From positions 868,001-932,000 of the forward strand of contig NC_007498.2 in NCBI RefSeq assembly GCF_000012885.1: a stretch of 64,000 bases of DNA, read 5' to 3'. Position 1 is the stretch's first letter. The number at the start of each line of letters is the position of its first letter. This DNA is from Syntrophotalea carbinolica DSM 2380 (GTDB lineage Bacteria; Desulfobacterota; Desulfuromonadia; Desulfuromonadales; Syntrophotaleaceae). Below are positions 1 through 64,000 of this stretch, piece by piece. The notes under the pieces were generated by a model. The model made no database searches. It had not been told where the DNA came from and saw only the letters and a list, made by a program, of their open reading frames with translations. The position numbers and the translations under genes are program-made.

Positions 1-36
1 CATGCTACTTTGTAACCTTCGAATTTTGGAGGCTGT

Positions 37-1521
37 ATGTATTATCCAAGTATTGAAGAATTTTCCGAATTAGCTCAGCAGGGCAATCTTATACCCGTCT
101 ACCGGGAAATTCTGGCGGATATGGAAACGCCAGTTTCCGCCTTTCGGAAAATAGACGATAACAAAACGGCATTTTTGCTGGAAAGTATCGCAGGCGGCGA
201 GAAGTGGGCCCGATATTCCTTTCTTGGCAGCGGTCCATGCAAGATTTTTCGGTGTCGTGGAAAACGCTGGGAATTGCTTGACGACAACCATGTCATCGAT
301 AGTGGTGAAGCTTCGCAACCTCTCGAGGTTCTTCGGAGTATCATGGGTAAATATCACGTCGTACCGGTTGATGGGCTGCCCCGCTTTTTCGGTGGTATGG
401 TCGGCTATTGCGGCTATGACACGGTGCGCTACTTCGAACAGTTGCCCGATAATGCTCCGAGTAAAATCGGCACCTACGATGCCTGTTTTATTCTGACCGA
501 AAAACTGTTGATTTTCGATAACTTGCGCCAGGTTATCAAAGTCGTTTGCAATGTGCATGTCGAAGATGGGGGATGTCCTGCAACAGCTTATAAACAGGGT
601 GTCCTGGCCATCGATCAACTTGTTGAGCGTCTGCGACGGCCGTTGCCGGGAGCCAAGCAAACCTCGGCTGCGAAAAATCCTATATCCTTTTCTTCCAATT
701 ACAGTCGCGAGGCATTTATGGCGGCTGTGGAGCGCTGCAAAGAATATGTCCGCGCCGGTGATATCATTCAGGTCGTTCTTTCCCAGCGATTTTCCGGGGT
801 CCTGGGTGATTGCGAGCCGTTTGATATCTATAGGGCTCTGAGAACGCTCAATCCTTCTCCCTATATGTTCTTTTTGCGTTTTGATGACACTCTGGTTATC
901 GGCGCTTCTCCCGAGGTACTCGTGCGTAAGGAAGGAACCATGGCTGAAGTGCGGCCCATCGCCGGTACCCGCCCGCGCGGACGCGATGCTGCCGAAGATC
1001 TTGCTTTGGAAAAAGAGCTGTTGGAGGATCCCAAGGAATTGGCCGAACACATCATGCTGGTCGATCTGGGTCGCAACGATCTGGGGCGGGTCTGCCGTAC
1101 AGGTTCTGTCGAGGTCAGCGAATTGAAGGTTATTGAGCGGTATTCGCACGTTATGCATATCGTTTCCAATGTCCGAGGGCAACTTGCCGACGACCTCGAT
1201 GCGTTTGATGTGCTGAGTGCGACGTTTCCGGCAGGTACGCTCAGTGGTGCGCCTAAAATCAGGGCGATGCAGATCATTGACGAGCTTGAACCCTCACGTA
1301 GGGAAATTTACGGCGGCGCCGTGGGATATTTCTCTTTTTCCGGAAATATGGATATGGCCATAGCCATTCGCACTTTGGTCGTTCATAACGGTAAGATTCA
1401 TTTGCAGGCAGGGGCCGGAATCGTGGCAGACTCAGATCCGGCATCCGAATACGAGGAAACCTTGAACAAGGCACGCGGTGCCATGAAAGCCGTTGAGATG
1501 GCTTGTGAAGGGCTGGACTGA
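37..1521 (+). CDS. trpE: Anthranilate synthase component I
   Basis: TrpE converts chorismate to anthranilate, using ammonia supplied by TrpG, in the first committed step of tryptophan synthesis in the cytosol. The 494-residue length is normal for the family. The N-terminal LLES motif at residues 47-50 is the usual tryptophan feedback-binding site. The C-terminal chorismate-binding half carries IAGTRPRGR and [22 protein letters not shown] ribosome site lies 4 bases before the ATG. The gene heads a tight trpEGDCF run and trpG starts 1 base after its stop. Too little upstream sequence is present to look for an attenuator. Confidence 0.97.
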
Positions 1522-1522
1522 C

Positions 1523-2089
1523 ATGTTGTTGATGATCGACAATTACGATTCCTTTACTTATAACCTGGTGCAGTATTTTGCCGAATTGGGTGAAGATGTT
1601 GAAGTCTATCGCAACGATCAGATAGATATCGACGGTATCTTACAGCGTGCGCCCGAGCGGTTAGTCGTTTCTCCGGGGCCTTGCTCACCCAAGGAAGCCG
1701 GCATCTCCGTCGAGGTTATCAAGCGGTTCGCCGGTCGTTTGCCCATTCTCGGGGTATGTCTGGGCCATCAGTCCATCGGCTATGCCTTTGGCGGTAAGAT
1801 TGTCCGGGCCGGGTCGCTGATGCATGGTAAGACCAGCCCCATTCATCATGATGGTCGTGAATTGTTCGCCGGACTGCCCAATCCCTTTGATGCCACCCGT
1901 TACCATTCCCTGGTGATTGAGCGTTCGACATTCCCCGATTGTCTGGAGGTTACGGCCTGGACGGACGATGGAGAAATTATGGGGCTTCGTCATCGCGAAT
2001 TGCCTTTGTGGGGGGTGCAGTTTCACCCTGAGTCCATATTGACGGTGGCCGGTAAAGATCTGCTCCGCAATTTTCTTCATTTAGGCTGA
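1523..2089 (+). CDS. trpG: Anthranilate synthase glutamine amidotransferase component
   Basis: TrpG hydrolyses glutamine and passes ammonia to TrpE. This 188-residue class I amidotransferase has the nucleophile elbow GVCLGHQ (Cys79) and the His168/Glu170 pair in GVQFHPES. The frame is open upstream to 1493, but the ATG at 1523 gives the family-typical start [15 protein letters not shown] and follows the trpE stop by one base, so translational coupling is likely. The protein could also serve aminodeoxychorismate synthase, as some TrpG proteins do; nothing in this window tests that. Confidence 0.96.
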
Positions 2090-2111
2090 GTCACGGTCAA
2101 TGGGAGGATGC

Positions 2112-3170
2112 ATGATTAGACAGGCCATTGCCCGCGTCGTGGAAGGGCAGAACCTAAAAGAATCCGACATGATTGAGGTCATGAACCAGATCATGGGGGG
2201 GGAGGCGACTCCGGCGCAAATCGGAGCTTTGATCGTAGCCTTGCGTATGAAGGGGGAAACGGTCGAGGAAATCACCGGAGCCGCTCGGGTCATGCGGGAT
2301 CATGCCACGCCGGTCAGGGTTGGACGTGTTCTCGATATCGACCGAGAAGAAATCAACCTTGACCAGGAAACCATGGCAGCGGTTCTCGATACCTGTGGTA
2401 CCGGTGGCAGCGGTACCAAGTCGTTCAATATCTCCACGACTGTAGCCTTCGTTGTGGCCGCTTGCGGCGTCAAGGTTGCGAAACACGGTAACCGTAGCGT
2501 GTCTTCGATGTGCGGGAGCGCCGATGTGCTTGAAGCGCTTGGCGTGCATCTCGATATCGGTGTTGATACCGTGGAACGCTGCATCGCCGAAGAGGGCATC
2601 GGTTTTCTGTTTGCGCCGGCGTTGCACGGTGCCATGCGCTATGCCATCGGGCCCCGTCGCGAGATAGGTATCCGCACCATTTTCAATATTCTCGGCCCCT
2701 TGACCAACCCTGCAGGCGCCGACCGTCAGGTGCTTGGGGTTTATCGGGAAGACCTGGTTGCTACCTTGGCGGATGTTCTTTGCCGGCTTGGTTGCCGTCG
2801 AGGGTTCGTGGTGCACGGCATGGATGGTATGGATGAGGTGACCCTTACTGCTCCGACCCGTATAGCCGATATCCGCGAGGGCAGGTATAGCCTGTCGACC
2901 ATCGCCCCTGAGGATTATGGCCTGCAACGTTGCCGATTGGAGGATCTTGCCGGAGGTGATGCGCGCCACAATGCCGAATTGGTGCGAGGCATCCTTGCCG
3001 GCGAAGCGGGGCCGCGTCGCGATATTGTCTTGCTCAACAGTGCCTTCGCCTTGGTGGCGGCGGGCAAGGCGGACAGCATTGAAGACGGCATGCGTGCAGC
3101 TGCCCAGGCTATCGACGAACATGCTGCGCTGGCCAAACTCAATGCCCTGATCAGGATGACACAGCCGTGA
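2112..3170 (+). CDS. trpD: Anthranilate phosphoribosyltransferase
   Basis: TrpD transfers phosphoribose from PRPP to anthranilate. The PRPP-binding [15 protein letters not shown], the NRSVSS segment and the [21 protein letters not shown] block are all present. An ATG at 2100 is in frame, but the GGGAGG ribosome site at 2102-2107 sits just before the ATG at 2112, which gives MIRQAIARV and a normal length of 352 residues, so I chose 2112. The stop codon overlaps the GTG start of trpC by four bases. Confidence 0.95.
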
Positions 3171-3967
3171 TACTCGATGATATTTTGAAAGTAAAAAAAG
3201 ATGAGGTTCGATCTGCAAAGCGAGAGCGGCCTTTAGTCGATTTGAAAGCGCGGTCGTCCGATGCGGGTGCCGTACGTCCCTTCACTCAGGCTTTGAAACG
3301 TCGCTCTCAAAACGGGACGGCGGTTATTGCCGAGGTGAAAAAAGGATCGCCTTCCAAGGGGCTGATTCGCCCCGACTTTGATCCTCTGGAGATTGCCCGG
3401 TGTTACAGCCGTGCCGGTGCGGCGTGCCTTTCGGTGTTAACCGATGAACGTTTTTTCTTCGGCCGACTCGAATACCTTGGCGCTATCCGCGAGGTGGTTG
3501 ATCTGCCCCTGCTTCGCAAAGAATTTATCATCGATCCTTATCAGGTCTATGAGGCACGGGTTTTTGGCGCAGATGCTGTTTTGCTGATTGCGGCGGCCTT
3601 GGAGGATGCGCTTTTAGCTGATCTGGCCGCCCTGGCCGCTGAGCTTCAACTGGATGTCTTGCTGGAAGTGCATGACGAGGAAGAGTTGGAAAGGGCATTG
3701 TCGGTCCCGACCCCTATGCTCGGCATAAACAACCGCAATCTCAAAACCTTTCATACCGATCTCGCTGTAACGGAAAGACTTTTGCCGCGAATCCCCGCGG
3801 ATCGCCTCGTGGTTGCCGAAAGCGGCATTCGTACGCGGGAAGATATCTGTCGCCTTCAGAATGCCGGGGCGGCCGCCTTTTTGATCGGCGAGAGTCTCGT
3901 GCGCGAGCAGGACATCGAAGGCAAGTTGTCCACGCTTTTGGGTCGTACGGGTAGGGGCGAGGAATAG
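3167..3967 (+). CDS. trpC: Indole-3-glycerol phosphate synthase
   Basis: TrpC closes the indole ring by decarboxylating CdRP to indole-3-glycerol phosphate. The 266-residue TIM barrel has the catalytic lysine in [12 protein letters not shown], the [17 protein letters not shown] strand-loop, [10 protein letters not shown] and the phosphate-binding ESGI and FLIGESLV segments. It starts with GTG inside the trpD stop (GTGA overlap), so the two are translationally coupled. It is not fused to TrpF, which follows as a separate gene after an 84-base gap. Confidence 0.96.
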
Positions 3968-4051
3968 TTTTCATCGTATGGCGGAAACGACGCCGAAAAG
4001 AACGCGACCGGCGTCGGTTATCGGCTTTGTTTGCCTTGTAGCGAGCATGTT

Positions 4052-4678
4052 GTGAACATACCGAGAGTTAAAATATGTGGCATAACCAACCTCCAAGACG
4101 CTCTGCACGCTGTACGCTGCGGTGCCGATGCCCTTGGTTTTGTCTTTTATGAGCGCAGCTCGCGGTGCGTTACTCCGGATCAGGTCGCGACCATCATCGC
4201 CGGACTGCCGCCGCTGGTTACGACTGTCGGTTTGTTTGTCAACCAAGCTTCTGAAGATGTTGGCCGAATCGCCGCTAACTGCGGGCTAGATATCCTGCAG
4301 CTGCACGGTGACGAATCCCCTGAGGCCTGCCAGGCCCTGGCTCCCTACAGGGTTATCAAGGCCTTTCGCCTGCGCGATGCCGGTACCTTGGATGCCATGC
4401 CTCTTTATCCCGTGTCCGGAGTTTTGCTGGATGCCTGGGTGCCCGATCAATTCGGAGGGACCGGTCATCGCTGTGATTGGGGGCTGGCTTCTCAGGTTGC
4501 CCAAAAGCAGCCCACTATTCTTGCGGGGGGGCTTGACCCGGATTGCGTAGCCGATGCCGTTCGAACGGTTCAGCCGTACGCTGTCGATGTGTCGAGCGGG
4601 GTGGAGCGCGCTCCCGGCATCAAGGACCCTGACAAAGTCGCTGCATTTATTCATAACGCAAAGTGCGCCGCCGTCTGA
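4052..4678 (+). CDS. trpF: Phosphoribosylanthranilate isomerase
   Basis: TrpF isomerises PRA to CdRP. The RVKICGITN start block, the VGLFVN and LQLHGDE strands and the phosphate-binding LAGGLDP and DVSSGVE loops identify it. The start is ambiguous: the frame is open from a TTG at 4031, but the GTG at 4052 (MNIPRVKICGIT) gives the family-typical N-terminus and 208 residues. Neither has a strong ribosome site. TrpF is the last trp gene here. In many relatives trpB and trpA would follow, but a helicase gene comes next. Confidence 0.93.
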   Translation: MNIPRVKICGITNLQDALHAVRCGADALGFVFYERSSRCVTPDQVATIIAGLPPLVTTVGLFVNQASEDVGRIAANCGLDILQLHGDESPEACQALAPYRVIKAFRLRDAGTLDAMPLYPVSGVLLDAWVPDQFGGTGHRCDWGLASQVAQKQPTILAGGLDPDCVADAVRTVQPYAVDVSSGVERAPGIKDPDKVAAFIHNAKCAAV

Positions 4679-4855
4679 CAAAAGGTCGATAGCAGGTTGT
4701 TTCTGCAGTTTCTGGCAGGCTGGAAATCCGCAACATCCAGTTTTGACCAAACCCGGCTTTAATGCCAAAACGGTACCCTTCGGACGAAAAAGTTTTCGGA
4801 GAGGCCCAAGGGGGGCATGATTGTCCCCGGCATAAAGCACATCATAGGATTTTTT

Positions 4856-6157
4856 ATGAAATTTACCGAGCTGAACCTGCCCGCAGAAGTCCAGCGGGGA
4901 ATCGATGCCATGGGATTTACCGCCCTGACCCCCGTGCAGGAACAATCGATACCGCTGGCGTTAGACAAAAAGGATGTGGCTGCTCAGGCGCAGACCGGTA
5001 CCGGCAAGACAGCCGCTTTTCTCATTTCCCTGTTTGCTCGGTTGATGAGCGACAAAAAAACGGAAACCCGTGCTCCGCGCGCCCTGATTCTCGCTCCCAC
5101 GCGCGAGTTGGTGGTTCAGATCTCCAAAGATGCCATGGGGCTTGGACAGTTTTGCGGATTCAAGATCCAACCGATTTTCGGCGGTGTCGATTACGAGAAG
5201 CAGCGACAGGCCTTGCACGCGGGGGTCGATATCCTTATCGCCACGCCGGGGCGGCTGATCGATTACGTGAAACAGGGAGCGGTGTCCCTCGGCAGTATTG
5301 AAGCCCTGGTCATAGACGAGGCCGATCGCATGTTCGATATGGGATTTATCAGGGATCTTCGTTACATCCTGCGAAAATTGCCGGCTTTCGATCGGCGTCA
5401 AACCATGCTGTTTTCAGCTACCTTGTCCCATCGCGTCATGGAGTTGGCTTATGAATTCATGGACCTGGCCGAAAAGATTAAAGTCGCCCCGGAGAATGTA
5501 ACCGCTGAGCAGATCGAAGAGGTGCTTTACCATGTTTCCCGTCGGGAAAAATTCGCTTTGCTGCTGGGACTGTTGAAAAAAGAACCCGCCAAGTGTGTGA
5601 TGCTGTTCGTCAATACCAAGCGCGAAGCCGAACACCTTACCGGTCGTTTGCAGGTCAATGGTTTCAAGGCCGCTTTGATTTCCGGCGATATCCCCCAGAA
5701 AAAGCGCATGCGTATTCTGGATGAGTTCAAAGAAGGCCGTATTCATTTTTTGGTGGGGACCGATGTCGCGTCACGCGGTATCCATGTCGATGGCGTAACC
5801 CATGTCATTAACTACGATCTGCCCCAGGATCGCGAGGATTATGTGCATCGCATCGGTCGTACGGCCCGTGCGGGTGCCGCCGGCAAGGCCATCAGTTTTG
5901 CCGATGAGGACCTGGTTTATTATCTGGCCGATATCGAGGATTATATCGGTCATCGAATTCCTTCCGTCTTTCCTGAAGACAGCGATTTCTGCCATACATA
6001 CAAAGCCTACAAGCCGGTAAAAAAGTCTGCGCGGGGCCGCTCTGCCGCAAAACCCGGCTCTCCTCCGAAGAAGGACGGAGCACCGCGCCGTCGCCGGCCG
6101 CGCAGGCGTCCCCGAGGCAAGTCATCCGGAGCGCCGTCCGGAAAAGACAAGTCGTGA
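4856..6157 (+). CDS. DEAD-box ATP-dependent RNA helicase, RhlE-like
   Basis: This 433-residue SF2 helicase unwinds structured RNA in ribosome assembly or mRNA decay. It has a Q-motif region (PVQEQSIPLAL), motif I AQTGTGKT, PTRELVVQ, motif II DEAD in VIDEADRMFD, motif III SAT, and the C-terminal GTDVASRGIHVDGV and HRIGRTARAG. A basic tail rich in Arg, Lys and Pro (about the last 45 residues) is typical of RhlE and RhlB types and binds RNA. An in-frame ATG at 4817 follows a GGGGGG tract and could be an alternative start. The ATG at 4856 gives the family-like MKFTELNLPAEV. Its stop overlaps the next start by four bases. Confidence 0.93.
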   Translation: MKFTELNLPAEVQRGIDAMGFTALTPVQEQSIPLALDKKDVAAQAQTGTGKTAAFLISLFARLMSDKKTETRAPRALILAPTRELVVQISKDAMGLGQFCGFKIQPIFGGVDYEKQRQALHAGVDILIATPGRLIDYVKQGAVSLGSIEALVIDEADRMFDMGFIRDLRYILRKLPAFDRRQTMLFSATLSHRVMELAYEFMDLAEKIKVAPENVTAEQIEEVLYHVSRREKFALLLGLLKKEPAKCVMLFVNTKREAEHLTGRLQVNGFKAALISGDIPQKKRMRILDEFKEGRIHFLVGTDVASRGIHVDGVTHVINYDLPQDREDYVHRIGRTARAGAAGKAISFADEDLVYYLADIEDYIGHRIPSVFPEDSDFCHTYKAYKPVKKSARGRSAAKPGSPPKKDGAPRRRRPRRRPRGKSSGAPSGKDKS

Positions 6158-6828
6158 CACATTATACTCTTGAAAATATAGCCTCGTGCAGGCGTTGTCA
6201 GCGTCTGGTCGATTATATTGCAGATTTGCCGCCGGCCAAGGGGCGCCGGCGAAGTGAATACTGGAATCGCCCGGTACCGGGTTTCGGCGACCTGCAGGCG
6301 CGTATTTTCCTGGTGGGCCTGGCCCCGGGCGCCCATGGTGCCAATCGTACGGGCAGGCCTTTTACCGGGGACGGTGCCGGTGATTTCATGTACCCTTTGC
6401 TGCATGAGGCCGGGTTTGCCAGTCAGGCCGAAGCCGTGAGCTCCGATGATGGTCTTGAGCTGTATGATTTGTATATCAGCAATGCGGTCAAATGTGTACC
6501 ACCTCAAAACAAGCCTCTGGCCGCTGAATTTCATCTCTGCCGTCCGTTTTTGACCGCAGAGTTGAAGAGGCTGACAAACCTGAAGGTCGTGGTGGCTTTG
6601 GGGCGTGCTGCGTTTGACAGTTATATGCGGTTGTGCGTCGAGCAGGGCCATATCCAGCGCATGGCGGAGTTCCCCTTTGCCCACGGGGCCAGTTATCTTC
6701 TGCCCCATGGAATATGGGTGGTGGCCTGTTACCATACCAGCCGCTATAATGTGAACACGGGACGTATGACGCAGCGGATGTTTGCCGATTTACTGATTCA
6801 GATACGCGAGCTGGCGGAAAACGGTTGA
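6154..6828 (+). CDS. Uracil-DNA glycosylase, family 5 (UdgB-like)
   Basis: This enzyme should remove uracil and other deaminated bases from DNA in base-excision repair. Over 224 residues it shows the family motif GLAPGAHGANRTGRPFTGDG near residue 55 and the C-terminal HTSRYNVNTGRMT. CRRCQRLV at residues 7-14 and two later cysteines could ligate the 4Fe-4S cluster common to families 4 and 5. The catalytic motif lacks the Asp of classical UNG, as family 5 does. GTG starts inside the helicase stop (GTGA), so the two genes are coupled. The functional link to the helicase is unknown. Confidence 0.85.
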   Translation: MTHYTLENIASCRRCQRLVDYIADLPPAKGRRRSEYWNRPVPGFGDLQARIFLVGLAPGAHGANRTGRPFTGDGAGDFMYPLLHEAGFASQAEAVSSDDGLELYDLYISNAVKCVPPQNKPLAAEFHLCRPFLTAELKRLTNLKVVVALGRAAFDSYMRLCVEQGHIQRMAEFPFAHGASYLLPHGIWVVACYHTSRYNVNTGRMTQRMFADLLIQIRELAENG

Positions 6829-7156
6829 AATCATTTTCCGGCTCTCATAGACTTACCTGCTTTTATCGTGTCAGGGTAACGTCGCATGTCGTGCCAAAGA
6901 AGTTTCGGGATGAAACAGGTGAGACCCCGACCGGTATAGATATAATATAGGCTTGCTGCCGGGGCGTCTCTGGTTTCTGTCCAGGAAAGACGCGTTTCGG
7001 CACGAGGGGCTCTGGAGGTGGGCTTGCACGGCTTGCGAAACGGGGCTCCACGGAATCGCTGATTCCCTTACCAGGGCAAAATCCCGGTTTCCAGATCATG
7101 AGTTTACAGTTTCTTGTTTGAGTATGACGGATGGAAACGAGTGAATGAGGTGAGAG
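6829..7156. other. Intergenic region before accD, no gene recognised
   Basis: These 328 bases hold no convincing gene. A TATAAT at 6941-6946 would make a good -10 box, but no matching -35 box lies 16-18 bases upstream. A CGGAAAA/TTTTCCG inverted repeat at 6815-6840 spans the end of the glycosylase gene without a T tract. In related genomes trpB and trpA may sit just before accD. I see no recognisable remnant of either here. Confidence 0.4.
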
Positions 7157-8005
7157 ATGGCTTGGTTTAAAAAATCGAAGGCACCCATTGTGCCTGTTGA
7201 AAGCAAAAAAGTTAAGATGCCCGAGGGGGTATGGCGTAAATGTCCCCACTGCAATGAAATTATTTATGCCAAGGAAATAGAGCGCAATCTGAACGTATGT
7301 CCGAAGTGCGATTATCATTTTCGGATATCGGCGCGTGAGCGTATCGCCCTGGTGTTGGATGAAGGTTCTTTCGTCGAGCGGGATGCCGGCATGAAGTCGG
7401 TGGACTTTCTTGAATTCAAGGATGGTAAACGCTATCGCGACCGTATCAGCGCGGCGATTAAGAAAAGCGGATTGAACGATGCGGTGATCTGGGGCGAAGG
7501 GGCCATCGAGGCGCAACCGGTTGTCGTTGCCGTTTTCGATTTCTCGTTCATGGGGGGTAGCATGGGCTCGGTGGTCGGCGAAAAGATCACCCGGGCTGTG
7601 GAAAAAGCATTGGAAAACCGTTGCCCTTGTCTGGTCTTTTCCTCTTCCGGTGGCGCTCGCATGCAGGAAAGCATAATGTCTCTTATGCAGATGGCCAAGA
7701 CCAGTGCGGCTCTATCGCGTCTCAAGGAAGCCGGTTTGCCCTATATCTCGATTATGACCGATCCCACCACGGGTGGGGTAACCGCAAGTTTTGCCATGCT
7801 GGGCGATGTCAACATGGCCGAACCACGGGCTTTGATCGGTTTTGCCGGGCCGCGGGTTATCGAGCAGACCATTCGTCAGAAGCTCCCCGAAGGATTCCAG
7901 CGTTCCGAGTATCTGCTTGAGCACGGCATGATTGACATGATTGTCCGGCGGCCGGAAATGAAGGCACGTCTGTCTCAGATGTTGCGCATCTTTATGAAAC
8001 AATAA
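7157..8005 (+). CDS. accD: Acetyl-CoA carboxylase carboxyltransferase subunit beta
   Basis: AccD and AccA form the carboxyltransferase that makes malonyl-CoA for fatty-acid synthesis. The N-terminal four-cysteine zinc ribbon (Cys29, Cys32, Cys48, Cys51) is intact. The crotonase-type core shows [25 protein letters not shown] and [17 protein letters not shown]. The length of 282 residues is usual. A GAGGTGAGAG ribosome site precedes the ATG. folC follows after 5 bases, an arrangement found in many proteobacteria. Confidence 0.97.
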
Positions 8006-8010
8006 AAATC

Positions 8011-9279
8011 ATGGGTTACCAACAGAGCCTGGCCTATCTGTATGGGTTGCAACGTTTCGGTATCAAGCTTGGTCTGACCAATATTCAAACCCTGTTGGCC
8101 CGTTTGGATCATCCCGAACGGGCTATGCGTATCGTGCATGTTGCCGGCACTAACGGCAAAGGCTCCGTATCCGCCGCCACAGCACTGATTTTGCAGACGG
8201 CCGGGTATCGCACAGGGCTTTACACTTCTCCACATCTTCACTCATTTACCGAGCGCATACGTATCGATGGTGTGCAGGTCAGCGAACCGGATATGGTGTC
8301 GCTGGTCGATGAGGTCCGGGCGGTTGTCGGCTCGCTTCCTGTCACTTTTTTCGAGTTTACAACCGCTATGGCGTTGGTGTATTTCAGGAACCGACACACC
8401 GATTTTGCCGTATTGGAAGTCGGCATGGGAGGACGGCTTGATGCCACCAATGCCGTCGAATCGGAAATCTCCGTCGTTACTCCTGTGTGTTGCGATCATG
8501 CAGAGCATCTCGGGGCAGACTTGGCCACCATCGCCGGAGAAAAAGCCGGGATCATCAAGCGCCAGGTTCCGGTGGTCATTGCGGAGCAGCACCCGGATGC
8601 CCAGCGGGTGCTGCTGACGAAGGCTGCCGAAATGCTCGCGCCGGTATGCCTCTGGGATCGTGATTTCCGCATAATCGATCACGATACCCATTTCGATTTT
8701 TTTGCTCCGTCACTGACATTGAAAGGTTTACGGCCGGGGCTGGCTGGTGCGCATCAACGACAGAACCTCGCTGTGGCGCTGGCGGCATGCATGTCGTTAC
8801 GAAACCGGGGGGTGGCTTTGTCCGAAGAAGCCCTGCGCTACGGGGTCGAAAAGGTGCAGTGGCCGGGCCGACTTGAATGGTGGCGGCAGCAGCGCCGCAT
8901 TTTGCTCGATGGTGCTCATAATCATGGTGGTGCCGTGGTTTTGGCCCGTTATCTGGCAAGTCTCGATGGTAAAAAGGTTCGCTGGGTGGTGGGGATCAAG
9001 GGGCAGCGATGCATTGATGATATTCTGACCCCTTTGTTGCCCCATACGGCTCATCTGTATGCTACCTTGCCGCCTGTTGACCAGGGGATTGAACCCGATA
9101 AACTGGTACGGGCGGCACGGGCAGCCGGAGTCCTGGCCAAAGCTTATGCGACCCCGGCCGATGCGATGACAGCCGCTCTTGCCGACCAGGGAGAAGATGA
9201 CGTGGTGCTTGTCGCGGGATCGCTGTTTTTGGTTGCAGCTGTGCGAGACTATTTGATGGATAGGGAGAGGATCCGGTGA
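8011..9279 (+). CDS. folC: Bifunctional folylpolyglutamate/dihydrofolate synthase
   Basis: FolC adds glutamate to dihydropteroate and folate. The 422-residue Mur-ligase-type protein has the P-loop GTNGKGS near residue 49, the FTSPHL-type block YTSPHLHSFTERIRIDG, the EVGMGGRLDATN motif and DGAHN in the C-terminal domain. It lies 5 bases after accD and its stop overlaps the GTG of lptD by four bases, so accD-folC-lptD probably form one transcription unit. Confidence 0.95.
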   Translation: MGYQQSLAYLYGLQRFGIKLGLTNIQTLLARLDHPERAMRIVHVAGTNGKGSVSAATALILQTAGYRTGLYTSPHLHSFTERIRIDGVQVSEPDMVSLVDEVRAVVGSLPVTFFEFTTAMALVYFRNRHTDFAVLEVGMGGRLDATNAVESEISVVTPVCCDHAEHLGADLATIAGEKAGIIKRQVPVVIAEQHPDAQRVLLTKAAEMLAPVCLWDRDFRIIDHDTHFDFFAPSLTLKGLRPGLAGAHQRQNLAVALAACMSLRNRGVALSEEALRYGVEKVQWPGRLEWWRQQRRILLDGAHNHGGAVVLARYLASLDGKKVRWVVGIKGQRCIDDILTPLLPHTAHLYATLPPVDQGIEPDKLVRAARAAGVLAKAYATPADAMTAALADQGEDDVVLVAGSLFLVAAVRDYLMDRERIR

Positions 9280-11381
9280 AAAACTATTGCATTGTGCTGA
9301 GGGGCTGGGCCTTTCTGCTGTTGGCATTGTTGATGTTGGAGGGGGGGGCCGCATGCGCCGAGGAGTACAAGGATACTCCGGGCGCCCCCGTGTCATTGGA
9401 AGCCGAAGAACTGGTTTTTGATCAGAAAACCGGAGAGTATCAGGCGCAGGGAGATGTCCTTTTGCGTCGGGGTGACCAGACGCTTGCCGCCGAAAGTATG
9501 CAGTTCAACCAAACAACCGGCGACGCTCAAGCCGTCGGCCATGTGCGGCTGTTTGATCCGGAGGCGCTGGTAACCGGCGAGCGATTGCGTTTAAATCTGA
9601 ATAAGGAAACCGGTTCGATTGAAAACGGCCGGATCTTTTTGCCAAAGGCCAATTTTCACGTTGCCGGCAATGAAATCGAAAAGTTGGGGGAAGACCACTA
9701 TCGCATTCAGAACGGTACCTTCACCACCTGCGACGGTGAGCGTCCTTCCTGGAAATTCAGCGCACGGCAGCTCGACGTTACCGTGGGTGGCTATGCCTGG
9801 GCCAAGCATGTCCTGTTTCATCTCTACGATGTACCCGTTTTGTATCTTCCCGTTATGGGATATCCGGTCAAGGTCGAGAGGGAATCCGGGTTTTTGATGC
9901 CCCGTTTCGGGCAGTCCAATAAGCGCGGTACCGAATTGTCTCTGGTTTATTACCAGGTTCTCGATCGCCATATGGACGCTACTTTCTACCTGGACTATTT
10001 TTCGAAACTGGGCGTCGGCAAAGGCGTTGAATACCGCTATTTCCTCGGTCATGACAACGATGGGGAAGCTCTGCTCTATCATGTATCCGGGCTCAACGGC
10101 CATAGCGATCAGGTTGCGGTTAATTGGCAGCATATGGGGACTTTGCCGGGGCAGGTCTGGCTGACTTCGAAAGTTCAGTATGTCAGCAGCCGAAACTATT
10201 TTTCGGATTTTGGCGAAGTGGCGGGAGAATATAATCGCTCTCGTGCCGAATCGGTGGTAGCCCTTAGCCGCCATTGGGGCAACAACAACCTGGCCGGGCA
10301 ATTCAAATACATACGCCAGCTGAACCAGGATGACGACGAGCCATCCGTCGATGACGACCAGACCCTGCAGCGTTTACCCGAGGTGCGCTTCAACATGCTG
10401 CGGCAGCGCCTGGGGTACAGTCCGTTTTACTTTCGCCTGGATTCCTCGGGAACCTATCTGTGGCAGAAAAAGGGGGCTGAGGTCGCCCGTTTGAGTCTGC
10501 GCCCCGTTGTGTCGACCCAGTTCACGCCAGGCGACTGGTTGGAACTGGGAGCCGAAATCGGCTATCGACAAAAACTGTATGCCTGGTCCGGCGATCAGGA
10601 ATACAAAGGCATTCCCGATGCGACCCTGCGCATGGGTACCCGCCTCAGCAGGGTTTATGACGTCGCTGGCGACACGGTGAGCAAGATCCAGCATGTGCTG
10701 CAGCCTGAAGTCATCTACTATTATGTACCCAAAGTTAATCAAGATGACCTGCCGCAGTTTGAGAGTTTTGACTTTGTTGGCAGGCGCAACACGGTCAGTT
10801 ACGGTTTGGTTAATCGTTTTGTCGCCAAACTTGAATCTCCCACCGGGCAGGCGGATTATCATGAGTTCCTGTATTTGCGTCTGGCTCAGGAGTATGACCT
10901 GTCCCTTACCGAACATACCGATTTGCTGGCTGCCGAACGGCCGGAAGCCGAGCGCTGGAGCGATTTGCGTACAGAACTCATCTTCCGTCCAACCCGCCAC
11001 AGCTATTTCGATCTGGACACGCGGCTAGCTACCAGTGGAGGCGGTTTACGCACTTTCCTCGCAGAAGGTGGCCTCGAGGATGGCAAGGGGAACGCGGCTT
11101 CCCTGCGTTACCGCTACCGGCGTGACGAACAGGAATACCTCGGTGCCAAGCTCGATCTGGCCGTGCTTAAGCCGGTCTATTTGAACTACGAGCAGCGTTA
11201 CGCTCTGGACGAAAGCACCACCCTTGAAAATGTACTCAATCTTGAATATCGCGCGCAGTGCTGGAGTATGTTTTTGTCCTGGCGCGACCGGGGCGATGAA
11301 CAGGAATTCACCATCAGTTTCGCTTTAACGGGTATCGGCAAGACCTCCCACTTCGGAAGTCGCCTGGAACCGACGATGTAA
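9276..11381 (+). CDS. lptD: LPS-assembly outer-membrane protein LptD
   Basis: LptD is the outer-membrane beta-barrel that inserts lipopolysaccharide into the outer leaflet together with LptE. A signal peptide with a Leu-rich core and a likely ACA cleavage site near residue 28 is followed by an OstA/LptA-like domain (about residues 38-140) and a long barrel with alternating aromatic strands. The length of 701 residues is toward the short end for the family. GTG starts within the folC stop. The gene is strong evidence that the cell has an LPS-containing outer membrane. Confidence 0.92.
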   Translation: MKNYCIVLRGWAFLLLALLMLEGGAACAEEYKDTPGAPVSLEAEELVFDQKTGEYQAQGDVLLRRGDQTLAAESMQFNQTTGDAQAVGHVRLFDPEALVTGERLRLNLNKETGSIENGRIFLPKANFHVAGNEIEKLGEDHYRIQNGTFTTCDGERPSWKFSARQLDVTVGGYAWAKHVLFHLYDVPVLYLPVMGYPVKVERESGFLMPRFGQSNKRGTELSLVYYQVLDRHMDATFYLDYFSKLGVGKGVEYRYFLGHDNDGEALLYHVSGLNGHSDQVAVNWQHMGTLPGQVWLTSKVQYVSSRNYFSDFGEVAGEYNRSRAESVVALSRHWGNNNLAGQFKYIRQLNQDDDEPSVDDDQTLQRLPEVRFNMLRQRLGYSPFYFRLDSSGTYLWQKKGAEVARLSLRPVVSTQFTPGDWLELGAEIGYRQKLYAWSGDQEYKGIPDATLRMGTRLSRVYDVAGDTVSKIQHVLQPEVIYYYVPKVNQDDLPQFESFDFVGRRNTVSYGLVNRFVAKLESPTGQADYHEFLYLRLAQEYDLSLTEHTDLLAAERPEAERWSDLRTELIFRPTRHSYFDLDTRLATSGGGLRTFLAEGGLEDGKGNAASLRYRYRRDEQEYLGAKLDLAVLKPVYLNYEQRYALDESTTLENVLNLEYRAQCWSMFLSWRDRGDEQEFTISFALTGIGKTSHFGSRLEPTM

Positions 11382-11415
11382 CAAGATCGTATCACGTTGC
11401 CAGATCTAAAATTAA

Positions 11416-11444
11416 TTGACTCCAACAATAATGAATGTTAATAA
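11416..11444 (+). promoter_or_regulatory. Sigma-70-type promoter for the ComEA-like gene
   Basis: TTGACT at 11416-11421 and TAATAA at 11439-11444 are separated by 17 bases. The stretch lies 72 bases before the ATG of the next gene, in an AT-rich gap after lptD. Confidence 0.6.
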
Positions 11445-11515
11445 ACGATAACCCTGCTGATTTTCACGGCATGCGGGGAGCGGTCTGTCGCATTCAACTA
11501 CTGTTAGGAGATGCT

Positions 11516-11821
11516 ATGAAAATTCTGGTAAACTGTTTGATCATGATGGTGTGTTTGCTCGCTTTAAGTCCATCGGTTGGGTATTCCGGGGAAATTTCGG
11601 CTGCAACGGCATCAGAAATAGCAACTACAGCCGTATCGCTTAACTCCGCCACAGCGAAACAGTTGCAAATTTTACCCGGGATCGGGGCTGTAACCGCTGA
11701 CAGAATTGTAGCCTACCGTAAAGCACACGGGCCTTTCGCCAACGTGGAAGACCTTCTTCATGTCAAAGGGATTGGTACGCAGACCCTGTCCAAGATTCGT
11801 GATCGGATAGTGCTGAACTGA
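11516..11821 (+). CDS. Secreted ComEA-like helix-hairpin-helix DNA-binding protein
   Basis: This 101-residue protein has a signal peptide ([20 protein letters not shown]) and one C-terminal ComEA-type HhH domain: [20 protein letters not shown], then [14 protein letters not shown]. Such proteins bind double-stranded DNA in the periplasm, sometimes for uptake. The open frame begins at 11435, but a TAGGAG ribosome site at 11505-11510 supports the ATG at 11516. A role in competence is possible but not supported by neighbours, since no other com genes are in view. Confidence 0.85.
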
Positions 11822-11893
11822 TTTAATCGGGCGGCCGGGTCAGGCTGCTTTTGTTGCAGGACTTTTGGTCCTGGTTCTACCGGGAGCGCAGTT

Positions 11894-12250
11894 ATGGCAA
11901 ACTCTAAACCCACAGCCCGGGTACGAAGTCTGGGGCAGCGGATCCCGCTAGTACCGGTGGTCATTATCCTATTGGTGCTCGGTGCCGGTCTCTTTGGAGA
12001 AAAGGGTGCTTTGCGTATGTTGCAGGCCCGTCGTCAAAAAATGGACCTGGAACGACAGGTTGCCGCAAAGCAGAATATTAATCGTGAATTGAAACAGGAA
12101 ATTAAACAACTCAAGACAGACCGCATCTATATTGAAACACTTGCCCGAAAGGAATTGGGTATGGTGGGGGATGGCGAGGTGGTTTATCAGTTTCCGACGG
12201 AGAGCAATCCCTCCGACCATGTCGGACCGGCCACATCCTCTGCGCCCTGA
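11894..12250 (+). CDS. FtsB/DivIC-like septum formation initiator protein
   Basis: A 118-residue bitopic membrane protein: short basic N-terminus, one membrane segment (about residues 20-37, VVIILLVLGAGLFG), then a coiled coil rich in Gln, Lys and Leu and the family-typical IETLARKELGMVGDGEVVYQF. FtsB and DivIC act at the division septum with FtsL and FtsQ/DivIB. The RELGMV-like segment is the family signature. It lies between a comEA-like gene and a strong terminator, so it probably ends that transcription unit. Confidence 0.85.
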   Translation: MANSKPTARVRSLGQRIPLVPVVIILLVLGAGLFGEKGALRMLQARRQKMDLERQVAAKQNINRELKQEIKQLKTDRIYIETLARKELGMVGDGEVVYQFPTESNPSDHVGPATSSAP

Positions 12251-12373
12251 TGGGCAGGCGGAAGTTTTTCAGGGGACCTGTTGCCCCGAGATCAATACAG
12301 GCTTTCATGTAAAGGCCTGCAGCCACGATTCGGGCCGGCAGCTAAAAACACCTGTTCCAATAGAAGATCATTG

Positions 12374-12399
12374 CCCGGCTATCGCCGGGTTATTTTTTT
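12374..12399 (+). terminator. Rho-independent terminator after the FtsB-like gene
   Basis: CCCGGC (12374-12379), loop TATC and GCCGGG (12384-12389) form a perfect 6-bp stem, followed by TTATTTTTTT. It separates the upstream unit from the argS promoter. Confidence 0.85.
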
Positions 12400-12413
12400 G
12401 TCCGTGGTCCTGC

Positions 12414-12442
12414 TTGACAGGATGTCGGCGCAGGGCTAACAT
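12414..12442 (+). promoter_or_regulatory. Sigma-70 promoter for argS
   Basis: TTGACA at 12414-12419, a 17-base spacer and TAACAT at 12437-12442 give a near-consensus promoter directly after the terminator and about 84 bases before the argS ATG. Confidence 0.75.
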
Positions 12443-12525
12443 ACGGCATTTGGCAATTTTATCGTGGTTAGCGCGATCTGTAGCATGGCTACAGAGGCTT
12501 TATTTCGACAAAGAAAGCGTTTTTA

Positions 12526-14190
12526 ATGAAACAGCGATTGCGGCAATATATTGGCGAGGCCCTTCAAGCCTGTTTTGATCAACAGCAACTGCATTCCGGC
12601 ACGATTCCGGAGATTAATCTCGAAGTGCCGGCCCATGCCGAGCATGGCGATTTTTCCACGAACGTTGCTATGGCTATGGCCAGAGCGGAGAAGAAAGCCC
12701 CGCGCAAGATCGCCGAAACGATCGTGGCCGCGCTGGGCGAGGGCGGGGGCATGTGGAGTCGGGTTGAAATAGCTGGACCCGGGTTCATTAATTTTTATCT
12801 GACGCCGCGCTGCTGGTTCGGTGTGCTCGATGAAGTGGTTCGCCGAGGCGATCTCTTCGGGCGTACTCATACCGGGAACGGCCGTAAAGTTCAGGTTGAG
12901 TTCGTCAGTGCCAATCCGACCGGGCCGTTGCACATAGGTCATGGTCGGGGTGCCGCTACCGGCGATGCCGTGGCCGCGGTATTGGGCGCTGCCGGTTATG
13001 AAGTGCAGCGTGAATATTACATCAACGATGCCGGCAATCAGATGTTGACCCTGGGGCGCTCCTTGTTGCTGCGTTATCGGGAACTGCTCGGTGAAACCAT
13101 CGAGTTTCCGACGGATTGTTATCAGGGCGTTTATGTCATCGACCTTGCGCGGGAGGTGCTCGAGAGCGAAGGTGAGCGCCTGCGGGACCTGCCCGAGGAA
13201 GAGGCGTTGCGCTTTTTCGCCAATTACGGCGGCGACAAGATTCGCGCAGGTATCGATGAAGATCTCGCCGCTTTCGGTGTGCGCTTCGATAACTGGTACA
13301 GTGAACAGAGCTTGTATGACCGGCAGGAGGTGGAGCGGGGCATCGCTTTGCTCAAAGAGCGAGGCCTGACCTACGAAAAAGATGGTGCCATCTGGTTCCG
13401 CACCACGGATTACGGGGACGACAAGGACCGGGTGCTGATCCGTTCCAACGGTGCGACCACTTATTTCGCGTCGGATGTCGCGTATCACAAAGAAAAATTC
13501 GAACGGGGATTCGATACCGTTATCGATGTATGGGGGGCGGATCATCACGGCTACGTGCCGCGCATGAAAGCCGTTCTGGCCGGCCTTGATCGCAATCCCG
13601 AGGATCTGCAGATTATTCTGGTACAGCTGGTGAATCTGCTGCGTGGTGGTCAGCAGGTGGCCATGAGTACGCGTTCCGGCGAGTTTGTTACGCTGCGCGA
13701 GGTTATTGACGAAGTCGGCCGCGATGCCTGCCGGTTCTTCTTTCTCATGCGTCGCTCCGACAGCCAGCTCGATTTCGACCTGGATCTGGCCAAGAAGCAA
13801 AGCACCGAAAACCCGGTCTATTATGTACAATATGCCCATGCCAGGGTTTGCAGCATTAACCGCAATGCCGAGGACCAGGGGGTTGCCATGCCGGAACTGG
13901 GCGAGGTCGACTTCGATTGTCTTACCCTCGAAGACGAACTGGCATTGACCAAGCTGTTGTCTCGCTACCCCGAGGTAGTCGACGGGGCTGCGGAACATTT
14001 CGAACCCCATCGGGTGGTTTTTTATCTACAGGAACTCGCAGCGCGTTTCCATAGTTATTACAACAAGGGGCGCGTCCTCGTTGATGATCCGGACGTCAGT
14101 CGGGCTCGTCTTTATCTGGTCAATTGTGTCCGCACCGTTTTACACAACGCTTTGGTGTTGCTGGGTGTTTCAGCCCCGGAGCGCATGTAA
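12526..14190 (+). CDS. argS: Arginyl-tRNA synthetase
   Basis: ArgS charges tRNA-Arg. This 554-residue class I synthetase shows the N-terminal Add-1 tRNA-binding region, the HIGH signature as HIGHGRGA after VSANPTGPL, the KMSK-equivalent MSTRSG as in many ArgS, and a C-terminal anticodon-binding DALR domain ending in VLHNALVLLGVSAPERM. The gene has its own terminator-promoter boundary upstream. A SPOR-domain gene follows after 15 bases with a good AGGAGG ribosome site. Confidence 0.97.
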   Translation: MKQRLRQYIGEALQACFDQQQLHSGTIPEINLEVPAHAEHGDFSTNVAMAMARAEKKAPRKIAETIVAALGEGGGMWSRVEIAGPGFINFYLTPRCWFGVLDEVVRRGDLFGRTHTGNGRKVQVEFVSANPTGPLHIGHGRGAATGDAVAAVLGAAGYEVQREYYINDAGNQMLTLGRSLLLRYRELLGETIEFPTDCYQGVYVIDLAREVLESEGERLRDLPEEEALRFFANYGGDKIRAGIDEDLAAFGVRFDNWYSEQSLYDRQEVERGIALLKERGLTYEKDGAIWFRTTDYGDDKDRVLIRSNGATTYFASDVAYHKEKFERGFDTVIDVWGADHHGYVPRMKAVLAGLDRNPEDLQIILVQLVNLLRGGQQVAMSTRSGEFVTLREVIDEVGRDACRFFFLMRRSDSQLDFDLDLAKKQSTENPVYYVQYAHARVCSINRNAEDQGVAMPELGEVDFDCLTLEDELALTKLLSRYPEVVDGAAEHFEPHRVVFYLQELAARFHSYYNKGRVLVDDPDVSRARLYLVNCVRTVLHNALVLLGVSAPERM

Positions 14191-14205
14191 ACAGGAGGAA
14201 AAACC

Positions 14206-14937
14206 ATGAGCCGTCAGGTTGTCTCCCGCTCGCAAAGACGTCTTGAAAAAAAACAGACACTGGTTCTGGTGGTGCTGGGGCTGGTTATCGCCCTGGTCAG
14301 CTACGGGCTTGGCGTTATGGTCGGCCGAAGTGGTGGCGATACCATTGTTCAAGAGGATCTGACCGCCTCGGACCGGATTGCCATTCCTGTGCCCGATACC
14401 GCTCCGGGCGCTGGCACGGCGTCCTCCGTCGAGGACCCGGCGGCTCCTCAGCTGACATTTTACAACACCTTGCCTGAAGGCAATCAGCCGCCTATCGGCA
14501 GTGGTATCAATCTGCCGGATCAGCCGCCCGAACCTTCTGTCGACCCGGTTGATGTGCGGCGGGACACCCCTTCGTTGACAGAGGAGGTGCCTGTTGCGCC
14601 GGCGCCGGTCGCTGCCAAACCCAAAGTTGTTGCGCCGAAACCGAAACCCGTTGCAAGCGCGCCGGCAAAGGTCGTGGCCACGCCGCCACCTGCCTCCGGT
14701 GGTGCCTATGCTATTCAGGTTGTTTCCGTACAAAAAATCGCCGGCGCCAAAAATCTTCAGGAGCGTCTGTCAAAAAGCGGTTACGCCGCTTTTGTGGAGA
14801 AGGCCGATCTTGGCAGCAAGGGGATTTGGTACCGGGTTTACGTCGGTCCTTTTGCGACGCGCAGTGCTGCCGACGGGGCGGCGTCGACCTTGAAAGCCGC
14901 TCATTTGGCCAGTGCGCCTCTGGTGCGAAAGCGTTAG
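14206..14937 (+). CDS. SPOR-domain membrane protein
   Basis: A 243-residue protein with a short basic cytoplasmic N-terminus, one membrane segment (about residues 21-42), a Pro/Ala-rich linker (about 60-165) and a C-terminal SPOR domain (about 168-243: YAIQVVSVQKIAGAKNLQERL to ASTLKAAHL). SPOR domains bind denuded peptidoglycan glycans at the septum, so a cell-envelope or division role is likely. It is the usual partner of argS in related genomes (from memory). AGGAGG lies just before the ATG. Confidence 0.88.
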   Translation: MSRQVVSRSQRRLEKKQTLVLVVLGLVIALVSYGLGVMVGRSGGDTIVQEDLTASDRIAIPVPDTAPGAGTASSVEDPAAPQLTFYNTLPEGNQPPIGSGINLPDQPPEPSVDPVDVRRDTPSLTEEVPVAPAPVAAKPKVVAPKPKPVASAPAKVVATPPPASGGAYAIQVVSVQKIAGAKNLQERLSKSGYAAFVEKADLGSKGIWYRVYVGPFATRSAADGAASTLKAAHLASAPLVRKR

Positions 14938-14948
14938 CAAAGCAGGGG

Positions 14949-14977
14949 TTGACATTCTTTTTCGATGGGAGTATAGT
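14949..14977 (+). promoter_or_regulatory. Sigma-70 promoter for the initiator tRNA
   Basis: TTGACA at 14949-14954, 17-base spacer, TATAGT at 14972-14977. The tRNA starts 13 bases after the -10 box, so the 5' leader should be only a few bases. Confidence 0.8.
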
Positions 14978-14989
14978 TCACTTCCTTGA

Positions 14990-15066
<77 letters not shown>

Positions 15067-15073
15067 ATCAAAT

Positions 15074-15103
15074 AAAGGGTCATACAGCAATGTATGGCCC
15101 TTT
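15074..15103 (+). terminator. Hairpin terminator after the initiator tRNA
   Basis: AAAGGGTCATAC (15074-15085) pairs with GTATGGCCCTTT (15092-15103), with one G-U pair and a 6-base loop. The T tract is weak (TTTCGTTTA). The remaining gap to 15369 shows no further feature I can support. Confidence 0.65.
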
Positions 15104-15369
15104 CGTTTATGGTGCGGGACGCTCGGATTTCTCCGGAGGTGTTGATTGACACGTTACCATGGCGGCCCTGCACGCATGGGCTTTATCTTCCGCATCTTTT
15201 CTGTTCATCACCGCTTTTCACCGACAAAATTCCCATCGCTCCAACGCCTTTTATGATAGGCCGAAGTCCATGCCGGGTCCTGTGATCGTGTCGCAGCATG
15301 AGGCTATCCGCACGGTATCTGGTATGATTAGGGTATTTGGCGAACCTGCCTGAACGAAGGGAGAGGCCG

Positions 15370-16698
15370 ATGGAGTATCATGCTTATACCCCGGATCATT
15401 TTGACCGTATAGCCGAGCTCGGGTGCCTGTCAGCCGAGTATCGTTTCGGTATGAAGGTGGTGTCCCAGGTCTTGCCTTTTAGAGTCAACCGCTATGTGAT
15501 CGATGAGTTGATCGACTGGGGCAAGGTGCCGCACGATCCCATGTTCAGGTTGGTTTTCCCCGACCCGGGTATGTTGTTGCCGGACGATTTTAAACAGATT
15601 GCATCGCTGCTCGCCAGCGGTGCGGATCGCCAGGCCCTGGATCGGGCCGTACACGAGATCCGGTTGCGTCTCAACCCTCATCCCGCCGGGCAGCAGACCC
15701 TCAATGTGCCGTGTCTCGATGGACACAAATTGCCGGGATTACAGCATAAATATCGCGAAACCGTTCTGTTCTTTCCGCGTTTGGGGCAGACCTGCCATTC
15801 CTACTGCAGCTTTTGTTTTCGCTGGCCACAGTTCGTTTGCGAGCGCGATATGCGCATTATGGGGCCACGTACGCCGGGGTTGTTTGATTATCTGCGCCGA
15901 CATTCCGAAGTGACCGATTTGCTGGTAACCGGCGGGGACCCCCTGGTCATGAAAGCTGCAAGTCTTGCCGAATTTCTTGAGCCACTGCTCAGTCCCGAAT
16001 TCGCACATCTGCAGACGATTCGTATCGGCACCAAATCTCTCAGTTTTTGGCCCTATCGATTTCTCACCGATCGGGATGCGGATGACCTGTTGCGTCTGTT
16101 CGAGCGCCTGGTGAAGGGTGGGAAACATCTGGCCGTGATGGCCCATTACAATCATTGGCGTGAATTGGAAACCGAGGTGGCGCGCAGGGCCATCGAGCGG
16201 GTTAAGGCGACGGGGGCCACGATCCGGACGCAGTCTCCCGTGGTGGCCCATGTCAACGATGATCCTCAGGTATGGGTGCGTCTATGGCAAACCCAGGTGC
16301 GGTTGGGAATGGTGCCCTACTATCTGTTCGTGGCACGTGACACGGGTGCACGTCATTACTTTGCCATTCCTCTGGAGCGCTGCTGGCAGATATATCGGCA
16401 AGCTATCCAGAAGCTGTCAGGCCTGGCACGAACGGTAAGGGGGCCGTCCATGAGCGCCGGGCCGGGCAAGGTTGAAATCCAGGGGGTGGCCGAGGTCGGC
16501 CAGGAGAAAGTCTTCGTGTTGCGGTTTATTCAGGCCCGCAATCCCGACTGGGCGCAGCGGCCCTTTTTCGCGCGCTACGACCCTGCGGCCATCTGGTTGG
16601 ATCAGCTGCGGCCGGCTTTCGGCCGGGAAAGCTTTTTCTATACGGAGGAATATAATGCCATGCAAAAGAGTGGCGGGATGAAGTCCGGGGAAGCCTGA
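15370..16698 (+). CDS. KamA-family radical SAM protein (lysine 2,3-aminomutase-like)
   Basis: This 442-residue protein carries the radical SAM CxxxCxxC as CHSYCSFC near residue 143, preceded by the KamA-type ETVLFFPRLGQT. VTGGDPLV and the C-terminal AGPGKVEI, which resembles the PLP-lysine region of aminomutases, also fit. LAM-type enzymes move amino groups using SAM and PLP. The substrate here cannot be read from sequence. The frame is open from 15337, but AGGGAGAGG before the ATG at 15370 fixes the start. The gene stands alone and faces the mrp-type cluster. Confidence 0.8.
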   Translation: MEYHAYTPDHFDRIAELGCLSAEYRFGMKVVSQVLPFRVNRYVIDELIDWGKVPHDPMFRLVFPDPGMLLPDDFKQIASLLASGADRQALDRAVHEIRLRLNPHPAGQQTLNVPCLDGHKLPGLQHKYRETVLFFPRLGQTCHSYCSFCFRWPQFVCERDMRIMGPRTPGLFDYLRRHSEVTDLLVTGGDPLVMKAASLAEFLEPLLSPEFAHLQTIRIGTKSLSFWPYRFLTDRDADDLLRLFERLVKGGKHLAVMAHYNHWRELETEVARRAIERVKATGATIRTQSPVVAHVNDDPQVWVRLWQTQVRLGMVPYYLFVARDTGARHYFAIPLERCWQIYRQAIQKLSGLARTVRGPSMSAGPGKVEIQGVAEVGQEKVFVLRFIQARNPDWAQRPFFARYDPAAIWLDQLRPAFGRESFFYTEEYNAMQKSGGMKSGEA

Positions 16699-16713
16699 TC
16701 ATGGGGAGCCCCT

Positions 16714-16739
16714 CTGCCGGGAATGGCCTTTCCCGGCAG
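16714..16739. terminator. Hairpin between convergent genes
   Basis: CTGCCGGGAA (16714-16723) and TTCCCGGCAG (16730-16739) form a perfect 10-bp stem with a 6-base loop between the convergent ends of the KamA-like and Mrp-like genes. No T tract follows on either strand, so termination efficiency is uncertain. Confidence 0.55.
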
Positions 16740-16756
16740 GGAGGCACCACTGGGAG

Positions 16757-17614
16757 TTACTTGTCGATGTCTTGCATGAAGCTGGCGGCGATTTTCCGGT
16801 AGGTTTCGCTGGTCGCGGAATCCCCTTGGATGGCGATATACGGTTTGCCGCTGTCTCCGGCCATCACCATGGCAGGATCCATGGGGATTTTGCCGAGGAA
16901 CGGCGCTTTCATGCGTTCTGCAATCTGCTGGCCGCCGCCTGATTTGAAAATGTCGACGACCTCCCCACATTTCGGACAGGCAAAACCGCTCATGTTCTCG
17001 ATGATGCCAAGTACCGGCATTTCCAGGTGGCGGCAGAAGGTGATCGATTTCTGTACGTCCAGCAGGGCGACCTCCTGGGGCGTGGTAACGATGACCGCGC
17101 CGCTGCTTTGAGTCCCATCCAGCAGGGTCTGGACGGCTGTCATGGGCTCATCGCCGGTGCCGGGCGGGCAGTCGACGATCAGAAAGTCAAGATCCCCCCA
17201 TTCCACATCACGCAGAAACTGCTGGATAAGTCCTGTTTTGGCCGGTCCGCGCCACATCAGGGCTTCTTCGGCACCGCCGAGAAGAAACCCTACCGAGATG
17301 ACCTTCATATTGTGCAGATATTCCACAGGCAGCAGGCCATCCGGCCCGTTTTGCAGTTGACTGTCGTCCAGGCCTAACATTTTGGGGACGCTGGGCCCAT
17401 GCAGATCGATATCGAGCAGGCCGACGGCATAACCATCTTGTGCCAGGGCCAGGGCCAGGTTGACCGCTGTGGAGCTTTTGCCGACACCGCCTTTGCCCGA
17501 CATGACGAGAATTTTACGCTTGATGCGATCCAGGCGTTGTTTCATTTTTGCTTTCAATTCGCAGGCGCTCGGTTGATCGGAGGGAGTTTCAACGGATGAG
17601 GTACATGAACTCAT
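16757..17614 (-). CDS. Mrp/NBP35-family Fe-S carrier ATPase
   Basis: Mrp-type P-loop ATPases assemble and transfer 4Fe-4S clusters. The 285-residue protein has the deviant Walker A SGKGGVGKSS near residue 41, DIDLHGPS, DFLIVDCPPGTGDEP and the paired CPKC cysteines in FACPKCGEVVDIF that hold the bridging cluster. AAGGAAGG upstream of the ATG at 17614 sets the start; the frame is open to 17791 but without a ribosome site. It is the last gene of the minus-strand ORP-like cluster, separated from the NifX-like gene by a 219-base gap with a strong hairpin. Confidence 0.93.
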   Translation of the reverse strand: MSSCTSSVETPSDQPSACELKAKMKQRLDRIKRKILVMSGKGGVGKSSTAVNLALALAQDGYAVGLLDIDLHGPSVPKMLGLDDSQLQNGPDGLLPVEYLHNMKVISVGFLLGGAEEALMWRGPAKTGLIQQFLRDVEWGDLDFLIVDCPPGTGDEPMTAVQTLLDGTQSSGAVIVTTPQEVALLDVQKSITFCRHLEMPVLGIIENMSGFACPKCGEVVDIFKSGGGQQIAERMKAPFLGKIPMDPAMVMAGDSGKPYIAIQGDSATSETYRKIAASFMQDIDK

Positions 17615-17757
17615 AGCTTTTCGGTCCTTCCTTGGGGAAAGCACGCAGTGGGTGTCTTTGCACGGTTCGCACACAGGATGTTTTGCGAGTGGTTCATCCT
17701 GTTTTATGGCTCGCCCGCTTTCATGCGTTGCTTTCACCGGGTTTGATGTCTGGGCAG

Positions 17758-17783
17758 GCCAAAGCCCGAGGCCGGGCTTTGGC
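17758..17783 (-). repeat. Perfect intercistronic inverted repeat
   Basis: GCCAAAGCCCG (17758-17768) and CGGGCTTTGGC (17773-17783) make an 11-bp stem with a 4-base loop between a NifX-like gene and the mrp-like gene. No T tract follows in the transcribed direction, so it may be an mRNA-stabilising or partial-termination hairpin. Confidence 0.6.
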
Positions 17784-17833
17784 GATACCAAAATGATTTT
17801 AGAGATATGCGGTGCGGGTTTTTGCGCCAGCCA

Positions 17834-18172
17834 CTAGTGGTCGCAGTAGTTTTCACCAACCACCAGGGTGTTCTGCAGGTAATCGGTGACCAGTTTTTCC
17901 GGAGCCTCGGCTGCTGCGCCGACCACCACTTTGATGCCGTTGTCGGTGAACAGGTCCTGGGCTCGTCGGCCCATACCTCCGGCGATGATAACGTCGGCAC
18001 CAAGTTCGCCGAGCCAGCGGGGTAGTACTCCCGGTTCATGAGCGGGCGGTTGATGCAGGCTTTTGCCGGCGATAGATTTGTTGTCGGCACCAATTTCCAA
18101 CAAGACAAATTCTTCGCAGTGGCCGAAATGCTGACTGAGTTTTCCATGGACAAGAGGAATCGCGATTTTCAT
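17834..18172 (-). CDS. NifX/NifB-like (dinitrogenase iron-molybdenum cofactor family) protein
   Basis: A 112-residue single-domain protein with the family start MKIAIPLVHGKLSQHFGHCEEF and the core GADVIIAGGMGRRAQDLF. The family binds Fe-Mo or Mo-Cu-S clusters; in sulfate reducers the orange protein ORP belongs here. AAGGAGAT precedes the ATG. Its place between MinD-type ATPases and an Mrp ATPase suggests cluster assembly outside nitrogen fixation, as no nif structural genes are nearby. Confidence 0.87.
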   Translation of the reverse strand: MKIAIPLVHGKLSQHFGHCEEFVLLEIGADNKSIAGKSLHQPPAHEPGVLPRWLGELGADVIIAGGMGRRAQDLFTDNGIKVVVGAAAEAPEKLVTDYLQNTLVVGENYCDH

Positions 18173-18248
18173 AATTGCATCTCCTTTGAAGATTTCGGTG
18201 TTTTGTGACCGGTGGATTGTCGTAGGGTGAATGTTGCCGCTCCTTGAA

Positions 18249-19148
18249 TTACGCTTCTGCGAACAGGGCTTTTGCGACAGTGTCCCATAGCTGTCGCAGG
18301 TCCGCTGCGGCGGGAGCATGATCGAGTTCGACGATCGTTTTACGGGAAATCTGGGCGGCCGTGACTGACCGATCGTAGCGTATCAGGCCGCCTACGGGGA
18401 TTTTGCGCTGTTTTGCGGTCTCTTTGATTTGTGCCGTTACCTCGGGGTTGATGTCCCACTTGTTGATCGCAATGATGGTGGGGATATGGAAGTGCGCAGT
18501 CAGGTCGGCTACGCGCTGCAGATCGTGCAGCCCGCTCATGGTCGGTTCCGTCACCAGCAGGGCCAGATCGGTGCCGGTGATCGACGCCATGACCGGACAC
18601 CCGATGCCTGGCGAACCGTCGATGATGATGGTTGATCGCTGCTGTTTTTTTGCCAGTTTACGGGCTTCCTCGCGTACCAGGGAGACCAGCTTGCCGCTGT
18701 TTTCCTCGGCGATGCCGAGTCGAGCATGGATCATGGGGCCGACACGGGTGTCCGAAATATACCACTCGCCATTTTGCGCATCCGTAAACCGGATGGCTTC
18801 GGCAGGGCAGAAATGAGCGCAAACCCCGCATCCTTCGCATGCGGTACTGTCGATAGAGTAGCCAGATTCGGGGGAGCCGCTTTGGGTGTCCGGGCCACGC
18901 ACGGCCTCAAAGCGACATAGCTTCTGGCAGGTTCCGCACAATTGGCATTTGGCGGTCTCAATAAAGGCTTGTTTGCCGCCACTGAAAGGGTGGCTGGAGA
19001 GCGGTGTAGGGGGCAGAACCAGGTGCAGATCGGCGGCGTCGACATCGCAATCGGCCAGTACCACCTGGTCTGCCAGAAACGCAAGGGATGCCACCACCGA
19101 GGTTTTACCCGTACCGCCTTTGCCGCTGATAACCGTCAGTTGTTTCAT
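18249..19148 (-). CDS. MinD-superfamily ATPase with inserted ferredoxin domain
   Basis: A 299-residue ParA/MinD-type ATPase (ISGKGGTGKTS at the N-terminus, DGSPGIGCPV as Walker B region) with an inserted two-cluster ferredoxin domain at about residues 60-115: CQLCGTCQKLC and CEGCGVCAHFC. The ATG at 19148 overlaps the TGA of the upstream MinD gene (ATGA). A GTG three codons earlier is possible. Pairs of such proteins, each with ferredoxin inserts, occur in ORP clusters of anaerobes. They may couple ATP hydrolysis to cluster transfer or to positioning. Confidence 0.92.
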   Translation of the reverse strand: MKQLTVISGKGGTGKTSVVASLAFLADQVVLADCDVDAADLHLVLPPTPLSSHPFSGGKQAFIETAKCQLCGTCQKLCRFEAVRGPDTQSGSPESGYSIDSTACEGCGVCAHFCPAEAIRFTDAQNGEWYISDTRVGPMIHARLGIAEENSGKLVSLVREEARKLAKKQQRSTIIIDGSPGIGCPVMASITGTDLALLVTEPTMSGLHDLQRVADLTAHFHIPTIIAINKWDINPEVTAQIKETAKQRKIPVGGLIRYDRSVTAAQISRKTIVELDHAPAAADLRQLWDTVAKALFAEA

Positions 19149-20023
19149 GGGTGACACCTTTGCTGTGGGGAACCGGTATGTTTGGTTTGCTGCAGAAGCC
19201 GCTCGAGCAACGTTGTGAAGGGTTGGTTGAACGATGGTAAGGATTGCGCAATCAGTTCGCCGCGCGAATAGGCTTCAGCAGCTTTTCTGTTATCCGGCAG
19301 GCAGGCCAGCACAGGTATCCGCCGGCTGTTGCAATAGGCCAACGTGGCCTCGTCGTTTTCGGCGGAGCGATTGATGACAACGCCGCAGGGTATCCCGAGC
19401 AGTTGGACCATTTCCGCAGCAAGGGTGAGGTCATGCAGGCCAAACGGAGTCGGTTCGGTTACCAGCACCACAAAATCGCAATCGCGCAGACTTTCCACCA
19501 CGGGGCAGGAGGTTCCGGGGGGCGCATCGATCAACATGAGGTCGGTCTCCGGGGCCTGTTTTTTTACCTGATGTATCAGCGGGGGGCTTTTGGCCTCGCC
19601 GATATTCAGACGTCCTGAAACAAAATCCACCTGGCCCGCCTTGCCGATTTGGCACTGGCCGATTTCTCGTTCCCGCTCCGAGATACACTGCTGCGGACAA
19701 ATAAGCTGGCAACCACCGCAACTATGGCAAAGTTCGGGAAACAGAAGCACCTCTCCGGGTAAGCACAGCAAGGCATTAAACTGACAGAAGTGCGCACAGA
19801 CACCGCAATGGTTGCAGCGGGTCGGATCGATGTCCGGCACCGTGACATGCACCGTGTCATCGCTTGTGATATCGGGTCGTAAAAACAGGTGGCCGTTGGG
19901 GGCCTCAACGTCGCAGTCGATATAGGCGACCTGGTATCCTTGGCTGGCGGCCAGTTGGGCGAGGTTTGTCGCAACCGTTGTTTTGCCCGTACCGCCTTTG
20001 CCGCTGGCAATAGCGATTTTCAT
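19145..20023 (-). CDS. MinD-superfamily ATPase with inserted ferredoxin domain
   Basis: A 292-residue paralogue of the next gene downstream: MKIAIASGKGGTGKTTVATN, then ferredoxin motifs CNHCGVCAHFC and CHSCGGCQLIC with an extra Cys-rich stretch (CPQQC), then the DAPPGTSCPVVESL Walker B region. It ends four bases inside the downstream gene, so the pair is co-translated and may act as a heterodimer. The two proteins differ in length of the ferredoxin insert and in their C-termini, so they are not a recent duplication. Confidence 0.92.
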   Translation of the reverse strand: MKIAIASGKGGTGKTTVATNLAQLAASQGYQVAYIDCDVEAPNGHLFLRPDITSDDTVHVTVPDIDPTRCNHCGVCAHFCQFNALLCLPGEVLLFPELCHSCGGCQLICPQQCISEREREIGQCQIGKAGQVDFVSGRLNIGEAKSPPLIHQVKKQAPETDLMLIDAPPGTSCPVVESLRDCDFVVLVTEPTPFGLHDLTLAAEMVQLLGIPCGVVINRSAENDEATLAYCNSRRIPVLACLPDNRKAAEAYSRGELIAQSLPSFNQPFTTLLERLLQQTKHTGSPQQRCHP

Positions 20024-20131
20024 TGACTTAGCTCTCTTCGCTGGTTGGCTGTCGCAAGGGGGGCATTTTGAGGGCGGCGGGTACCAGCCTCCGCCCTCTG
20101 CCGCGACGGACGATGCCCGGATGGCGCCGGG

Positions 20132-20491
20132 TCACACTCCTCCTGTGGCATCCATTTCACTGGCTTCTTTAAGCTGCCCCGCCTTAAAAGCTTCGAGAGC
20201 TTCGAGAGCGGTTCCTTTGGCGCCGTGAAAAATACGGATTTTTGCTGCCTGCAGGGAGGCGAAGGCTTTCGGTCCGATGGCTCCGGTAAGCAGGGTTTCG
20301 GCCTGCTGGTCCGCAACCTTTTGCGCCGCCTGAATGCCGGCGCCATGGGCCGTGTCGCGGCCGGCGGCGTTGTCGATGCATTCCCAGGCGTCGTTGCTGT
20401 CGTCGTGGATGAGCAGCCAGGCTGCACGTCCAAAGCGCGGGTCTACGGCGCTGTCCGGGGTGTTGCCCTGGGCGGTGATGGCAATTTTCAT
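20132..20491 (-). CDS. NifX/NifB-like cluster-binding protein
   Basis: A 119-residue NifX-family protein (MKIAITAQGNTPDSAVDPRFGRAA to LLTGAIGPKAFASLQAAKI). Unlike the NifX-like protein at 17834-18172 it has a C-terminal tail with EALEAFKAGQLKEASEMD and no cysteine. AAGGAG lies before the ATG. It starts 3 bases after the stop of the upstream Cys-tailed NifX paralogue, so the two are probably translated from the same message. Confidence 0.87.
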   Translation of the reverse strand: MKIAITAQGNTPDSAVDPRFGRAAWLLIHDDSNDAWECIDNAAGRDTAHGAGIQAAQKVADQQAETLLTGAIGPKAFASLQAAKIRIFHGAKGTALEALEAFKAGQLKEASEMDATGGV

Positions 20492-20493
20492 GT

Positions 20494-20937
20494 TTATTTT
20501 CTCCTTTTGCAGTTGGGGGGGAGCAAAGGGGGGCATCCCATGGGGTGTTGCACGCGGCAACAACTTGTGAAGTTGCTGCATCCGTTGATCATTGCTTCTC
20601 GATGCTCGGAATCCATCCATTGGTTTAAAACCGCGTCGATATCACCGCGGACGCCCCAGATTACCCACAGGCCTGCAGCTTCCAGGGCGATTTGAAAGCG
20701 TGGATGAATGCCGCCGCACAGGATCCCGTCCACATGCTGTTGAAGCAGCCAGTTCGGCAAGTTGGGACCCGTGTCCGGCTCCCATGTATGTTTAATTACC
20801 TTGTCTACCCGATGGTTGTGGTCCTGGATATCGACGAAAACGAAGCTCCGAGCGATGCCAAAACGCGGCATGATCCTGTTTTCATAACAGGGCAGGGCCA
20901 GACGATAGGTAGCTTCCGAAGGGTAACGTGGTTTCAT
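20494..20937 (-). CDS. NifX-like protein with cysteine-rich C-terminal tail
   Basis: A 147-residue protein whose core (YRLALPCYENRIMPRFGIARSF, then VDGILCGGIHPRFQIAL) fits the NifX/DUF-type cluster-binding fold. The C-terminal tail adds five cysteines (residues 120, 126, 127, 135, 143) that could bind a metal. The start is uncertain: in-frame ATGs lie at 20937 and 20967 and neither has a clear ribosome site. It is the first gene behind the GTTGC/GCAAC repeat region and so the likely target of the sigma-54 activator encoded upstream. Confidence 0.75.
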   Translation of the reverse strand: MKPRYPSEATYRLALPCYENRIMPRFGIARSFVFVDIQDHNHRVDKVIKHTWEPDTGPNLPNWLLQQHVDGILCGGIHPRFQIALEAAGLWVIWGVRGDIDAVLNQWMDSEHREAMINGCSNFTSCCRVQHPMGCPPLLPPNCKRRK

Positions 20938-21062
20938 GACAGATATACTTATCACATACCGTGCCATGTCCAAGAATGGGATATGTTACGTTAAAGTGTA
21001 GAAAAAACAGCTATTTAGGGAGGGACTTGGGTTTTTGTGAGTGAGGGTGGGGAAGGGCTTGC

Positions 21063-21158
21063 GTGTTGCATATGCAACGCCTTCAATGGAAAGGTCTATA
21101 ATATCGAATGTTTGGCGGTGTTGCAGGGGGTGTTGCGTGTTGTTGCTGGTGTTGCAAC
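21063..21158 (-). promoter_or_regulatory. Candidate enhancer sites of the ORP-like cluster (GTTGC/GCAAC repeats)
   Basis: Between the activator stop and the first NifX gene lie a perfect 14-bp palindrome GTTGCATATGCAAC (21065-21078), the palindrome GTTGCAAC (21151-21158) and further GTGTTGC units at 21118, 21130 and 21149. Their distance from the first gene (about 100-220 bases) suits upstream activator sites of a sigma-54 regulator. The binding protein is inferred from position only. Confidence 0.55.
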
Positions 21159-21160
21159 GC

Positions 21161-22495
21161 TTAGGGGTGTTGGTCCAGGCGTTTGAGCCATCGCCAGAGG
21201 GTGCTGCGGTTAATCCCCAGTTGTTGGGCGGCGGCTGTTCGGTTGCCTTTGCAGCGTGCCAGCACGGCATATAACTGGGTGGCCGATGGCATCCCCGGCT
21301 GTTTTTGACCGTTGGGTGTGCAGGTAGGGGGCGCCACCCGTATGCCGGGGGGGAGGTGATCCGGTTCTATGACGTCCTTGCGGCAAAGGATAGCGGCACG
21401 CTCAACGAGGTTGAGAAGTTCCCTGACGTTTCCCGGATAATCATAGTCGAGTAATAACGACATGGCCTCAGGGGAGAATCCACGCAGTTTTTTACCATAG
21501 ATGCCATTGAAGCGATCCAGCGCCATATCGAGCAGCAGCGGGATGTCTTCACTGCGTTCACGCAAGGAAGGGATGCGCAGCGGGACGACATTCAGGCGAA
21601 AGTAAAGATCCTGGCGAAACTGTTTCTGCTCGACCATCGCTTCGAGATTCTGATGGGTGGCGGCGAGAAAGCGCACATCGGCCTTGCGGGGTCGACGGGC
21701 GCCAAGGGGCTGGTATTCCCGGTTTTCCAGGACTCTCAGCAGTTTTACCTGCAAGGGCAAGGGCAAGTCGCCGATTTCATCCAGAAAAAGGGTGCCGCCT
21801 TCGGCTTGTTGCAGGCGTCCGGGACGGTCTTCGGTGGCTCCGGTATAGGCTCCTTTGCGTGCGCCGAAGATTTCGGCTTCCAGTAACTGTTCAGGCAGGG
21901 CTCCGCAGTTCAGGATCACCAGGGGATGTCGGCTGCGCGGGCTGAGATTGTGCAGGGCTCGTGCGAATAGCTCTTTGCCGGTGCCGCTGTCTCCCTGTAG
22001 CAATACCGTTGCGTTGCTGGCCGCAATATCAGGCAGCACGTCGAAGAGTTTGCGCATGGCCGGATTGCGGCTGACCATGTCCTGGAAACGGTATTTTTCG
22101 GTGACTTCCCGTTGCAGGGCATGGATGCGGCTTAAATCCCGAAAGGTTTCGACACCGCCGACCGGCTCCCCCTGGGCATCACGGAGCACGGAGGCCGATA
22201 CCGAGATGGGAACTTCGCGATTGTGGCGATCGAGTATGTCGATTTCCCGGTTTTCCACATTCAAACCGGTGTCCATGGCTTTTCGCACCGGACATTCGGA
22301 AAAGCAGATCGAACTCCGAAAGATTTCGCAGCAGCGCTGGCCTAGAGCCTCCTCACGGCTAAAGCCGGTGATAAGTTCAGCCGCATGGTTGAACCAGGTG
22401 ATGTGCATGTCGCCATCTACGGTAAATACGCCGTCGGCAACACTGTCGAGGATGGTGGCCAGGTGGTTTTGCAGGTTGTGTGGATGCGTGCTCAT
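21161..22495 (-). CDS. Sigma-54-dependent activator with PAS sensor
   Basis: A 444-residue enhancer-binding protein: PAS domain (about residues 12-125) that contains cysteines 55, 56, 64 and 68; AAA+ domain with Walker A GDSGTGKE and GAYTGA, a Phe-to-Tyr form of the sigma-54 contact loop GAFTGA; and a Fis-type helix-turn-helix (CKGNRTAAAQQLGINRSTLW). No receiver domain is present, so the PAS domain should sense a ligand or redox state. The ATG at 22495 gives the shortest sensible start. It lies directly upstream of the NifX/MinD genes in the same orientation and probably controls them. Confidence 0.9.
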   Translation of the reverse strand: MSTHPHNLQNHLATILDSVADGVFTVDGDMHITWFNHAAELITGFSREEALGQRCCEIFRSSICFSECPVRKAMDTGLNVENREIDILDRHNREVPISVSASVLRDAQGEPVGGVETFRDLSRIHALQREVTEKYRFQDMVSRNPAMRKLFDVLPDIAASNATVLLQGDSGTGKELFARALHNLSPRSRHPLVILNCGALPEQLLEAEIFGARKGAYTGATEDRPGRLQQAEGGTLFLDEIGDLPLPLQVKLLRVLENREYQPLGARRPRKADVRFLAATHQNLEAMVEQKQFRQDLYFRLNVVPLRIPSLRERSEDIPLLLDMALDRFNGIYGKKLRGFSPEAMSLLLDYDYPGNVRELLNLVERAAILCRKDVIEPDHLPPGIRVAPPTCTPNGQKQPGMPSATQLYAVLARCKGNRTAAAQQLGINRSTLWRWLKRLDQHP

Positions 22496-22678
22496 AGATG
22501 CAGCATAGCCGGTTTTGGGTTTCGGGTCTAGGGGGTGGTGCGGAAGGAATTCGCGGCGTTGCGAGCCGGCCAGGGGCACCAGGGCTTTAGGGTCAACTCC
22601 GCACTTTGTACACGGGGCAGCATTGGGCGGGCGGACAGATTGTCCCGGTCATGGCTGTTGCGTTACCGGATATGAAAC

Positions 22679-22701
22679 GGCCCGTGCGGATGGCACGGGC
22701 C
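22679..22701 (-). terminator. Hairpin terminator behind nfnB
   Basis: GGCCCGTGC (22679-22687) and GCACGGGCC (22693-22701) form a perfect 9-bp stem, followed on the minus strand by GTTTCAT. It lies 27 bases beyond the nfnB stop. The rest of the gap to the activator gene shows nothing else. Confidence 0.65.
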
Positions 22702-22727
22702 TCGATCGTCGGTTATGCGAAAATGTT

Positions 22728-24140
22728 TCAGTTTTTTTGGCTCAAATAGGCATCGATAGCCTGGGCCGATGATTTGCCGTCGCCCATGGCCAGGATAACC
22801 GTCGCGCCGCCGCGCACGATATCCCCGCCGGCAAACACGCCGGGCAGGTTAGTCGCACCGTGCTCGTCGGTTTCGATGTTGCCCCATTTGTTCAATTTCA
22901 GGTCCGGGGCGGTGGCGGTTAACAGCGGGTTGGCGCGGGTGCCGATGGCGTTGACCACCACGTCGACATCCAGAGTAAAGGTTTCGCCTTCGATGGGAAC
23001 CGGGCGGCGCCGGCCGGAAGCATCGGGCTCTCCCAGTTCCATGCGCTGGCAAAGCAGTCCCTTGACCCAACCGTTTTCATCGCCGAGAATTTTTACCGGT
23101 GCCGCCAATAATATGAACTCGATACCTTCTTCTTTGGCATGGTGAATCTCCTCGATGCGGGCCGGCATTTCCGCCTCGGTGCGTCGGTAAACGATGATGG
23201 ACTGTTCGGCACCCAGGCGGCGTGAGGTCCTCACGGCATCCATGGCCGTATTGCCGCCGCCGATGACCGCAACGTGTTTGCCGTGGATGATGGGCGTCGG
23301 GACATCGTTGCGCCAGGCGGCCATCAGGTTGACACGGGTCAGATATTCGTTGGCCGAGTAAACACCTTTGAGATTCTCGCCGTCGATGTTCAACATGATC
23401 GGCAGACCTGCGCCGTTACCGATGAATACGGCATCAAATTCCTCGCGTAACTCATCGAGGGTTAGCGTTTTGCCGACCACGACATTGCATTCGATGTTCA
23501 CACCGAGATCCTTGAGCCGCTTAACCTCGATATCGACAATCCGCTTGGGCAGGCGAAATTCGGGGATGCCGTAACGCAGTACGCCACCGGTGTCGTGTAA
23601 CGCTTCAAAAAGGGTAACGCCGTGGCCCTTGCGAGCCAGTTCGCCGGCCATGGTCAGGCCGGCCGGCCCGGAACCGACAATGGCGACCTTTTTACCGGTC
23701 GGGGTCGGTTGGGATTCTTTATGAAGTTTTTCGGGGTGGGCGAGGGCCCAGTCGGCCACAAACCGTTCGAGGTAGCCGATGGCAACCGGTGCGCCTTTAT
23801 TTCCGCGTACGCAGACCTTTTCACACTGGCTTTCCTGGGGGCAAACCCGGCCACAGACCGCCGGCAGAGTGTTGTCGGCAAGCAGGATGCGCGCAGCCTC
23901 GGGCAGATCGCCTTCGGCCAGGGCGGCGATGAATTCCGGGATCCGCACCCGAACCGGGCAGCCGGCGACACACGGGCGGTTTTTACAGAGCAGACAGCGT
24001 TGCGCCTCGCGGATGGCCTGTTCTTCGTTAAGCCCCTGATTTACCTCTTCGAAATTACCGATGCGGCGCTGCGGGTCCTGCTCGGGCATTTTCACCCGAT
24101 CGATAGCCATGCGTTCCTTGGGGGTCATTTGTCTTTTCAT
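22728..24140 (-). CDS. nfnB: NfnB, large subunit of NADH-dependent ferredoxin:NADP oxidoreductase
   Basis: A 470-residue GltD/GltA-type flavoprotein: N-terminal Cys-rich domain (CLLCKNRPCVAGCPVRVRIP, CGRVCPQESQCEKVC) for two 4Fe-4S clusters, FAD fold GSGPAGLTMAGELARKG and NADP fold AVIGGGNTAMDAVRTSRRLG. Often annotated as glutamate synthase small chain, but adjacency to an FNR-type 2Fe-2S subunit (next gene upstream) marks the electron-bifurcating NfnAB (also called sulfide dehydrogenase SudAB). It equilibrates NADH, NADPH and ferredoxin in anaerobes. No large glutamate synthase gene is in view. Confidence 0.88.
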   Translation of the reverse strand: MKRQMTPKERMAIDRVKMPEQDPQRRIGNFEEVNQGLNEEQAIREAQRCLLCKNRPCVAGCPVRVRIPEFIAALAEGDLPEAARILLADNTLPAVCGRVCPQESQCEKVCVRGNKGAPVAIGYLERFVADWALAHPEKLHKESQPTPTGKKVAIVGSGPAGLTMAGELARKGHGVTLFEALHDTGGVLRYGIPEFRLPKRIVDIEVKRLKDLGVNIECNVVVGKTLTLDELREEFDAVFIGNGAGLPIMLNIDGENLKGVYSANEYLTRVNLMAAWRNDVPTPIIHGKHVAVIGGGNTAMDAVRTSRRLGAEQSIIVYRRTEAEMPARIEEIHHAKEEGIEFILLAAPVKILGDENGWVKGLLCQRMELGEPDASGRRRPVPIEGETFTLDVDVVVNAIGTRANPLLTATAPDLKLNKWGNIETDEHGATNLPGVFAGGDIVRGGATVILAMGDGKSSAQAIDAYLSQKN

Positions 24141-24148
24141 GATATATA

Positions 24149-25006
24149 TTATCGTTTCACTTTAATGATTTTGTCGCGCAGTTCTTTCGGCAATTCCTCC
24201 AGGATTTTGGCTTCGGTATCCCGGTACATGGACAAACGGTCCATAAGCAATCCGAAATCAACCAGGTGCCCGTCGAACTCGGGCCCGTCGACGCAGGCGA
24301 ATTTGGTTTCGTCGCCAACCTTGACGCGGCAGCCGCCGCACATGCCCGTTCCATCAATCATGATGGGGTTGAGGCTGACAATGGTTTTTATGCCGTAGGG
24401 CCGCGTCAGTTCGGCGACCGCCCGCATCATGGGGACTGGGCCGATGGCAAACACCGCACTGGGGCGTTTGTCCGGATTGTCGATCAGATCCTGCAGGACA
24501 TTGGTCACGAAGCCCTGCTGTCCCTGGCTGCCATCTTCGGTGGCCACCAGGACCTCGGTGGAAAAAGCCGCCAACTCCTCGGCAAGAATGATGAACGGTT
24601 TGGAACGCCCGCCGATGATGGTGGTGACCTCGTTGCCCGATTCGGCCAGAGCTTTGGCCAGCGGATAAAGAACCGCCGTGCCGAGTCCGCCTCCCACACA
24701 GGCAACACGACCCCACTGTTCGATCTCCGTAGCTTTGCCCAGCGGTCCGGCAATGTCGCGAATCGAGCCGCCGACCGGAGTGTTCACGATTTTCAGGGTC
24801 GAGGCGCCAACGGCCTGGATAAACAGCGTAATGGTGCCCGCTTGCGGATCGGCATCGCCGATGGTCAGGGGGATGCGTTCTCCGCCCTCTTCGGGATGCA
24901 CGATGACAAATTGTCCCGGTTGGCGGGCTTTGGCGATGCGTGGGGCGCGTATAACCATACGATGCACGTTGGGCGCCAGTGTATCGTTTTGCAGAACTTC
25001 GAACAT
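24149..25006 (-). CDS. nfnA: NfnA, small subunit of NADH-dependent ferredoxin:NADP oxidoreductase
   Basis: A 285-residue ferredoxin-NADP reductase-like subunit: FAD domain (residues 1-95), NAD-binding domain with CVGGGLGTAVLYPLAKAL, and a C-terminal 2Fe-2S site built from DGTGMCGGCRVKV and FACVDGPEFDG. The site has one Asp in place of a fourth Cys, as in SudB/NfnA and PyrK relatives. GGAGA precedes the ATG and nfnB follows after 8 bases, so the pair is one operon. No clear promoter was found in the 507-base gap upstream. Confidence 0.9.
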   Translation of the reverse strand: MFEVLQNDTLAPNVHRMVIRAPRIAKARQPGQFVIVHPEEGGERIPLTIGDADPQAGTITLFIQAVGASTLKIVNTPVGGSIRDIAGPLGKATEIEQWGRVACVGGGLGTAVLYPLAKALAESGNEVTTIIGGRSKPFIILAEELAAFSTEVLVATEDGSQGQQGFVTNVLQDLIDNPDKRPSAVFAIGPVPMMRAVAELTRPYGIKTIVSLNPIMIDGTGMCGGCRVKVGDETKFACVDGPEFDGHLVDFGLLMDRLSMYRDTEAKILEELPKELRDKIIKVKR

Positions 25007-25513
25007 ATTTTCTCCAGCTAGATAAAGAAGGAACGGTAAATGTTCAGACCCCGGAAGGTGAAAAAATAACCAGTTCCCGCTAAGCTTGCGAGTTTAAGCT
25101 CAAAAAATGGGCAGTAAAACAGAAAAGTAAACCATTCGATAGTAGCAGTTTGGGTTTTCCAATTCAACCCATACCTTGTCTGGCGATTGATTTTATGTAT
25201 ACGAAATGGCTGGCGTCTTTCTTTGTGCCGCAGTTCATGTGACCACCACCTGGTTTGCCCTTGTTGGAAGGGAATGCCGGGGCTTTGCCGCCCAGGGATT
25301 GAATGTTGTGAGAAAGTTGTTTCAAGGGGGATTTTCTGATAGGTTTCTTGATCGGGACAGGATCGGAGGGGCTCGCTGCGATGCCTGCGCAATGGCCGTG
25401 AGATATACCCTCGGCGGGTAATCGTGGTATGCTGGCCCCGGTCCGGCTTTGCCTTTTGCCGGCCCCTCCGATTTCGGCCGTTTTGTAGACTACTAAAACA
25501 GGGGTGATTCGTT
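25007..25513. other. Intergenic region between nfnA and the HEAT-repeat gene
   Basis: About 507 bases between divergent genes. They must hold the nfnAB promoter on the minus strand and that of the HEAT gene on the plus strand, but I could not find a convincing -35/-10 pair. A minus-strand open frame runs across the region and into the HEAT gene; it has no family resemblance and no ribosome site, so I do not call it. Confidence 0.4.
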
Positions 25514-26113
25514 ATGCTGGAAAAGCGGCGGCAGGCATTGCGCGAAGCATTACGCGATACGGATGAAACCGTTCGGCTTGGTGCGGCTGAAGCCCTGGAG
25601 CGGCTTGAGGCTGTGTTGAGTCTGGATGAAATTCTGCAGATTCTCAAGTCCGGAAATCGCGGACAGAAGGTGCGCGCGGTGTTTGCTCTGGAGAAAGTTC
25701 AGAGTTCGCGGGTGTTTCCGCCTTTGCTGGCGGCTCTCAAGGTCGCCGATGCGGATATTCGCTGCGCCGCTATCCAGGTACTCGGGCAAAAAAAACATGT
25801 CAAGGCCATGGAGTTTCTCGTGCGGCATCTCAAGGATCCGCATCCTGCGGTGCGGGTTCATGCTGCAAGTGCTCTGGGCAATTACGGCGATAAACGGCTC
25901 GTGCCCTATCTGGTGGCTGCATTGAATAGCTCGGATGAAGAGTTGCTGGTCAGTGTGCTCGATGCCCTGGGGCGTATCGGTTCCGTAGAGGCTGAAGCGG
26001 TTATTTTGGGTCTGGTGCGTCATGACAGCCCCCGGGTTCGGCGCAGCGCCGTCATGGCGTTGGGATGTTTGGGGGTTGAGGGATCCGCTCGCGAGAGTCT
26101 GGCGGAAGCATGA
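25514..26113 (+). CDS. HEAT-repeat protein
   Basis: A 199-residue cytosolic protein made of about six HEAT/PBS-lyase-type repeats, with recurring DxxxxVRxxAAxALG patterns such as ADIRCAAIQVLGQKK, PAVRVHAASALGNYG and PRVRRSAVMALGCLG. HEAT arrays are protein-binding scaffolds. The C-terminal LGVEGSARESLAEA ends the last repeat. It converges with the HD-GYP gene at a 9-base gap; together with the two minus-strand genes next to it this makes a small locus of repeat and signalling proteins. Partner unknown. Confidence 0.82.
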   Translation: MLEKRRQALREALRDTDETVRLGAAEALERLEAVLSLDEILQILKSGNRGQKVRAVFALEKVQSSRVFPPLLAALKVADADIRCAAIQVLGQKKHVKAMEFLVRHLKDPHPAVRVHAASALGNYGDKRLVPYLVAALNSSDEELLVSVLDALGRIGSVEAEAVILGLVRHDSPRVRRSAVMALGCLGVEGSARESLAEA

Positions 26114-26122
26114 TTCGGGGGA

Positions 26123-27454
26123 TTAGAGATAGTCGAGGACTTCCACGCCTTTGATAAACGGATCGACTTCGGAGACGATCCGTTTATTTTGATGAGCGGA
26201 AAGGTTGATGACGCGAGGTTCCTCCAGGTGAACACCCGCTTCGTCAAAAAGGATTTTTAACTGTACCGAGTCGGGGTTGTCGGTTCCGACCTGGCCGACA
26301 ATCCCGATTTCATTGTTATCCAGACGAACCAGAGTGCCTACCGGGTAGGTGCCGAGTGAAAAGATGAATTTTTCCAGGTACTCCGGGTGCAGCAGGGTGC
26401 CGGAGTGCAAAAGCAGTTTTTTAATGGCGTTGCGCGGCGTCACCGGTCGCTGATATGGGCGCAGGGTGGTGATGGCATCGTAGGTGTCGGCTATGGTGGT
26501 CATGTCGATGAGATCAAAAGAGCCCTTGATCGCGGCCTTTTGAGGATAACCGCACCTGTCGAAATGCAGGTGATGGCCCAGGACGATGGCGCGGGCGCTG
26601 TCGTCCATGCCGCCCATCTGATCGATGATTTCCGCGCCCAGCTGGGGGTGCTGGCGGATCTGGGCAAACTCCTCTTCGTTCAGCTTGCCAGGCTTGTTGA
26701 TGATGGCAATATCGATTTTAAGTTTGCCGATATCGTGAAGCAGACTGCCGATTCCCAGGGTGCGCAGCTCCTCCTCCGATAATCCTGCGGCTCTACCAAC
26801 CGCCAGGGCCAGCACGGAAACATTGACCGAATGGGTGAAGGTGTAGTTGTCGTAATTTTTCAGCAGACTCAGCGCCAGAAGGGCATGGGGGTCCGCAAGG
26901 GTCATGCGGGCCATGTCCTTGACGACCTTGTGGGCTTCGGTGGAGGAGGGGATGCGCCCCATGCGAACATCTTGAAAGATGGAGTTGACGACCTTGAGAG
27001 CGCGCCCGAAAATTTTACGAGCCGATTGGCGACCTTCTTCCTCGTCTTGCTCTTCAGGCAGGAAACGGATATGGCGAACATGGTTCTCGCGAAGCAACGC
27101 CTCAAATTCTTCGTGCCCCAGGGCGGTGCCATTCAGGAGTTGTAAAAAGACTTTGAGTTCGGATGCGGTCACGCCGTCGAGAAACTCGACGCCCGCAAGC
27201 TGTTTCTCCTGCAATAGGCGACAGAGGTTTTCCGCTGCAGGATGAGGGTCGGCAAACAGGTGGTCGTTCGCGAAAAGGGTATCCTGCAGTATCCCCAGGC
27301 GCAATGGTCGCTGGTCCTGCAGCAGATAACCCGTAAGGCGATTCGTTTCATGCAGTTGCTTTTGGATAAGCGGATGCTCGAGGGGGTAGAGACGCAATCC
27401 CTTGAGGGCGCCGGACAGGTTGTTGACAAATTGAATGAGAGGGTCGGTCTGCAT
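26123..27454 (-). CDS. HD-GYP domain phosphodiesterase with unknown N-terminal domain
   Basis: A 443-residue protein. The C-terminal part has the HD motif LLHDIGKLKID near residue 240 and the GYP block as HHLHFDRCGYP, which departs from the usual HHExxDGxGYP yet keeps the paired His and GYP. HD-GYP proteins usually hydrolyse cyclic di-GMP. The first 160 residues (LRLYPLEHPLIQKQLHE and following) are not a receiver or PAS domain and resemble the N-terminus of the neighbouring 531-residue HEAT protein. The gene follows that one by 6 bases and is probably co-transcribed with it. Confidence 0.85.
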   Translation of the reverse strand: MQTDPLIQFVNNLSGALKGLRLYPLEHPLIQKQLHETNRLTGYLLQDQRPLRLGILQDTLFANDHLFADPHPAAENLCRLLQEKQLAGVEFLDGVTASELKVFLQLLNGTALGHEEFEALLRENHVRHIRFLPEEQDEEEGRQSARKIFGRALKVVNSIFQDVRMGRIPSSTEAHKVVKDMARMTLADPHALLALSLLKNYDNYTFTHSVNVSVLALAVGRAAGLSEEELRTLGIGSLLHDIGKLKIDIAIINKPGKLNEEEFAQIRQHPQLGAEIIDQMGGMDDSARAIVLGHHLHFDRCGYPQKAAIKGSFDLIDMTTIADTYDAITTLRPYQRPVTPRNAIKKLLLHSGTLLHPEYLEKFIFSLGTYPVGTLVRLDNNEIGIVGQVGTDNPDSVQLKILFDEAGVHLEEPRVINLSAHQNKRIVSEVDPFIKGVEVLDYL

Positions 27455-27460
27455 AATCGC

Positions 27461-29056
27461 CTAGTTTGTCGGCCATTGTTTCAGGCCTCTGGATGCCGAT
27501 TGGGCTATGCGATGGTCTGTTGCACGGCAGAGGTTTTCCAGTACCGGCTGTGAAGATGGGCAGCCGATTTTGACAAGTGCTGCAATGGCCTGGATGCGCA
27601 AGGTCGTTTTCCGGTCTTTTTTCCACCAGGGGCGGCTTTTGGCCAGGCGCTCGAGTTGCGGTGCCGCTTCGTCTGACGCAATGCGGCCCAGAGCCTTGAT
27701 GGCAGCTATTTTTATCTCTGTTTTTTTCATGAACGGATCGCGGCTCTGGATGATTTTGACGAGGCTTGGCACCGCGACCGGATTCCTGATACTGCCCAGC
27801 GCAATAATGGCTTGAGGATAAAGCTCGCGGTGGCTGCTGTCAACCAGTTGCAGAAGGGCATCGACTGCCTGGTCTCCACCGATGCGTGCCAGGGCGCGGA
27901 TGGTCTCTCGGGCGATGCGCAGGTCATCGCTCCATATTAACGGTATGAGATGGCTGGCCGTGTGCGGATTCGCAATCTGACCGAGGATCGCGACCACGTT
28001 GCGTACGACATACCAATGCCTGTTTTGCAAAGCGCTGATCAGCTCGGGTACGGCCGTGGCGCCTAGCTTTACCAGGTTGGTGGAGAGCAGCTTGCGGGCC
28101 AGGGTGTCTTTTTCCCTGGTCAGGCGGTTTATCAGGGGCGCCACCGATTTGTCCCGCAAGAATACCAACGTTTGCATGATCCGATCGCGCAGCTCTTTCG
28201 GTACGCCGCGCGTACAGAGGGTGTCGATCAGGAAGTCGATGACGATGGGCGATGTCACTTGGTGCAGGCACGTAAGGGTTTCGCCGCGGCGGGTTTTGTG
28301 CAACTGCCGGTTGCCAAGCAGAGATGCCAGTACCTGGAAGGTCTGAAGCACCAGTGGCAGGTGACATTCCGAAAGGTGCTGAAAAACGAGGGGCGGTACG
28401 CGGTTCAGTAACAGTTTAAACCGGCGGTCCGAGGATTCGCGGGGCAATTGCGTGAGGAGCTGCTCCAGGGAAAGCTGGTCGATGAGATGTTCATTCAGGG
28501 CAAAGTCTCCGGTGTTTTCCGAAGTGACGCCCTGCTGATGATCAATCTGTTGATTTTCTGGTGAGGCGGCAGCCGCATTTTGCTCGGTGCCCACCGAGAT
28601 CTGTTCGGTCTGGTGCTGTATGCGTTCTTTGGCTGCCTTGATTACGGACAGATCCAGTTCGTTGATCCAGATGCCGGTTGTTTGTTCCGTCAGCAGTAAT
28701 TCCTGCAGGCCGCCTTTCGCCTGGATATCGGTGGTTTTGAGTGTGACGTTGCGGGAAAAAACGATCAGGTCGCGCGTCGTCAGCTCCGGTAAAAAAAACA
28801 GCCGTTGTATGCGCCGTGCGAATAGAAAATGAGCCAGATTGCGGATGCCGGCATGTTCCTGTGGTGCGTCCTCGTGGTCGAACAGAATGCGATCTTTGCG
28901 GACGGTTAACGCCAGATTGCCATTTTGCAGAAGCGGTTGAAAGGCGTCGAAGGTTTCTTCGCCAACATGCTTGAGTGTGGGGTGCTCGGGTGGATAGAAC
29001 CGGACGGTTTTTATCAGTTTGATCAACTTGATCAAGGCCGTCTGTAATTGATCCAT
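27461..29056 (-). CDS. Large HEAT-repeat protein sharing an N-terminal module with the HD-GYP protein
   Basis: A 531-residue protein. Residues 1-130 (VRFYPPEHPTLKHVGEE, then RIQRLFFLPELTTRDLIVF) parallel the N-terminus of the downstream HD-GYP protein. A Gln/Asn-rich linker lies near 165-200, and residues about 220-531 are HEAT repeats (HWYVVRNVVAILGQIANPHT, DDLRIARETIRALARIGG). The ATG at 29056 aligns with the neighbour's start; the frame is open to 29149. No enzyme signature is present. A scaffold for the HD-GYP protein is a reasonable guess only. Confidence 0.8.
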   Translation of the reverse strand: MDQLQTALIKLIKLIKTVRFYPPEHPTLKHVGEETFDAFQPLLQNGNLALTVRKDRILFDHEDAPQEHAGIRNLAHFLFARRIQRLFFLPELTTRDLIVFSRNVTLKTTDIQAKGGLQELLLTEQTTGIWINELDLSVIKAAKERIQHQTEQISVGTEQNAAAASPENQQIDHQQGVTSENTGDFALNEHLIDQLSLEQLLTQLPRESSDRRFKLLLNRVPPLVFQHLSECHLPLVLQTFQVLASLLGNRQLHKTRRGETLTCLHQVTSPIVIDFLIDTLCTRGVPKELRDRIMQTLVFLRDKSVAPLINRLTREKDTLARKLLSTNLVKLGATAVPELISALQNRHWYVVRNVVAILGQIANPHTASHLIPLIWSDDLRIARETIRALARIGGDQAVDALLQLVDSSHRELYPQAIIALGSIRNPVAVPSLVKIIQSRDPFMKKTEIKIAAIKALGRIASDEAAPQLERLAKSRPWWKKDRKTTLRIQAIAALVKIGCPSSQPVLENLCRATDHRIAQSASRGLKQWPTN

Positions 29057-29209
29057 GGTACAGGAACGGTGGCTTTGACTGGTCACAGGGCGTTTTCCCG
29101 GAGTAGAAATTTGGGATTTCTTATACGCACATACTTTATCGCTTTGCATGCGGCTTGTAAATAGCTTTTATGTCGGGCAAAATACGCAATTCACCGGGAA
29201 GGAGGCGAT

Positions 29210-29845
29210 ATGTTGGTCTTGGGTTTGACGGGTGGCATCGGCAGCGGCAAGAGTATCGTGGCGGAGATGTTTAGAACTCTGGGCGCCAAGGTGGTCAGTG
29301 CCGATGATCTGGCCCGGATGATCGTGCAGCCCGGATCGCCGACCCTTGCCCGCATTGCCCGGCGATTCGGGGCTGAGGTACTGTGCGAAGGCGGCGCATT
29401 AAACCGGGCATGGCTGGCAAAGAAGATTTTTTCAGACCCTCAGGCGCGTCTGGATCTTGACCGCATAACCCATCCCGCCATTGCCGAACTGGCCCGGCGC
29501 CGGTTCGCGGCGTTGGCACAGGCGTCTGCAACGCTTGTTGTTTATGATGCCCCGCTTTTGTTTGAGGCCGGCGCCGATACACAGGTCGATGCCGTGGTTG
29601 TGGTGTCGGTTGCCGAGGAGGTTCAGTTGCAACGCCTGATGTTGCGCGACGGTCTTGACGAACAGGCCGCCCGGTCCCGCATGGACTCGCAGATGCCCCT
29701 GGACGAGAAGCTAGCGCGTGCCGATTATGTTATCGACAATAATGGTTCGCTGGAGCAAACCAGAGACCAGGTGGTCGCTCTTATGGCGCGGTTGGTTCCG
29801 GGCATGAAAGGTCCTGATCCGCACGCGTCAGGAAGCGCTGGATGA
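29210..29845 (+). CDS. coaE: Dephospho-CoA kinase
   Basis: CoaE phosphorylates dephospho-CoA in the last step of CoA synthesis. The 211-residue P-loop kinase has GLTGGIGSGKS at residues 5-15, SADDLAR, DRITHPAI, VVYDAPLLFEAG and a lid region RDGLDEQAARSRMDSQ. GGAAGGAGG upstream marks the ATG. Its last 65 bases overlap the 3' end of the convergent hydrolase gene. The C-terminal tail (PHASGSAG) lies within the overlap. Confidence 0.95.
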   Translation: MLVLGLTGGIGSGKSIVAEMFRTLGAKVVSADDLARMIVQPGSPTLARIARRFGAEVLCEGGALNRAWLAKKIFSDPQARLDLDRITHPAIAELARRRFAALAQASATLVVYDAPLLFEAGADTQVDAVVVVSVAEEVQLQRLMLRDGLDEQAARSRMDSQMPLDEKLARADYVIDNNGSLEQTRDQVVALMARLVPGMKGPDPHASGSAG

Positions 29846-30590
29846 GATCGAGCATCGGTTGCCATGACGGGTGGTCCGGAGTGGCCAGTCCGTGGCCGGT
29901 TTGCGGGCCGAACATATGGTATTCCTTATCGGGGCTTCCCAGACGAAGAAATAGTTCGTAGCCGCTGTGGGCTTTCACGGTACGGTCGCCCAGGGCGTTG
30001 ATGGCAAGCGTGGGCGTGGTGATTTGAGGCAGCGCGGCGCGCACGTGACGGATCAATCGGCAGATCTGGTAGACGCCATTGATCGGGCGTCGGTCGTAAT
30101 AAAAGTCGGTCAGGTGCTCGGGCAACGGGCGCGATTGATAGGTCCGTACGTGACGCAAAATTCCGGTGAAAGGCGCCAGTCGGTGCATCATGGACAGAAA
30201 AGGCGACAGCAGAACCAGACTGTCGAGGTTTTGTTCGGCGGCCAGGGCCAGTAAAACCAGGGCGCCGGTGCTTATGCCGATGCTGTGTACCTTGCCGGTT
30301 TCCTGTTTCAGTAGGTTGTAGGTCCTGCAGGTCTCTGCAAGCCATTCTTCATAGCGGCGCCGGCAAAGGTCTTCGGGGGTGGTTCCGTGTCCCGGCAAAC
30401 GTACTGCGGCAACGCTATAGCCTGCCTGGTAAAGAAGGTTCCCCAGGGGACGCATTTCCCATGGCGATGCCGTGAAGCCATGCACAAGCAATATGCCGGG
30501 ATTGCCCGAAACGCCTGGGCGAAGCCGGAATGCCTGATTCTCCGGGCGCGGCGCAGAAACCGTCTGCTGTTTTTTTTTGGTTCGAGACAT
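29781..30590 (-). CDS. Alpha/beta hydrolase (carboxylesterase/monoacylglycerol lipase type)
   Basis: A 269-residue hydrolase with ILLVHGFTASPWEMRPLG (oxyanion region), the nucleophile elbow GISTGALVL (Ser in GxSxG), an acid in the ALGDRTVK segment and His in TGHGLATPDHPSW. The carboxylesterase Est30/YvaK group is the closest type I recognise. Start 30590 is chosen because the more upstream ATG at 30626 lies inside a perfect 17-bp inverted repeat. The substrate is unknown. Confidence 0.82.
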   Translation of the reverse strand: MSRTKKKQQTVSAPRPENQAFRLRPGVSGNPGILLVHGFTASPWEMRPLGNLLYQAGYSVAAVRLPGHGTTPEDLCRRRYEEWLAETCRTYNLLKQETGKVHSIGISTGALVLLALAAEQNLDSLVLLSPFLSMMHRLAPFTGILRHVRTYQSRPLPEHLTDFYYDRRPINGVYQICRLIRHVRAALPQITTPTLAINALGDRTVKAHSGYELFLRLGSPDKEYHMFGPQTGHGLATPDHPSWQPMLDLIQRFLTRADQDLSCPEPTAP

Positions 30591-30610
30591 GCTGTACCCC
30601 GCGATAAGCA

Positions 30611-30657
30611 ACGAGCCGACTTTCATGTCGCAAAATGTAACATGAAAGTCGGCTCGT
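30611..30657. repeat. Perfect 17-bp inverted repeat
   Basis: Left arm ACGAGCCGACTTTCATG (30611-30627) and right arm CATGAAAGTCGGCTCGT (30641-30657) flank a 13-base loop. It sits just upstream of the hydrolase gene and 84 bases beyond the IclR gene stop on the same strand. As RNA it would form a very stable hairpin, without a long U tract. Confidence 0.75.
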
Positions 30658-30740
30658 TATGATCCAGTCATGAACGTACCTGCAGTGGCCACCCTGGTTG
30701 TTTTGCCGATGCCCACGGCAGGTTTTGCCTGGTCTGCGTC

Positions 30741-31526
30741 TTAGCTCTTATGGAAGCCCAGGCGGCTGGAAAGCTCGTCCGCGGCCTTTACCACCAGCGG
30801 CATGAGCTCTTTTTCGATGCGCTCATCGGTGAAACGGATCGACGGACCGGAGATGCTCAGGGAGCCGATAATCCGCCGCGTATAGTCGCGGATGGGGGCG
30901 GATACACAGCGAACGCCAAGGTCAAGTTCCTCGTTGTCGAGAGCGTAACCCTGCTCCGCAACTTCTTTGAGGTTTTCCTTGAGCTTGTTCCGGTCGGTAA
31001 TGGTGTACTCGGTGTAGGCTTTGAGATCCTCGGGTAAAATAGCGTCAAGTTCTTCTTCCGACATGTAAGCCAGGTGCACCTTGCCGGCTGCGGTGGCGTA
31101 TGCGGGCAGTCGCGAACCGACCCGGGAAACGACGCGCACGGTCAGGTGCGTTTCGACCACGTCAAGGTAGACGATATGGCCTTCCTTGAAAATCGCCAGG
31201 TAGGACGTTTCGTTGCAATCTTCCACAATACTGTCGAGCACCGGTTTGGCCTGGTGCAGCAAGCCCATTTTTTTGATGAAGGTCTGACCGAGTTCAAGGG
31301 ATTTGAGTCCCAGTCGGTAGTTTTCGGTAACCTTGTTCTGCTCAATGTATCCCCGGGATTCAAGGGTTGCCAACAGACGGAAGACATTGTTTTTATGCAG
31401 TCTCAGACGCTTGCTCAGTTCCGTAACGCCGAGTTCGTCGACATCGTCGCTGTGAAATTGTTCAAGCAGGTCGAGGGCATGCGATACCGCTTGAATCATA
31501 TACTCGGATTTTTCTTTTTTTGCCAT
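30741..31526 (-). CDS. IclR-family transcriptional regulator
   Basis: A 261-residue protein with an N-terminal winged helix (residues 10-70: LSKRLRLHKNNVFRLLATLESRGYI) and a C-terminal IclR effector domain (SYLAIFKEGHIVYLDVVET to LGVRCVSAPIRDY). It resembles the KdgR/IclR class that responds to small carboxylic or sugar acids. No metabolic gene lies beside it, so the target is unknown. An upstream promoter carries a palindrome that may mediate autoregulation. Confidence 0.9.
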   Translation of the reverse strand: MAKKEKSEYMIQAVSHALDLLEQFHSDDVDELGVTELSKRLRLHKNNVFRLLATLESRGYIEQNKVTENYRLGLKSLELGQTFIKKMGLLHQAKPVLDSIVEDCNETSYLAIFKEGHIVYLDVVETHLTVRVVSRVGSRLPAYATAAGKVHLAYMSEEELDAILPEDLKAYTEYTITDRNKLKENLKEVAEQGYALDNEELDLGVRCVSAPIRDYTRRIIGSLSISGPSIRFTDERIEKELMPLVVKAADELSSRLGFHKS

Positions 31527-31680
31527 GTTTCGGGTCCCTCTTTAAATTTAAATTTCCGGCAGGAGCCGGTTTGGTAGAAAAATAAGAAAAGTGTATTGTT
31601 TTACAGCATCTGTTTAAAAACGCCTGTCGCAGGCACTTTATCGCGGCCTTTTCGCAACGGCGTAAACGAGTGTTTGTTTG

Positions 31681-31709
31681 AATATAAAATTATGTTTTAT
31701 AGATGTCAA
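31681..31709 (-). promoter_or_regulatory. Promoter with internal palindrome upstream of the IclR gene
   Basis: On the minus strand TTGACA (31704-31709), a 17-base spacer and TATATT (31681-31686). The spacer and -10 edge hold the inverted repeat TATAAAA / TTTTATA (31683-31701) with 5 bases between the arms, a possible autoregulatory operator. The 5' leader to the ATG is about 150 bases. The rest of the 31527-31836 gap shows nothing I recognise. Confidence 0.6.
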
Positions 31710-31836
31710 CAGCAACGGTTGAAATGGGTCGGCTTTTTATGCCGGCGGTCCATGCGGCGGCTGACGAATTGTGACGAACGGTTCAGGATAACTGTTTTTT
31801 AATGCAAGTGCCAAGCCAAGTTTATGGGGTGCGGCT

Positions 31837-33033
31837 TTAAACGTCTGTTTTCATGACCTCGTGTAAGACCGTTGTGGCAAAACTGCCCTTGGGCAATGAA
31901 AACGACAGCTCCAGTTCGTTGCCTTGCTGGTTGCTGGCTGTTTCGGAGATGGGGATTCTTAACGGCCGCCGCTCGCCTGGCATGGAAAGTCCGGCTCCGA
32001 GGCGGAAATCATCCGGTGTAATACCCTCTTTGGCCAGCAGGGCTTGTTCCAGAATGCCGGCCTGCGCCTCCGCCATCATGACCTTGTGGCCGAATAACGG
32101 CGCGGTGGGGCTGATTTCAAACCGGTCCGCCCGGGGTTGCTCCAACGCTGCATCCGTGACCAGAAAACAGGCGCCGTTGTCGTGTTTGTAGGCGATGTCG
32201 CCTGTCCATAGGGTTTCAAGGCTTTCAAGGCGCATACTGACCAGGCGATCGAACAGGTGCGACTGGTAGGCCGACAGGTAGAGCCGCAGCAGCTTTCCCG
32301 GCAGGCGGCGTACGGCTTTTTCGGCGCTGCGGCCTTGACGCAGGCTGCGAACCAGGTTGCGTTCGTTGCGCATGCGCCGGGGCAGGGCCTGTTCGGCTTC
32401 TTCCAGGCGGTTTTCGGCATACAAAATGGCGCCCTGACGCCACTCCGGATGGATGATTTTGTCCGGGTCGCCGATGATATGGGCTGCCGCCTGGGAAAAG
32501 TTTTTCTGCACAATGGCCTGGCCGATGAGGTGGGAGTTGCCGAGTGCGCCATAGCGTTGCTCGCCGAAAAAGTTGGGGACTCCGGTCATCTGCAGGACAT
32601 GGAGGATGTCGCGGGCCTTTTCCAGCGCGTCGCTGTCGATATCCCTTATGGTGATGGTGAAGCGATTGCCGGCCAGATGCCCGAGCCTCAGTTTGTTGCG
32701 GTGGCGGCGGGCCGATAAAATACGAATATCCTGGAGTTGAAGGGCAAGGGCTTGCTCCGCGGAACAATCGGTTACGGAAATGAACTGTCGGGTGGTGGCC
32801 TGGGCGTCTTTAAGCCCGGCATACCCCATGGCGCGCTCGTTGACTTGCAGTGCCCTGGAAAGACGTTTGAGTAATTCGAAGGTTGTCATGCCGCGTTTTT
32901 CCACCTCCAGATAGAGGTGTTCGCCTTCGCCGCAGGTCGGATAAAGGGGCAATTCTTCGACCAGGAAATCGTCCGGGCAGGTTTTGATGCTGCCTCCGAT
33001 ACCGGGAAGCTTTGCGGTTAGATAGTTAGCCAT
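31837..33033 (-). CDS. truD: tRNA pseudouridine(13) synthase TruD
   Basis: TruD modifies U13 of tRNA-Glu and others. The 398-residue protein has the N-terminal FLVEELPLYPTCGEGEHLYLEVEKRG, the catalytic Asp in GYAGLKDAQATTRQ and the TruD-typical GVPNFFGEQRYG and AYQSHLFDRLVSMRLE segments. The ATG at 33033 (MANYLTAKLPGIGG) overlaps the 3' end of trmB by 8 bases, so both tRNA-modification genes are co-transcribed. The frame is open further to 33225 inside trmB, which I reject. Confidence 0.93.
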   Translation of the reverse strand: MANYLTAKLPGIGGSIKTCPDDFLVEELPLYPTCGEGEHLYLEVEKRGMTTFELLKRLSRALQVNERAMGYAGLKDAQATTRQFISVTDCSAEQALALQLQDIRILSARRHRNKLRLGHLAGNRFTITIRDIDSDALEKARDILHVLQMTGVPNFFGEQRYGALGNSHLIGQAIVQKNFSQAAAHIIGDPDKIIHPEWRQGAILYAENRLEEAEQALPRRMRNERNLVRSLRQGRSAEKAVRRLPGKLLRLYLSAYQSHLFDRLVSMRLESLETLWTGDIAYKHDNGACFLVTDAALEQPRADRFEISPTAPLFGHKVMMAEAQAGILEQALLAKEGITPDDFRLGAGLSMPGERRPLRIPISETASNQQGNELELSFSLPKGSFATTVLHEVMKTDV

Positions 33034-33724
33034 TGTTTGCGCTCCAGGCAGTGCGGAAACCTCTGTGGACCGGTTGGGGGGCGGCCGTTTCGCAGGTATG
33101 TTGCGGGTTGCGGCGATGGTGTATAAAGTGGATCGACTGACCTTGGGCCAGAAAGCGACGCATGTATTTCGATAGCGGATAACCGGCCATGTCGAGGGCG
33201 ACGGGTACCGGCAATCTGTTCTCATACCCCTTGATCTGATTCAGGTGGGCGGTGACGGCATGGGCGTAATCGGCGACATCGCTGCTGAAAAACAGCTCTC
33301 CGCCCGGTTGCAGGTAATGCAGCAGCGTCTGCAGGAATCGCTCGTTGACCAGGCGCCGTTTGAGGTGGCGTTTTTTCGGCCAGGGGTCCGGGCAGTTGAT
33401 GTAAACGGCTGCCAGGCTTTCGGTGGCTAAAAACTGCTCCAGCAGGTAGCGCGCCTCGATGCGCATGACGCGTACATTGGTGAGGCGGGCTTGTTCCAGC
33501 CTGTTGCAGGTTTTGTTGCAGCCCTTGTTGTATATGTCGATAGCGAGATAGTTTCGTTCCGGCGCGCTACTGGCCAGTTGCGTGACGAAATCCCCGATGC
33601 CGCAGCCGATCTCCAGCACCAGGGGGTTCCGGTTGCCGAATACCGCAGCGAAATCTGCCGGCGAAGCCAGGCTCTCTTCTCTGAGGAAATAGGGCGATTT
33701 GATTTCAATCATGTGCTGAGTCAT
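33026..33724 (-). CDS. trmB: tRNA (guanine-N7)-methyltransferase
   Basis: TrmB methylates G46 of tRNA with SAM. The 232-residue Rossmann methyltransferase has LEIGCGIGDFV (SAM motif I, about residue 37), INCPDPWPKKRHLKRRLV and FFSSDVADYAHAV. The C-terminus is slightly longer than the core and overlaps truD. A family-typical start with MTQHMIEIKSPYFL lies at 33724. Confidence 0.95.
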   Translation of the reverse strand: MTQHMIEIKSPYFLREESLASPADFAAVFGNRNPLVLEIGCGIGDFVTQLASSAPERNYLAIDIYNKGCNKTCNRLEQARLTNVRVMRIEARYLLEQFLATESLAAVYINCPDPWPKKRHLKRRLVNERFLQTLLHYLQPGGELFFSSDVADYAHAVTAHLNQIKGYENRLPVPVALDMAGYPLSKYMRRFLAQGQSIHFIHHRRNPQHTCETAAPQPVHRGFRTAWSANNG

Positions 33725-33850
33725 GGCTTTGTCCCACGTGTTTTTGGAAAAGTCCTTAGGTTATCTTTTCTGGTGCCGATTGACAAGTTTTTTTTAGCCT
33801 TGCTGCCTTTCGGGGCAGCCTCTGTTCCCGAAGGAAAAAGGGTTGTGTTT

Positions 33851-33885
33851 CAGGGGCTCAGGAGCTAGGCTGAACGGGTCCCCTG
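33851..33885 (+). repeat. Inverted repeat in the DAHP synthase leader
   Basis: CAGGGG (33851-33856) and CCCCTG (33880-33885) enclose a region that could fold into a hairpin 80 bases before the aroF-type start. It may be a leader structure; no leader peptide or known riboswitch pattern was recognised. Confidence 0.3.
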
Positions 33886-33965
33886 CATGTGATCTCTGGT
33901 AGGTCTTTTCCCGGCGGATCCGAGGTTTTCATCCCTGTCATATATAAGTCGTCAAGGAGGCTGTT

Positions 33966-35006
33966 GTGCTTATTGTTATGCATCATACTGCATCTGAAGA
34001 GCAGATTCGCGCTGTGGAACAGGCGGTTGCCGCGTTGGGATTAAAAGCCCAGCCGATTCCCGGTGGCGAGAGAACCGCCATCGGCGTGTTGGGTAATCGC
34101 GGCTATGTGGATGACACCACGATCCGCGATCTTCCCGGGGTGTTGGAGATTATCCATGTCAGCAAGCCCTATAAAATGGTATCCAGGGATTTTCATCCCA
34201 TGGCGACGGTGGTGAAGGTCGGTTCGGCTGCGCTGGGGGATGGTGGTCCGCCGGTGGTGATGGCCGGCCCCTGTTCCATTGAAAGCGAAGAGCAGATGAT
34301 GGCGGCGGCGCACCTGGTCAAGGCGGCCGGGGCGCAGGTTCTGCGCGGCGGAGCCTTTAAACCTCGTACCGGACCTCATTCGTTCCAGGGGTTGGGGGTT
34401 GAGGGGCTCAAGATATTGCACGCGGCCGGTCGCGAAGTCGAACTGCCGGTGGTTACCGAAGTGATGCGTATCGAACAGCTTGAAGTGGCGTGCCGTTACG
34501 CCGATATGTTGCAGATCGGTGCCCGCAACATGCAGAATTTCGATTTGCTTAAGGAAGTGGGGCGTCTGCGTTGTCCGATTCTTCTCAAACGGGGGATGAG
34601 TGCGACCATCGAGGAATTTCTGGCCGCGGCCGAATATATCGTGGCCGAAGGTAACGATCAGGTCGTTCTGTGCGAACGCGGGATCCGCACCTTTGAAACG
34701 GCAACCCGCAATACCTTGGATCTGTCGGTCGTTCCGCTGGTCAAAGCCTTGAGCCACCTGCCGATCATCGTCGATCCGAGTCACGCTACCGGTCGGCGTC
34801 CGCTGGTGCCGATCATGGCGCGGGCGGCTTTGGCGGCGGGGGCGCATGGATTGATGATTGAGGTGCATCCGTCACCGGACAAGGCGCTTTGCGATGGCGC
34901 ACAGAGTCTCGACGGGCAGGGTTTTGCACTGCTGATGAAAGAGTTGAGGTTTTTGCAGGATTGCTTTGCGAAACTCAACGATCCTGCTTTTGAGACACAA
35001 GTCTGA
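33966..35006 (+). CDS. aroF: 3-deoxy-7-phosphoheptulonate synthase (DAHP synthase, AroF type)
   Basis: Catalyses the first step of the shikimate pathway from PEP and erythrose-4-phosphate, and so feeds the trp genes of this window with chorismate. The 346-residue protein has an N-terminal ferredoxin-like regulatory domain (about 1-75) and a TIM barrel with [38 protein letters not shown] and [10 protein letters not shown]. This is the type I-beta, Thermotoga-like class. GTG start after AAGGAGG. The last 32 bases overlap the convergent phosphoesterase gene. Confidence 0.94.
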
Positions 35007-35832
35007 ACAGGGTTATTTCCGGTGGGCACAGGAAACGAATCGGTAGCATGCTGGTGCCCAGTCCGCGGTTGACGTAAAGGGGTACCCCGGCCCATCCCGC
35101 TTTGTAGAATCCGGCTACGAAGGATCCGGAATAACGGGGCAGATAGAACGGCGGCAGCAGTGGCAGCCGCACTTGTCCGCCGTGCGTGTGCCCGGCCAGC
35201 ACCAGGTCGACGTGCTTGTCGAGCAACTGGTGGTTGAAAGCCGGGACATGGGACAACATGACGTTAAGGCGCTTCGGAGAGGCTTCTTTGACGAGCCGGG
35301 CGACCTGGTCGGCGGGGGACGGATAGTCGAGGCCCAGGATGGACAGGGGCAGGCCATGGATCCGTACGTCGCGACGTTCGTTGATCAGCAGCGTTACATC
35401 CGCCCGGCTGAACTGGCGGCGCAGATTCTCTCCTTCCAGCCGTGCCCAGTACTCCCAGTTGCCCTGCACGGCAAAAATCCCTGCCGGGGCGTGCAGCTGT
35501 TGCAAGAATTTCAAAACCCCTGCCAGATTGCGACTCTGTTCGAGATAATCTCCGGTAAGCAGAATGATATCCGGGCGCATTGTACTGACGGTCCGGGCAA
35601 CCCGTTCAAAATACCCACGCGAGGTGCGTAGGTGCAGATCCGACAGTTGAACCAGGCGCAATTCCTTGCCCTGGGGGATTTTGGCGAGCCGCAGGATGTA
35701 TTCTTCCATGCTTAAATCCCGGGGTTGGCGCAGCGTGATATCGGCGGTCAGCAGGCCACCCAGCATGACGGCTCCGCCGATCAAAAAACGACGACGGGAC
35801 AGGGATTTGATGGTTGGTTTGACAGCAGACAT
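34975..35832 (-). CDS. Tat-exported metallophosphoesterase
   Basis: A 285-residue calcineurin-type phosphoesterase (YkuE-like) with LSDLHL, GDYLEQSRNLAG, QGNWEYW (GNHD-like, with Glu in the usual place of Asp), LSHVPAFN and AGHTHGGQVRLP. The N-terminus has SRRRFLIGGAVMLGGLL, a twin-arginine signal (consensus SRRxFLK) with a hydrophobic run, so export or membrane anchoring by Tat is likely. Such YkuE-type enzymes in Bacillus act on wall-related phosphates; the substrate here is unknown. The Glu for Asp change deserves checking against close relatives. Confidence 0.85.
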   Translation of the reverse strand: MSAVKPTIKSLSRRRFLIGGAVMLGGLLTADITLRQPRDLSMEEYILRLAKIPQGKELRLVQLSDLHLRTSRGYFERVARTVSTMRPDIILLTGDYLEQSRNLAGVLKFLQQLHAPAGIFAVQGNWEYWARLEGENLRRQFSRADVTLLINERRDVRIHGLPLSILGLDYPSPADQVARLVKEASPKRLNVMLSHVPAFNHQLLDKHVDLVLAGHTHGGQVRLPLLPPFYLPRYSGSFVAGFYKAGWAGVPLYVNRGLGTSMLPIRFLCPPEITLFRLVSQKQDR

Positions 35833-35987
35833 AAATTAACCTGGATCAGGACGGCTGCAATGCCGTTGAAAACGTGTACCACAATATGAACGGTGGGGGC
35901 AACCGGTCACCTGCCTTATCGAAGGCCCGATCAGAGGTTGTTTGTAATGACGATAGCATATCTTTATCTGCCTGGGGGCGATGCCGC

Positions 35988-38186
35988 ATGAGTGGTCTGG
36001 TTGCCGAGGTGGCTGTGGCGGCTCCTTTGGACCGCACTCTTTCCTATCTGGTGCCGGAAGCTCTTGTTTCGAACGCGCGGTGCGGCATGCGCGTACGGGT
36101 GCCCCTGGGCCGGCGTACCGCAACGGGGTATGTGCTCGATGTGCAAACGGGCGCGGTGGACGGTCTGAAGCCGGTGATTGAACTGCTCGGTTCCGAGCCT
36201 GCTTTCCCGCCGGCGATGGTCGATTTTTTCCGCCGCGCGGCGGCGTATTATCAGTACCCTTTGGGAGAAGTCATCCGTACCGCCTTGCCGGCGGGGTTGT
36301 CGGGCGGCAACCATGAGGTGAAAGCTCTTACCGAACGTATCTATCAGGCATCCGAGATGGTCGGCATGCCGCGCGGGCCACGGCAGCGAGAGCTGCTGGA
36401 CTATCTGAGAGGGGTCGATTGTGTCGCCCGCAGCGAATTGCTGACCGTGTTTCCCAATTGTCAATCGAGTCTGCGGGCGCTTGTGGATCAAGGGTTTGTG
36501 CTCGAGGGGCAGAGGGAGCGTCTGCGCGATCCTTTTTCGGATATGACCCTTGCGGCAGACACCTCTGTTGATATGACGGACCGGCAGGCCGAGGTTTTTG
36601 CCTCCATCGATGCCGCTCTGCAACAAGGTGGTTTTCAGCCCATGTTGCTGCATGGCGTCACCGGTAGCGGCAAGACCGAAGTGTATCTGCAAGCCATCGA
36701 GCAGGTGTTGCGCTCCGGGCGTCAAGCTCTGGTGCTGGTACCCGAAATCGCGTTGACACCGCAACTGGTCAGCCGTTTTCGCGCCCGGTTTGCCGGCGGA
36801 CGTGCCTCGCTGGCGGTGCTGCACTCGGGTTTGTCTCTGGGGGAGCGTTTTGATGCCTGGCGTAGTGTGGCGCGCGGTGAGGTCGACATTGTCATCGGTG
36901 CCCGTTCGGCGGTTTTCGCTCCCCTGCAGCGGTTGGGCATGGTCATTGTCGACGAGGAGCACGAATCGAGCTACAAGCAAGGCGACGGGTTCCGCTATCA
37001 TGCCCGCGACCTGGCTTTGATGCGGGGGCAGATGGAGCAGGCGCTGGTGTTGCTGGGCAGTGCGACGCCGGCCTTGACGACCTACCACCGTGCCTGCCAG
37101 GGGAAAATCGCTTACCTGGAGCTGCCGCAGCGGGTTATGAGTCGCCCCATGCCGGAGGTGGAATTGATCGACCTGACCCAGGATCGTCCCGAGGGGATCC
37201 TGGCCCAGGCCTTGAAGGATGCCTTGGTCGCCAATCTGGAACGCGGCGAACAATCCCTGTTGTTGCTTAATCGCCGTGGTTTTGCGCCGTATCTGCTCTG
37301 TGCCGATTGCGGTGAGGCCTTGCGCTGTCCGCATTGCGATATCACCCTGACTTTTTACCTGGGGCAAAAGGAGTTGCGGTGCAACTATTGCGATTTCCGC
37401 CAGCCTCCCCCCGATCAATGCCCGGCCTGCCAGGGGGCGGATCTGCTGCCGGAGGGGGCCGGAACCGAAAAGCTCGAGCAGGAATTGCAGGAGTTGTTGC
37501 CGACGGCGCGCATCGCGCGGATGGATCGGGATACCACCGGACGCAAAGGTGCCCACCAGTCGCTGGTGGCGGCTATGGAGAAACGCGCTATAGATGTGCT
37601 GGTGGGCACCCAAATGGTGGCCAAGGGGCTCGATTTTCCGGGGGTGACGCTGGTGGGGGTGGTGCAAGCCGATAATCTGTTGAATCTGCCCGATTTTCGC
37701 GCCGCGGAGCGCGCTTTCACGCTGCTGACCCAGGTTGCCGGAAGAGCGGGGCGGGGCGAGCGTCCGGGACGCGTGTTTGTACAGACCTATGCCCATGAAC
37801 ACTTTGCCCTGGACTGCTGCGTGCGGCACGATTATGTCGGTTTTGCCCGGGAGGAGCTGGCGTTGCGGCAGGAGTTGGGGTACCCGCCTTTCGGTTTTCT
37901 GGTCAATTGCGTTCTTTCCGGTGCCGTGCGTGAGCAGGTCGAGGCCGCGGCAGAAGCTCTGGTGGCGGAACTTCTGGGCCCGGCGATGGACCTCGGCATC
38001 GAGGTTCTCGGCCCGGCACCTTGTCCTTTGGCCCGCTTGCGGGGCAAAAGCCGCTACCAGCTGTTGCTTAAGGCCTCGACGCGCCCACCTTTGCGCCACC
38101 TCCTGACCCGCATGCCCGTACTGCGACGGGCTTTGCCCGGCAAGGTGACCATGACCGTCGACGTCGACCCGCTGGATATGCTGTGA
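35988..38186 (+). CDS. priA: Primosomal replication restart helicase PriA
   Basis: PriA rebuilds the replisome at stalled forks. The 732-residue protein shows the N-terminal 3'BD region (VAEVAVAAPLDRTLSYLVP), Walker A GVTGSGKTEVYLQ, VDEEHESSYKQ as motif II, and eight cysteines of the two zinc sites (CADCGEALRCPHC, CNYCDFRQ, CPAC). The ATG at 35988 gives the family-like start; the frame is open from 35874. The gene is divergent from the phosphoesterase gene. Confidence 0.96.
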   Translation: MSGLVAEVAVAAPLDRTLSYLVPEALVSNARCGMRVRVPLGRRTATGYVLDVQTGAVDGLKPVIELLGSEPAFPPAMVDFFRRAAAYYQYPLGEVIRTALPAGLSGGNHEVKALTERIYQASEMVGMPRGPRQRELLDYLRGVDCVARSELLTVFPNCQSSLRALVDQGFVLEGQRERLRDPFSDMTLAADTSVDMTDRQAEVFASIDAALQQGGFQPMLLHGVTGSGKTEVYLQAIEQVLRSGRQALVLVPEIALTPQLVSRFRARFAGGRASLAVLHSGLSLGERFDAWRSVARGEVDIVIGARSAVFAPLQRLGMVIVDEEHESSYKQGDGFRYHARDLALMRGQMEQALVLLGSATPALTTYHRACQGKIAYLELPQRVMSRPMPEVELIDLTQDRPEGILAQALKDALVANLERGEQSLLLLNRRGFAPYLLCADCGEALRCPHCDITLTFYLGQKELRCNYCDFRQPPPDQCPACQGADLLPEGAGTEKLEQELQELLPTARIARMDRDTTGRKGAHQSLVAAMEKRAIDVLVGTQMVAKGLDFPGVTLVGVVQADNLLNLPDFRAAERAFTLLTQVAGRAGRGERPGRVFVQTYAHEHFALDCCVRHDYVGFAREELALRQELGYPPFGFLVNCVLSGAVREQVEAAAEALVAELLGPAMDLGIEVLGPAPCPLARLRGKSRYQLLLKASTRPPLRHLLTRMPVLRRALPGKVTMTVDVDPLDML

Positions 38187-38198
38187 GCCGACAGTGTT

Positions 38199-39158
38199 TT
38201 AATCGCCGAACGGCAAATCCATACCCAGTCCCTGTTTTTTAGCCTGTTGCAGCACGTAGGCCGCCAGCATAAGATCCTGGATAGCCATGCCGTGCGATTC
38301 AAACAGGCTGATCTGGGTCGGGCTGGTGCGGCCGGGCAGCCGGTCGATAATGATGTCGCCCAGTTCCTGGATCTGCGACCAGCGGATACGACCCTTTTCC
38401 AGCAAAGGCAGCAGATCCCCGCATTCGCGGGCAGCCACATCTTTGGCGTCGACCACCACCGGATCGCAACGGCGGATGGTTTTTTCGTCGATTTCGGCCC
38501 GAATCAGAGCGTTGCTGCCGACGGCGTTGATGTGACAGCCGGGAGTCAGCCACTCGCTGTCGAATAGTGGCGTTGCGGACGTTGTGACGGTGGTGACAAT
38601 GTCGCTGTCCCGGACTACCTGCTCCGGATCCTGCGCCGGCAACACCTCGATGTTGAGCTGACGGGCCTGTTCCCGGCAGAACGCTTCCAGGCGTTGACGG
38701 TCGCGGGCAAAGACCTTGGCCTGTCGAATCGGCCGTACCGCGCAAAGGGCCGCCAGTTGACCGCGCGCCTGCCAGCCGGCACCGAACAATCCTACAACGC
38801 TGGCGTCCGGCCGGCTCAAGTAACGACTGGCGATGCCGCTGGCTGCACCGGTGCGCAGCATCCCCATAAAATTGGCTTCGATAATGGCTTCCAGCCGTCC
38901 GGACGTCGCATGGTAAAGATGCACCAAAAAGCGATTCCCCTCGCGGGTTGACGTATAGGCTTTGAAGCCGATGACGTCCAGGCTGTCGACCGCTCCCTGC
39001 AAAATGTGCAGTGCACCCTTCTGGACACGGGTGCGCTCCCTGGGGATGTTGACCGCCCGGCCAAGGGCGTGCTGGCGCAGGGCCTCTTCCACGGCTTGCA
39101 GCGCCAGTGGCATGTTCGCTATTTGCCGGACGTCGTGCTCGTTTAGAAACAGGGCCAT
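38199..39158 (-). CDS. Ornithine cyclodeaminase / mu-crystallin family protein
   Basis: A 319-residue NAD-binding protein with RERTRVQKGALHILQGAV, LRTGAASGIASRYLSRPDASVVGLFGAGWQARGQL (Rossmann turn GAGWQA) and HINAVGSN. Members convert ornithine to proline or reduce cyclic imines such as delta-1-piperideine. No neighbouring gene narrows the substrate. AAGGAGAGG precedes the ATG at 39158. The gene converges with priA at a 12-base gap. Confidence 0.82.
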   Translation of the reverse strand: MALFLNEHDVRQIANMPLALQAVEEALRQHALGRAVNIPRERTRVQKGALHILQGAVDSLDVIGFKAYTSTREGNRFLVHLYHATSGRLEAIIEANFMGMLRTGAASGIASRYLSRPDASVVGLFGAGWQARGQLAALCAVRPIRQAKVFARDRQRLEAFCREQARQLNIEVLPAQDPEQVVRDSDIVTTVTTSATPLFDSEWLTPGCHINAVGSNALIRAEIDEKTIRRCDPVVVDAKDVAARECGDLLPLLEKGRIRWSQIQELGDIIIDRLPGRTSPTQISLFESHGMAIQDLMLAAYVLQQAKKQGLGMDLPFGD

Positions 39159-39350
39159 CGGGCCTCTCCTTTGGCAAGAGTTGCGTTGGGTGATCATGAG
39201 GGTGCGTTGGGGTGGATGCGATCCCGATGCACAAATTATAGGGGGTTTAGGGTTGTCTTCCAAGCCCAAACCTTGGGTATGTTGCCGCAGCGCGGAGGGC
39301 AGCCATGGTGAAGCATGGGGCAAAGTAAGACTATTCAGGTTAAGATTGCC

Positions 39351-39379
39351 TTGCCCCTGCCAGAAAGTTGCTTTATAGT
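39351..39379 (+). promoter_or_regulatory. Promoter candidate for the receiver gene
   Basis: TTGCCC (39351-39356), a 17-base spacer and TATAGT (39374-39379), followed by a tandem duplication of ACTTTTGTAT at 39405-39424. Confidence 0.5.
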
Positions 39380-39458
39380 TATCGGATTCCAGGCTGATGC
39401 CAACACTTTTGTATACTTTTGTATGAGTGATTCCGGGGAATAGAGGCGGATAAAAAAG

Positions 39459-39824
39459 GTGAAAAAAATTCTAGTCGTTGATGACCAGCCGACTATTCGA
39501 GCGTTATTGCAGGTCAGTCTGGGAGCTTCCGATCGTAAGATCATCCTTGCCGAAAGCGGCGAGCAGGCCCTTGAGTTCGCCAGGCGTGAATCGCCGGACC
39601 TGGTCATCATGGATATTATGATGCCCGGTGGCATGGATGGGTTCGAAACGGTACAGAAGCTGCGCAGCGATCCTGCCATCCCGGATTGCCCGGTTCTGAT
39701 CCTGACAGCCAAGGATCAGCAGTCCGAGCGCGGCCGCGCGGTTGAAATGAACGTGGACGGGTATTTGTCCAAACCGTTTCGCCTGGATGATTTACGGGGG
39801 CAGGTAGGAAAGCTGATTGCTTGA
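39459..39824 (+). CDS. Stand-alone response-regulator receiver protein
   Basis: A 121-residue CheY-like receiver: VVDDQP acid pocket near residue 6, phospho-acceptor Asp in LVIMDIMMPGGMDG, a Thr in LILTAKDQ and the conserved Lys in LSKPFRLDDL. No output domain follows. It starts with GTG. The next gene downstream, after 79 bases, is a small sulfite reductase. No cognate kinase lies on the same strand beside it; the PhoR-like kinase to the right has its own regulator. Confidence 0.88.
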   Translation: MKKILVVDDQPTIRALLQVSLGASDRKIILAESGEQALEFARRESPDLVIMDIMMPGGMDGFETVQKLRSDPAIPDCPVLILTAKDQQSERGRAVEMNVDGYLSKPFRLDDLRGQVGKLIA

Positions 39825-39903
39825 TGAGTAGGTTTCCCGGAACCTGTCGGGGCCTTGTTATTTGGATATGTAAACAACCTATTTTGAAGAAGGAGATATC
39901 TTT

Positions 39904-40569
39904 ATGAAGAAGGACCTTTTGGAAAAAGGTGCCATTGTTCAGCGTGACCAGGAAACCTTTGCCATCGCACCGCATATTCCTGGTGGGATCACCTCCCCTG
40001 AAATTCTGCGCAAGATTGCCGATGTCGCGGAGAAATTCAATGCCAAAGCTTTGAAGCTGACCAGTGCCCAGCGTATTGCCATCGTCGGGATCGACGAGGA
40101 TAAGCTGGATGAGGTATGGGAGGCTGTCGGCGAAAAACCGGGGGCGGCCATCGGTATGTGCGTCCGTTCGGTTAAAATCTGTCCGGGTACGACCTTCTGC
40201 AAGCGTGGCCAGCAGGATTCCGTGGGCGTTGGTTTGGAACTGGATAAGGTGTATCATGGCATGGATCTGCCCTGGAAATTCAAGATCGGCGTTTCCGGCT
40301 GTGCCAACGATTGCGGCGAGGCCTGTATCAAGGATCTCGGCCTGATCGGGACCCCTAAAGGTTGGAATGTGATGGTCGGCGGCAACGGTGGCGGTATGCC
40401 CCGCCTTTCCCAGAAACTGGTGGAGCATGTGCCCACCGATGAAGAAGCCATTCAGATCGTTGCCAAGGTCGTGGACTGGTTCAAGGCAAACAATCGCAAG
40501 GGGCGCATCGGTAAGTTTGTCCAGGAGATGGGTCTGGACGCATTCCGGGCGGAAGTTCTGGGCAAGTAA
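39904..40569 (+). CDS. Small siroheme sulfite/nitrite reductase-type protein
   Basis: A 221-residue single-domain sulfite reductase like the low-spin assimilatory-type enzyme of Desulfovibrio (about 218 residues, from memory). It has the siroheme-4Fe-4S motif CPGTTFC (C-x5-C) and CANDC (C-x3-C) with SGCANDCGEAC. No second half-repeat as in CysI or DsrAB is present, so this is the short form. GGAGATATC precedes the ATG. It lies just after a lone receiver and ends in a strong terminator. The physiological substrate is uncertain: sulfite, nitrite, or none. Confidence 0.85.
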   Translation: MKKDLLEKGAIVQRDQETFAIAPHIPGGITSPEILRKIADVAEKFNAKALKLTSAQRIAIVGIDEDKLDEVWEAVGEKPGAAIGMCVRSVKICPGTTFCKRGQQDSVGVGLELDKVYHGMDLPWKFKIGVSGCANDCGEACIKDLGLIGTPKGWNVMVGGNGGGMPRLSQKLVEHVPTDEEAIQIVAKVVDWFKANNRKGRIGKFVQEMGLDAFRAEVLGK

Positions 40570-40591
40570 TACAGGTTTTATAGGAAATAAC

Positions 40592-40625
40592 AAAAAACGG
40601 GGGAGCTGTGGCTCCCCCGTTTTTT
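40592..40625. terminator. Bidirectional rho-independent terminator
   Basis: AAAAAACGGGGGAGC (40592-40606), TGTG loop, GCTCCCCCGTTTTTT (40611-40625). The flanking A and T tracts make it functional on both strands between the sulfite reductase and the convergent response regulator. Confidence 0.92.
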
Positions 40626-40659
40626 ATTTGGAGTGCTTGCGGAACCCGAATGCACCGGG

Positions 40660-41370
40660 TCAGGCAGTGGTCTCTTCGCGACAGAACTTGTAGCCTTTGC
40701 CGCGAACGGTTAAAAAGTGCCTGGGGCGGGCCGGGGTCGGTTCGAAGTATTTTCGCAGCCGCACGATGAAGTTATCCAGGGTGCGTGTTTCCGTGTCGGG
40801 TGCCAGTCCCCAGACCGAGGCCAGCAATTTTTCCCGAGTCAGGATGCTGCCCTCATGGTCAAAAAAAATCTGCAACATGCGCACTTCCAGTTCGGTAAGG
40901 TCGATGTCGCCACGCGGCGTTTCCGCGCGATGGTCCTGCAGGTATACCGCATTGTCGCCAAAACGGAAGCATTCTTCGGCCGCCGGGGTACTGCGGTACC
41001 AGCTGGAACGATTTACCATGCCGCGCACCCGTAGCAGAAACTCGGTGAGGCTGAAAGGCTTGGTCAGGTAGTCATCCGCGCCGGCTTCCAATCCGGCGAT
41101 GCGATCCTGTTCCTTGCCCAGGGCGGTCAGGATCAGTATCGGCAGGCGTGGATCCTGGGCCCGCAGTTGCTGACAAACTTCCAGGCCGCTAATGCCCGGC
41201 AGCATGAGGTCCAGTATAACCAGCAGGCATTGCGACCAGGGGGCCAGTTCCAACGCCTGTTCGCCGGAGCTGACATGGATGACGCGGTATCCCTCTTGCT
41301 CCAGATTGAAGATCAGGCCACGGGCGATGTGCAGTTCATCTTCAACCAGTAGAATGTGCGGAGAGATCAT
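40660..41370 (-). CDS. OmpR/PhoB-family response regulator
   Basis: A 236-residue regulator with an N-terminal receiver (LLVEDE; phospho-acceptor Asp in LVILDLMLPG; Lys in TKPFSL) and a C-terminal winged helix (about residues 140-236: LTELEVRMLQIFFDHEGSILTREKLLASVWG). It overlaps the histidine kinase start by four bases and should be its partner. Confidence 0.92.
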   Translation of the reverse strand: MISPHILLVEDELHIARGLIFNLEQEGYRVIHVSSGEQALELAPWSQCLLVILDLMLPGISGLEVCQQLRAQDPRLPILILTALGKEQDRIAGLEAGADDYLTKPFSLTEFLLRVRGMVNRSSWYRSTPAAEECFRFGDNAVYLQDHRAETPRGDIDLTELEVRMLQIFFDHEGSILTREKLLASVWGLAPDTETRTLDNFIVRLRKYFEPTPARPRHFLTVRGKGYKFCREETTA

Positions 41371-42329
41371 GGTGCGCCTCCTGTCGAAGGGTCGAACGTG
41401 CGCGGCAGCAGGACGTGCACCGTAGTGCCCTGGTCAACGCCTTTGCTCTCCAGCCACACCTTGCCCTTGTGCCGCCAGGCCAGGGTTTTTACGATGAACA
41501 ACCCCAGGCCTGAACCGCGAATGGTTTCGCCCTCGTGTCTGCCTCGGTAAAACATGCGAAAAACTTTTTTCTGCTCTTTAAGGGCAATGCCGCGCCCCTG
41601 GTCCGTTACACGCAAATGGCAGCGGTGTCTTTCACTGGCCAGTTCCACGCGAATACGGGCGGGGCCGTTGGCGTAAAGTATGGCGTTTTCCAGCAGGTTG
41701 CGCAGTATGATCTCTATGGCATGGGGTTCAAAGCGGCAAAACAGATTCGGTTCGATGTCGGCTTCGAGAGAACAGTCCTCGGGCAAGCTGGCCGCTTGTT
41801 GTTGCAGGTACTGTTCGATGGTTTCGGAGAGGTTGCCGTGACGCAGGTCCAGACGCGGCCAGCGCTGTTCCAGGCGGTTGGCCGTCAGCAGATTGTCCAC
41901 CATGTTGTTGAGGCGAACGGTATCGTCCAGCATGGTGTCGAGAAAATCCTGCATTTGGGCCGGGTCGGGTTTTCGCATCCGGATGGTTTCCAGATGCAGT
42001 TGCAAGGAGGCGAGGGGAGAGCGTAGTTCGTGGCTGACCTGGGAGATGAATTGTTTTTGGGCCCGATATAGCGAGGTCTGCCGCCGCCAGTAGATAAAGA
42101 TGACATAAACCCCGGCCAGTATGGCGATCAGCAGGATTAAACCCTCGATGAGCAGCAGCCAGTCGTAACGTCCGAGTAGCAGCTCCGGGTGGTACTTTTC
42201 GGCCAGCAGCCTCAGCTTGCGGTGATTCTGCAAAAACCAGGTTACCCAGCACACAACGACCAGCACCCAGGCCAACTGGATGCCGATCAGGGCCATTAAC
42301 GGATTGATAACGCGACGCCATGTTTTCAT
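41367..42329 (-). CDS. PhoR-like membrane histidine kinase
   Basis: A 320-residue sensor with two membrane segments (about residues 10-35 and 60-80) around a short periplasmic loop, a phosphorylated His in QFISQVSHELRSPLASL, an N-box (LRNLLENAILYANG), and G-boxes with DQGRGI and GSGLGLFIV. The sensory part is small, so the signal may be sensed in the membrane. AAGGAG precedes the ATG at 42329. The gene and its regulator form a two-gene operon. Target genes cannot be read from this window. Confidence 0.92.
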   Translation of the reverse strand: MKTWRRVINPLMALIGIQLAWVLVVVCWVTWFLQNHRKLRLLAEKYHPELLLGRYDWLLLIEGLILLIAILAGVYVIFIYWRRQTSLYRAQKQFISQVSHELRSPLASLQLHLETIRMRKPDPAQMQDFLDTMLDDTVRLNNMVDNLLTANRLEQRWPRLDLRHGNLSETIEQYLQQQAASLPEDCSLEADIEPNLFCRFEPHAIEIILRNLLENAILYANGPARIRVELASERHRCHLRVTDQGRGIALKEQKKVFRMFYRGRHEGETIRGSGLGLFIVKTLAWRHKGKVWLESKGVDQGTTVHVLLPRTFDPSTGGAP

Positions 42330-42655
42330 GCTCCTTTGTTTACCATCGGTAGCCGCCGGGGACAAGAGAAAAGCAGGCTTGCACTGCTCAATGTAACGGA
42401 GGGTTTTACACAAGTATTACATTGGGGGGTGGGGCTTTCTGCTAGTATGATGCACCTGTAAAGGCTATTTTACCCGGCTTGCAAAATGAAGCTTTCTGCT
42501 GCGAACACCTGAACAGAGTCTTTTGATTCATGGCGCTTATTGCACCGTCATGTGTGCAAGCGGCCGATCATTCCACGCGGCGTATGTTATGCGTCTCAGG
42601 TGGTTTGGCGATCAGGCGTATGGAGACGGCCGGGTCAGACTTGGAGATTTGTATT
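42330..42655. other. Divergent intergenic region between the kinase and the FMN oxidoreductase
   Basis: About 326 bases must hold both promoters. TGTAA-containing repeats (42391-42418) and TAGTAT near 42441 are visible, but no -35/-10 pair at 16-18 bases stands out. I do not call an element here. Confidence 0.35.
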
Positions 42656-43765
42656 ATGAAAAATACCGTTGTTAAAAAACTGGTCATCGGTCAATATTCC
42701 ACTCCCTTTCCCCTGGTTCTTGGGGGGATGGGGGTAAGGGTTTCCGGCGGCAACCTGGCCGGTCACGTTGCTCGTTGTGGCGGTTTCGGCACGGTGGCCG
42801 CCGCCGGTATCGGCCTCAACAGTTCTCATTACAACGGACGTAACTTTTTTGCCGCCGACATTCAGGCTTTCAAGGATGAAATTCGCAAAGCTTATGCCAT
42901 TGCCCCTGAAGGCGTTATCGGTGTGAACTGCATGGTGGCCGTGACCAACTACGACGATATGGTACGGGCTGCCTGTGAAGCCGGTGCAAAGTATATTGTC
43001 AGTGGTGCCGGCCTGCCCATGAGCCTGCCGGCCCAGACCGCCGATTATCCTCACGTGGCCTTGATTCCCATCGTATCTTCGGTGCGTGCCGCCCAGCTCA
43101 TTGCCCGCAAGTGGTCGCAGAATTACAAGCGTCTGCCCGATGCGGTGGTGGTGGAAGATCCCGATACTGCCGGGGGACATCTGGGTGAAAAACCGGAGAA
43201 GATCGGTACCGGTTGCTACGATCAGTATGAAACCGTACGTCAGGTGAAAGCCCATTTCCAGGAGGTTTACCAGAAAGACGTACCGGTGATCGCAGCCGGC
43301 GGCATCTGGGATCGTCAGGACGTGCTGCAAGCTCTGGCGCAGGGTGCCGATGCCGTGCAGATGGCAAGCCGCTTTGTCTGCACCGAAGAGTGCGATGCCG
43401 AGCCCGCTTTCAAACAGGCTTATCTCGACAGCCGCCCCGAGGATATCGGCCTGATCATGAGTCCCGCAGGGTTGCCGGGGCGCGCGCTGGTCGGCAATAT
43501 CGACCGTGTCCGTCAGCGGGATCTCGACAGCGGCACCGGTTGCATGTGTGCGTGCCTGAAAAAATGCACCTATAAAGAAACCGGCGAGCGTTTCTGCATT
43601 GTCTCAGCGCTCGACCGGGCCCAACGCGGAGATGTCGATACCGGCTTGATTTTTTGCGGGACCAATGCCTGGAAAGCCGATAAAATAACGACCGTACAGG
43701 AAATTTTCGACGATCTGTTCGCTTTGTCCCATCAGGACAGCCGGTGCCTGGCGGTTAATGCCTGA
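42656..43765 (+). CDS. Nitronate monooxygenase-like FMN oxidoreductase with Cys-rich tail
   Basis: A 369-residue TIM-barrel flavoprotein of the 2-nitropropane dioxygenase / FabK group: PLVLGGMGVRVSGG at the N-terminus, VEDPDTAGGHLGE (catalytic-His region), AAGGIWDRQDVLQALAQGADAVQMASRFVC for FMN phosphate. The C-terminus has a cysteine cluster, CMCACLKKC plus two further Cys, found in a subset from anaerobes. The ATG at 42656 is chosen; the frame is open from 42530. In an anaerobe a reductase or enoyl-ACP-type role is more likely than a monooxygenase, but this is inference. Confidence 0.8.
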   Translation: MKNTVVKKLVIGQYSTPFPLVLGGMGVRVSGGNLAGHVARCGGFGTVAAAGIGLNSSHYNGRNFFAADIQAFKDEIRKAYAIAPEGVIGVNCMVAVTNYDDMVRAACEAGAKYIVSGAGLPMSLPAQTADYPHVALIPIVSSVRAAQLIARKWSQNYKRLPDAVVVEDPDTAGGHLGEKPEKIGTGCYDQYETVRQVKAHFQEVYQKDVPVIAAGGIWDRQDVLQALAQGADAVQMASRFVCTEECDAEPAFKQAYLDSRPEDIGLIMSPAGLPGRALVGNIDRVRQRDLDSGTGCMCACLKKCTYKETGERFCIVSALDRAQRGDVDTGLIFCGTNAWKADKITTVQEIFDDLFALSHQDSRCLAVNA

Positions 43766-43790
43766 TGTCGTATTTTTCACAACAGTAAAC

Positions 43791-43824
43791 AAAGCGGGGG
43801 CGCCTGGCGTACCCCGCTTTTTTT
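43791..43824 (+). terminator. Rho-independent terminator
   Basis: AAAGCGGGG (43791-43799) pairs with CCCCGCTTT (43812-43820) and is followed by a T run to 43824. It ends the FMN oxidoreductase transcript. Confidence 0.88.
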
Positions 43825-43918
43825 ATATGACCTGCCCTTGAGGGAGTCGGCATCGCTTGTTCCCGACTGCCATTGTGATGTATCATCCCAGAATCAGACC
43901 TGTTTTTCGGTCGGGAGG

Positions 43919-45019
43919 ATGAGATTGAATGACACCGCACAACAATTCTTGCCCAAATGGATCGCCTGGGAGAGTACCCGGCGTTGCAACCTGCAATGTA
44001 TCCATTGCCGCTGTTCGTCCGATGCCGATGCGCCGGATGGCAGTTTCGGTACGGAAGAGGCGTTTCGCCTGATCGACGATATCTGCACTGTTTCCAAGCC
44101 GGTGTTGGTTTTATCCGGCGGCGAACCCTTGTTGCGCGACGATATTTTCGATATTGCCGCTTACGGCACCGATCAGGGCCTGCGCATGTGCATGGCCACC
44201 AACGGCACATTGGTGACTGATGCGATCTGTCGTGAAATGAAGTCCGCCGGGATCCGCATGGTTTCGCTGTCCCTGGATGGCTCCCGCGCTGCCATCCACG
44301 ACGACTTTCGCCGTTGCCCTGGGGCTTTTGATGCCACTATACGCGCGGCCGAGACCTTGCGCCGCAATGGTCTCCCTTTTCTGATAAACTCTTCTTTTAC
44401 AAAACGCAACCAGGCGGACATCGCCGCCACCTTTGCGTTGGCCAAAAAGCTCGGGGCTGTAGCCTGGTACCTGTTCATGATCGTGCCGACCGGGCGCGGC
44501 GAGGATATTCTGGACGAACTGATCAGCGCCGCCGATTACGAAGACATCCTGGCCTGGCACTACCGGCAGGAGCGGGACGAACAGGACATTCTCATGCGGC
44601 CGACCTGCGCTCCCCACTATTACCGCATCGCACCGCAACTGGCGCAAGCCGACGGTCAGCGTCTGGCAAGGCGCAGCCTGTCGTTTTCCACCGGTGGCGG
44701 CAAGGGCTGCCTGGCCGGACAGAGCATCTGTTTTATCGATGCTTTCGGGGATCTCAAACCCTGTTCCTATTTTCCCCGGGCCGTTGGTAACGTCAAACAG
44801 ACCCCGTTTCGCAAACTCTGGTTCGAATCCTCCCTGCTGCAGGAGTTGCGGGATTTCAGTGCCTATCGCGGCAAGTGCGGGGTGTGCGAATATCTGCGAA
44901 CCTGCGGGGGGTGCCGGGCCCGGGCGGATGCCGTGTACGGCGATTATCTCGCGGAAGAACCGTTTTGCAGTTACCAGCCGCGCAAGGCTGGGGTTTTGAA
45001 GGATAATAATGATGCCTGA
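43919..45019 (+). CDS. Radical SAM/SPASM haem-synthesis protein, AhbD/NirJ-like
   Basis: A 366-residue radical SAM protein: [18 protein letters not shown] holds CxxxCxxC near residue 23, LSGGEPLLR is the SAM region, and the SPASM-type tail has [17 protein letters not shown]. Together with the hemE, hemH and hemG neighbours this fits the AhbD/NirJ family, which decarboxylates propionates of siroheme-derived haem precursors. GGGAGG abuts the ATG at 43919; TTG at 43925 has better spacing and is an alternative start. hemE overlaps the stop by 11 bases. Confidence 0.8.
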
Positions 45020-46040
45020 GGACTACGATTTCATCAATGCCTGTTATGGCCGACCGGTAACGCGCACCCCGGTATGGTTGATGCGGCAGGCCGGTCGTTA
45101 TCTGCCCCAATATCGCAAGATCCGGGAGCGGGTAAAATTTCTGGAATTATGCAAAACGCCGGAACTGGCTGCCGAAGTGACTTTGCAGCCCGTTGACGCC
45201 TTGGGCGTCGATGCCGCCATACTGTTTTCCGATATTCTCATTCCTATCGAAGCTATGGGGCAGAACCTGTTTTATCGGCCGGCCCCTGTGCTGGAGCCGC
45301 CGGTGCGCACTGCGGCGGATGTGGAAGCGTTGCGCGTGCTGCAGCCGGAGCAGGATGTTCCCTTTGTGCTGGAGACCATCCGCCTGTTGCGGCGGGAGCT
45401 GGACGGTCGCGTTCCCCTGATCGGGTTTGGCGGCGCGCCTTTCACCCTGGCCTGTTATATGGTGGAAGGCGCCGGCAGCCGGCATTTCCTGGCCCTTAAA
45501 CGTCTCATGTATCAAGCCCCCGAGACCTACGCCCGGCTGATGGACAAGATCACCGATACCAGCATAGTCTACCTGCGGGCCCAGGCCGAGGCCGGTGCCC
45601 AGGCTCTGCAGGTTTTCGACAGCTGGGGAGGTATCCTTTCGCCTGCCGATTACCAGCGTTACGTGTTGCCTTACAGCCGTCGTCTGCTGTCTGCACTGGG
45701 GGATTTCGGGATTCCCCTGATCCACTTCGTCAAAGGGGCCGGTGCCATGCTCGATCTGGTTGCCATGGCCGGTGGACAGGTCGTGGGACTGGACTGGTGT
45801 ACCTCTTTGAACCGTGCCAGGGATATCCTCGGCAACGGTATGGCGGTGCAGGGCAATCTCGATCCATCGGTATTGCTGGGCGCGCAAGATATCATTGAGC
45901 GCGAAGTGCGGCGCATTCTGGATGAAAATGCCGGACGCCCCGGCCACATCTTTAATCTCGGTCACGGTATTCTGCCGGAGGTGCCACCGGAGAACGCCGC
46001 CTTTCTGGTCGATTGCGTACACCGTTTGACCCAAAGCTGA
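45009..46040 (+). CDS. hemE: Uroporphyrinogen III decarboxylase
   Basis: HemE decarboxylates uroporphyrinogen III to coproporphyrinogen III. The 343-residue protein has the conserved [18 protein letters not shown], the catalytic Asp in [12 protein letters not shown] and the [16 protein letters not shown] segment. It lies within the haem gene run; the start at 45009 (or 45012) lies inside the upstream radical SAM gene and its stop overlaps hemH. Confidence 0.95.
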
Positions 46041-47110
46041 TGGAGCCTGCAGTGGATCGTCCGGTATGGCGGACAAAAGCCTGTATGGCCGAAAAAACGG
46101 CTCTGATTTCGCTCAACATGGGAGGGCCGGACAGGCCGGAGTCGGTGGCGCCGTTTTTGCGCAATCTGTTTTCGGATCGGGAATTGATTCGACTGCCGGG
46201 GGGGGCATGGCTGCAGCGGCCCTTTGCCCGACTCATGGCGCGCCTGCGGGCACCCAAGGCGCGGCGCGCTTATGAGGCCATCGGCGGTGCGTCCCCTTTG
46301 CGAATCTGGACCGAGTGCCAGACCCGCGCCATCGGTCGGTTGTTGGGAGAGGAGTGGCGTACGGCCGTGATTATGCGCTACTGGGAACCGCGCGCCAAGG
46401 AGGTGTTGACCCACCTGAGACGCGAGGGGGTGAAACGCGCCATGGTGCTGTCGCTCTATCCCCATTTTACGGCAGCTACCAGCGGCAGCAGTATCAACGA
46501 TTTCTGCCGCCATGCGGTCCGCTTCTGTCCCGAGCTGGACTACCGCTTGATTCACGATTGGTTCGACTGGCCACCGTTTCTGGATGCCCTGGCGCACCTT
46601 GTTCGCGAGGCTCTGGCGCGTTTTGACGGGGAACAGCGTCATCGGGTCACGCTGCTGTTCAGTGCCCATGCCCTGCCGGAAAAACTTATCCTGGAAGGCG
46701 ACCCTTATCTGGATCAGGTTCGTACCACCATGCGCGGCGTGCTGGAGCGTCTGCCGGAATATCGATCCCGCTCCAGATTGGCGTTTCAAAGCCGTAGCGG
46801 TCCGGTGCGATGGATCGGGCCGAGCGTAACCGAGGCTCTCGACACCTTGGTGGATGAGGGCGTCCGCGAGGTGCTGGTGGTACCGGTTTCTTTTGTCTCG
46901 GATCACGTCGAGACATTGCATGAAATCGATCAGGGGTATCGGGATTATGCTTTGCGGCGGGGCATGACGCGGTTTGAGCGGGTTGCGGCGTTTAACGATG
47001 ATCCCGGTTTTATTCGTGCCATGGCCTCTCTGGTGGCGTCCCGGGTGCCCGCTTCCTGGCGGGATTCGCGGCAGAATGAAAACGGCGCTCCCTGCCAGGG
47101 AACGCCGTAA
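46040..47110 (+). CDS. hemH: Ferrochelatase
   Basis: HemH inserts iron into a porphyrin. The protein has LISLNMGGPDRPESVAPFLRNL, YPHFTAATSGSS and the metal-site histidine in FSAHALPEKLI plus the EVLVVPVSFVSDHVETLHEID segment with a conserved Glu. The ATG at 46040 overlaps the hemE stop (TGATG) and gives 356 residues. ATG at 46085 (MAEKTALISLN) is the family-like alternative with 341. Whether it acts on protoporphyrin or coproporphyrin cannot be told here. Confidence 0.92.
   Translation: MEPAVDRPVWRTKACMAEKTALISLNMGGPDRPESVAPFLRNLFSDRELIRLPGGAWLQRPFARLMARLRAPKARRAYEAIGGASPLRIWTECQTRAIGRLLGEEWRTAVIMRYWEPRAKEVLTHLRREGVKRAMVLSLYPHFTAATSGSSINDFCRHAVRFCPELDYRLIHDWFDWPPFLDALAHLVREALARFDGEQRHRVTLLFSAHALPEKLILEGDPYLDQVRTTMRGVLERLPEYRSRSRLAFQSRSGPVRWIGPSVTEALDTLVDEGVREVLVVPVSFVSDHVETLHEIDQGYRDYALRRGMTRFERVAAFNDDPGFIRAMASLVASRVPASWRDSRQNENGAPCQGTP
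47082..47108 (-). terminator. Hairpin terminator for dnaJ (inside the hemH 3' end)
   Basis: ACGGCG (47082-47087) and CGCCGT (47103-47108) with internal CCCT/AGGG pairing form a stable hairpin 29 bases after the dnaJ stop. On the minus strand it is followed by TTTTC. It lies in the last codons of hemH. Confidence 0.7.
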
Positions 47111-47136
47111 GGTTCGTCAAATGCTCAGGGCCCGGT

Positions 47137-48027
47137 TTAAAGTCCGGCCTCGGCAAGTTTTTCCAGTAATTCTTTTTGTTCGGCTGAGGTTTTTTTCGGT
47201 ACGGCAATTTCGATGACGGCGAACAGGTCGCCGTTCTTATTGCGGCCGTGGGCCGGTACGCCAAAGCCTTTCAGGCGGATTTTGCCGCCGCTGGCCATGC
47301 CCGCCGGAACCTTGACCCGTTTTTCTCCGTCGAGAGTCGGGACTTCCACGCTGGTGCCCAGGCAGGCGCCGCTGAAGGGCACGCGTACCGTGACATAGAG
47401 ATTCCGGTCCTCGCGGGTAAAGCGGCTGTCCGGGTCGACCTTGATCTCCAGAAAAAGGTCGCCGCGGGGGCCTCCTGCCGGGCTGGCGCCGCCCTTGCCG
47501 GCAATACGCAGACGCTGACCCGTCTCGACGCCGGGCGGGATGTTGACCTGCAGGTGTTCGACGCCGCCCTCGCCACGAAAGTCGACACGGCGTTGTCCGC
47601 CCAGCACCGCCTGGCGAAAAGGCAGATTGAGGTGCATGACGTAATCCTGGCCCTTGACCGCACGCGGCCGACCGCCCTGGAAAAAGGAGGCTCCCCGGCC
47701 GCCGCCGAACAGACGCCCGAAAATATCGTTGGTGTCGAAGCCGAACTCGCGGAACATGTCGCCGACATCAAAGTTTCGGTAGATGTCCTCCTGACTATAA
47801 CGCTGGTGGAATCCGGCCTCGCCGAACTGATCGTACTGGCGGCGTTTGTCGGCGTCGGAGAGCACCGCGTAAGCCTCGGTGATTTCCTTGAAACGTTCTT
47901 CGGCCTGCTTGTCGCCGGGGTTTTTGTCCGGATGGTATTTGAGCGCCTGTTTTCTGTACGCTTTTTTGATGGTATCGGTATCGGCGTCTTTAGCGACGCC
48001 CAGAATGGCATAGTAGTCTTTGGCCAT
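47137..48027 (-). CDS. DnaJ-class co-chaperone, CbpA-like (no zinc finger)
   Basis: A 296-residue J-protein: J domain with HPDKNPGD near residue 32, Gly/Phe linker (about 85-115) and the two C-terminal peptide-binding domains. The four CxxCxGxG zinc repeats of DnaJ are absent, so it is a class B/CbpA type. Members help DnaK or bind curved DNA. The gene sits between hemH and hemG on the other strand and has its own promoter region. Confidence 0.92.
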
Positions 48028-48064
48028 GAATTTCTCCTGATTGAAAAGACGAAGTCAGCCGCGT

Positions 48065-48090
48065 GGGCTACATGGTAATATAAGTAGCCC
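48065..48090. repeat. Inverted repeat in the dnaJ/hemG intergenic region
   Basis: GGGCTAC (48065-48071) and GTAGCCC (48084-48090) with 12 bases between, located 38 bases upstream of the dnaJ start and 78 before hemG. It could be an operator or a hairpin; no CIRCE (HrcA) box was seen. Confidence 0.4.
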
Positions 48091-48167
48091 GACTGATGTC
48101 GTCAAGGTTCCCCTTTGCGCAGGTGGCGTAGCGCGGTCGGAAATTGGTGCACAGAAGGGATGGTCGC

Positions 48168-49580
48168 ATGAACATATCCGTTGTCGGAGCCGGTATCTCC
48201 GGTCTTGCCACGGCTTTTGCCATTCAGCAGCAGGCGCGTCGGCTCGGTCTCGAATGGACTCTCGATATTTTCGAGAAAGAGGACTGCTCCGGTGGCAAGA
48301 TACGCTCCGAAAAGGTTGACGGCTATCTCTGCGAATGGGGTCCGAACGGTTTTCTCGACAGCAAGCCGATGACTCTGGACCTGTGCCGCGAGGCCGGCCT
48401 GGCCGAGCAGCTGTTGCGATCCAACGACGCAGCGCGCAAAAGGTTTATCTTTTCCGGGGGGCGTTTGCAAAGGGTGCCGGAATCGGCTGCCGACTTTTTT
48501 CGCTCCTCGCTGGTGTCATGGCCCGGCAAGCTGCGGCTGGCGGCGGAGTTGCTGGTACCTCGCCGCAAAGACCTGACGGATGAGACCTTGGCCGATTTCG
48601 TACGCCGCCGCCTCGGGCGGGAGGCTCTCGATCAAATGGTCGGCCCCATGGCGGCGGGAATTTTTGCCGGGGATCCCGAAACCATGAGTTTGCGCAGCTG
48701 TTTCCCGCGTATTCACGAACTGGAACAGCAATACGGTGGCCTGATACGCGCTCTGTTGCTGTTAGCACGAAAAAAACGCGCCGAACGCCGGGCCGGTAAA
48801 GCGGTGGCCGGAGCGGCAGGACCCGGAGGGATTCTTACCTCCTTCGGCGGAGGGATTCAGGAGCTGACAGACGGACTCTCCCGGCTTCTCGCTCCAAACC
48901 TTCACCTGGGCGATGCGGTGGCCGCTATTACGCCGCTGAAGGAGGGATTTTCCCTTCGGACGCATAAGGGGCGGGTGCATGAAACCGATATCGTGGTGGC
49001 TGCGGTGCCGGCCATGGCGTTGGCCACCCAGGTGGAAGGGTTTTCCGCTCCGATGGCGGCGCAGTTGCGACAGATTCCCTACGCGCCGCTGCAGATTGCC
49101 TGTTTCGGTTACCGTCGCGAAGCCCTGCCGTTGTCGCTGGACGGCTTCGGTTACCTGGCGGCGCGCCGTTCGGGCATGCACAGCCTCGGAACCTTGTGGT
49201 CCTCTTCCATTTTTCCCGGCCGGGCCCCGGCGGGGTACGTGTTGCTGCGCACCATGTTCGGCGGCGCCACCCGTCCCGATGCTGCCCAGCTGAGTGCGGA
49301 TGAAGTACAGCAACGCGTTGAGGAAGATTTGTCCCGATCCATGGGCATAAAACAAGCGCCCGATTTTGTTAGGATTATCCGCCATACAGCGGCCATTCCC
49401 CAATATGTGTCCGGTCACGGGGCGCGCCTGAAGGTTCTGGAGGACAAGGCGGCCGCCTATCCGGGCCTGTTTTTGGTCGGAAACGCCTTTTACGGCGTCG
49501 GGCTTAACGATTGCGTCGCCGCCGCAGATCGTGTGGCAAGCCGGGTCTTGACGTTGATGCAGCAGCGCCAGCAGGCTTGA
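48168..49580 (+). CDS. hemG: Protoporphyrinogen oxidase, HemY-type
   Basis: A 470-residue FAD-dependent porphyrinogen oxidase: VVGAGISGLATAF (dinucleotide fold) at the N-terminus, GGKIRSEKVDGYLCEWGPNGF, GPMAAGIFAGDPETMSLRSCFP and GNAFYGVGLNDCVAAADRVA at the C-terminus. AAGGGA precedes the ATG at 48168. The family uses molecular oxygen in aerobes; in an anaerobe another electron acceptor must serve. Bacillus-type HemY can also work on coproporphyrinogen. Confidence 0.9.
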   Translation: MNISVVGAGISGLATAFAIQQQARRLGLEWTLDIFEKEDCSGGKIRSEKVDGYLCEWGPNGFLDSKPMTLDLCREAGLAEQLLRSNDAARKRFIFSGGRLQRVPESAADFFRSSLVSWPGKLRLAAELLVPRRKDLTDETLADFVRRRLGREALDQMVGPMAAGIFAGDPETMSLRSCFPRIHELEQQYGGLIRALLLLARKKRAERRAGKAVAGAAGPGGILTSFGGGIQELTDGLSRLLAPNLHLGDAVAAITPLKEGFSLRTHKGRVHETDIVVAAVPAMALATQVEGFSAPMAAQLRQIPYAPLQIACFGYRREALPLSLDGFGYLAARRSGMHSLGTLWSSSIFPGRAPAGYVLLRTMFGGATRPDAAQLSADEVQQRVEEDLSRSMGIKQAPDFVRIIRHTAAIPQYVSGHGARLKVLEDKAAAYPGLFLVGNAFYGVGLNDCVAAADRVASRVLTLMQQRQQA

Positions 49581-49707
49581 ACCGGTTTCAGACCGTATTT
49601 CGAATGTTAACCCATGCGACCCGGCATGGCGTTTGCTTAATATCGGGTCGCAGTAATGAAAGGCCGGGCAGCGCTACAACTGCCTGGTTTTGTAGTGAGA
49701 AACTTAA

Positions 49708-50550
49708 ATGATTAATTGGTTCCCAGGACATATGCATAGCGCCCGGCAACAGATTGCCGAGGCCATGCCCAAAATCGATCTCGTCATCGAGGTGCTCGAC
49801 GCGCGTCTGCCGATGGCCAGCAGTAATCCGCTGCTCGCCGAAATGCGGGGCGTCAAGCCCTGCATCAAGGTTCTGAACAAAAACGACCTTGCCGATCCCG
49901 AAGTTACCGGCGAGTGGGTGCGTTTTTTCGAAAGCCGCGGCAAGGGGATGAAGGCCTTGGCCATCAATGCCACGCGCAAAGCCGAATTGACCCGTCTGGT
50001 TCGTCTCAGCCGCAGTCTGGTTCCCCATCGTGGCGGGCCGGGAAAGCCTTTGCGTATCATGATTGTCGGTATTCCCAACGTGGGCAAATCGACCCTCATC
50101 AACACCTTGTGCGGCCGCAAAATCGCCAAAGTCGGGGATAAGCCGGCCATCACCCGCAGCGCACAGCAGGTTGATCTGCGCAACGGGATTTTGTTGTTCG
50201 ACACCCCTGGCGTGCTGGCTCCCAATCTGGAAGATCAGCGCGGCGCCATGTGTCTGGCGGCCACTGGGGCCATCGGCGACAACGCCATGGACCACGAACG
50301 GATTGCGGCTTTTACCGGGGATTTTCTGCTGGAACGTTATCCCCAACAGCTTATAGAGCGCTATCGCCTGAAGGAGCTTCCGCAAAACGGCGAATTGCTG
50401 ATCGAGCAGGTCGGTCGCCGTCGCGGTTGTCTGATGGCGGGAGGTGTCGTTGATCGGCAACGTGCCGCCGAGATTGTGCTGCATGATCTGCAGGCAGGCC
50501 GTTTGGGCCGTATAAGTATGGAGAGTCTGGCCGATACGGGAACGGAGTGA
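49708..50550 (+). CDS. Circularly permuted GTPase, RbgA/YlqF-like
   Basis: A 280-residue ribosome-assembly GTPase. The motifs are in permuted order: N-terminal INWFPGHMHSARQQI and DLVIEVLDARLP, then G4 LNKNDL, G1 GIPNVGKST near residue 120, G3 DTPGV. Members of this group help the 50S subunit mature. The start follows the family pattern MINWFPGHM. Confidence 0.92.
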   Translation: MINWFPGHMHSARQQIAEAMPKIDLVIEVLDARLPMASSNPLLAEMRGVKPCIKVLNKNDLADPEVTGEWVRFFESRGKGMKALAINATRKAELTRLVRLSRSLVPHRGGPGKPLRIMIVGIPNVGKSTLINTLCGRKIAKVGDKPAITRSAQQVDLRNGILLFDTPGVLAPNLEDQRGAMCLAATGAIGDNAMDHERIAAFTGDFLLERYPQQLIERYRLKELPQNGELLIEQVGRRRGCLMAGGVVDRQRAAEIVLHDLQAGRLGRISMESLADTGTE

Positions 50551-50703
50551 TTCCAGCAACCCGGTGTATCGTTGCTTTGTTCCGAATAGCGACAGACGTT
50601 TAACCGATGTCTAATAAAAACAATTTACAAGTTGCATGCGCTGAAGATAGTCTGGCTATCCATCACGCTTAAACCAGCCCTTTTTACCCATGGAGGTAAT
50701 ACA

Positions 50704-51420
50704 ATGAAACGTGGCATGAGCATTTCCCTGGCCGCTGTGGCCATGGTGCTTACCATCGGCGGTTGTTCCGGCAAGGAGCAGGCCGTCGTCAAAATGGAAT
50801 CGCTGCAAGACAAGGTGAGTTACGGTATCGGTCTGCGCATTGGGCGGGATTTCAAGGCCCAGCAGGTCGAATTGAGTACCGATCTTTTGATGAAAGGTAT
50901 CGAAGACGGCCTGGCCGGTACCGAGCCGTTGCTGACGGATGACGAAATTCGGGAAACCATGGTGGCGTTTCAGAAGGAAATGGTGGCCAAGGAAAAGACC
51001 CGTCTCGAAGAGGCCACCGTCAAGAATGCGGAAGAGGGCAAAAAGTACCTCGAGGACAACGCTAAAAAAGAGGGTGTTCAAACCTTGCCCAGCGGTCTGC
51101 AGTATAAGGTGATCACCGAAGGCACCGGTAAACAGCCTGCAGCCGAAGATATGGTCAAGGTGCATTATCGCGGAACGCTGGTTGACGGCACCGAGTTCGA
51201 CAGTTCCTATGCCCGTAAGGAGCCTGCCGAACTCCGCGTCGGCGGGGTCATTCCCGGTTGGACGGAAGCCTTGCAGTTGATGAAGGAAGGCTCCAAGTGG
51301 CAATTGGTGCTGCCTCCCGAACTGGCTTACGGCGAGCGTGGTGCCGGCCCCCGCATCGGTCCCAACGCCACGTTGGTGTTCGAAGTCGAACTGCTGGAAG
51401 TCAAGCCGCAGGAAAAATAG
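50704..51420 (+). CDS. FKBP-type peptidyl-prolyl isomerase lipoprotein (Mip-like)
   Basis: A 238-residue envelope protein: lipoprotein signal with lipobox IGGC (Cys near residue 20), an N-terminal alpha-helical dimerisation domain (KVSYGIGLRIGRDFKAQ) and a C-terminal FKBP domain (VKVHYRGTLVDGTEFDSSY to PELAYGERGAGPRIGPNATL). GGAGG precedes the ATG. It folds periplasmic or outer-membrane proteins. A perfect terminator follows 56 bases after the stop. Confidence 0.93.
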   Translation: MKRGMSISLAAVAMVLTIGGCSGKEQAVVKMESLQDKVSYGIGLRIGRDFKAQQVELSTDLLMKGIEDGLAGTEPLLTDDEIRETMVAFQKEMVAKEKTRLEEATVKNAEEGKKYLEDNAKKEGVQTLPSGLQYKVITEGTGKQPAAEDMVKVHYRGTLVDGTEFDSSYARKEPAELRVGGVIPGWTEALQLMKEGSKWQLVLPPELAYGERGAGPRIGPNATLVFEVELLEVKPQEK

Positions 51421-51475
51421 CGCAGAAATTCTTCCGATGTGTAATCGGATATTTAAACGTTATAAGAATCAGAAC

Positions 51476-51513
51476 GAACAGCCTTCAGGTCCTTGCCTGA
51501 AGGCTGTTCGTAT
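51476..51513 (+). terminator. Terminator after the FKBP gene
   Basis: GAACAGCCTTCAGG (51476-51489) and CCTGAAGGCTGTTC (51496-51509) form a perfect 14-bp stem with a 6-base loop. The T tract is short (GTATTT). Confidence 0.75.
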
Positions 51514-51562
51514 TTGCAGCGATGATGGCAATTCGCCTGGGGGGGATAGGAACATTTTCTCA

Positions 51563-51599
51563 TTGACACGATTGTGGCCTAGTGGCACTATCGTATCAA
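51563..51599 (+). promoter_or_regulatory. Promoter overlapped by an inverted repeat upstream of modA
   Basis: TTGACA (51563-51568), 17-base spacer and CACTAT (51586-51591) form a promoter. The same stretch is an inverted repeat: TTGACACGAT (51563-51572) and ATCGTATCAA (51590-51599), one mismatch, 17-base spacer. It does not match the ModE consensus as I know it. It may be the operator of another regulator of the mod operon. Confidence 0.5.
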
Positions 51600-51696
51600 A
51601 GGACAGGGTGCTTCCCGCCAACGATGACGGCAACAATCCCTCAGGCTGCGACAGTTTCAGCAACACTTCTCTTCTTTTTCTGGAAAGGAATTTTTT

Positions 51697-52434
51697 ATGC
51701 GTTCGCTTCTGGTTGCCCTGCTGCTTTCCATTCTTCTGGTGTCTCCTGCCCTTGCTGCCGAGGTTCGGCTTTCGGTGGCAGCCAGCATGACCGATGCGGT
51801 CAAGGAACTCGTGGCCACTTATGAGCAAAAGGCCAAAGATGTCAAAGTCCTGCCTAACTTCGCCTCTTCGGGGGCCCTGGCCAAACAGATTGCCCAGGGG
51901 GCGCCGGCGGATCTTTATATTTCCGCCAATCCCAAGTGGATGAACTATCTGGTGGAAAAGAACATGATTTCGGCCGATGCGGTTCAGAGTTTCGCTTATA
52001 ATTCTCTGGTTCTGGTCGGCCAGAAGGGGCCGGTGGTCGGCAAACTCGAAGATATCCTCAACCTCCGGCGCATCGCTATCGGCAGTCCCAAAAGCGTACC
52101 GGCCGGCCAATATGCTCAGCAGGCCCTGCAGGCTGCCGGGCTGTACGGAAAAGTGCAACCTAAACTTATTCTGGCCAAGGATGTGCGCCAAGCGCTGATG
52201 TACGCCGATCGCGGCGAGACCGACGGAGCATTTGTGTACAAGACCGATGCTCTGCTGGCCCAGAACGCGGTGATCCTGCTGGAGGTTCCGCAATCTCTTT
52301 ACAATGAGGTGACCTACCCGATTGCCTTGACCGCTGAAGGGATTAAAAAGCCCGAAGCGGCTGCATTTCTGGCTTATCTCAAAACCGCTGAGGCCGCGAC
52401 GATTCTGAAAAAATACGGTTTTGTCGTGCGCTGA
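51697..52434 (+). CDS. modA: Molybdate-binding periplasmic protein
   Basis: A 245-residue substrate-binding protein with a Sec signal (MRSLLVALLLSILLVSPALAAE). RLSVAASMTDAVKEL at the mature N-terminus and SSGALAKQIAQGAPADLYISA carry the oxyanion-binding serines and backbone. ModA delivers molybdate (or tungstate) to ModB. Order modA-modB-modC is standard. A periplasmic export signal again fits a Gram-negative cell. Molybdate supply may serve formate dehydrogenases or other molybdoenzymes not in this window. Confidence 0.94.
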   Translation: MRSLLVALLLSILLVSPALAAEVRLSVAASMTDAVKELVATYEQKAKDVKVLPNFASSGALAKQIAQGAPADLYISANPKWMNYLVEKNMISADAVQSFAYNSLVLVGQKGPVVGKLEDILNLRRIAIGSPKSVPAGQYAQQALQAAGLYGKVQPKLILAKDVRQALMYADRGETDGAFVYKTDALLAQNAVILLEVPQSLYNEVTYPIALTAEGIKKPEAAAFLAYLKTAEAATILKKYGFVVR

Positions 52435-52469
52435 GGTTGTGTAAAGGACTTCTTGCAAGAGCCTATATC

Positions 52470-53159
52470 ATGATCGCATTTTCTCCGACCGATGTGCAGG
52501 CCATGGCCCTTTCCGCCCGGGTGGCTTTTACGGCCACCCTGGTATCCATACCGTTTGGTTTCGCGGCTGCGTACTTGCTGGTTTTTTCCAGGTTGCCGGG
52601 CAAGCCTCTGCTTAATGGCATGGTCAGCCTGCCGCTGGTGCTGCCGCCGGTTGTGGTCGGTTACCTGCTGCTGTTATCTCTGGGGAACCATGGCTGGCTT
52701 GGAGCGATGCTGGCCGATATGGGCATACGTATCATATTTACCTGGAAGGCCGCGGTGATTGCGTCGATGGTGGTCGGTTTTCCCCTGCTGGTGCGGTCGA
52801 TCTGTATCGGCATGGAGGAAATCGACGATAGCCTGATACAGGCCTCCCGCACCCTTGGAGCGCGCTGGTACGACACCTTGTTTACGGTAATCCTTCCGCT
52901 GTCGGCGCGCGCGATCCTTGCCGGTGCTACCCTGATGTTTGCCCGCAGTCTCGGTGAGTTCGGGGCGACTATTGTTCTTGCCGGCAATATTCCGGGGGTA
53001 ACCCAGACCATCCCGTTGGCGATTTTCGACTATACCAGCACCCCGGGCGGCGATCGTATGGCTCTGGGGCTGTGCCTGGTGTCCATCGGCTTGGCATTGA
53101 CGGTCCTGATCTTTAACGAAGGGATGATCAGGCGTTTCAAACGAGGCCATCGCCCATGA
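52470..53159 (+). CDS. modB: Molybdate ABC transporter permease
   Basis: A 229-residue inner-membrane permease with about five membrane segments, and the EAA loop EEIDDSLIQASRTLGARWYDTLFTVILP that contacts ModC. RSLGEFGATIVLAGNIPG is typical of ModB. The frame is open from 52437, but MIAFSPTDVQAMAL at 52470 is the family-type start. Its stop overlaps the modC start by four bases (ATGA). Confidence 0.93.
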   Translation: MIAFSPTDVQAMALSARVAFTATLVSIPFGFAAAYLLVFSRLPGKPLLNGMVSLPLVLPPVVVGYLLLLSLGNHGWLGAMLADMGIRIIFTWKAAVIASMVVGFPLLVRSICIGMEEIDDSLIQASRTLGARWYDTLFTVILPLSARAILAGATLMFARSLGEFGATIVLAGNIPGVTQTIPLAIFDYTSTPGGDRMALGLCLVSIGLALTVLIFNEGMIRRFKRGHRP

Positions 53160-54211
53160 ACCTTGAAGTCTCCGTCGAAAAGCAACTTGGCGATTTCTGC
53201 TTTGCCTCGGACTTCTCCGTGCGCTGTCGGCGCGTCGGGATCTTCGGTCCTTCGGGTAGCGGCAAATCGACCCTGATGCACATGCTCGCCGGTCTGCTTA
53301 AGCCGGATCGCGGCTTTATTCGTCTTAATGGCGAAACGCTCTTCGATGGCAGGTCGCGAATCAATCGGTCAACGGAAAACCGCCGTATCGGCGTGGTGTT
53401 TCAACATGCCCACCTGTTTCCTCACATGGGGGTAAGACGCAATCTTCTTTACGGCTACAAACGGATCCCCAAAGCCCAGCGAGTGATTGATCCCGATGCG
53501 CTGGTCGAGGTGCTTGACCTGGGGCCGTTGCTAAGCCGCAAAGTGGATGCACTCTCCGGAGGAGAACGTCAACGGGTGGCTCTTGGCCGCACGGTACTTT
53601 CGTGTCCGCGCCTGGTTTTGATGGACGAACCCCTTAACGGTCTGGATGAGAGACTTAAATTTCAGATCATTCCTTATCTTAAAAACGTTTTTGCGGAGTT
53701 TAAGATACCTTTGATGTTCATCAGCCATTCGCTTAGCGAGATGCGTTTGATGACCGATCAGGTATTTGAGTTCGCCAACGGCCGGATCCGTGCTCAGACT
53801 TCCGCTCATCAACTGGCTTTGCATCGCATGGGGACGACCCAGGAAGGGTATACCAACATCCTTGAATTGCGTGATCCGCGTAATCAAAAGGACCTGTTTG
53901 TTTATCGCTGGGGAGACCAGGACCTGATTGTGACCGTTGGCGGTAAAGAGCAGGCGAGCATGTTCGAGCTGTCTTCCCGGGAAATAACCCTGTTCAAACG
54001 TCATCCGGAAGCGAGCAGCGCACGCAATATATTGCATTGCCGGGTGAAAAAAATATTTGATGTCGGCAATCGAGTCGCTGTGGAGCTCGATTGCAACGGC
54101 CAGCAACTGGTTTCGCAGGTGGTAGGCGAGGCTGTGCGTGATCTCGGCCTGGAAGAGGGGGGCGCGACCATCGCGGTGATCAAAGCCTCCGCATTTCGAA
54201 AGCTTTACTGA
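53156..54211 (+). CDS. modC: Molybdate ABC transporter ATPase
   Basis: A 351-residue ATPase: Walker A FGPSGSGKSTLMHML near residue 25, Q-loop FQHAHLFPHM, signature LSGGERQRVALGRTVL, Walker B LVLMDEPLNGLD and a C-terminal mop/TOBE domain (about 280-351) that can sense or store molybdate. It energises import through ModB. The gene starts inside modB and ends before a large hairpin terminator. Confidence 0.95.
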   Translation: MNLEVSVEKQLGDFCFASDFSVRCRRVGIFGPSGSGKSTLMHMLAGLLKPDRGFIRLNGETLFDGRSRINRSTENRRIGVVFQHAHLFPHMGVRRNLLYGYKRIPKAQRVIDPDALVEVLDLGPLLSRKVDALSGGERQRVALGRTVLSCPRLVLMDEPLNGLDERLKFQIIPYLKNVFAEFKIPLMFISHSLSEMRLMTDQVFEFANGRIRAQTSAHQLALHRMGTTQEGYTNILELRDPRNQKDLFVYRWGDQDLIVTVGGKEQASMFELSSREITLFKRHPEASSARNILHCRVKKIFDVGNRVAVELDCNGQQLVSQVVGEAVRDLGLEEGGATIAVIKASAFRKLY

Positions 54212-54285
54212 TTGCCTCGTAATTCGATTTTTTGTTCCGTGGCGGGAGCAGCGGGCTCTCCTGTTTGGTGTGGCAACCGTGGAAT

Positions 54286-54354
54286 AGGGGCCGACAAAGG
54301 CCGGATCGTGGCCATCGTGCCATGTCTCCATTAAGGAGGTCGGCCCCTCTTTTT
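54286..54354 (+). terminator. Terminator of the mod operon
   Basis: AGGGGCCGAC (54286-54295) pairs perfectly with GTCGGCCCCT (54339-54348), followed by CTTTTTC. The 43-base loop contains a small inner GGCC/GGCC hairpin. Confidence 0.7.
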
Positions 54355-54407
54355 CAGAGCGGGGAGCTTAAAAACGAATTTTTATTTATTTTATAGGTAT
54401 TTAAGCG

Positions 54408-54436
54408 TTGCATTCAACGTTGCATCGTGCTACTGT
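54408..54436 (+). promoter_or_regulatory. Promoter candidate for the cold-shock gene
   Basis: TTGCAT (54408-54413), 17-base spacer, TACTGT (54431-54436). A direct repeat CGTTGCAT lies at its 5' end (54406-54413 and 54418-54425). The leader would be about 160 bases. Confidence 0.45.
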
Positions 54437-54505
54437 GTTTTCACTTAAGCAAGTTTGTGTAAGCGTTTTTTCGATCACCAGTCTGACAAGGTGTCAGCAT
54501 GGATC

Positions 54506-54546
54506 AAACACACAGGCCCTTCTTGGGATGTGTGTTTTTTATTTTC
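54506..54546 (+). terminator. Intrinsic terminator inside the csp leader
   Basis: AAACACACA (54506-54514) pairs with TGTGTGTTT (54529-54537) and CCC (54517-54519) with GGG (54525-54527), followed by TTTATTTT. It lies about 60 bases upstream of the csp ATG, so transcription must read through it or start after it. Confidence 0.7.
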
Positions 54547-54601
54547 CGGGTGGTCCGAATTTACACAACAAAAAGTTCCCATTCGGGATCATGGAGAAAA
54601 A

Positions 54602-54802
54602 ATGGCAGAAGGTACAGTAAAATGGTTTAATGACGCAAAGGGTTTTGGTTTTATCGAGCAGGATAACGGACCTGATGTGTTTGTACATTTTTCCGAAATT
54701 CAGGGCGAAGGTTTCAAATCCCTCGCCGAAGGTGACCGCGTAGTTTTCGAGGTTACCCAGGGCCAGAAGGGCCCCCAATCGGTTAATGTACGCAGAGTTT
54801 AA
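54602..54802 (+). CDS. Cold-shock protein (CspA family)
   Basis: A 66-residue OB-fold RNA chaperone: [18 protein letters not shown] (RNP1) and DVFVHFSEI (RNP2). The ORF is open upstream to 54455, but the ATG at 54602 gives the full family domain. The long 5' leader with a terminator hairpin suggests control at the RNA level, as known for cspA-type messages. A strong terminator follows. Confidence 0.95.
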
Positions 54803-54824
54803 GTAAAATTAAGCATTAATCTGT

Positions 54825-54861
54825 AAAAGAGCCCCGCGAATAATCGCGGGGCTCTTTTTTT
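54825..54861 (+). terminator. Terminator of the cold-shock gene
   Basis: AAAAGAGCCCCGCGA (54825-54839), loop ATAA, TCGCGGGGCTCTTTT (54844-54858) and a T run to 54861. Perfect 15-bp stem. Confidence 0.93.
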
Positions 54862-54919
54862 ATCTGTGGTGGTATTGCCGTCTCATAGCAGGCGCAACAT
54901 GCGTCGGAAAGGTTACACC

Positions 54920-55042
54920 ATGGCCAAGAAACCGAATTACGGCTATGAAAAACGCCAGAAAGAACTTGCCAAGAAAGCTAAAAAGGAAGAGAAGAAGCGC
55001 AAAAGGGAGGAAAAACTCCAGCAATCGCCTGAGGAGGAATAG
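54920..55042 (+). CDS. Small highly charged conserved-type protein (40 aa)
   Basis: A 40-residue ORF, MAKKPNYGYEKRQKELAKKA at the start and then a Lys/Glu-rich helix ending in QQSPEEE. The pattern MAKKPNYxxEKRQKELAxKAKKEEK recurs in a family of short uncharacterised proteins in many proteobacteria (from memory). No Cys and no membrane segment; mostly a single charged helix. A GGAAAGG ribosome site lies before the ATG. The gene is too short for routine gene callers. Function unknown. Confidence 0.7.
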   Translation: MAKKPNYGYEKRQKELAKKAKKEEKKRKREEKLQQSPEEE

Positions 55043-55160
55043 TCTGTTGCGCATCCGATGACTTAGAAAAGACAGGTGTTTCAACGGAAACTGCACTCAG
55101 GTACGATGCTGTTTGGCTGCTTTGGTATTTGTTAGGCAACAGACAGGCCCAGTTAAGGCG

Positions 55161-55424
55161 TTATTCTTTGTCGGCGTCCACGAGTCCGTAGGATTCGACT
55201 TTACCGTCGATAAATCGCACATAATAACTTGTCCAGAACTTATTGGCAGGAACGTACCAGAAATACTCTTCATTTCCAGCCCCATTGACACTTTCGGGTT
55301 TTCCTACCAGCTGAAGAACCTGCGCTTTTGTCATCCCCAAATCAATTTTGTCGACCGATTTCCACGGGGCGCATCCGGATAACACCAAAAAGACGAAAAT
55401 TATAAACGTAAATTTGAATTTCAC
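55161..55424 (-). CDS. Small lipoprotein, BamE/SmpA-like
   Basis: An 87-residue secreted lipoprotein: signal with lipobox LSGC (Cys at residue 18), then KIDLGMTKAQVLQLVGKPES, which resembles the beginning of the SmpA/OmlA fold, and YFWYVPANKFWTSYYVRFIDGKV. The length is shorter than BamE. It may be an outer-membrane lipoprotein of the BamE-like fold, not the BAM subunit. It stands alone. Confidence 0.8.
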   Translation of the reverse strand: MKFKFTFIIFVFLVLSGCAPWKSVDKIDLGMTKAQVLQLVGKPESVNGAGNEEYFWYVPANKFWTSYYVRFIDGKVESYGLVDADKE

Positions 55425-55687
55425 AGGATGTCTCCTTCATGGTTGATCCATAAATTCCGTGGTTTCACGATGGACGCAGTTTGGTCTTCAGGTAACATAT
55501 GGATTGGCAAAGTCTATTAGTTATCCATGTGTAAAGTCAAATAAATCCTGTGCCGCGGCACGCTTACCGAGTGCTGCTTCGAAGCAGTGGCCTGCGTGAT
55601 GGCTCCTTGGTTAATCGCGGTGTTTGCCTGAAAAGAGCAGGGTCGTAGTGGCTATGCCCGCTAGAATTCAAGTTCAGCCGGGTGTGA

Positions 55688-56116
55688 CTACTTGGGAGGC
55701 AAGTGCGTTTCGGCAAGCGTGTCCTTCAGCACGGGCCATAGCTCGGACAGGGAATCGTAGCGGATGGAGGTGATTTTCGGATTACCGAAAACCATGGCCG
55801 ACATGGGGCTTTCGGCCCCGACATGGTAGAGCGCCAGGATCGGAATATTCCTGGCTTCCGCATAGGCAATCTCGTAGCCCACTCCAATGGATGGTTGGGA
55901 AACCTCCGCGACAAGAAGATCGGCTTCCCTGATCCAATGGGTATCCCGGGCATAAATGGCCGCATCCCCCTTTAACCCTCCGTCGTCAAAGGCTTCGGGC
56001 CGGTCTGAATGTTCCGAAATAGTCTCGCCAAAGGCCTGCAGGAATGCCAGTATCTGACCGTATTGTCGACGGTACTTGTTTCCACCGCGAATGGATCCCG
56101 AAAAAAATATCTTCAT
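55688..56116 (-). CDS. Nucleoside 2-deoxyribosyltransferase-like protein
   Basis: A 142-residue protein with FSGSIRGGNKYRRQYGQIL at the N-terminus and EADLLVAEVSQPSIGVGYEIAYAEARNIP, the Asp/Glu catalytic segment of the nucleoside deoxyribosyltransferase / DNPH1 fold. Members cleave or swap nucleobases on 2'-deoxynucleotides. The start codon overlaps the ATG of a divergent small ORF in the palindrome CATG. The 263-base gap before it (55425-55687) shows nothing else. Confidence 0.82.
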   Translation of the reverse strand: MKIFFSGSIRGGNKYRRQYGQILAFLQAFGETISEHSDRPEAFDDGGLKGDAAIYARDTHWIREADLLVAEVSQPSIGVGYEIAYAEARNIPILALYHVGAESPMSAMVFGNPKITSIRYDSLSELWPVLKDTLAETHLPPK

Positions 56117-56330
56117 GTACGTCTCCGTAGAAAATCCTGAGGTTGTTTATCTGCTTATGGCGGGTATTGTTTATTTATCCCTTGTTTTGCAGCTGTCCCC
56201 GAAGTATGGCTTTGCTTCAGGTGTCTTCGCGGGGCTTAACTATACCATGGTAAGGGGTTGGTTCAATGCTGCGACGAGGCAGGCGGCCCCCTGCTTGTCC
56301 GCTGGAGCGGGTAGCTATCGAAATGCGTGA
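56115..56330 (+). CDS. Small membrane protein coupled to an M41 peptidase-like gene
   Basis: A 71-residue ORF with one hydrophobic segment (residues about 9-33, VVYLLMAGIVYLSLVL), followed by a short polar tail. It ends in TGA at 56328-56330 and overlaps the GTG start of the next gene by four bases, which suggests translational coupling. No family is recognised. The ATG lies in a CATG shared with the divergent gene. It could be a spurious frame, but the coupling supports it. Confidence 0.4.
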   Translation: MYVSVENPEVVYLLMAGIVYLSLVLQLSPKYGFASGVFAGLNYTMVRGWFNAATRQAAPCLSAGAGSYRNA

Positions 56331-56875
56331 TAGTCAGGGAGCTTTTTCCACAACTTGAACGCGAACATTTCAATGCCGTAGGCGATGCACTTCGGCAGAA
56401 TCAGGTCAGACCCATGGTGCCGATAGACAAAGCGACCGTAGCTTATCATGAAGCCGGCCACGCGGTGGTTGGCTACCGCTTCGGGCAACGGTTTGCCCAT
56501 CTCTCCATCCATACATCAAAAGAAGTGGAGGGGTTTTGCCAATTTTTTTCGGGACACCAAAATCCAAGGCATACGGCACTTGTTCTGTTGGCTGGGCATG
56601 CCGCAGAAAAACGTTTTTGCCAGGCCCATACGAGAAAGCCCTCCAGATCGGATCATCGCAAAATCTGCCAACTCACCCACTTTATGTCCACCGGCGAAAT
56701 CAAGGCGTTGTTGAAGGAAGCGGATGATCTGGTCGCCGCAAACTGGTGCCAGATTCAGGCTGTAGCACAGAAGTTGATGGAAGCGGGATCGGTGCAAGGC
56801 AATGCTTTTGCTGAGATTATCGAGGCCGTGGACGAGCAGGCCAGGGAGGATACAGTCTCCGAACCGCGCGCTTGA
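56327..56875 (+). CDS. Stand-alone peptidase M41 (FtsH-like) domain protein
   Basis: A 182-residue protein with the zinc motif HEAGH in AYHEAGHAVVGYRFG, like the FtsH protease domain, LLAGHAAEKRF in place of the LxGRxAEE helix, and SDHRKICQLTH, whose Asp may be the third zinc ligand (in FtsH, ND-xx-AT). The AAA+ part of FtsH is absent. It starts with GTG inside the upstream small membrane ORF. A protease without its own unfoldase, or a decayed or specialised FtsH piece; not a normal FtsH. Confidence 0.72.
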   Translation: MIVRELFPQLEREHFNAVGDALRQNQVRPMVPIDKATVAYHEAGHAVVGYRFGQRFAHLSIHTSKEVEGFCQFFSGHQNPRHTALVLLAGHAAEKRFCQAHTRKPSRSDHRKICQLTHFMSTGEIKALLKEADDLVAANWCQIQAVAQKLMEAGSVQGNAFAEIIEAVDEQAREDTVSEPRA

Positions 56876-57198
56876 ATTTTCACATGCCTCGGATTCCAAG
56901 GCCGGCTTTCCGTTGCCGGAGAAGGTCGCGTGCAGCTTTTGCTGTAGGTGACCTTTTTGCTGTGGCCCCAACGGCATCCGGCATATTTTAATGTTGTTTT
57001 TCACCAGGAACGCAATCCCGGATCAAAAGATTTATCGCATTGAGGCGAAGTCTTTTTAGGATCGTTCAACTCCTGGTTACCGTGTCGATGATCGAAATGG
57101 CGGCTCTCCGGACTTGCTTAAAAAGTCCAAATGTGCTAGCGAAACGTGAGAAGAAACTTATTTCGACGTAGTGAACAAACCTGCAGGGAGAAAATGCC
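56876..57198. other. Intergenic region, no gene recognised
   Basis: About 323 bases before the DUF364-type gene. No promoter, repeat or RNA pattern stood out. Confidence 0.35.
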
Positions 57199-58005
57199 AT
57201 GTCGCTGAGAAAAGATCTGATTGCATCGGTACGGAATAAATGCCCGGACAGTTTGTCTGTCAAGGTACAACGTTTTGTCAAAACGCCGGTGTGCGATACA
57301 AAGATCCCCCCATTCACTGTGGCGGTTTTGGAAAACGGAGCTGTCGGTTTCAGTTATAATCTGTTTCACCGTGATGACCAAGCCATGCAACGCTATGTGG
57401 CCTGGGATCCGGACGAGATAGTGGGCAAAACTGCCGATGAAATCATGTCATGGCTGCTTACCGAGGATACCTTGAAAAAGACCGCGGGCCTTGCCGTACT
57501 GAATGCCTTGTCGCAGGACTTCTTAAATACAAATCCCGGTGCATATAGACTGGACACGGAGTCTGACCTTTTCGACATCCTGCGGTTGGATAAATCGAGC
57601 CGCGTCGGAGTGGTCGGCTTTTTTCGCCCGATGATGGATAAACTGGTGGAAAAAGCGGGCGAAGTCGTGGTTGTCGAACTGTCCGAAGACCTGCGGGAAG
57701 GATCCCATCCCTTTACCATGACCGACGATCCTGAAGCACTGCGCGGATGCGACAAAATACTTATTACGGCTACAACCGTTCTGAACGATTCATTGCTGAC
57801 AGTGATCCCCCACTGCATCGACGCCGCCTTTGTGGCCATGATGGGGCCGACGGCGGGTTTTCTTCCCGATACGGTGTTCGCTCTCGGCGTCGATGCCGTA
57901 GGGTTTACCCGCGTAAAAGATCTGGACCTGTTCCTGGAACGTTTTTCAAGCGGCGGCAAATGGGGGGAAGCCACATCCAAGATATGGGCTATGCCCGCCC
58001 GCTGA
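57199..58005 (+). CDS. DUF364/DUF4213 putative heavy-metal chelation protein
   Basis: A 268-residue protein: an N-terminal DUF4213-type part (FTVAVLENGAVGFSYNLF) and a DUF364 part (residues about 125-268: VGVVGFFRPMMDKLVEKAGEV, ILITATTVLNDSLLTVIPH, VAMMGPTAGFLPDTVFALGVDAVG). The fold has been described as a heavy-metal chelating domain, with biochemical function not firmly known. GGGAGAAAATGCC precedes the ATG. It has no obvious partner here. Confidence 0.82.
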   Translation: MSLRKDLIASVRNKCPDSLSVKVQRFVKTPVCDTKIPPFTVAVLENGAVGFSYNLFHRDDQAMQRYVAWDPDEIVGKTADEIMSWLLTEDTLKKTAGLAVLNALSQDFLNTNPGAYRLDTESDLFDILRLDKSSRVGVVGFFRPMMDKLVEKAGEVVVVELSEDLREGSHPFTMTDDPEALRGCDKILITATTVLNDSLLTVIPHCIDAAFVAMMGPTAGFLPDTVFALGVDAVGFTRVKDLDLFLERFSSGGKWGEATSKIWAMPAR

Positions 58006-58149
58006 CTGTATGTCTCTGGATGCCTCGAAAGTGCTCAGGTTAATACACTGGTTTTCAGGGGCACCAGAACCGTTCGATTATGACATTGTTTGCTTCGCGT
58101 CCTGGTTTACCCATATTTTCTCATAGTGGCGCAAATAATGTTTACGGGC

Positions 58150-58194
58150 TTGACTGTCAAAAAAATTGACAATCAAATCCATTGATATTATTGT
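58150..58194 (+). promoter_or_regulatory. MarR-type operator and promoter
   Basis: Arms TTGACTGTCAA (58150-58160) and TTGACAATCAA (58166-58176) are an 11-bp inverted repeat with one mismatch around AAAAA. TTGACA (58166-58171), 17-base spacer and TATTGT (58189-58194) form a promoter whose -35 box lies inside the repeat. It lies 96 bases before the marR start, so autoregulation is likely. Confidence 0.65.
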
Positions 58195-58289
58195 GTGCCG
58201 TGTCAGCCAGGCAGGCTCACTTTTTGGGGATATTACTCCTGGCGATTATTCAGAGTAAGCCGACCGTAAGTATATCGGGGAGATGTCAG

Positions 58290-58778
58290 ATGGCAGATAG
58301 TTCATTCAAAGCCAAGGTGGCTTTCATTGTTGAGACCGACGGCCTTCTAAAAGACTACCTGGAGTCCATTGTGATCAAGAATATTAAATCAGAGATGATT
58401 GATGACGCCTTTAAAAACGTGTCCTCCAATCACCTTCATGCCGCTTTGATCTTGAAAAATATATCCCCTTGCGCCTTGAAGCAGTTTGCAGAGGCGATGC
58501 GAATGTCCAAAGCTGCGGCATCAGCTCTGGTGGAAAGGATGGTCAAGTCAGGTCTGGTCTTGCGCGAAGTCAATCCGGAGAATAGAAGAGAAGTTCTGCT
58601 CTCGGTAAATCCTGATTTCGATGCCCATGTGAGTCATGTCCGAACACAGTTGACTCACTGGTTTGAAATTCTGGTCAATAAGATGGGCATGGAAAGTTTT
58701 GAGAAATGGCACAACGTCATGGTTACTCTGAACAAGGTCCTTCAGGACGAAATTAAAGTTTGCAATAAAGAAAAATAA
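58290..58778 (+). CDS. MarR-family transcriptional regulator
   Basis: A 162-residue winged-helix protein: FAEAMRMSKAAASALVERMVKSGLV (recognition helix and wing) and REVNPENRREVLLSVNPDF. The ATG at 58290 has a GGGGAG site; the frame is open from 58182. It lies 33 bases upstream of the MFS efflux gene on the same strand. A palindromic operator overlaps the shared promoter, so it should repress the pair until a ligand binds. Confidence 0.85.
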   Translation: MADSSFKAKVAFIVETDGLLKDYLESIVIKNIKSEMIDDAFKNVSSNHLHAALILKNISPCALKQFAEAMRMSKAAASALVERMVKSGLVLREVNPENRREVLLSVNPDFDAHVSHVRTQLTHWFEILVNKMGMESFEKWHNVMVTLNKVLQDEIKVCNKEK

Positions 58779-58811
58779 GAAATTGGGTTAAAACATTCAG
58801 GAGTTCTTTAA

Positions 58812-60008
58812 ATGAATACCAAGCAGAGATATTTCAGCGATCGGTCAATTATTGTTATGCTTGCTCTGCTTAGTGCCTTTCCACCCTTGTCTACTGACCT
58901 TTACTTGCCGGCACTTCCCCATGTGGTGAAGACGCTGCAATCAAATCAGACTTTGGTCAATCTGAGCCTTAGCCTTTTTTTGATTAGTTTTGCCTTGGGA
59001 ATACTTGTTTGGGGACCTGTCAGTGAGAAATACGGAAGAAAGCCGATTCTTCTCATAGGACTGACCCTCTACACTTTGGGCAGCGCCGGGTGCGCCCTTT
59101 CAGGCAACGTAACGATGCTTATTATTGCCAGGGTAGTCCAAGGTTTTGGCGGCGGGGCAGCCGAAGCAGTGGTCACGGCCATGGTCAAGGATCTCTATTC
59201 AGGACGAAAACGGGAATCGGTCCTGGCTATTGTCATGGCCATGGTTGTTGTAGCACCGGTTGTAGCTCCGGTAGCAGGGGCTATAATCCTGAAGGTCATG
59301 TCCTGGTATGCTATTTTCTGGGTTTTAACAGGGGTCGGAGTGCTGTCCCTGTGCCTTTCCCTGCTTCTGGATGAAACTCTTGAAACGCGATATGGAGGAT
59401 CTCTTACTCATTCCCTTGCCCGACTCGGTGTGGTGCTGAAAAACCCCGGATTCGCCGTCCCCCTGATTCTGTTTTCTCTGGTGCCGCTGCCGTTACTTGC
59501 CTTTATAGGCGCATCAGCCTATGTTTATATTCAGGGCTTTGAGATGTCAGAACAAATGTACAGTTATTATTTCGGTCTAAATGCACTGGGATCTCTTGTG
59601 GGCCCTTTGCTGTACATCAAGTTGTCCAGAAGGATATCATCCGCCCATATTATTTCAGGTTGTCTGGCCCTTTTAACTGTCAGCGGCATTTGTATTGAGG
59701 CGACCGGCGACTCATCACCAGTGATGTTTGCCCTGCCAATGCTAACGGCCACTGTTGCCATCAGCATGATGCGGCCACCTACAGCCAATCTGCTCTTATC
59801 CCAACAGGACAAGGATACCGGGTCCGCAGCCTCCCTGATCAATTTCATGGCGTTATTCATGGGGAGCGTGGGCATGTTTCTCATATCCTTTGAAACGCAA
59901 AGCGAGCTGATTCCTAGCCTGGGGCTCATGCAGCTTACTGTAGGGATAGTTTGCGGCAGCCTCTGGCTGCTCCTCAGGGAGCGCTCCTTCATCCGACAGC
60001 CAGCATGA
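58812..60008 (+). CDS. MFS drug exporter, Bcr/CflA type
   Basis: A 398-residue transporter with twelve predicted membrane segments. FPPLSTDLYLPALPHVVKTL at the N-terminus and GPVSEKYGRKPILLIGLTLY (motif A) are typical of Bcr/CflA drug-proton antiporters. ARVVQGFGGGAAEAVVTAMV matches motif in the fourth-fifth segment region. Clearly paired with the MarR regulator. Base composition is more AT-rich than the housekeeping genes, in line with acquired DNA. Confidence 0.9.
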   Translation: MNTKQRYFSDRSIIVMLALLSAFPPLSTDLYLPALPHVVKTLQSNQTLVNLSLSLFLISFALGILVWGPVSEKYGRKPILLIGLTLYTLGSAGCALSGNVTMLIIARVVQGFGGGAAEAVVTAMVKDLYSGRKRESVLAIVMAMVVVAPVVAPVAGAIILKVMSWYAIFWVLTGVGVLSLCLSLLLDETLETRYGGSLTHSLARLGVVLKNPGFAVPLILFSLVPLPLLAFIGASAYVYIQGFEMSEQMYSYYFGLNALGSLVGPLLYIKLSRRISSAHIISGCLALLTVSGICIEATGDSSPVMFALPMLTATVAISMMRPPTANLLLSQQDKDTGSAASLINFMALFMGSVGMFLISFETQSELIPSLGLMQLTVGIVCGSLWLLLRERSFIRQPA

Positions 60009-60061
60009 TCCTAAACCCTGAAAGAACGAAATGGGTGCATATCTGACAGATAAAACTACGC

Positions 60062-60092
60062 AGTGTGCATCCTGAGTTTCTGGATGCACACT
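60062..60092 (+). repeat. Inverted repeat after the MFS gene
   Basis: AGTGTGCATCC (60062-60072) and GGATGCACACT (60082-60092) make a perfect 11-bp stem with a 9-base loop, 53 bases after the stop. No T tract follows, so terminator function is uncertain. Confidence 0.6.
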
Positions 60093-60222
60093 ACATAGCT
60101 ATTCAAAAATACGGAAAAACATTGAAGTCGATTTGCCGGGGGGAAGGGATGCCAACTTGTGTCGCATCGACAGATCATGTCATGTCCGTCTTGCTGGTGC
60201 GAACCGATAACAAGGTGATGAT

Positions 60223-60849
60223 ATGCTATCTACCGAAACGATAATGACCTTTTTCAGCGTCTCTGTTTTACTGGGCCTTGCACCAGGCCCTGACAACATC
60301 TTTGTTCTGACGCAGTCTGCTTTGCGTGGAAAGGGGCCGGGACTCATTGTTATGCTCGGTTTGTGTACTGGGCTTATTGCACATACTATCGCTGTTTCCC
60401 TTGGAGTCGCTATAATTTTTCAAACATCCATTCTTGCTTTTTCAGTTCTCAAATTACTGGGTGCGGCTTATCTCGTTTATCTCGCGTGGCAAGCCTTTCG
60501 AGCCTCAGCAGAGACTATCCAGGGCGGGCCGGAAGGAATTGTCAGTTACCGGAAGTTGTATGCTCGTGGCATCATCATGAACATCACAAATCCAAAAGTA
60601 TCCATTTTTTTTCTGGCCTTTCTTCCACAATTTACCGAACCAACCAAAGGTCCCGTAGCTGTCCAACTTGTTCTGCTTGGGGGATTATTCATTCTAGCGA
60701 CAATACTGGTGTTCGGAGGCATTGCGCTTCTTGCAGGTACCCTTGGTGGCTTGCTTAAGCGCTCGGACAGAACTCAGAACATCCTGAATAAAATTGCCGG
60801 TACTGTTTTTATGGGCCTCGCACTGAAACTTGCTACGATAAGGCAGTAA
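60223..60849 (+). CDS. LysE/RhtB-family amino-acid exporter
   Basis: A 208-residue membrane protein with about six segments; the family start is LGLAPGPDNIFVLTQSALRGKG and NPKVSIFFLAFLPQF lies in the middle. LysE/RhtB proteins export amino acids such as homoserine, threonine or leucine. AAGGTG precedes the ATG. It is probably a single gene. Substrate unknown. Confidence 0.9.
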   Translation: MLSTETIMTFFSVSVLLGLAPGPDNIFVLTQSALRGKGPGLIVMLGLCTGLIAHTIAVSLGVAIIFQTSILAFSVLKLLGAAYLVYLAWQAFRASAETIQGGPEGIVSYRKLYARGIIMNITNPKVSIFFLAFLPQFTEPTKGPVAVQLVLLGGLFILATILVFGGIALLAGTLGGLLKRSDRTQNILNKIAGTVFMGLALKLATIRQ

Positions 60850-61073
60850 GCAGCAAATGTATTCACCTGACGATTTGCTGGATTAACTATGCAGCAATTC
60901 CCAACCTAAAGTCTCTGATCCCAAGACGTTCGTAATTCTGCCTCTTGGGCTACCACTGGCTTGTCTGTGTTGAATTGATATCTCATTTCTTTAAGTTGGC
61001 CCATGGTGGGGTGGTAACGCTTGGAATATCTGAGGGTAATCATCCCATTTTTAACAGGACTCAAAAGTAGGGT

Positions 61074-61286
61074 TCAGGCCGCCATGGCCAGCTTCTGTTT
61101 CGGTGTCATTCCACCGTTTGCCATATTCGGTCGTTCATTGTTGTATGTCCAGAGCCAACGAGTTGCATAGTCCTGAACTTCAGCTATGGAATCAAATAAA
61201 TATTGCGACAGCCAGTCATAGCGGACCGTCCGATTATAGCGCTCAATGTAAGCGTTCTGCTGCGGATTTCCTGGCTGGATGTAGCT
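61074..61286 (-). pseudogene. Remnant of an IS3-family transposase (C-terminal end)
   Basis: The minus strand reads SYIQPGNPQQNAYIERYNRT, including the catalytic Glu of the DDE triad, then WLWTYNNERPNMANGGMTPK and a TGA stop. This is the C-terminus of an IS3-group OrfB transposase. A TAG stop lies directly upstream and the DD part is absent. The outer terminal repeat was not found. The region 60850-61073 shows no gene. Confidence 0.85.
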
Positions 61287-61505
61287 CTAAACCACCCAGC
61301 AATTTTTAATAGAGAGGCCCTACGTGTTCCGGTTTGCGGGAATTATGGGACTTTGCTTGAATGTATCGGTGAAGCTCACAAAACGACTTTTAGAGCGGTC
61401 TGGCATCACCATTTCATTGACATACCTCCATTTTGACCTATTAAGACAGGGGCAGTTTGCGAATGAAGGGGGTGCTTTTATGGCACCCCCTATTCTTATA
61501 TTACC

Positions 61506-63191
61506 TCAAATGATAACAGTTTCTTTTAATGCTGTTATAGCTGGAGATTTCCCTGAAATGTTAAATCTGACATTCGGCGAATCGAAGTCAGGTTTCCAGT
61601 CAAATCCCATGTGAATTGCAGCAGCAATAAATGCTCCATTGCTCACGTACTGATTGCCTTTACCACTTTTCCTTGCCCAAGCCTCAACCATGTGTTTCAG
61701 CTTGTAGCTGCTAAAAGATGAATTGATTGTTTTCCTCTGGTTGCATCCATGGAGCCATTCGCAGCAAAGAATAAATTCCTTGTAACCAAAGCGTGCAAAT
61801 GATTCTCTTTGGCTATGAAATACTGCTTTATTTTCTTCTGCAGACTTCTTCTGGTCGATGTGGAAACTGCACCGAATTCCTTGGTCGATCAGGTATGGCT
61901 CTTTTTCGATTGCATTTAAGAAATCTTGCTTAGTAGTTTTTGTGTCTTGGGTGAATTTCCTTGCGACCACTTTCTCGTACCAGTCGGGGAGATACCTTCC
62001 CTCGTCCCGACCGACTCTTTTTGCGTAGAGGGGATTCTTCACCGTCCAATCGCAAAGGGCATCGAATGCAGATGTTTGATAAAATGAAGTCTCTTTTTCG
62101 GGAAAACGGCCCCTGGGTATTCCGAATTCAGCGGTGAGTGTATTGATGTCACTTTCATTGAACCCCTTCAGGTAAATTGACGTTTGCCAACTATCGCCGT
62201 ATTTTGCAATGTAATAACCCTTCGGTGTCTCGTTATCCTCATTCTCAAGGTAAATGATGGAACATACCCCTATTTCAATCGAGCCATCCTCCCCGAGAAT
62301 ATAAGGTCCAGCACTGCCAAGAACACCATGAAAAACAAGGCCTGCAATAGTTGTAGAATAGAAATAGTTTGAAACGGCCATGTATGTAGGGTCGTCGCAG
62401 TTCAATTTCCAGATGGAATTTTCCAAATTTGTAACGAGCTTCTTATTGCCCCATCGCCCACGCAGAGCCATATATGCATTTATCACCCTGCAATAGCGCA
62501 CGAAGAATCGGTCGAAACCCTTTTGCAAGACCTTTAACATCGTTTGATCAGTCTGAATGTTTAGGCCGTGGTCTACTGTGTCGCTGACGCCGCTTGTGTT
62601 GAGCGTAAGCATGTATTGTTTCTCTTGCAGGGTTTCGAAGCGGGTTATTTGTGGTTCAGCGTCGTTACAAATTTTATTTCCAGATATGAGTTTTGCCACA
62701 ACAGAGAATGCTTCTTTTGGAAAGATGAAGTTGAGTTTAACATTGGTCCAATCACACCCAAATCTCAGTGATGTCATAGAGGCATCAAGAAAAGGCTCAC
62801 AATAGGTTCCTCCGTGTGGCTGAATAGGCTCAATGCGCATTGATATTCTTTTTCGATTCGGCTGTAGATCCGTAGCTTCACAGTTCTCTATTTTGGCCGG
62901 ATCCAAAATAACGTTCATCTTGTGCTTGGCAGCAATACTGGCGATCAACGGGAGGATTGTTTTTTTTATGTAATTCTCGGCCTTATCCCCGTGCTCTCTA
63001 GTTGATGCTGCTTGTTGCAGTTTGGCGAGGTAAGAATTCCAATCTCTCTCATTCTCCAGCCTTGAAATAATGTTCAGACACTCGCCAAGACTTATTTCTG
63101 GCAATCGGGGTTTGAGAAATGATTTGAGGCGCTTGGCTTTTTTCTTAGCTTGAACTATGGGGAGAGAGTTTGACATTGAAGCGATGGACAT
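61506..63191 (-). CDS. Uncharacterised 561-residue protein of the accessory region
   Basis: An intact 561-residue frame with GGAGG 8 bases before the ATG. Residues about 13-65 (KKKAKRLKSFLKPRLPEISL, then CLNIISRLENERDWNSYLA) resemble the short N-terminal domain of glyoxalase-related and other accessory proteins (RDWN motif). The rest contains CEWLHGCNQRK near residue 490 but no motif I can name. No signal or membrane segment. Base composition is lower in G+C than the core genes. Beside the IS remnant it marks an acquired block. Function unknown. Confidence 0.7.
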   Translation of the reverse strand: MSIASMSNSLPIVQAKKKAKRLKSFLKPRLPEISLGECLNIISRLENERDWNSYLAKLQQAASTREHGDKAENYIKKTILPLIASIAAKHKMNVILDPAKIENCEATDLQPNRKRISMRIEPIQPHGGTYCEPFLDASMTSLRFGCDWTNVKLNFIFPKEAFSVVAKLISGNKICNDAEPQITRFETLQEKQYMLTLNTSGVSDTVDHGLNIQTDQTMLKVLQKGFDRFFVRYCRVINAYMALRGRWGNKKLVTNLENSIWKLNCDDPTYMAVSNYFYSTTIAGLVFHGVLGSAGPYILGEDGSIEIGVCSIIYLENEDNETPKGYYIAKYGDSWQTSIYLKGFNESDINTLTAEFGIPRGRFPEKETSFYQTSAFDALCDWTVKNPLYAKRVGRDEGRYLPDWYEKVVARKFTQDTKTTKQDFLNAIEKEPYLIDQGIRCSFHIDQKKSAEENKAVFHSQRESFARFGYKEFILCCEWLHGCNQRKTINSSFSSYKLKHMVEAWARKSGKGNQYVSNGAFIAAAIHMGFDWKPDFDSPNVRFNISGKSPAITALKETVII

Positions 63192-63584
63192 AACTATACC
63201 TCCAAAAAGTATGGATAGTTGCCGCCCGGCGTTTCGTGTGCTCGCGTTGACGAACCGAACAGCCCTTTTGGAAGTTTGCTGTCGACCGATTCGGATGAGG
63301 AAAAACTTGATGTGCTTGCGGTTGCGAAGAGCTTCACCATGGCATTAAAGCCTGCGAGCGGTCAGGACTCCGCAAAGCCCTTGTCTTTAGTAAAGGAGAT
63401 AATTTAACGAAAGTCAATACATATATTCTGGTCATCGACGTATCTCACAACTGTCGCAGAGTTAAGCAAGCAAGACGTTTTATCGAATGCCTCTGATCAC
63501 CAGACCGGGGTTTTCTTTTCGTTGTGCATCACAAATTGATACTGCGTTTTTAATAGGCAGAACGTTAGGGGGAAGGATTGTGTC
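63192..63584. other. Gap with a possible gene remnant
   Basis: About 393 bases. A plus-strand frame (63219-63407) runs behind a TAG stop and starts with TTG; it codes for an acidic, protein-like stretch (STDSDEEKLDVLAVAKSFTM) that could be the tail of a lost gene. I do not recognise its family and treat it as unassigned. Confidence 0.3.
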
Positions 63585-64000
63585 ATGGCCTGCCCAGATT
63601 GTCGGGCGAATGTTCGCGGAAACTTTTGCTCCCATTGCGGGCGACACTGCCTTATGTGGTGGGGCGATTTCCCTTATGGTTTACGGTTTCCTAAGGTGAT
63701 CAGTATCTAAGATCGGAACACTTTCCGGGTAAACCTTCAGGGTTACCCGCCCGTCGTTGGTGAACGGATTGGAATCCAGATTAACGGCATCGATACACCT
63801 GAAATGAGAGATAATCGGCCCACAGTGAAGGCTTTGGCCAGGCGGGCGAAACAGTACACGGTTCAGCGATCACGTGTAGGCCAGCGGATTGTTTTACGGA
63901 ACATGCAGCGAGGGAAATATTTCCGGATCGTAGCCGATGTGTTTGTGGATGAAAGCAGCCTAGGCAGAAGTTGATCGATCGGGGATTGGCGAAATCGTAT
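63585..64000 (+). pseudogene. Decayed zinc-ribbon/thermonuclease (SNase-like) gene, cut by the window end
   Basis: A GGGGGAAGG ribosome site lies before the ATG at 63585. MACPDCRANVRGNFCSHCGR shows a zinc ribbon (two CxxC pairs). After FPKVISI a TAA stop at 63708-63710 interrupts the frame; the same frame then continues with DRNTFRVNLQGYPPVVGERI, NGIDTPEMRDN and NMQRGKYFRIVADVF, a staphylococcal-nuclease fold. Near 63960 a frame change is needed to reach QKLIDRGLAKSY. Intact relatives usually have DGDTF at the first site, here DRNTF. It is a pseudogene unless the stop and shift are sequence errors. Confidence 0.78.

Follow-up and report, generated by a model that had tools for sequence, protein, structure and literature searches.

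The best comparison for the element described here comes from the ORP system of Desulfovibrio vulgaris, where the PAS domain of the activator OrpR is reported, in a study of 2021, to carry a redox Fe-S cluster. Passages of PMC3897727, which cite Fievet 2011, place palindromic sites of this ORP activator (DVU2106) at -131 and -88, with IHF sites between them and the promoters, and an entry in PMC4641369, based on Desulfovibrionales, lists DVU2106 (GAFTDA) with its targets. Here we describe a comparable locus of Syntrophotalea carbinolica DSM 2380, whose genome is a single contig of 3,665,893 bp (3.67 Mb), using a stretch of 64,000 nucleotides, referred to as the window, whose positions are given below unless genome coordinates are stated. 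From its sequence, a 94-bp array of short repeats in this window is very probably a two-module sigma-54 enhancer (UAS) for the activator encoded immediately upstream.

All genes of the cluster share the minus strand, and no divergent operon pair of the OrpR kind is found among them. They run in the order nfn-type oxidoreductase genes, activator, a 223-bp non-coding stretch that separates the activator stop (21161) and the NifX start codon (20937), and then the target operon. The latter begins with NifXa (20494-20937), a Nitro_FeMo-Co (PF02579) protein, followed by a second such protein, NifXb (20132-20491), two ferredoxin-containing MinD/CbiA-type ATPases of the ORP cluster (19145-20023 and 18249-19157), a third Nitro_FeMo-Co protein, NifXc (17834-18172), and an Mrp/NBP35 (NUBPL) Fe-S carrier ATPase (16757-17791). 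The activator (21161-22579) is a single-component protein consisting of PAS, AAA+ (GAYTGA) and Fis-type HTH domains, with the recognition helix NRSTLWRWLK; its longest reading frame begins at a GTG (22579), and an ATG at about 22495 is the likelier start. It has the sigma-54 interaction domain next to the HTH, and rpoN was found in the genome. The initial annotation had taken it for the activator of an ORP cluster, and its linkage to NifX, ferredoxin-ATPase and Mrp genes agrees with this, but the protein belongs to a clade separate from the Desulfovibrionaceae OrpR-type activators. NifX is the conserved partner of this activator class, and in seven relatives (L075, L076, L077, L078, L080, L083 and L084) no ferredoxin-ATPase homologue was found near NifX; the core of the regulon may therefore be NifX rather than ORP.

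Seven 5-bp half-sites, GTTGC or GCAAC, lie between 21065 and 21158 in the non-coding stretch. The palindromes and the repeated GTGTTGC within 96 bases that had been remarked on behind the activator gene were both recovered, the former as GTTGCATATGCAAC (21065-21078) and GTTGCAAC (21151-21158), the latter on the plus strand at 21063, 21118, 21130 and 21149, with an additional GTTGC at 21142. These elements form two modules. The distal one (21120-21158, minus strand) lies just behind the activator stop codon and holds four phased half-sites, which read on the minus strand as GTTGCAAC followed by GCAAC at 21142-21146, 21132-21136 and 21120-21124, in steps of 9, 10 and 12 bp. The proximal one, at 21065-21078 and without strand, is the palindrome GTTGCATATGCAAC, of the form GTTGC-N4-GCAAC, centred 105.5 bp upstream of the -24 GG of a predicted promoter. 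The coding strand is thus laid out as activator stop, GTTGCAAC, three GCAAC, 41 bp, GTTGCATATGCAAC, about 100 bp, the promoter TGGCACGGTATGTGAT, 13 bases and the NifXa ATG.

Since the region is rich in GTGTTG words, one could regard the array as an artefact of chance or of simple sequence in non-coding DNA rich in GTTG. Among 5000 shuffled versions of the intergenic region none contained seven half-sites (mean 0.78), and the GTTGC-N4-GCAAC palindrome appeared in 0.06% of them. Elsewhere in the window there are at most four half-sites per 96 bp, and 200 dinucleotide-shuffled versions of the window gave at most 5, and typically 3, in their richest 96 bp. The motif is also conserved across the order and, with altered spacing, across the phylum; this conservation already refutes the artefact, to which we assign a negligible probability. 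Across the 3.67 Mb genome there is one copy of the exact palindrome, GTTGCANNTGCAAC, so a genome-wide regulon built on it was dismissed.

Conservation before orthologous clusters had been named beforehand as a check, its lack counting as refutation, and the motif is indeed conserved there. For 47 activators that share this helix class we counted, over the 450 bp behind each, a mean of 5.7 half-sites per locus, against mostly 0.45-1.5 for eight control words in the same regions (2.8 for the partly overlapping CGTTG), and GTTGC-N4-GCAAC is present in 27 of these 47 relatives. No N3-N5 palindrome was found within 600 bp behind the activator in 16 of the 47 loci; several of these carry one elsewhere, and some (L098, L196 and L205) have no palindrome anywhere in the sequence examined. 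Loci from across the order show this arrangement again, with the distal array of half-sites first, then the proximal palindrome, a gap of 84 or about 106 bp to a sigma-54 promoter of the form TGGCAY-N5-TTG, and the first NifX gene. All four distal half-sites are invariant in three congeners, and in the four-congener footprint alignment the spacers between them have diverged, so that the sites before orthologous targets are kept amid faster-evolving surroundings. The distance from palindrome centre to -24 GG is bimodal in the 27 relatives, either about 84 bp (the mode) or 102-110 bp, about two helical turns apart, and places the dyads within the range of some 70-200 bp upstream of a -24/-12 promoter.

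In eight genomes (G140, G132, G058, G144, G028, G075, G022 and G017) the array lies elsewhere in the locus than immediately after the activator gene. Most of these displaced arrays precede a NifX operon or a promoter-like site, the latter lying behind array and palindrome in G140, G132, G058, G028, G075 and G022. The element thus follows the target promoter and not the activator gene. Two further arrangements were observed among the relatives. In G028 a second exact GTTGCAAGTGCAAC lies in a non-NifX position (L143:5408-5421), possibly a further target of the activator. In G050 (L014/L073) a NifU/IscU-like gene (MYTEKVMDHFANPRNVG...) separates the activator from the NifX genes; it follows immediately after the array and a CGGCAT-N5-TTGGA promoter-like site, and the NifX of this locus has a promoter-like site of its own as well.

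The half-sites of relatives stand in either orientation and also as direct repeats, which fits DNA dyads and not a single RNA fold. This bears on the idea that the array acts at the RNA level, as a structured transcript, a terminator or a small RNA encoded between activator and operon. As RNA, 21050-21170 folds a little better than shuffled sequences (z -2.3), as would be expected of any palindrome array, but the palindrome stem has five pairs only, no intrinsic terminator with a GC-rich stem and a T run was found on this strand, and no Rfam match was obtained at E<=1. We consider an RNA element highly improbable here and return to the enhancer.

The sigma-54 promoter predicted for NifXa, TGGCACGGTATGTGAT, lies at 20951-20966 on the minus strand, with its -24 GG at 20964-20965. 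Its -12 element, TGTGAT (GTGAT), is weak in comparison with the consensus; the aligned position is conserved as TGGCAY-N5-NTGNN in relatives. Counted from the first G of the -24 GG, the start codon of this first NifX-like gene (20935-20937, minus strand) follows at 28 nt, predicted to be about +4, and this spacing is 27-29 nt in 21 of 27 same-class relatives (loci L002-L036). It is 28 nt also in four loci with a different helix (TLWRK, see below), provided that translation starts at the ATG preceding the conserved MKVAIP core. The exceptions L020, L022 and L027 have 52-54 nt together with a GGAGA-like sequence. The usual sigma-54 geometry would put the NifX start codon at about +3 to +5, too near the 5' end for a ribosome-binding site to fit, and the spacing predicts a near-leaderless sigma-54 mRNA for NifX; the sigma-54 promoters of hsp20 in these genomes are followed by ordinary leaders carrying AGGAGG. 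A search for IHF sites between enhancer and promoter returned one-mismatch matches only, AAACAGCTATTTA (21005-21017) and TATCGAATGTTTG (21102-21114), none of them convincing; such matches number 7 in 4.3 kb where 3.5 are expected.

The sites also vary together with the recognition helix of the activator linked to them. The TLWRW helix (WRW), to which the present activator belongs, goes with GTTGC-N4-GCAAC in the 27 of 47 loci mentioned above; TLWRK (WRK), from other lines of the phylum, goes with GTTGC-N6-GCAAC, of which nine sites were found in 4 of 17 loci; and with the Desulfovibrionaceae helix KDTLRR (LRR) the commonest dyad is GGGCG-N7-CGCCC, represented by 15 sites in 12 of 33 loci. The N4 palindrome was found in none of the 17 WRK or 33 LRR loci. 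Naive Fisher tests, which ignore kinship, give 2e-5 for N4 (WRW vs WRK) and 6e-6 for GGGCG (LRR vs WRW). The WRW activators form a single clade with 100% support, apart from the LRR, WRK and FRx proteins, and since helix classes largely coincide with clades, the association of site and helix amounts to a few evolutionary events and not to 100 independent ones. In Desulfovibrionaceae (L165-L180 and others), GGGCG-N7-CGCCC is a candidate OrpR-type site, located upstream of TGGCAC..TGC promoters and behind GAFTDA activators. One feature common to all classes is the PAS cysteine pattern C-x8-C-x3-C; all 105 of the 105 activators compared have it, as would suit a sensor of the Fe-S or redox kind.

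These associations bear on whether another DNA-binding protein, either a different activator of the genome or a global regulator, could own the array and control the same operon. The genome does encode other sigma-54 activators, and the array of the one linked to hsp20, TTGCGACGTCGCAA, is related and contains half-sites resembling GTTGC, which makes cross-binding imaginable. On the other hand, both the spacer and the half-site of the palindrome vary with the helix of the linked activator, and the absence of the exact palindrome from the rest of the genome speaks against a global regulator. A second ORP-like cluster of the same genome (L067; G000:C1:1843000-1856000) is accompanied by a paralogue of the activator (47%) with the different helix HKTTLFRKMKKLG (TLFRK), which the tree places on the OrpR side, and neither GTTGC sites nor the palindrome were found at this locus. 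Ownership by another protein is therefore unlikely in our estimate, and the neighbouring activator is favoured.

Arrays of three GCAAC are found at only three genomic positions, namely at this locus, within the different motif of the hsp20-linked activator, and at about 2.98 Mb. The array at 444939-444978 of the genome was considered as a second target of the ORP-linked activator and rejected, because relatives show there the different dyad TTGCGACGTCGCAA of the hsp20-linked activator. That array (L235:1500-1700, or G000:C1 ~444933-445130, and L241-L259) is itself conserved in many relatives, where it follows the gene of another sigma-54 activator (helix HRATLYRYMKKLG) and precedes the TTGGCAC-N5-TTGTT promoter-like site of an hsp20/chaperone operon. 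Both systems share the position directly behind an activator gene and then a promoter-like site, but the hsp20-linked one differs in its own dyad, in helix HRATLYRYMKKLG, in its hsp20/chaperone target and in its ordinary AGGAGG leader.

Taken as an enhancer, the element could work as follows. Through the Fis-type HTH, activator dimers would bind the GTTGC half-sites: the proximal palindrome, some 105 bp above the -24 element, would take one dimer, and the distal array, whose four half-sites lie about one helical turn apart, would take further subunits. The array would raise the local concentration and nucleate the AAA+ hexamer; in NorR, three sites are needed to build the hexamer. The PAS domain with its three invariant cysteines would sense a signal, perhaps the redox or Fe-S status that D. 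vulgaris OrpR is reported to sense, and through DNA looping the hexamer would contact RNA polymerase-sigma-54 at TGGCACGGTATGTGAT. The output would be the NifX/ferredoxin-ATPase/Mrp operon, translated from a near-leaderless mRNA whose start is deduced from promoter geometry. The initial annotation had proposed enhancer sites from the spacing to the first structural gene, and this proposal is strengthened by an element that is conserved, stands as far from a conserved sigma-54 promoter as enhancers do, moves with its target and changes with the recognition helix. A broader scheme, in which a phylum-wide NifX/ORP activator family combines a helix-site specificity code (WRW/GTTGC-N4, WRK/GTTGC-N6, KDTLRR/GGGCG-N7-CGCCC) with a phased enhancer in two modules and a promoter at a fixed 27-29 nt ahead of the NifX start, giving a near-leaderless mRNA, is offered tentatively, as plausible without yet being probable.

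The kind of element is ordinary, and its DNA code is apparently unrecorded before. It would provide a concrete, testable code for the activator of a NifX/ORP Fe-S operon outside Desulfovibrio, the first as far as the readable literature shows. The natural variants in helix, spacer and half-site make the protein-DNA specificity of sigma-54 activators directly testable, and the regulon becomes predictable in any Desulfuromonadales genome, being apparently a single locus here. The short leader, if real, would make this a clean example of near-leaderless translation under sigma-54 control.

Judged from passages of PMC3897727 and PMC4641369, the locus shares with orp1/orp2 of D. vulgaris Hildenborough (DVU2106/OrpR, sigma-54, IHF) a single-component activator linked to NifX/ferredoxin-ATPase/Mrp genes. 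The same passages put the D. vulgaris sites at their -131 and -88 positions relative to start sites, and the centres here lie at about -130 or -109; both are palindromic and upstream of -24/-12 promoters. As described there, the D. vulgaris orp operons are divergent and have proven IHF sites, unlike the single strand of this locus, and their activator has GAFTDA instead of GAYTGA. The helices and sites differ likewise, KDTLRR with GGGCG-N7-CGCCC in Desulfovibrionaceae versus NRSTLWRW with GTTGC-N4-GCAAC here, in separate clades. The idea that our activator is simply OrpR was rejected on the tree, in which the GAYTGA, WRW clade stands apart from the Desulfovibrionaceae OrpR-type proteins. The D. 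vulgaris orp DNA was not found via the published IHF-site sequences among the loci returned from 395 phylum and 288 family genomes. Judging from the GGGCG-N7-CGCCC dyads of Desulfovibrionaceae relatives, a palindrome other than GTTGC-N4-GCAAC seems to serve the D. vulgaris-type family. The earlier remark that no such motif was described for an ORP regulator appears to hold for GTTGC-N4-GCAAC, which seems new, but not for palindromic OrpR sites as such, already published for D. vulgaris according to passages of PMC3897727. In short, the concept of a palindromic OrpR site is known, and the GTTGC-N4-GCAAC motif, the two-module layout and the spacer code appear new in a comparison that covers the readable literature and the sites of Desulfovibrionaceae relatives. 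In a wider frame, the locus resembles the enhancers of the NtrC family (NtrC, NorR, NifA, FleQ/FlrA), which consist of dyads, often several, 70-200 bp above a sigma-54 promoter (compare PMC4641369); it is unlike them in its GTTGC half-site, its 4-bp spacer, and a distal array at about one helical turn with mixed direct and inverted orientation.
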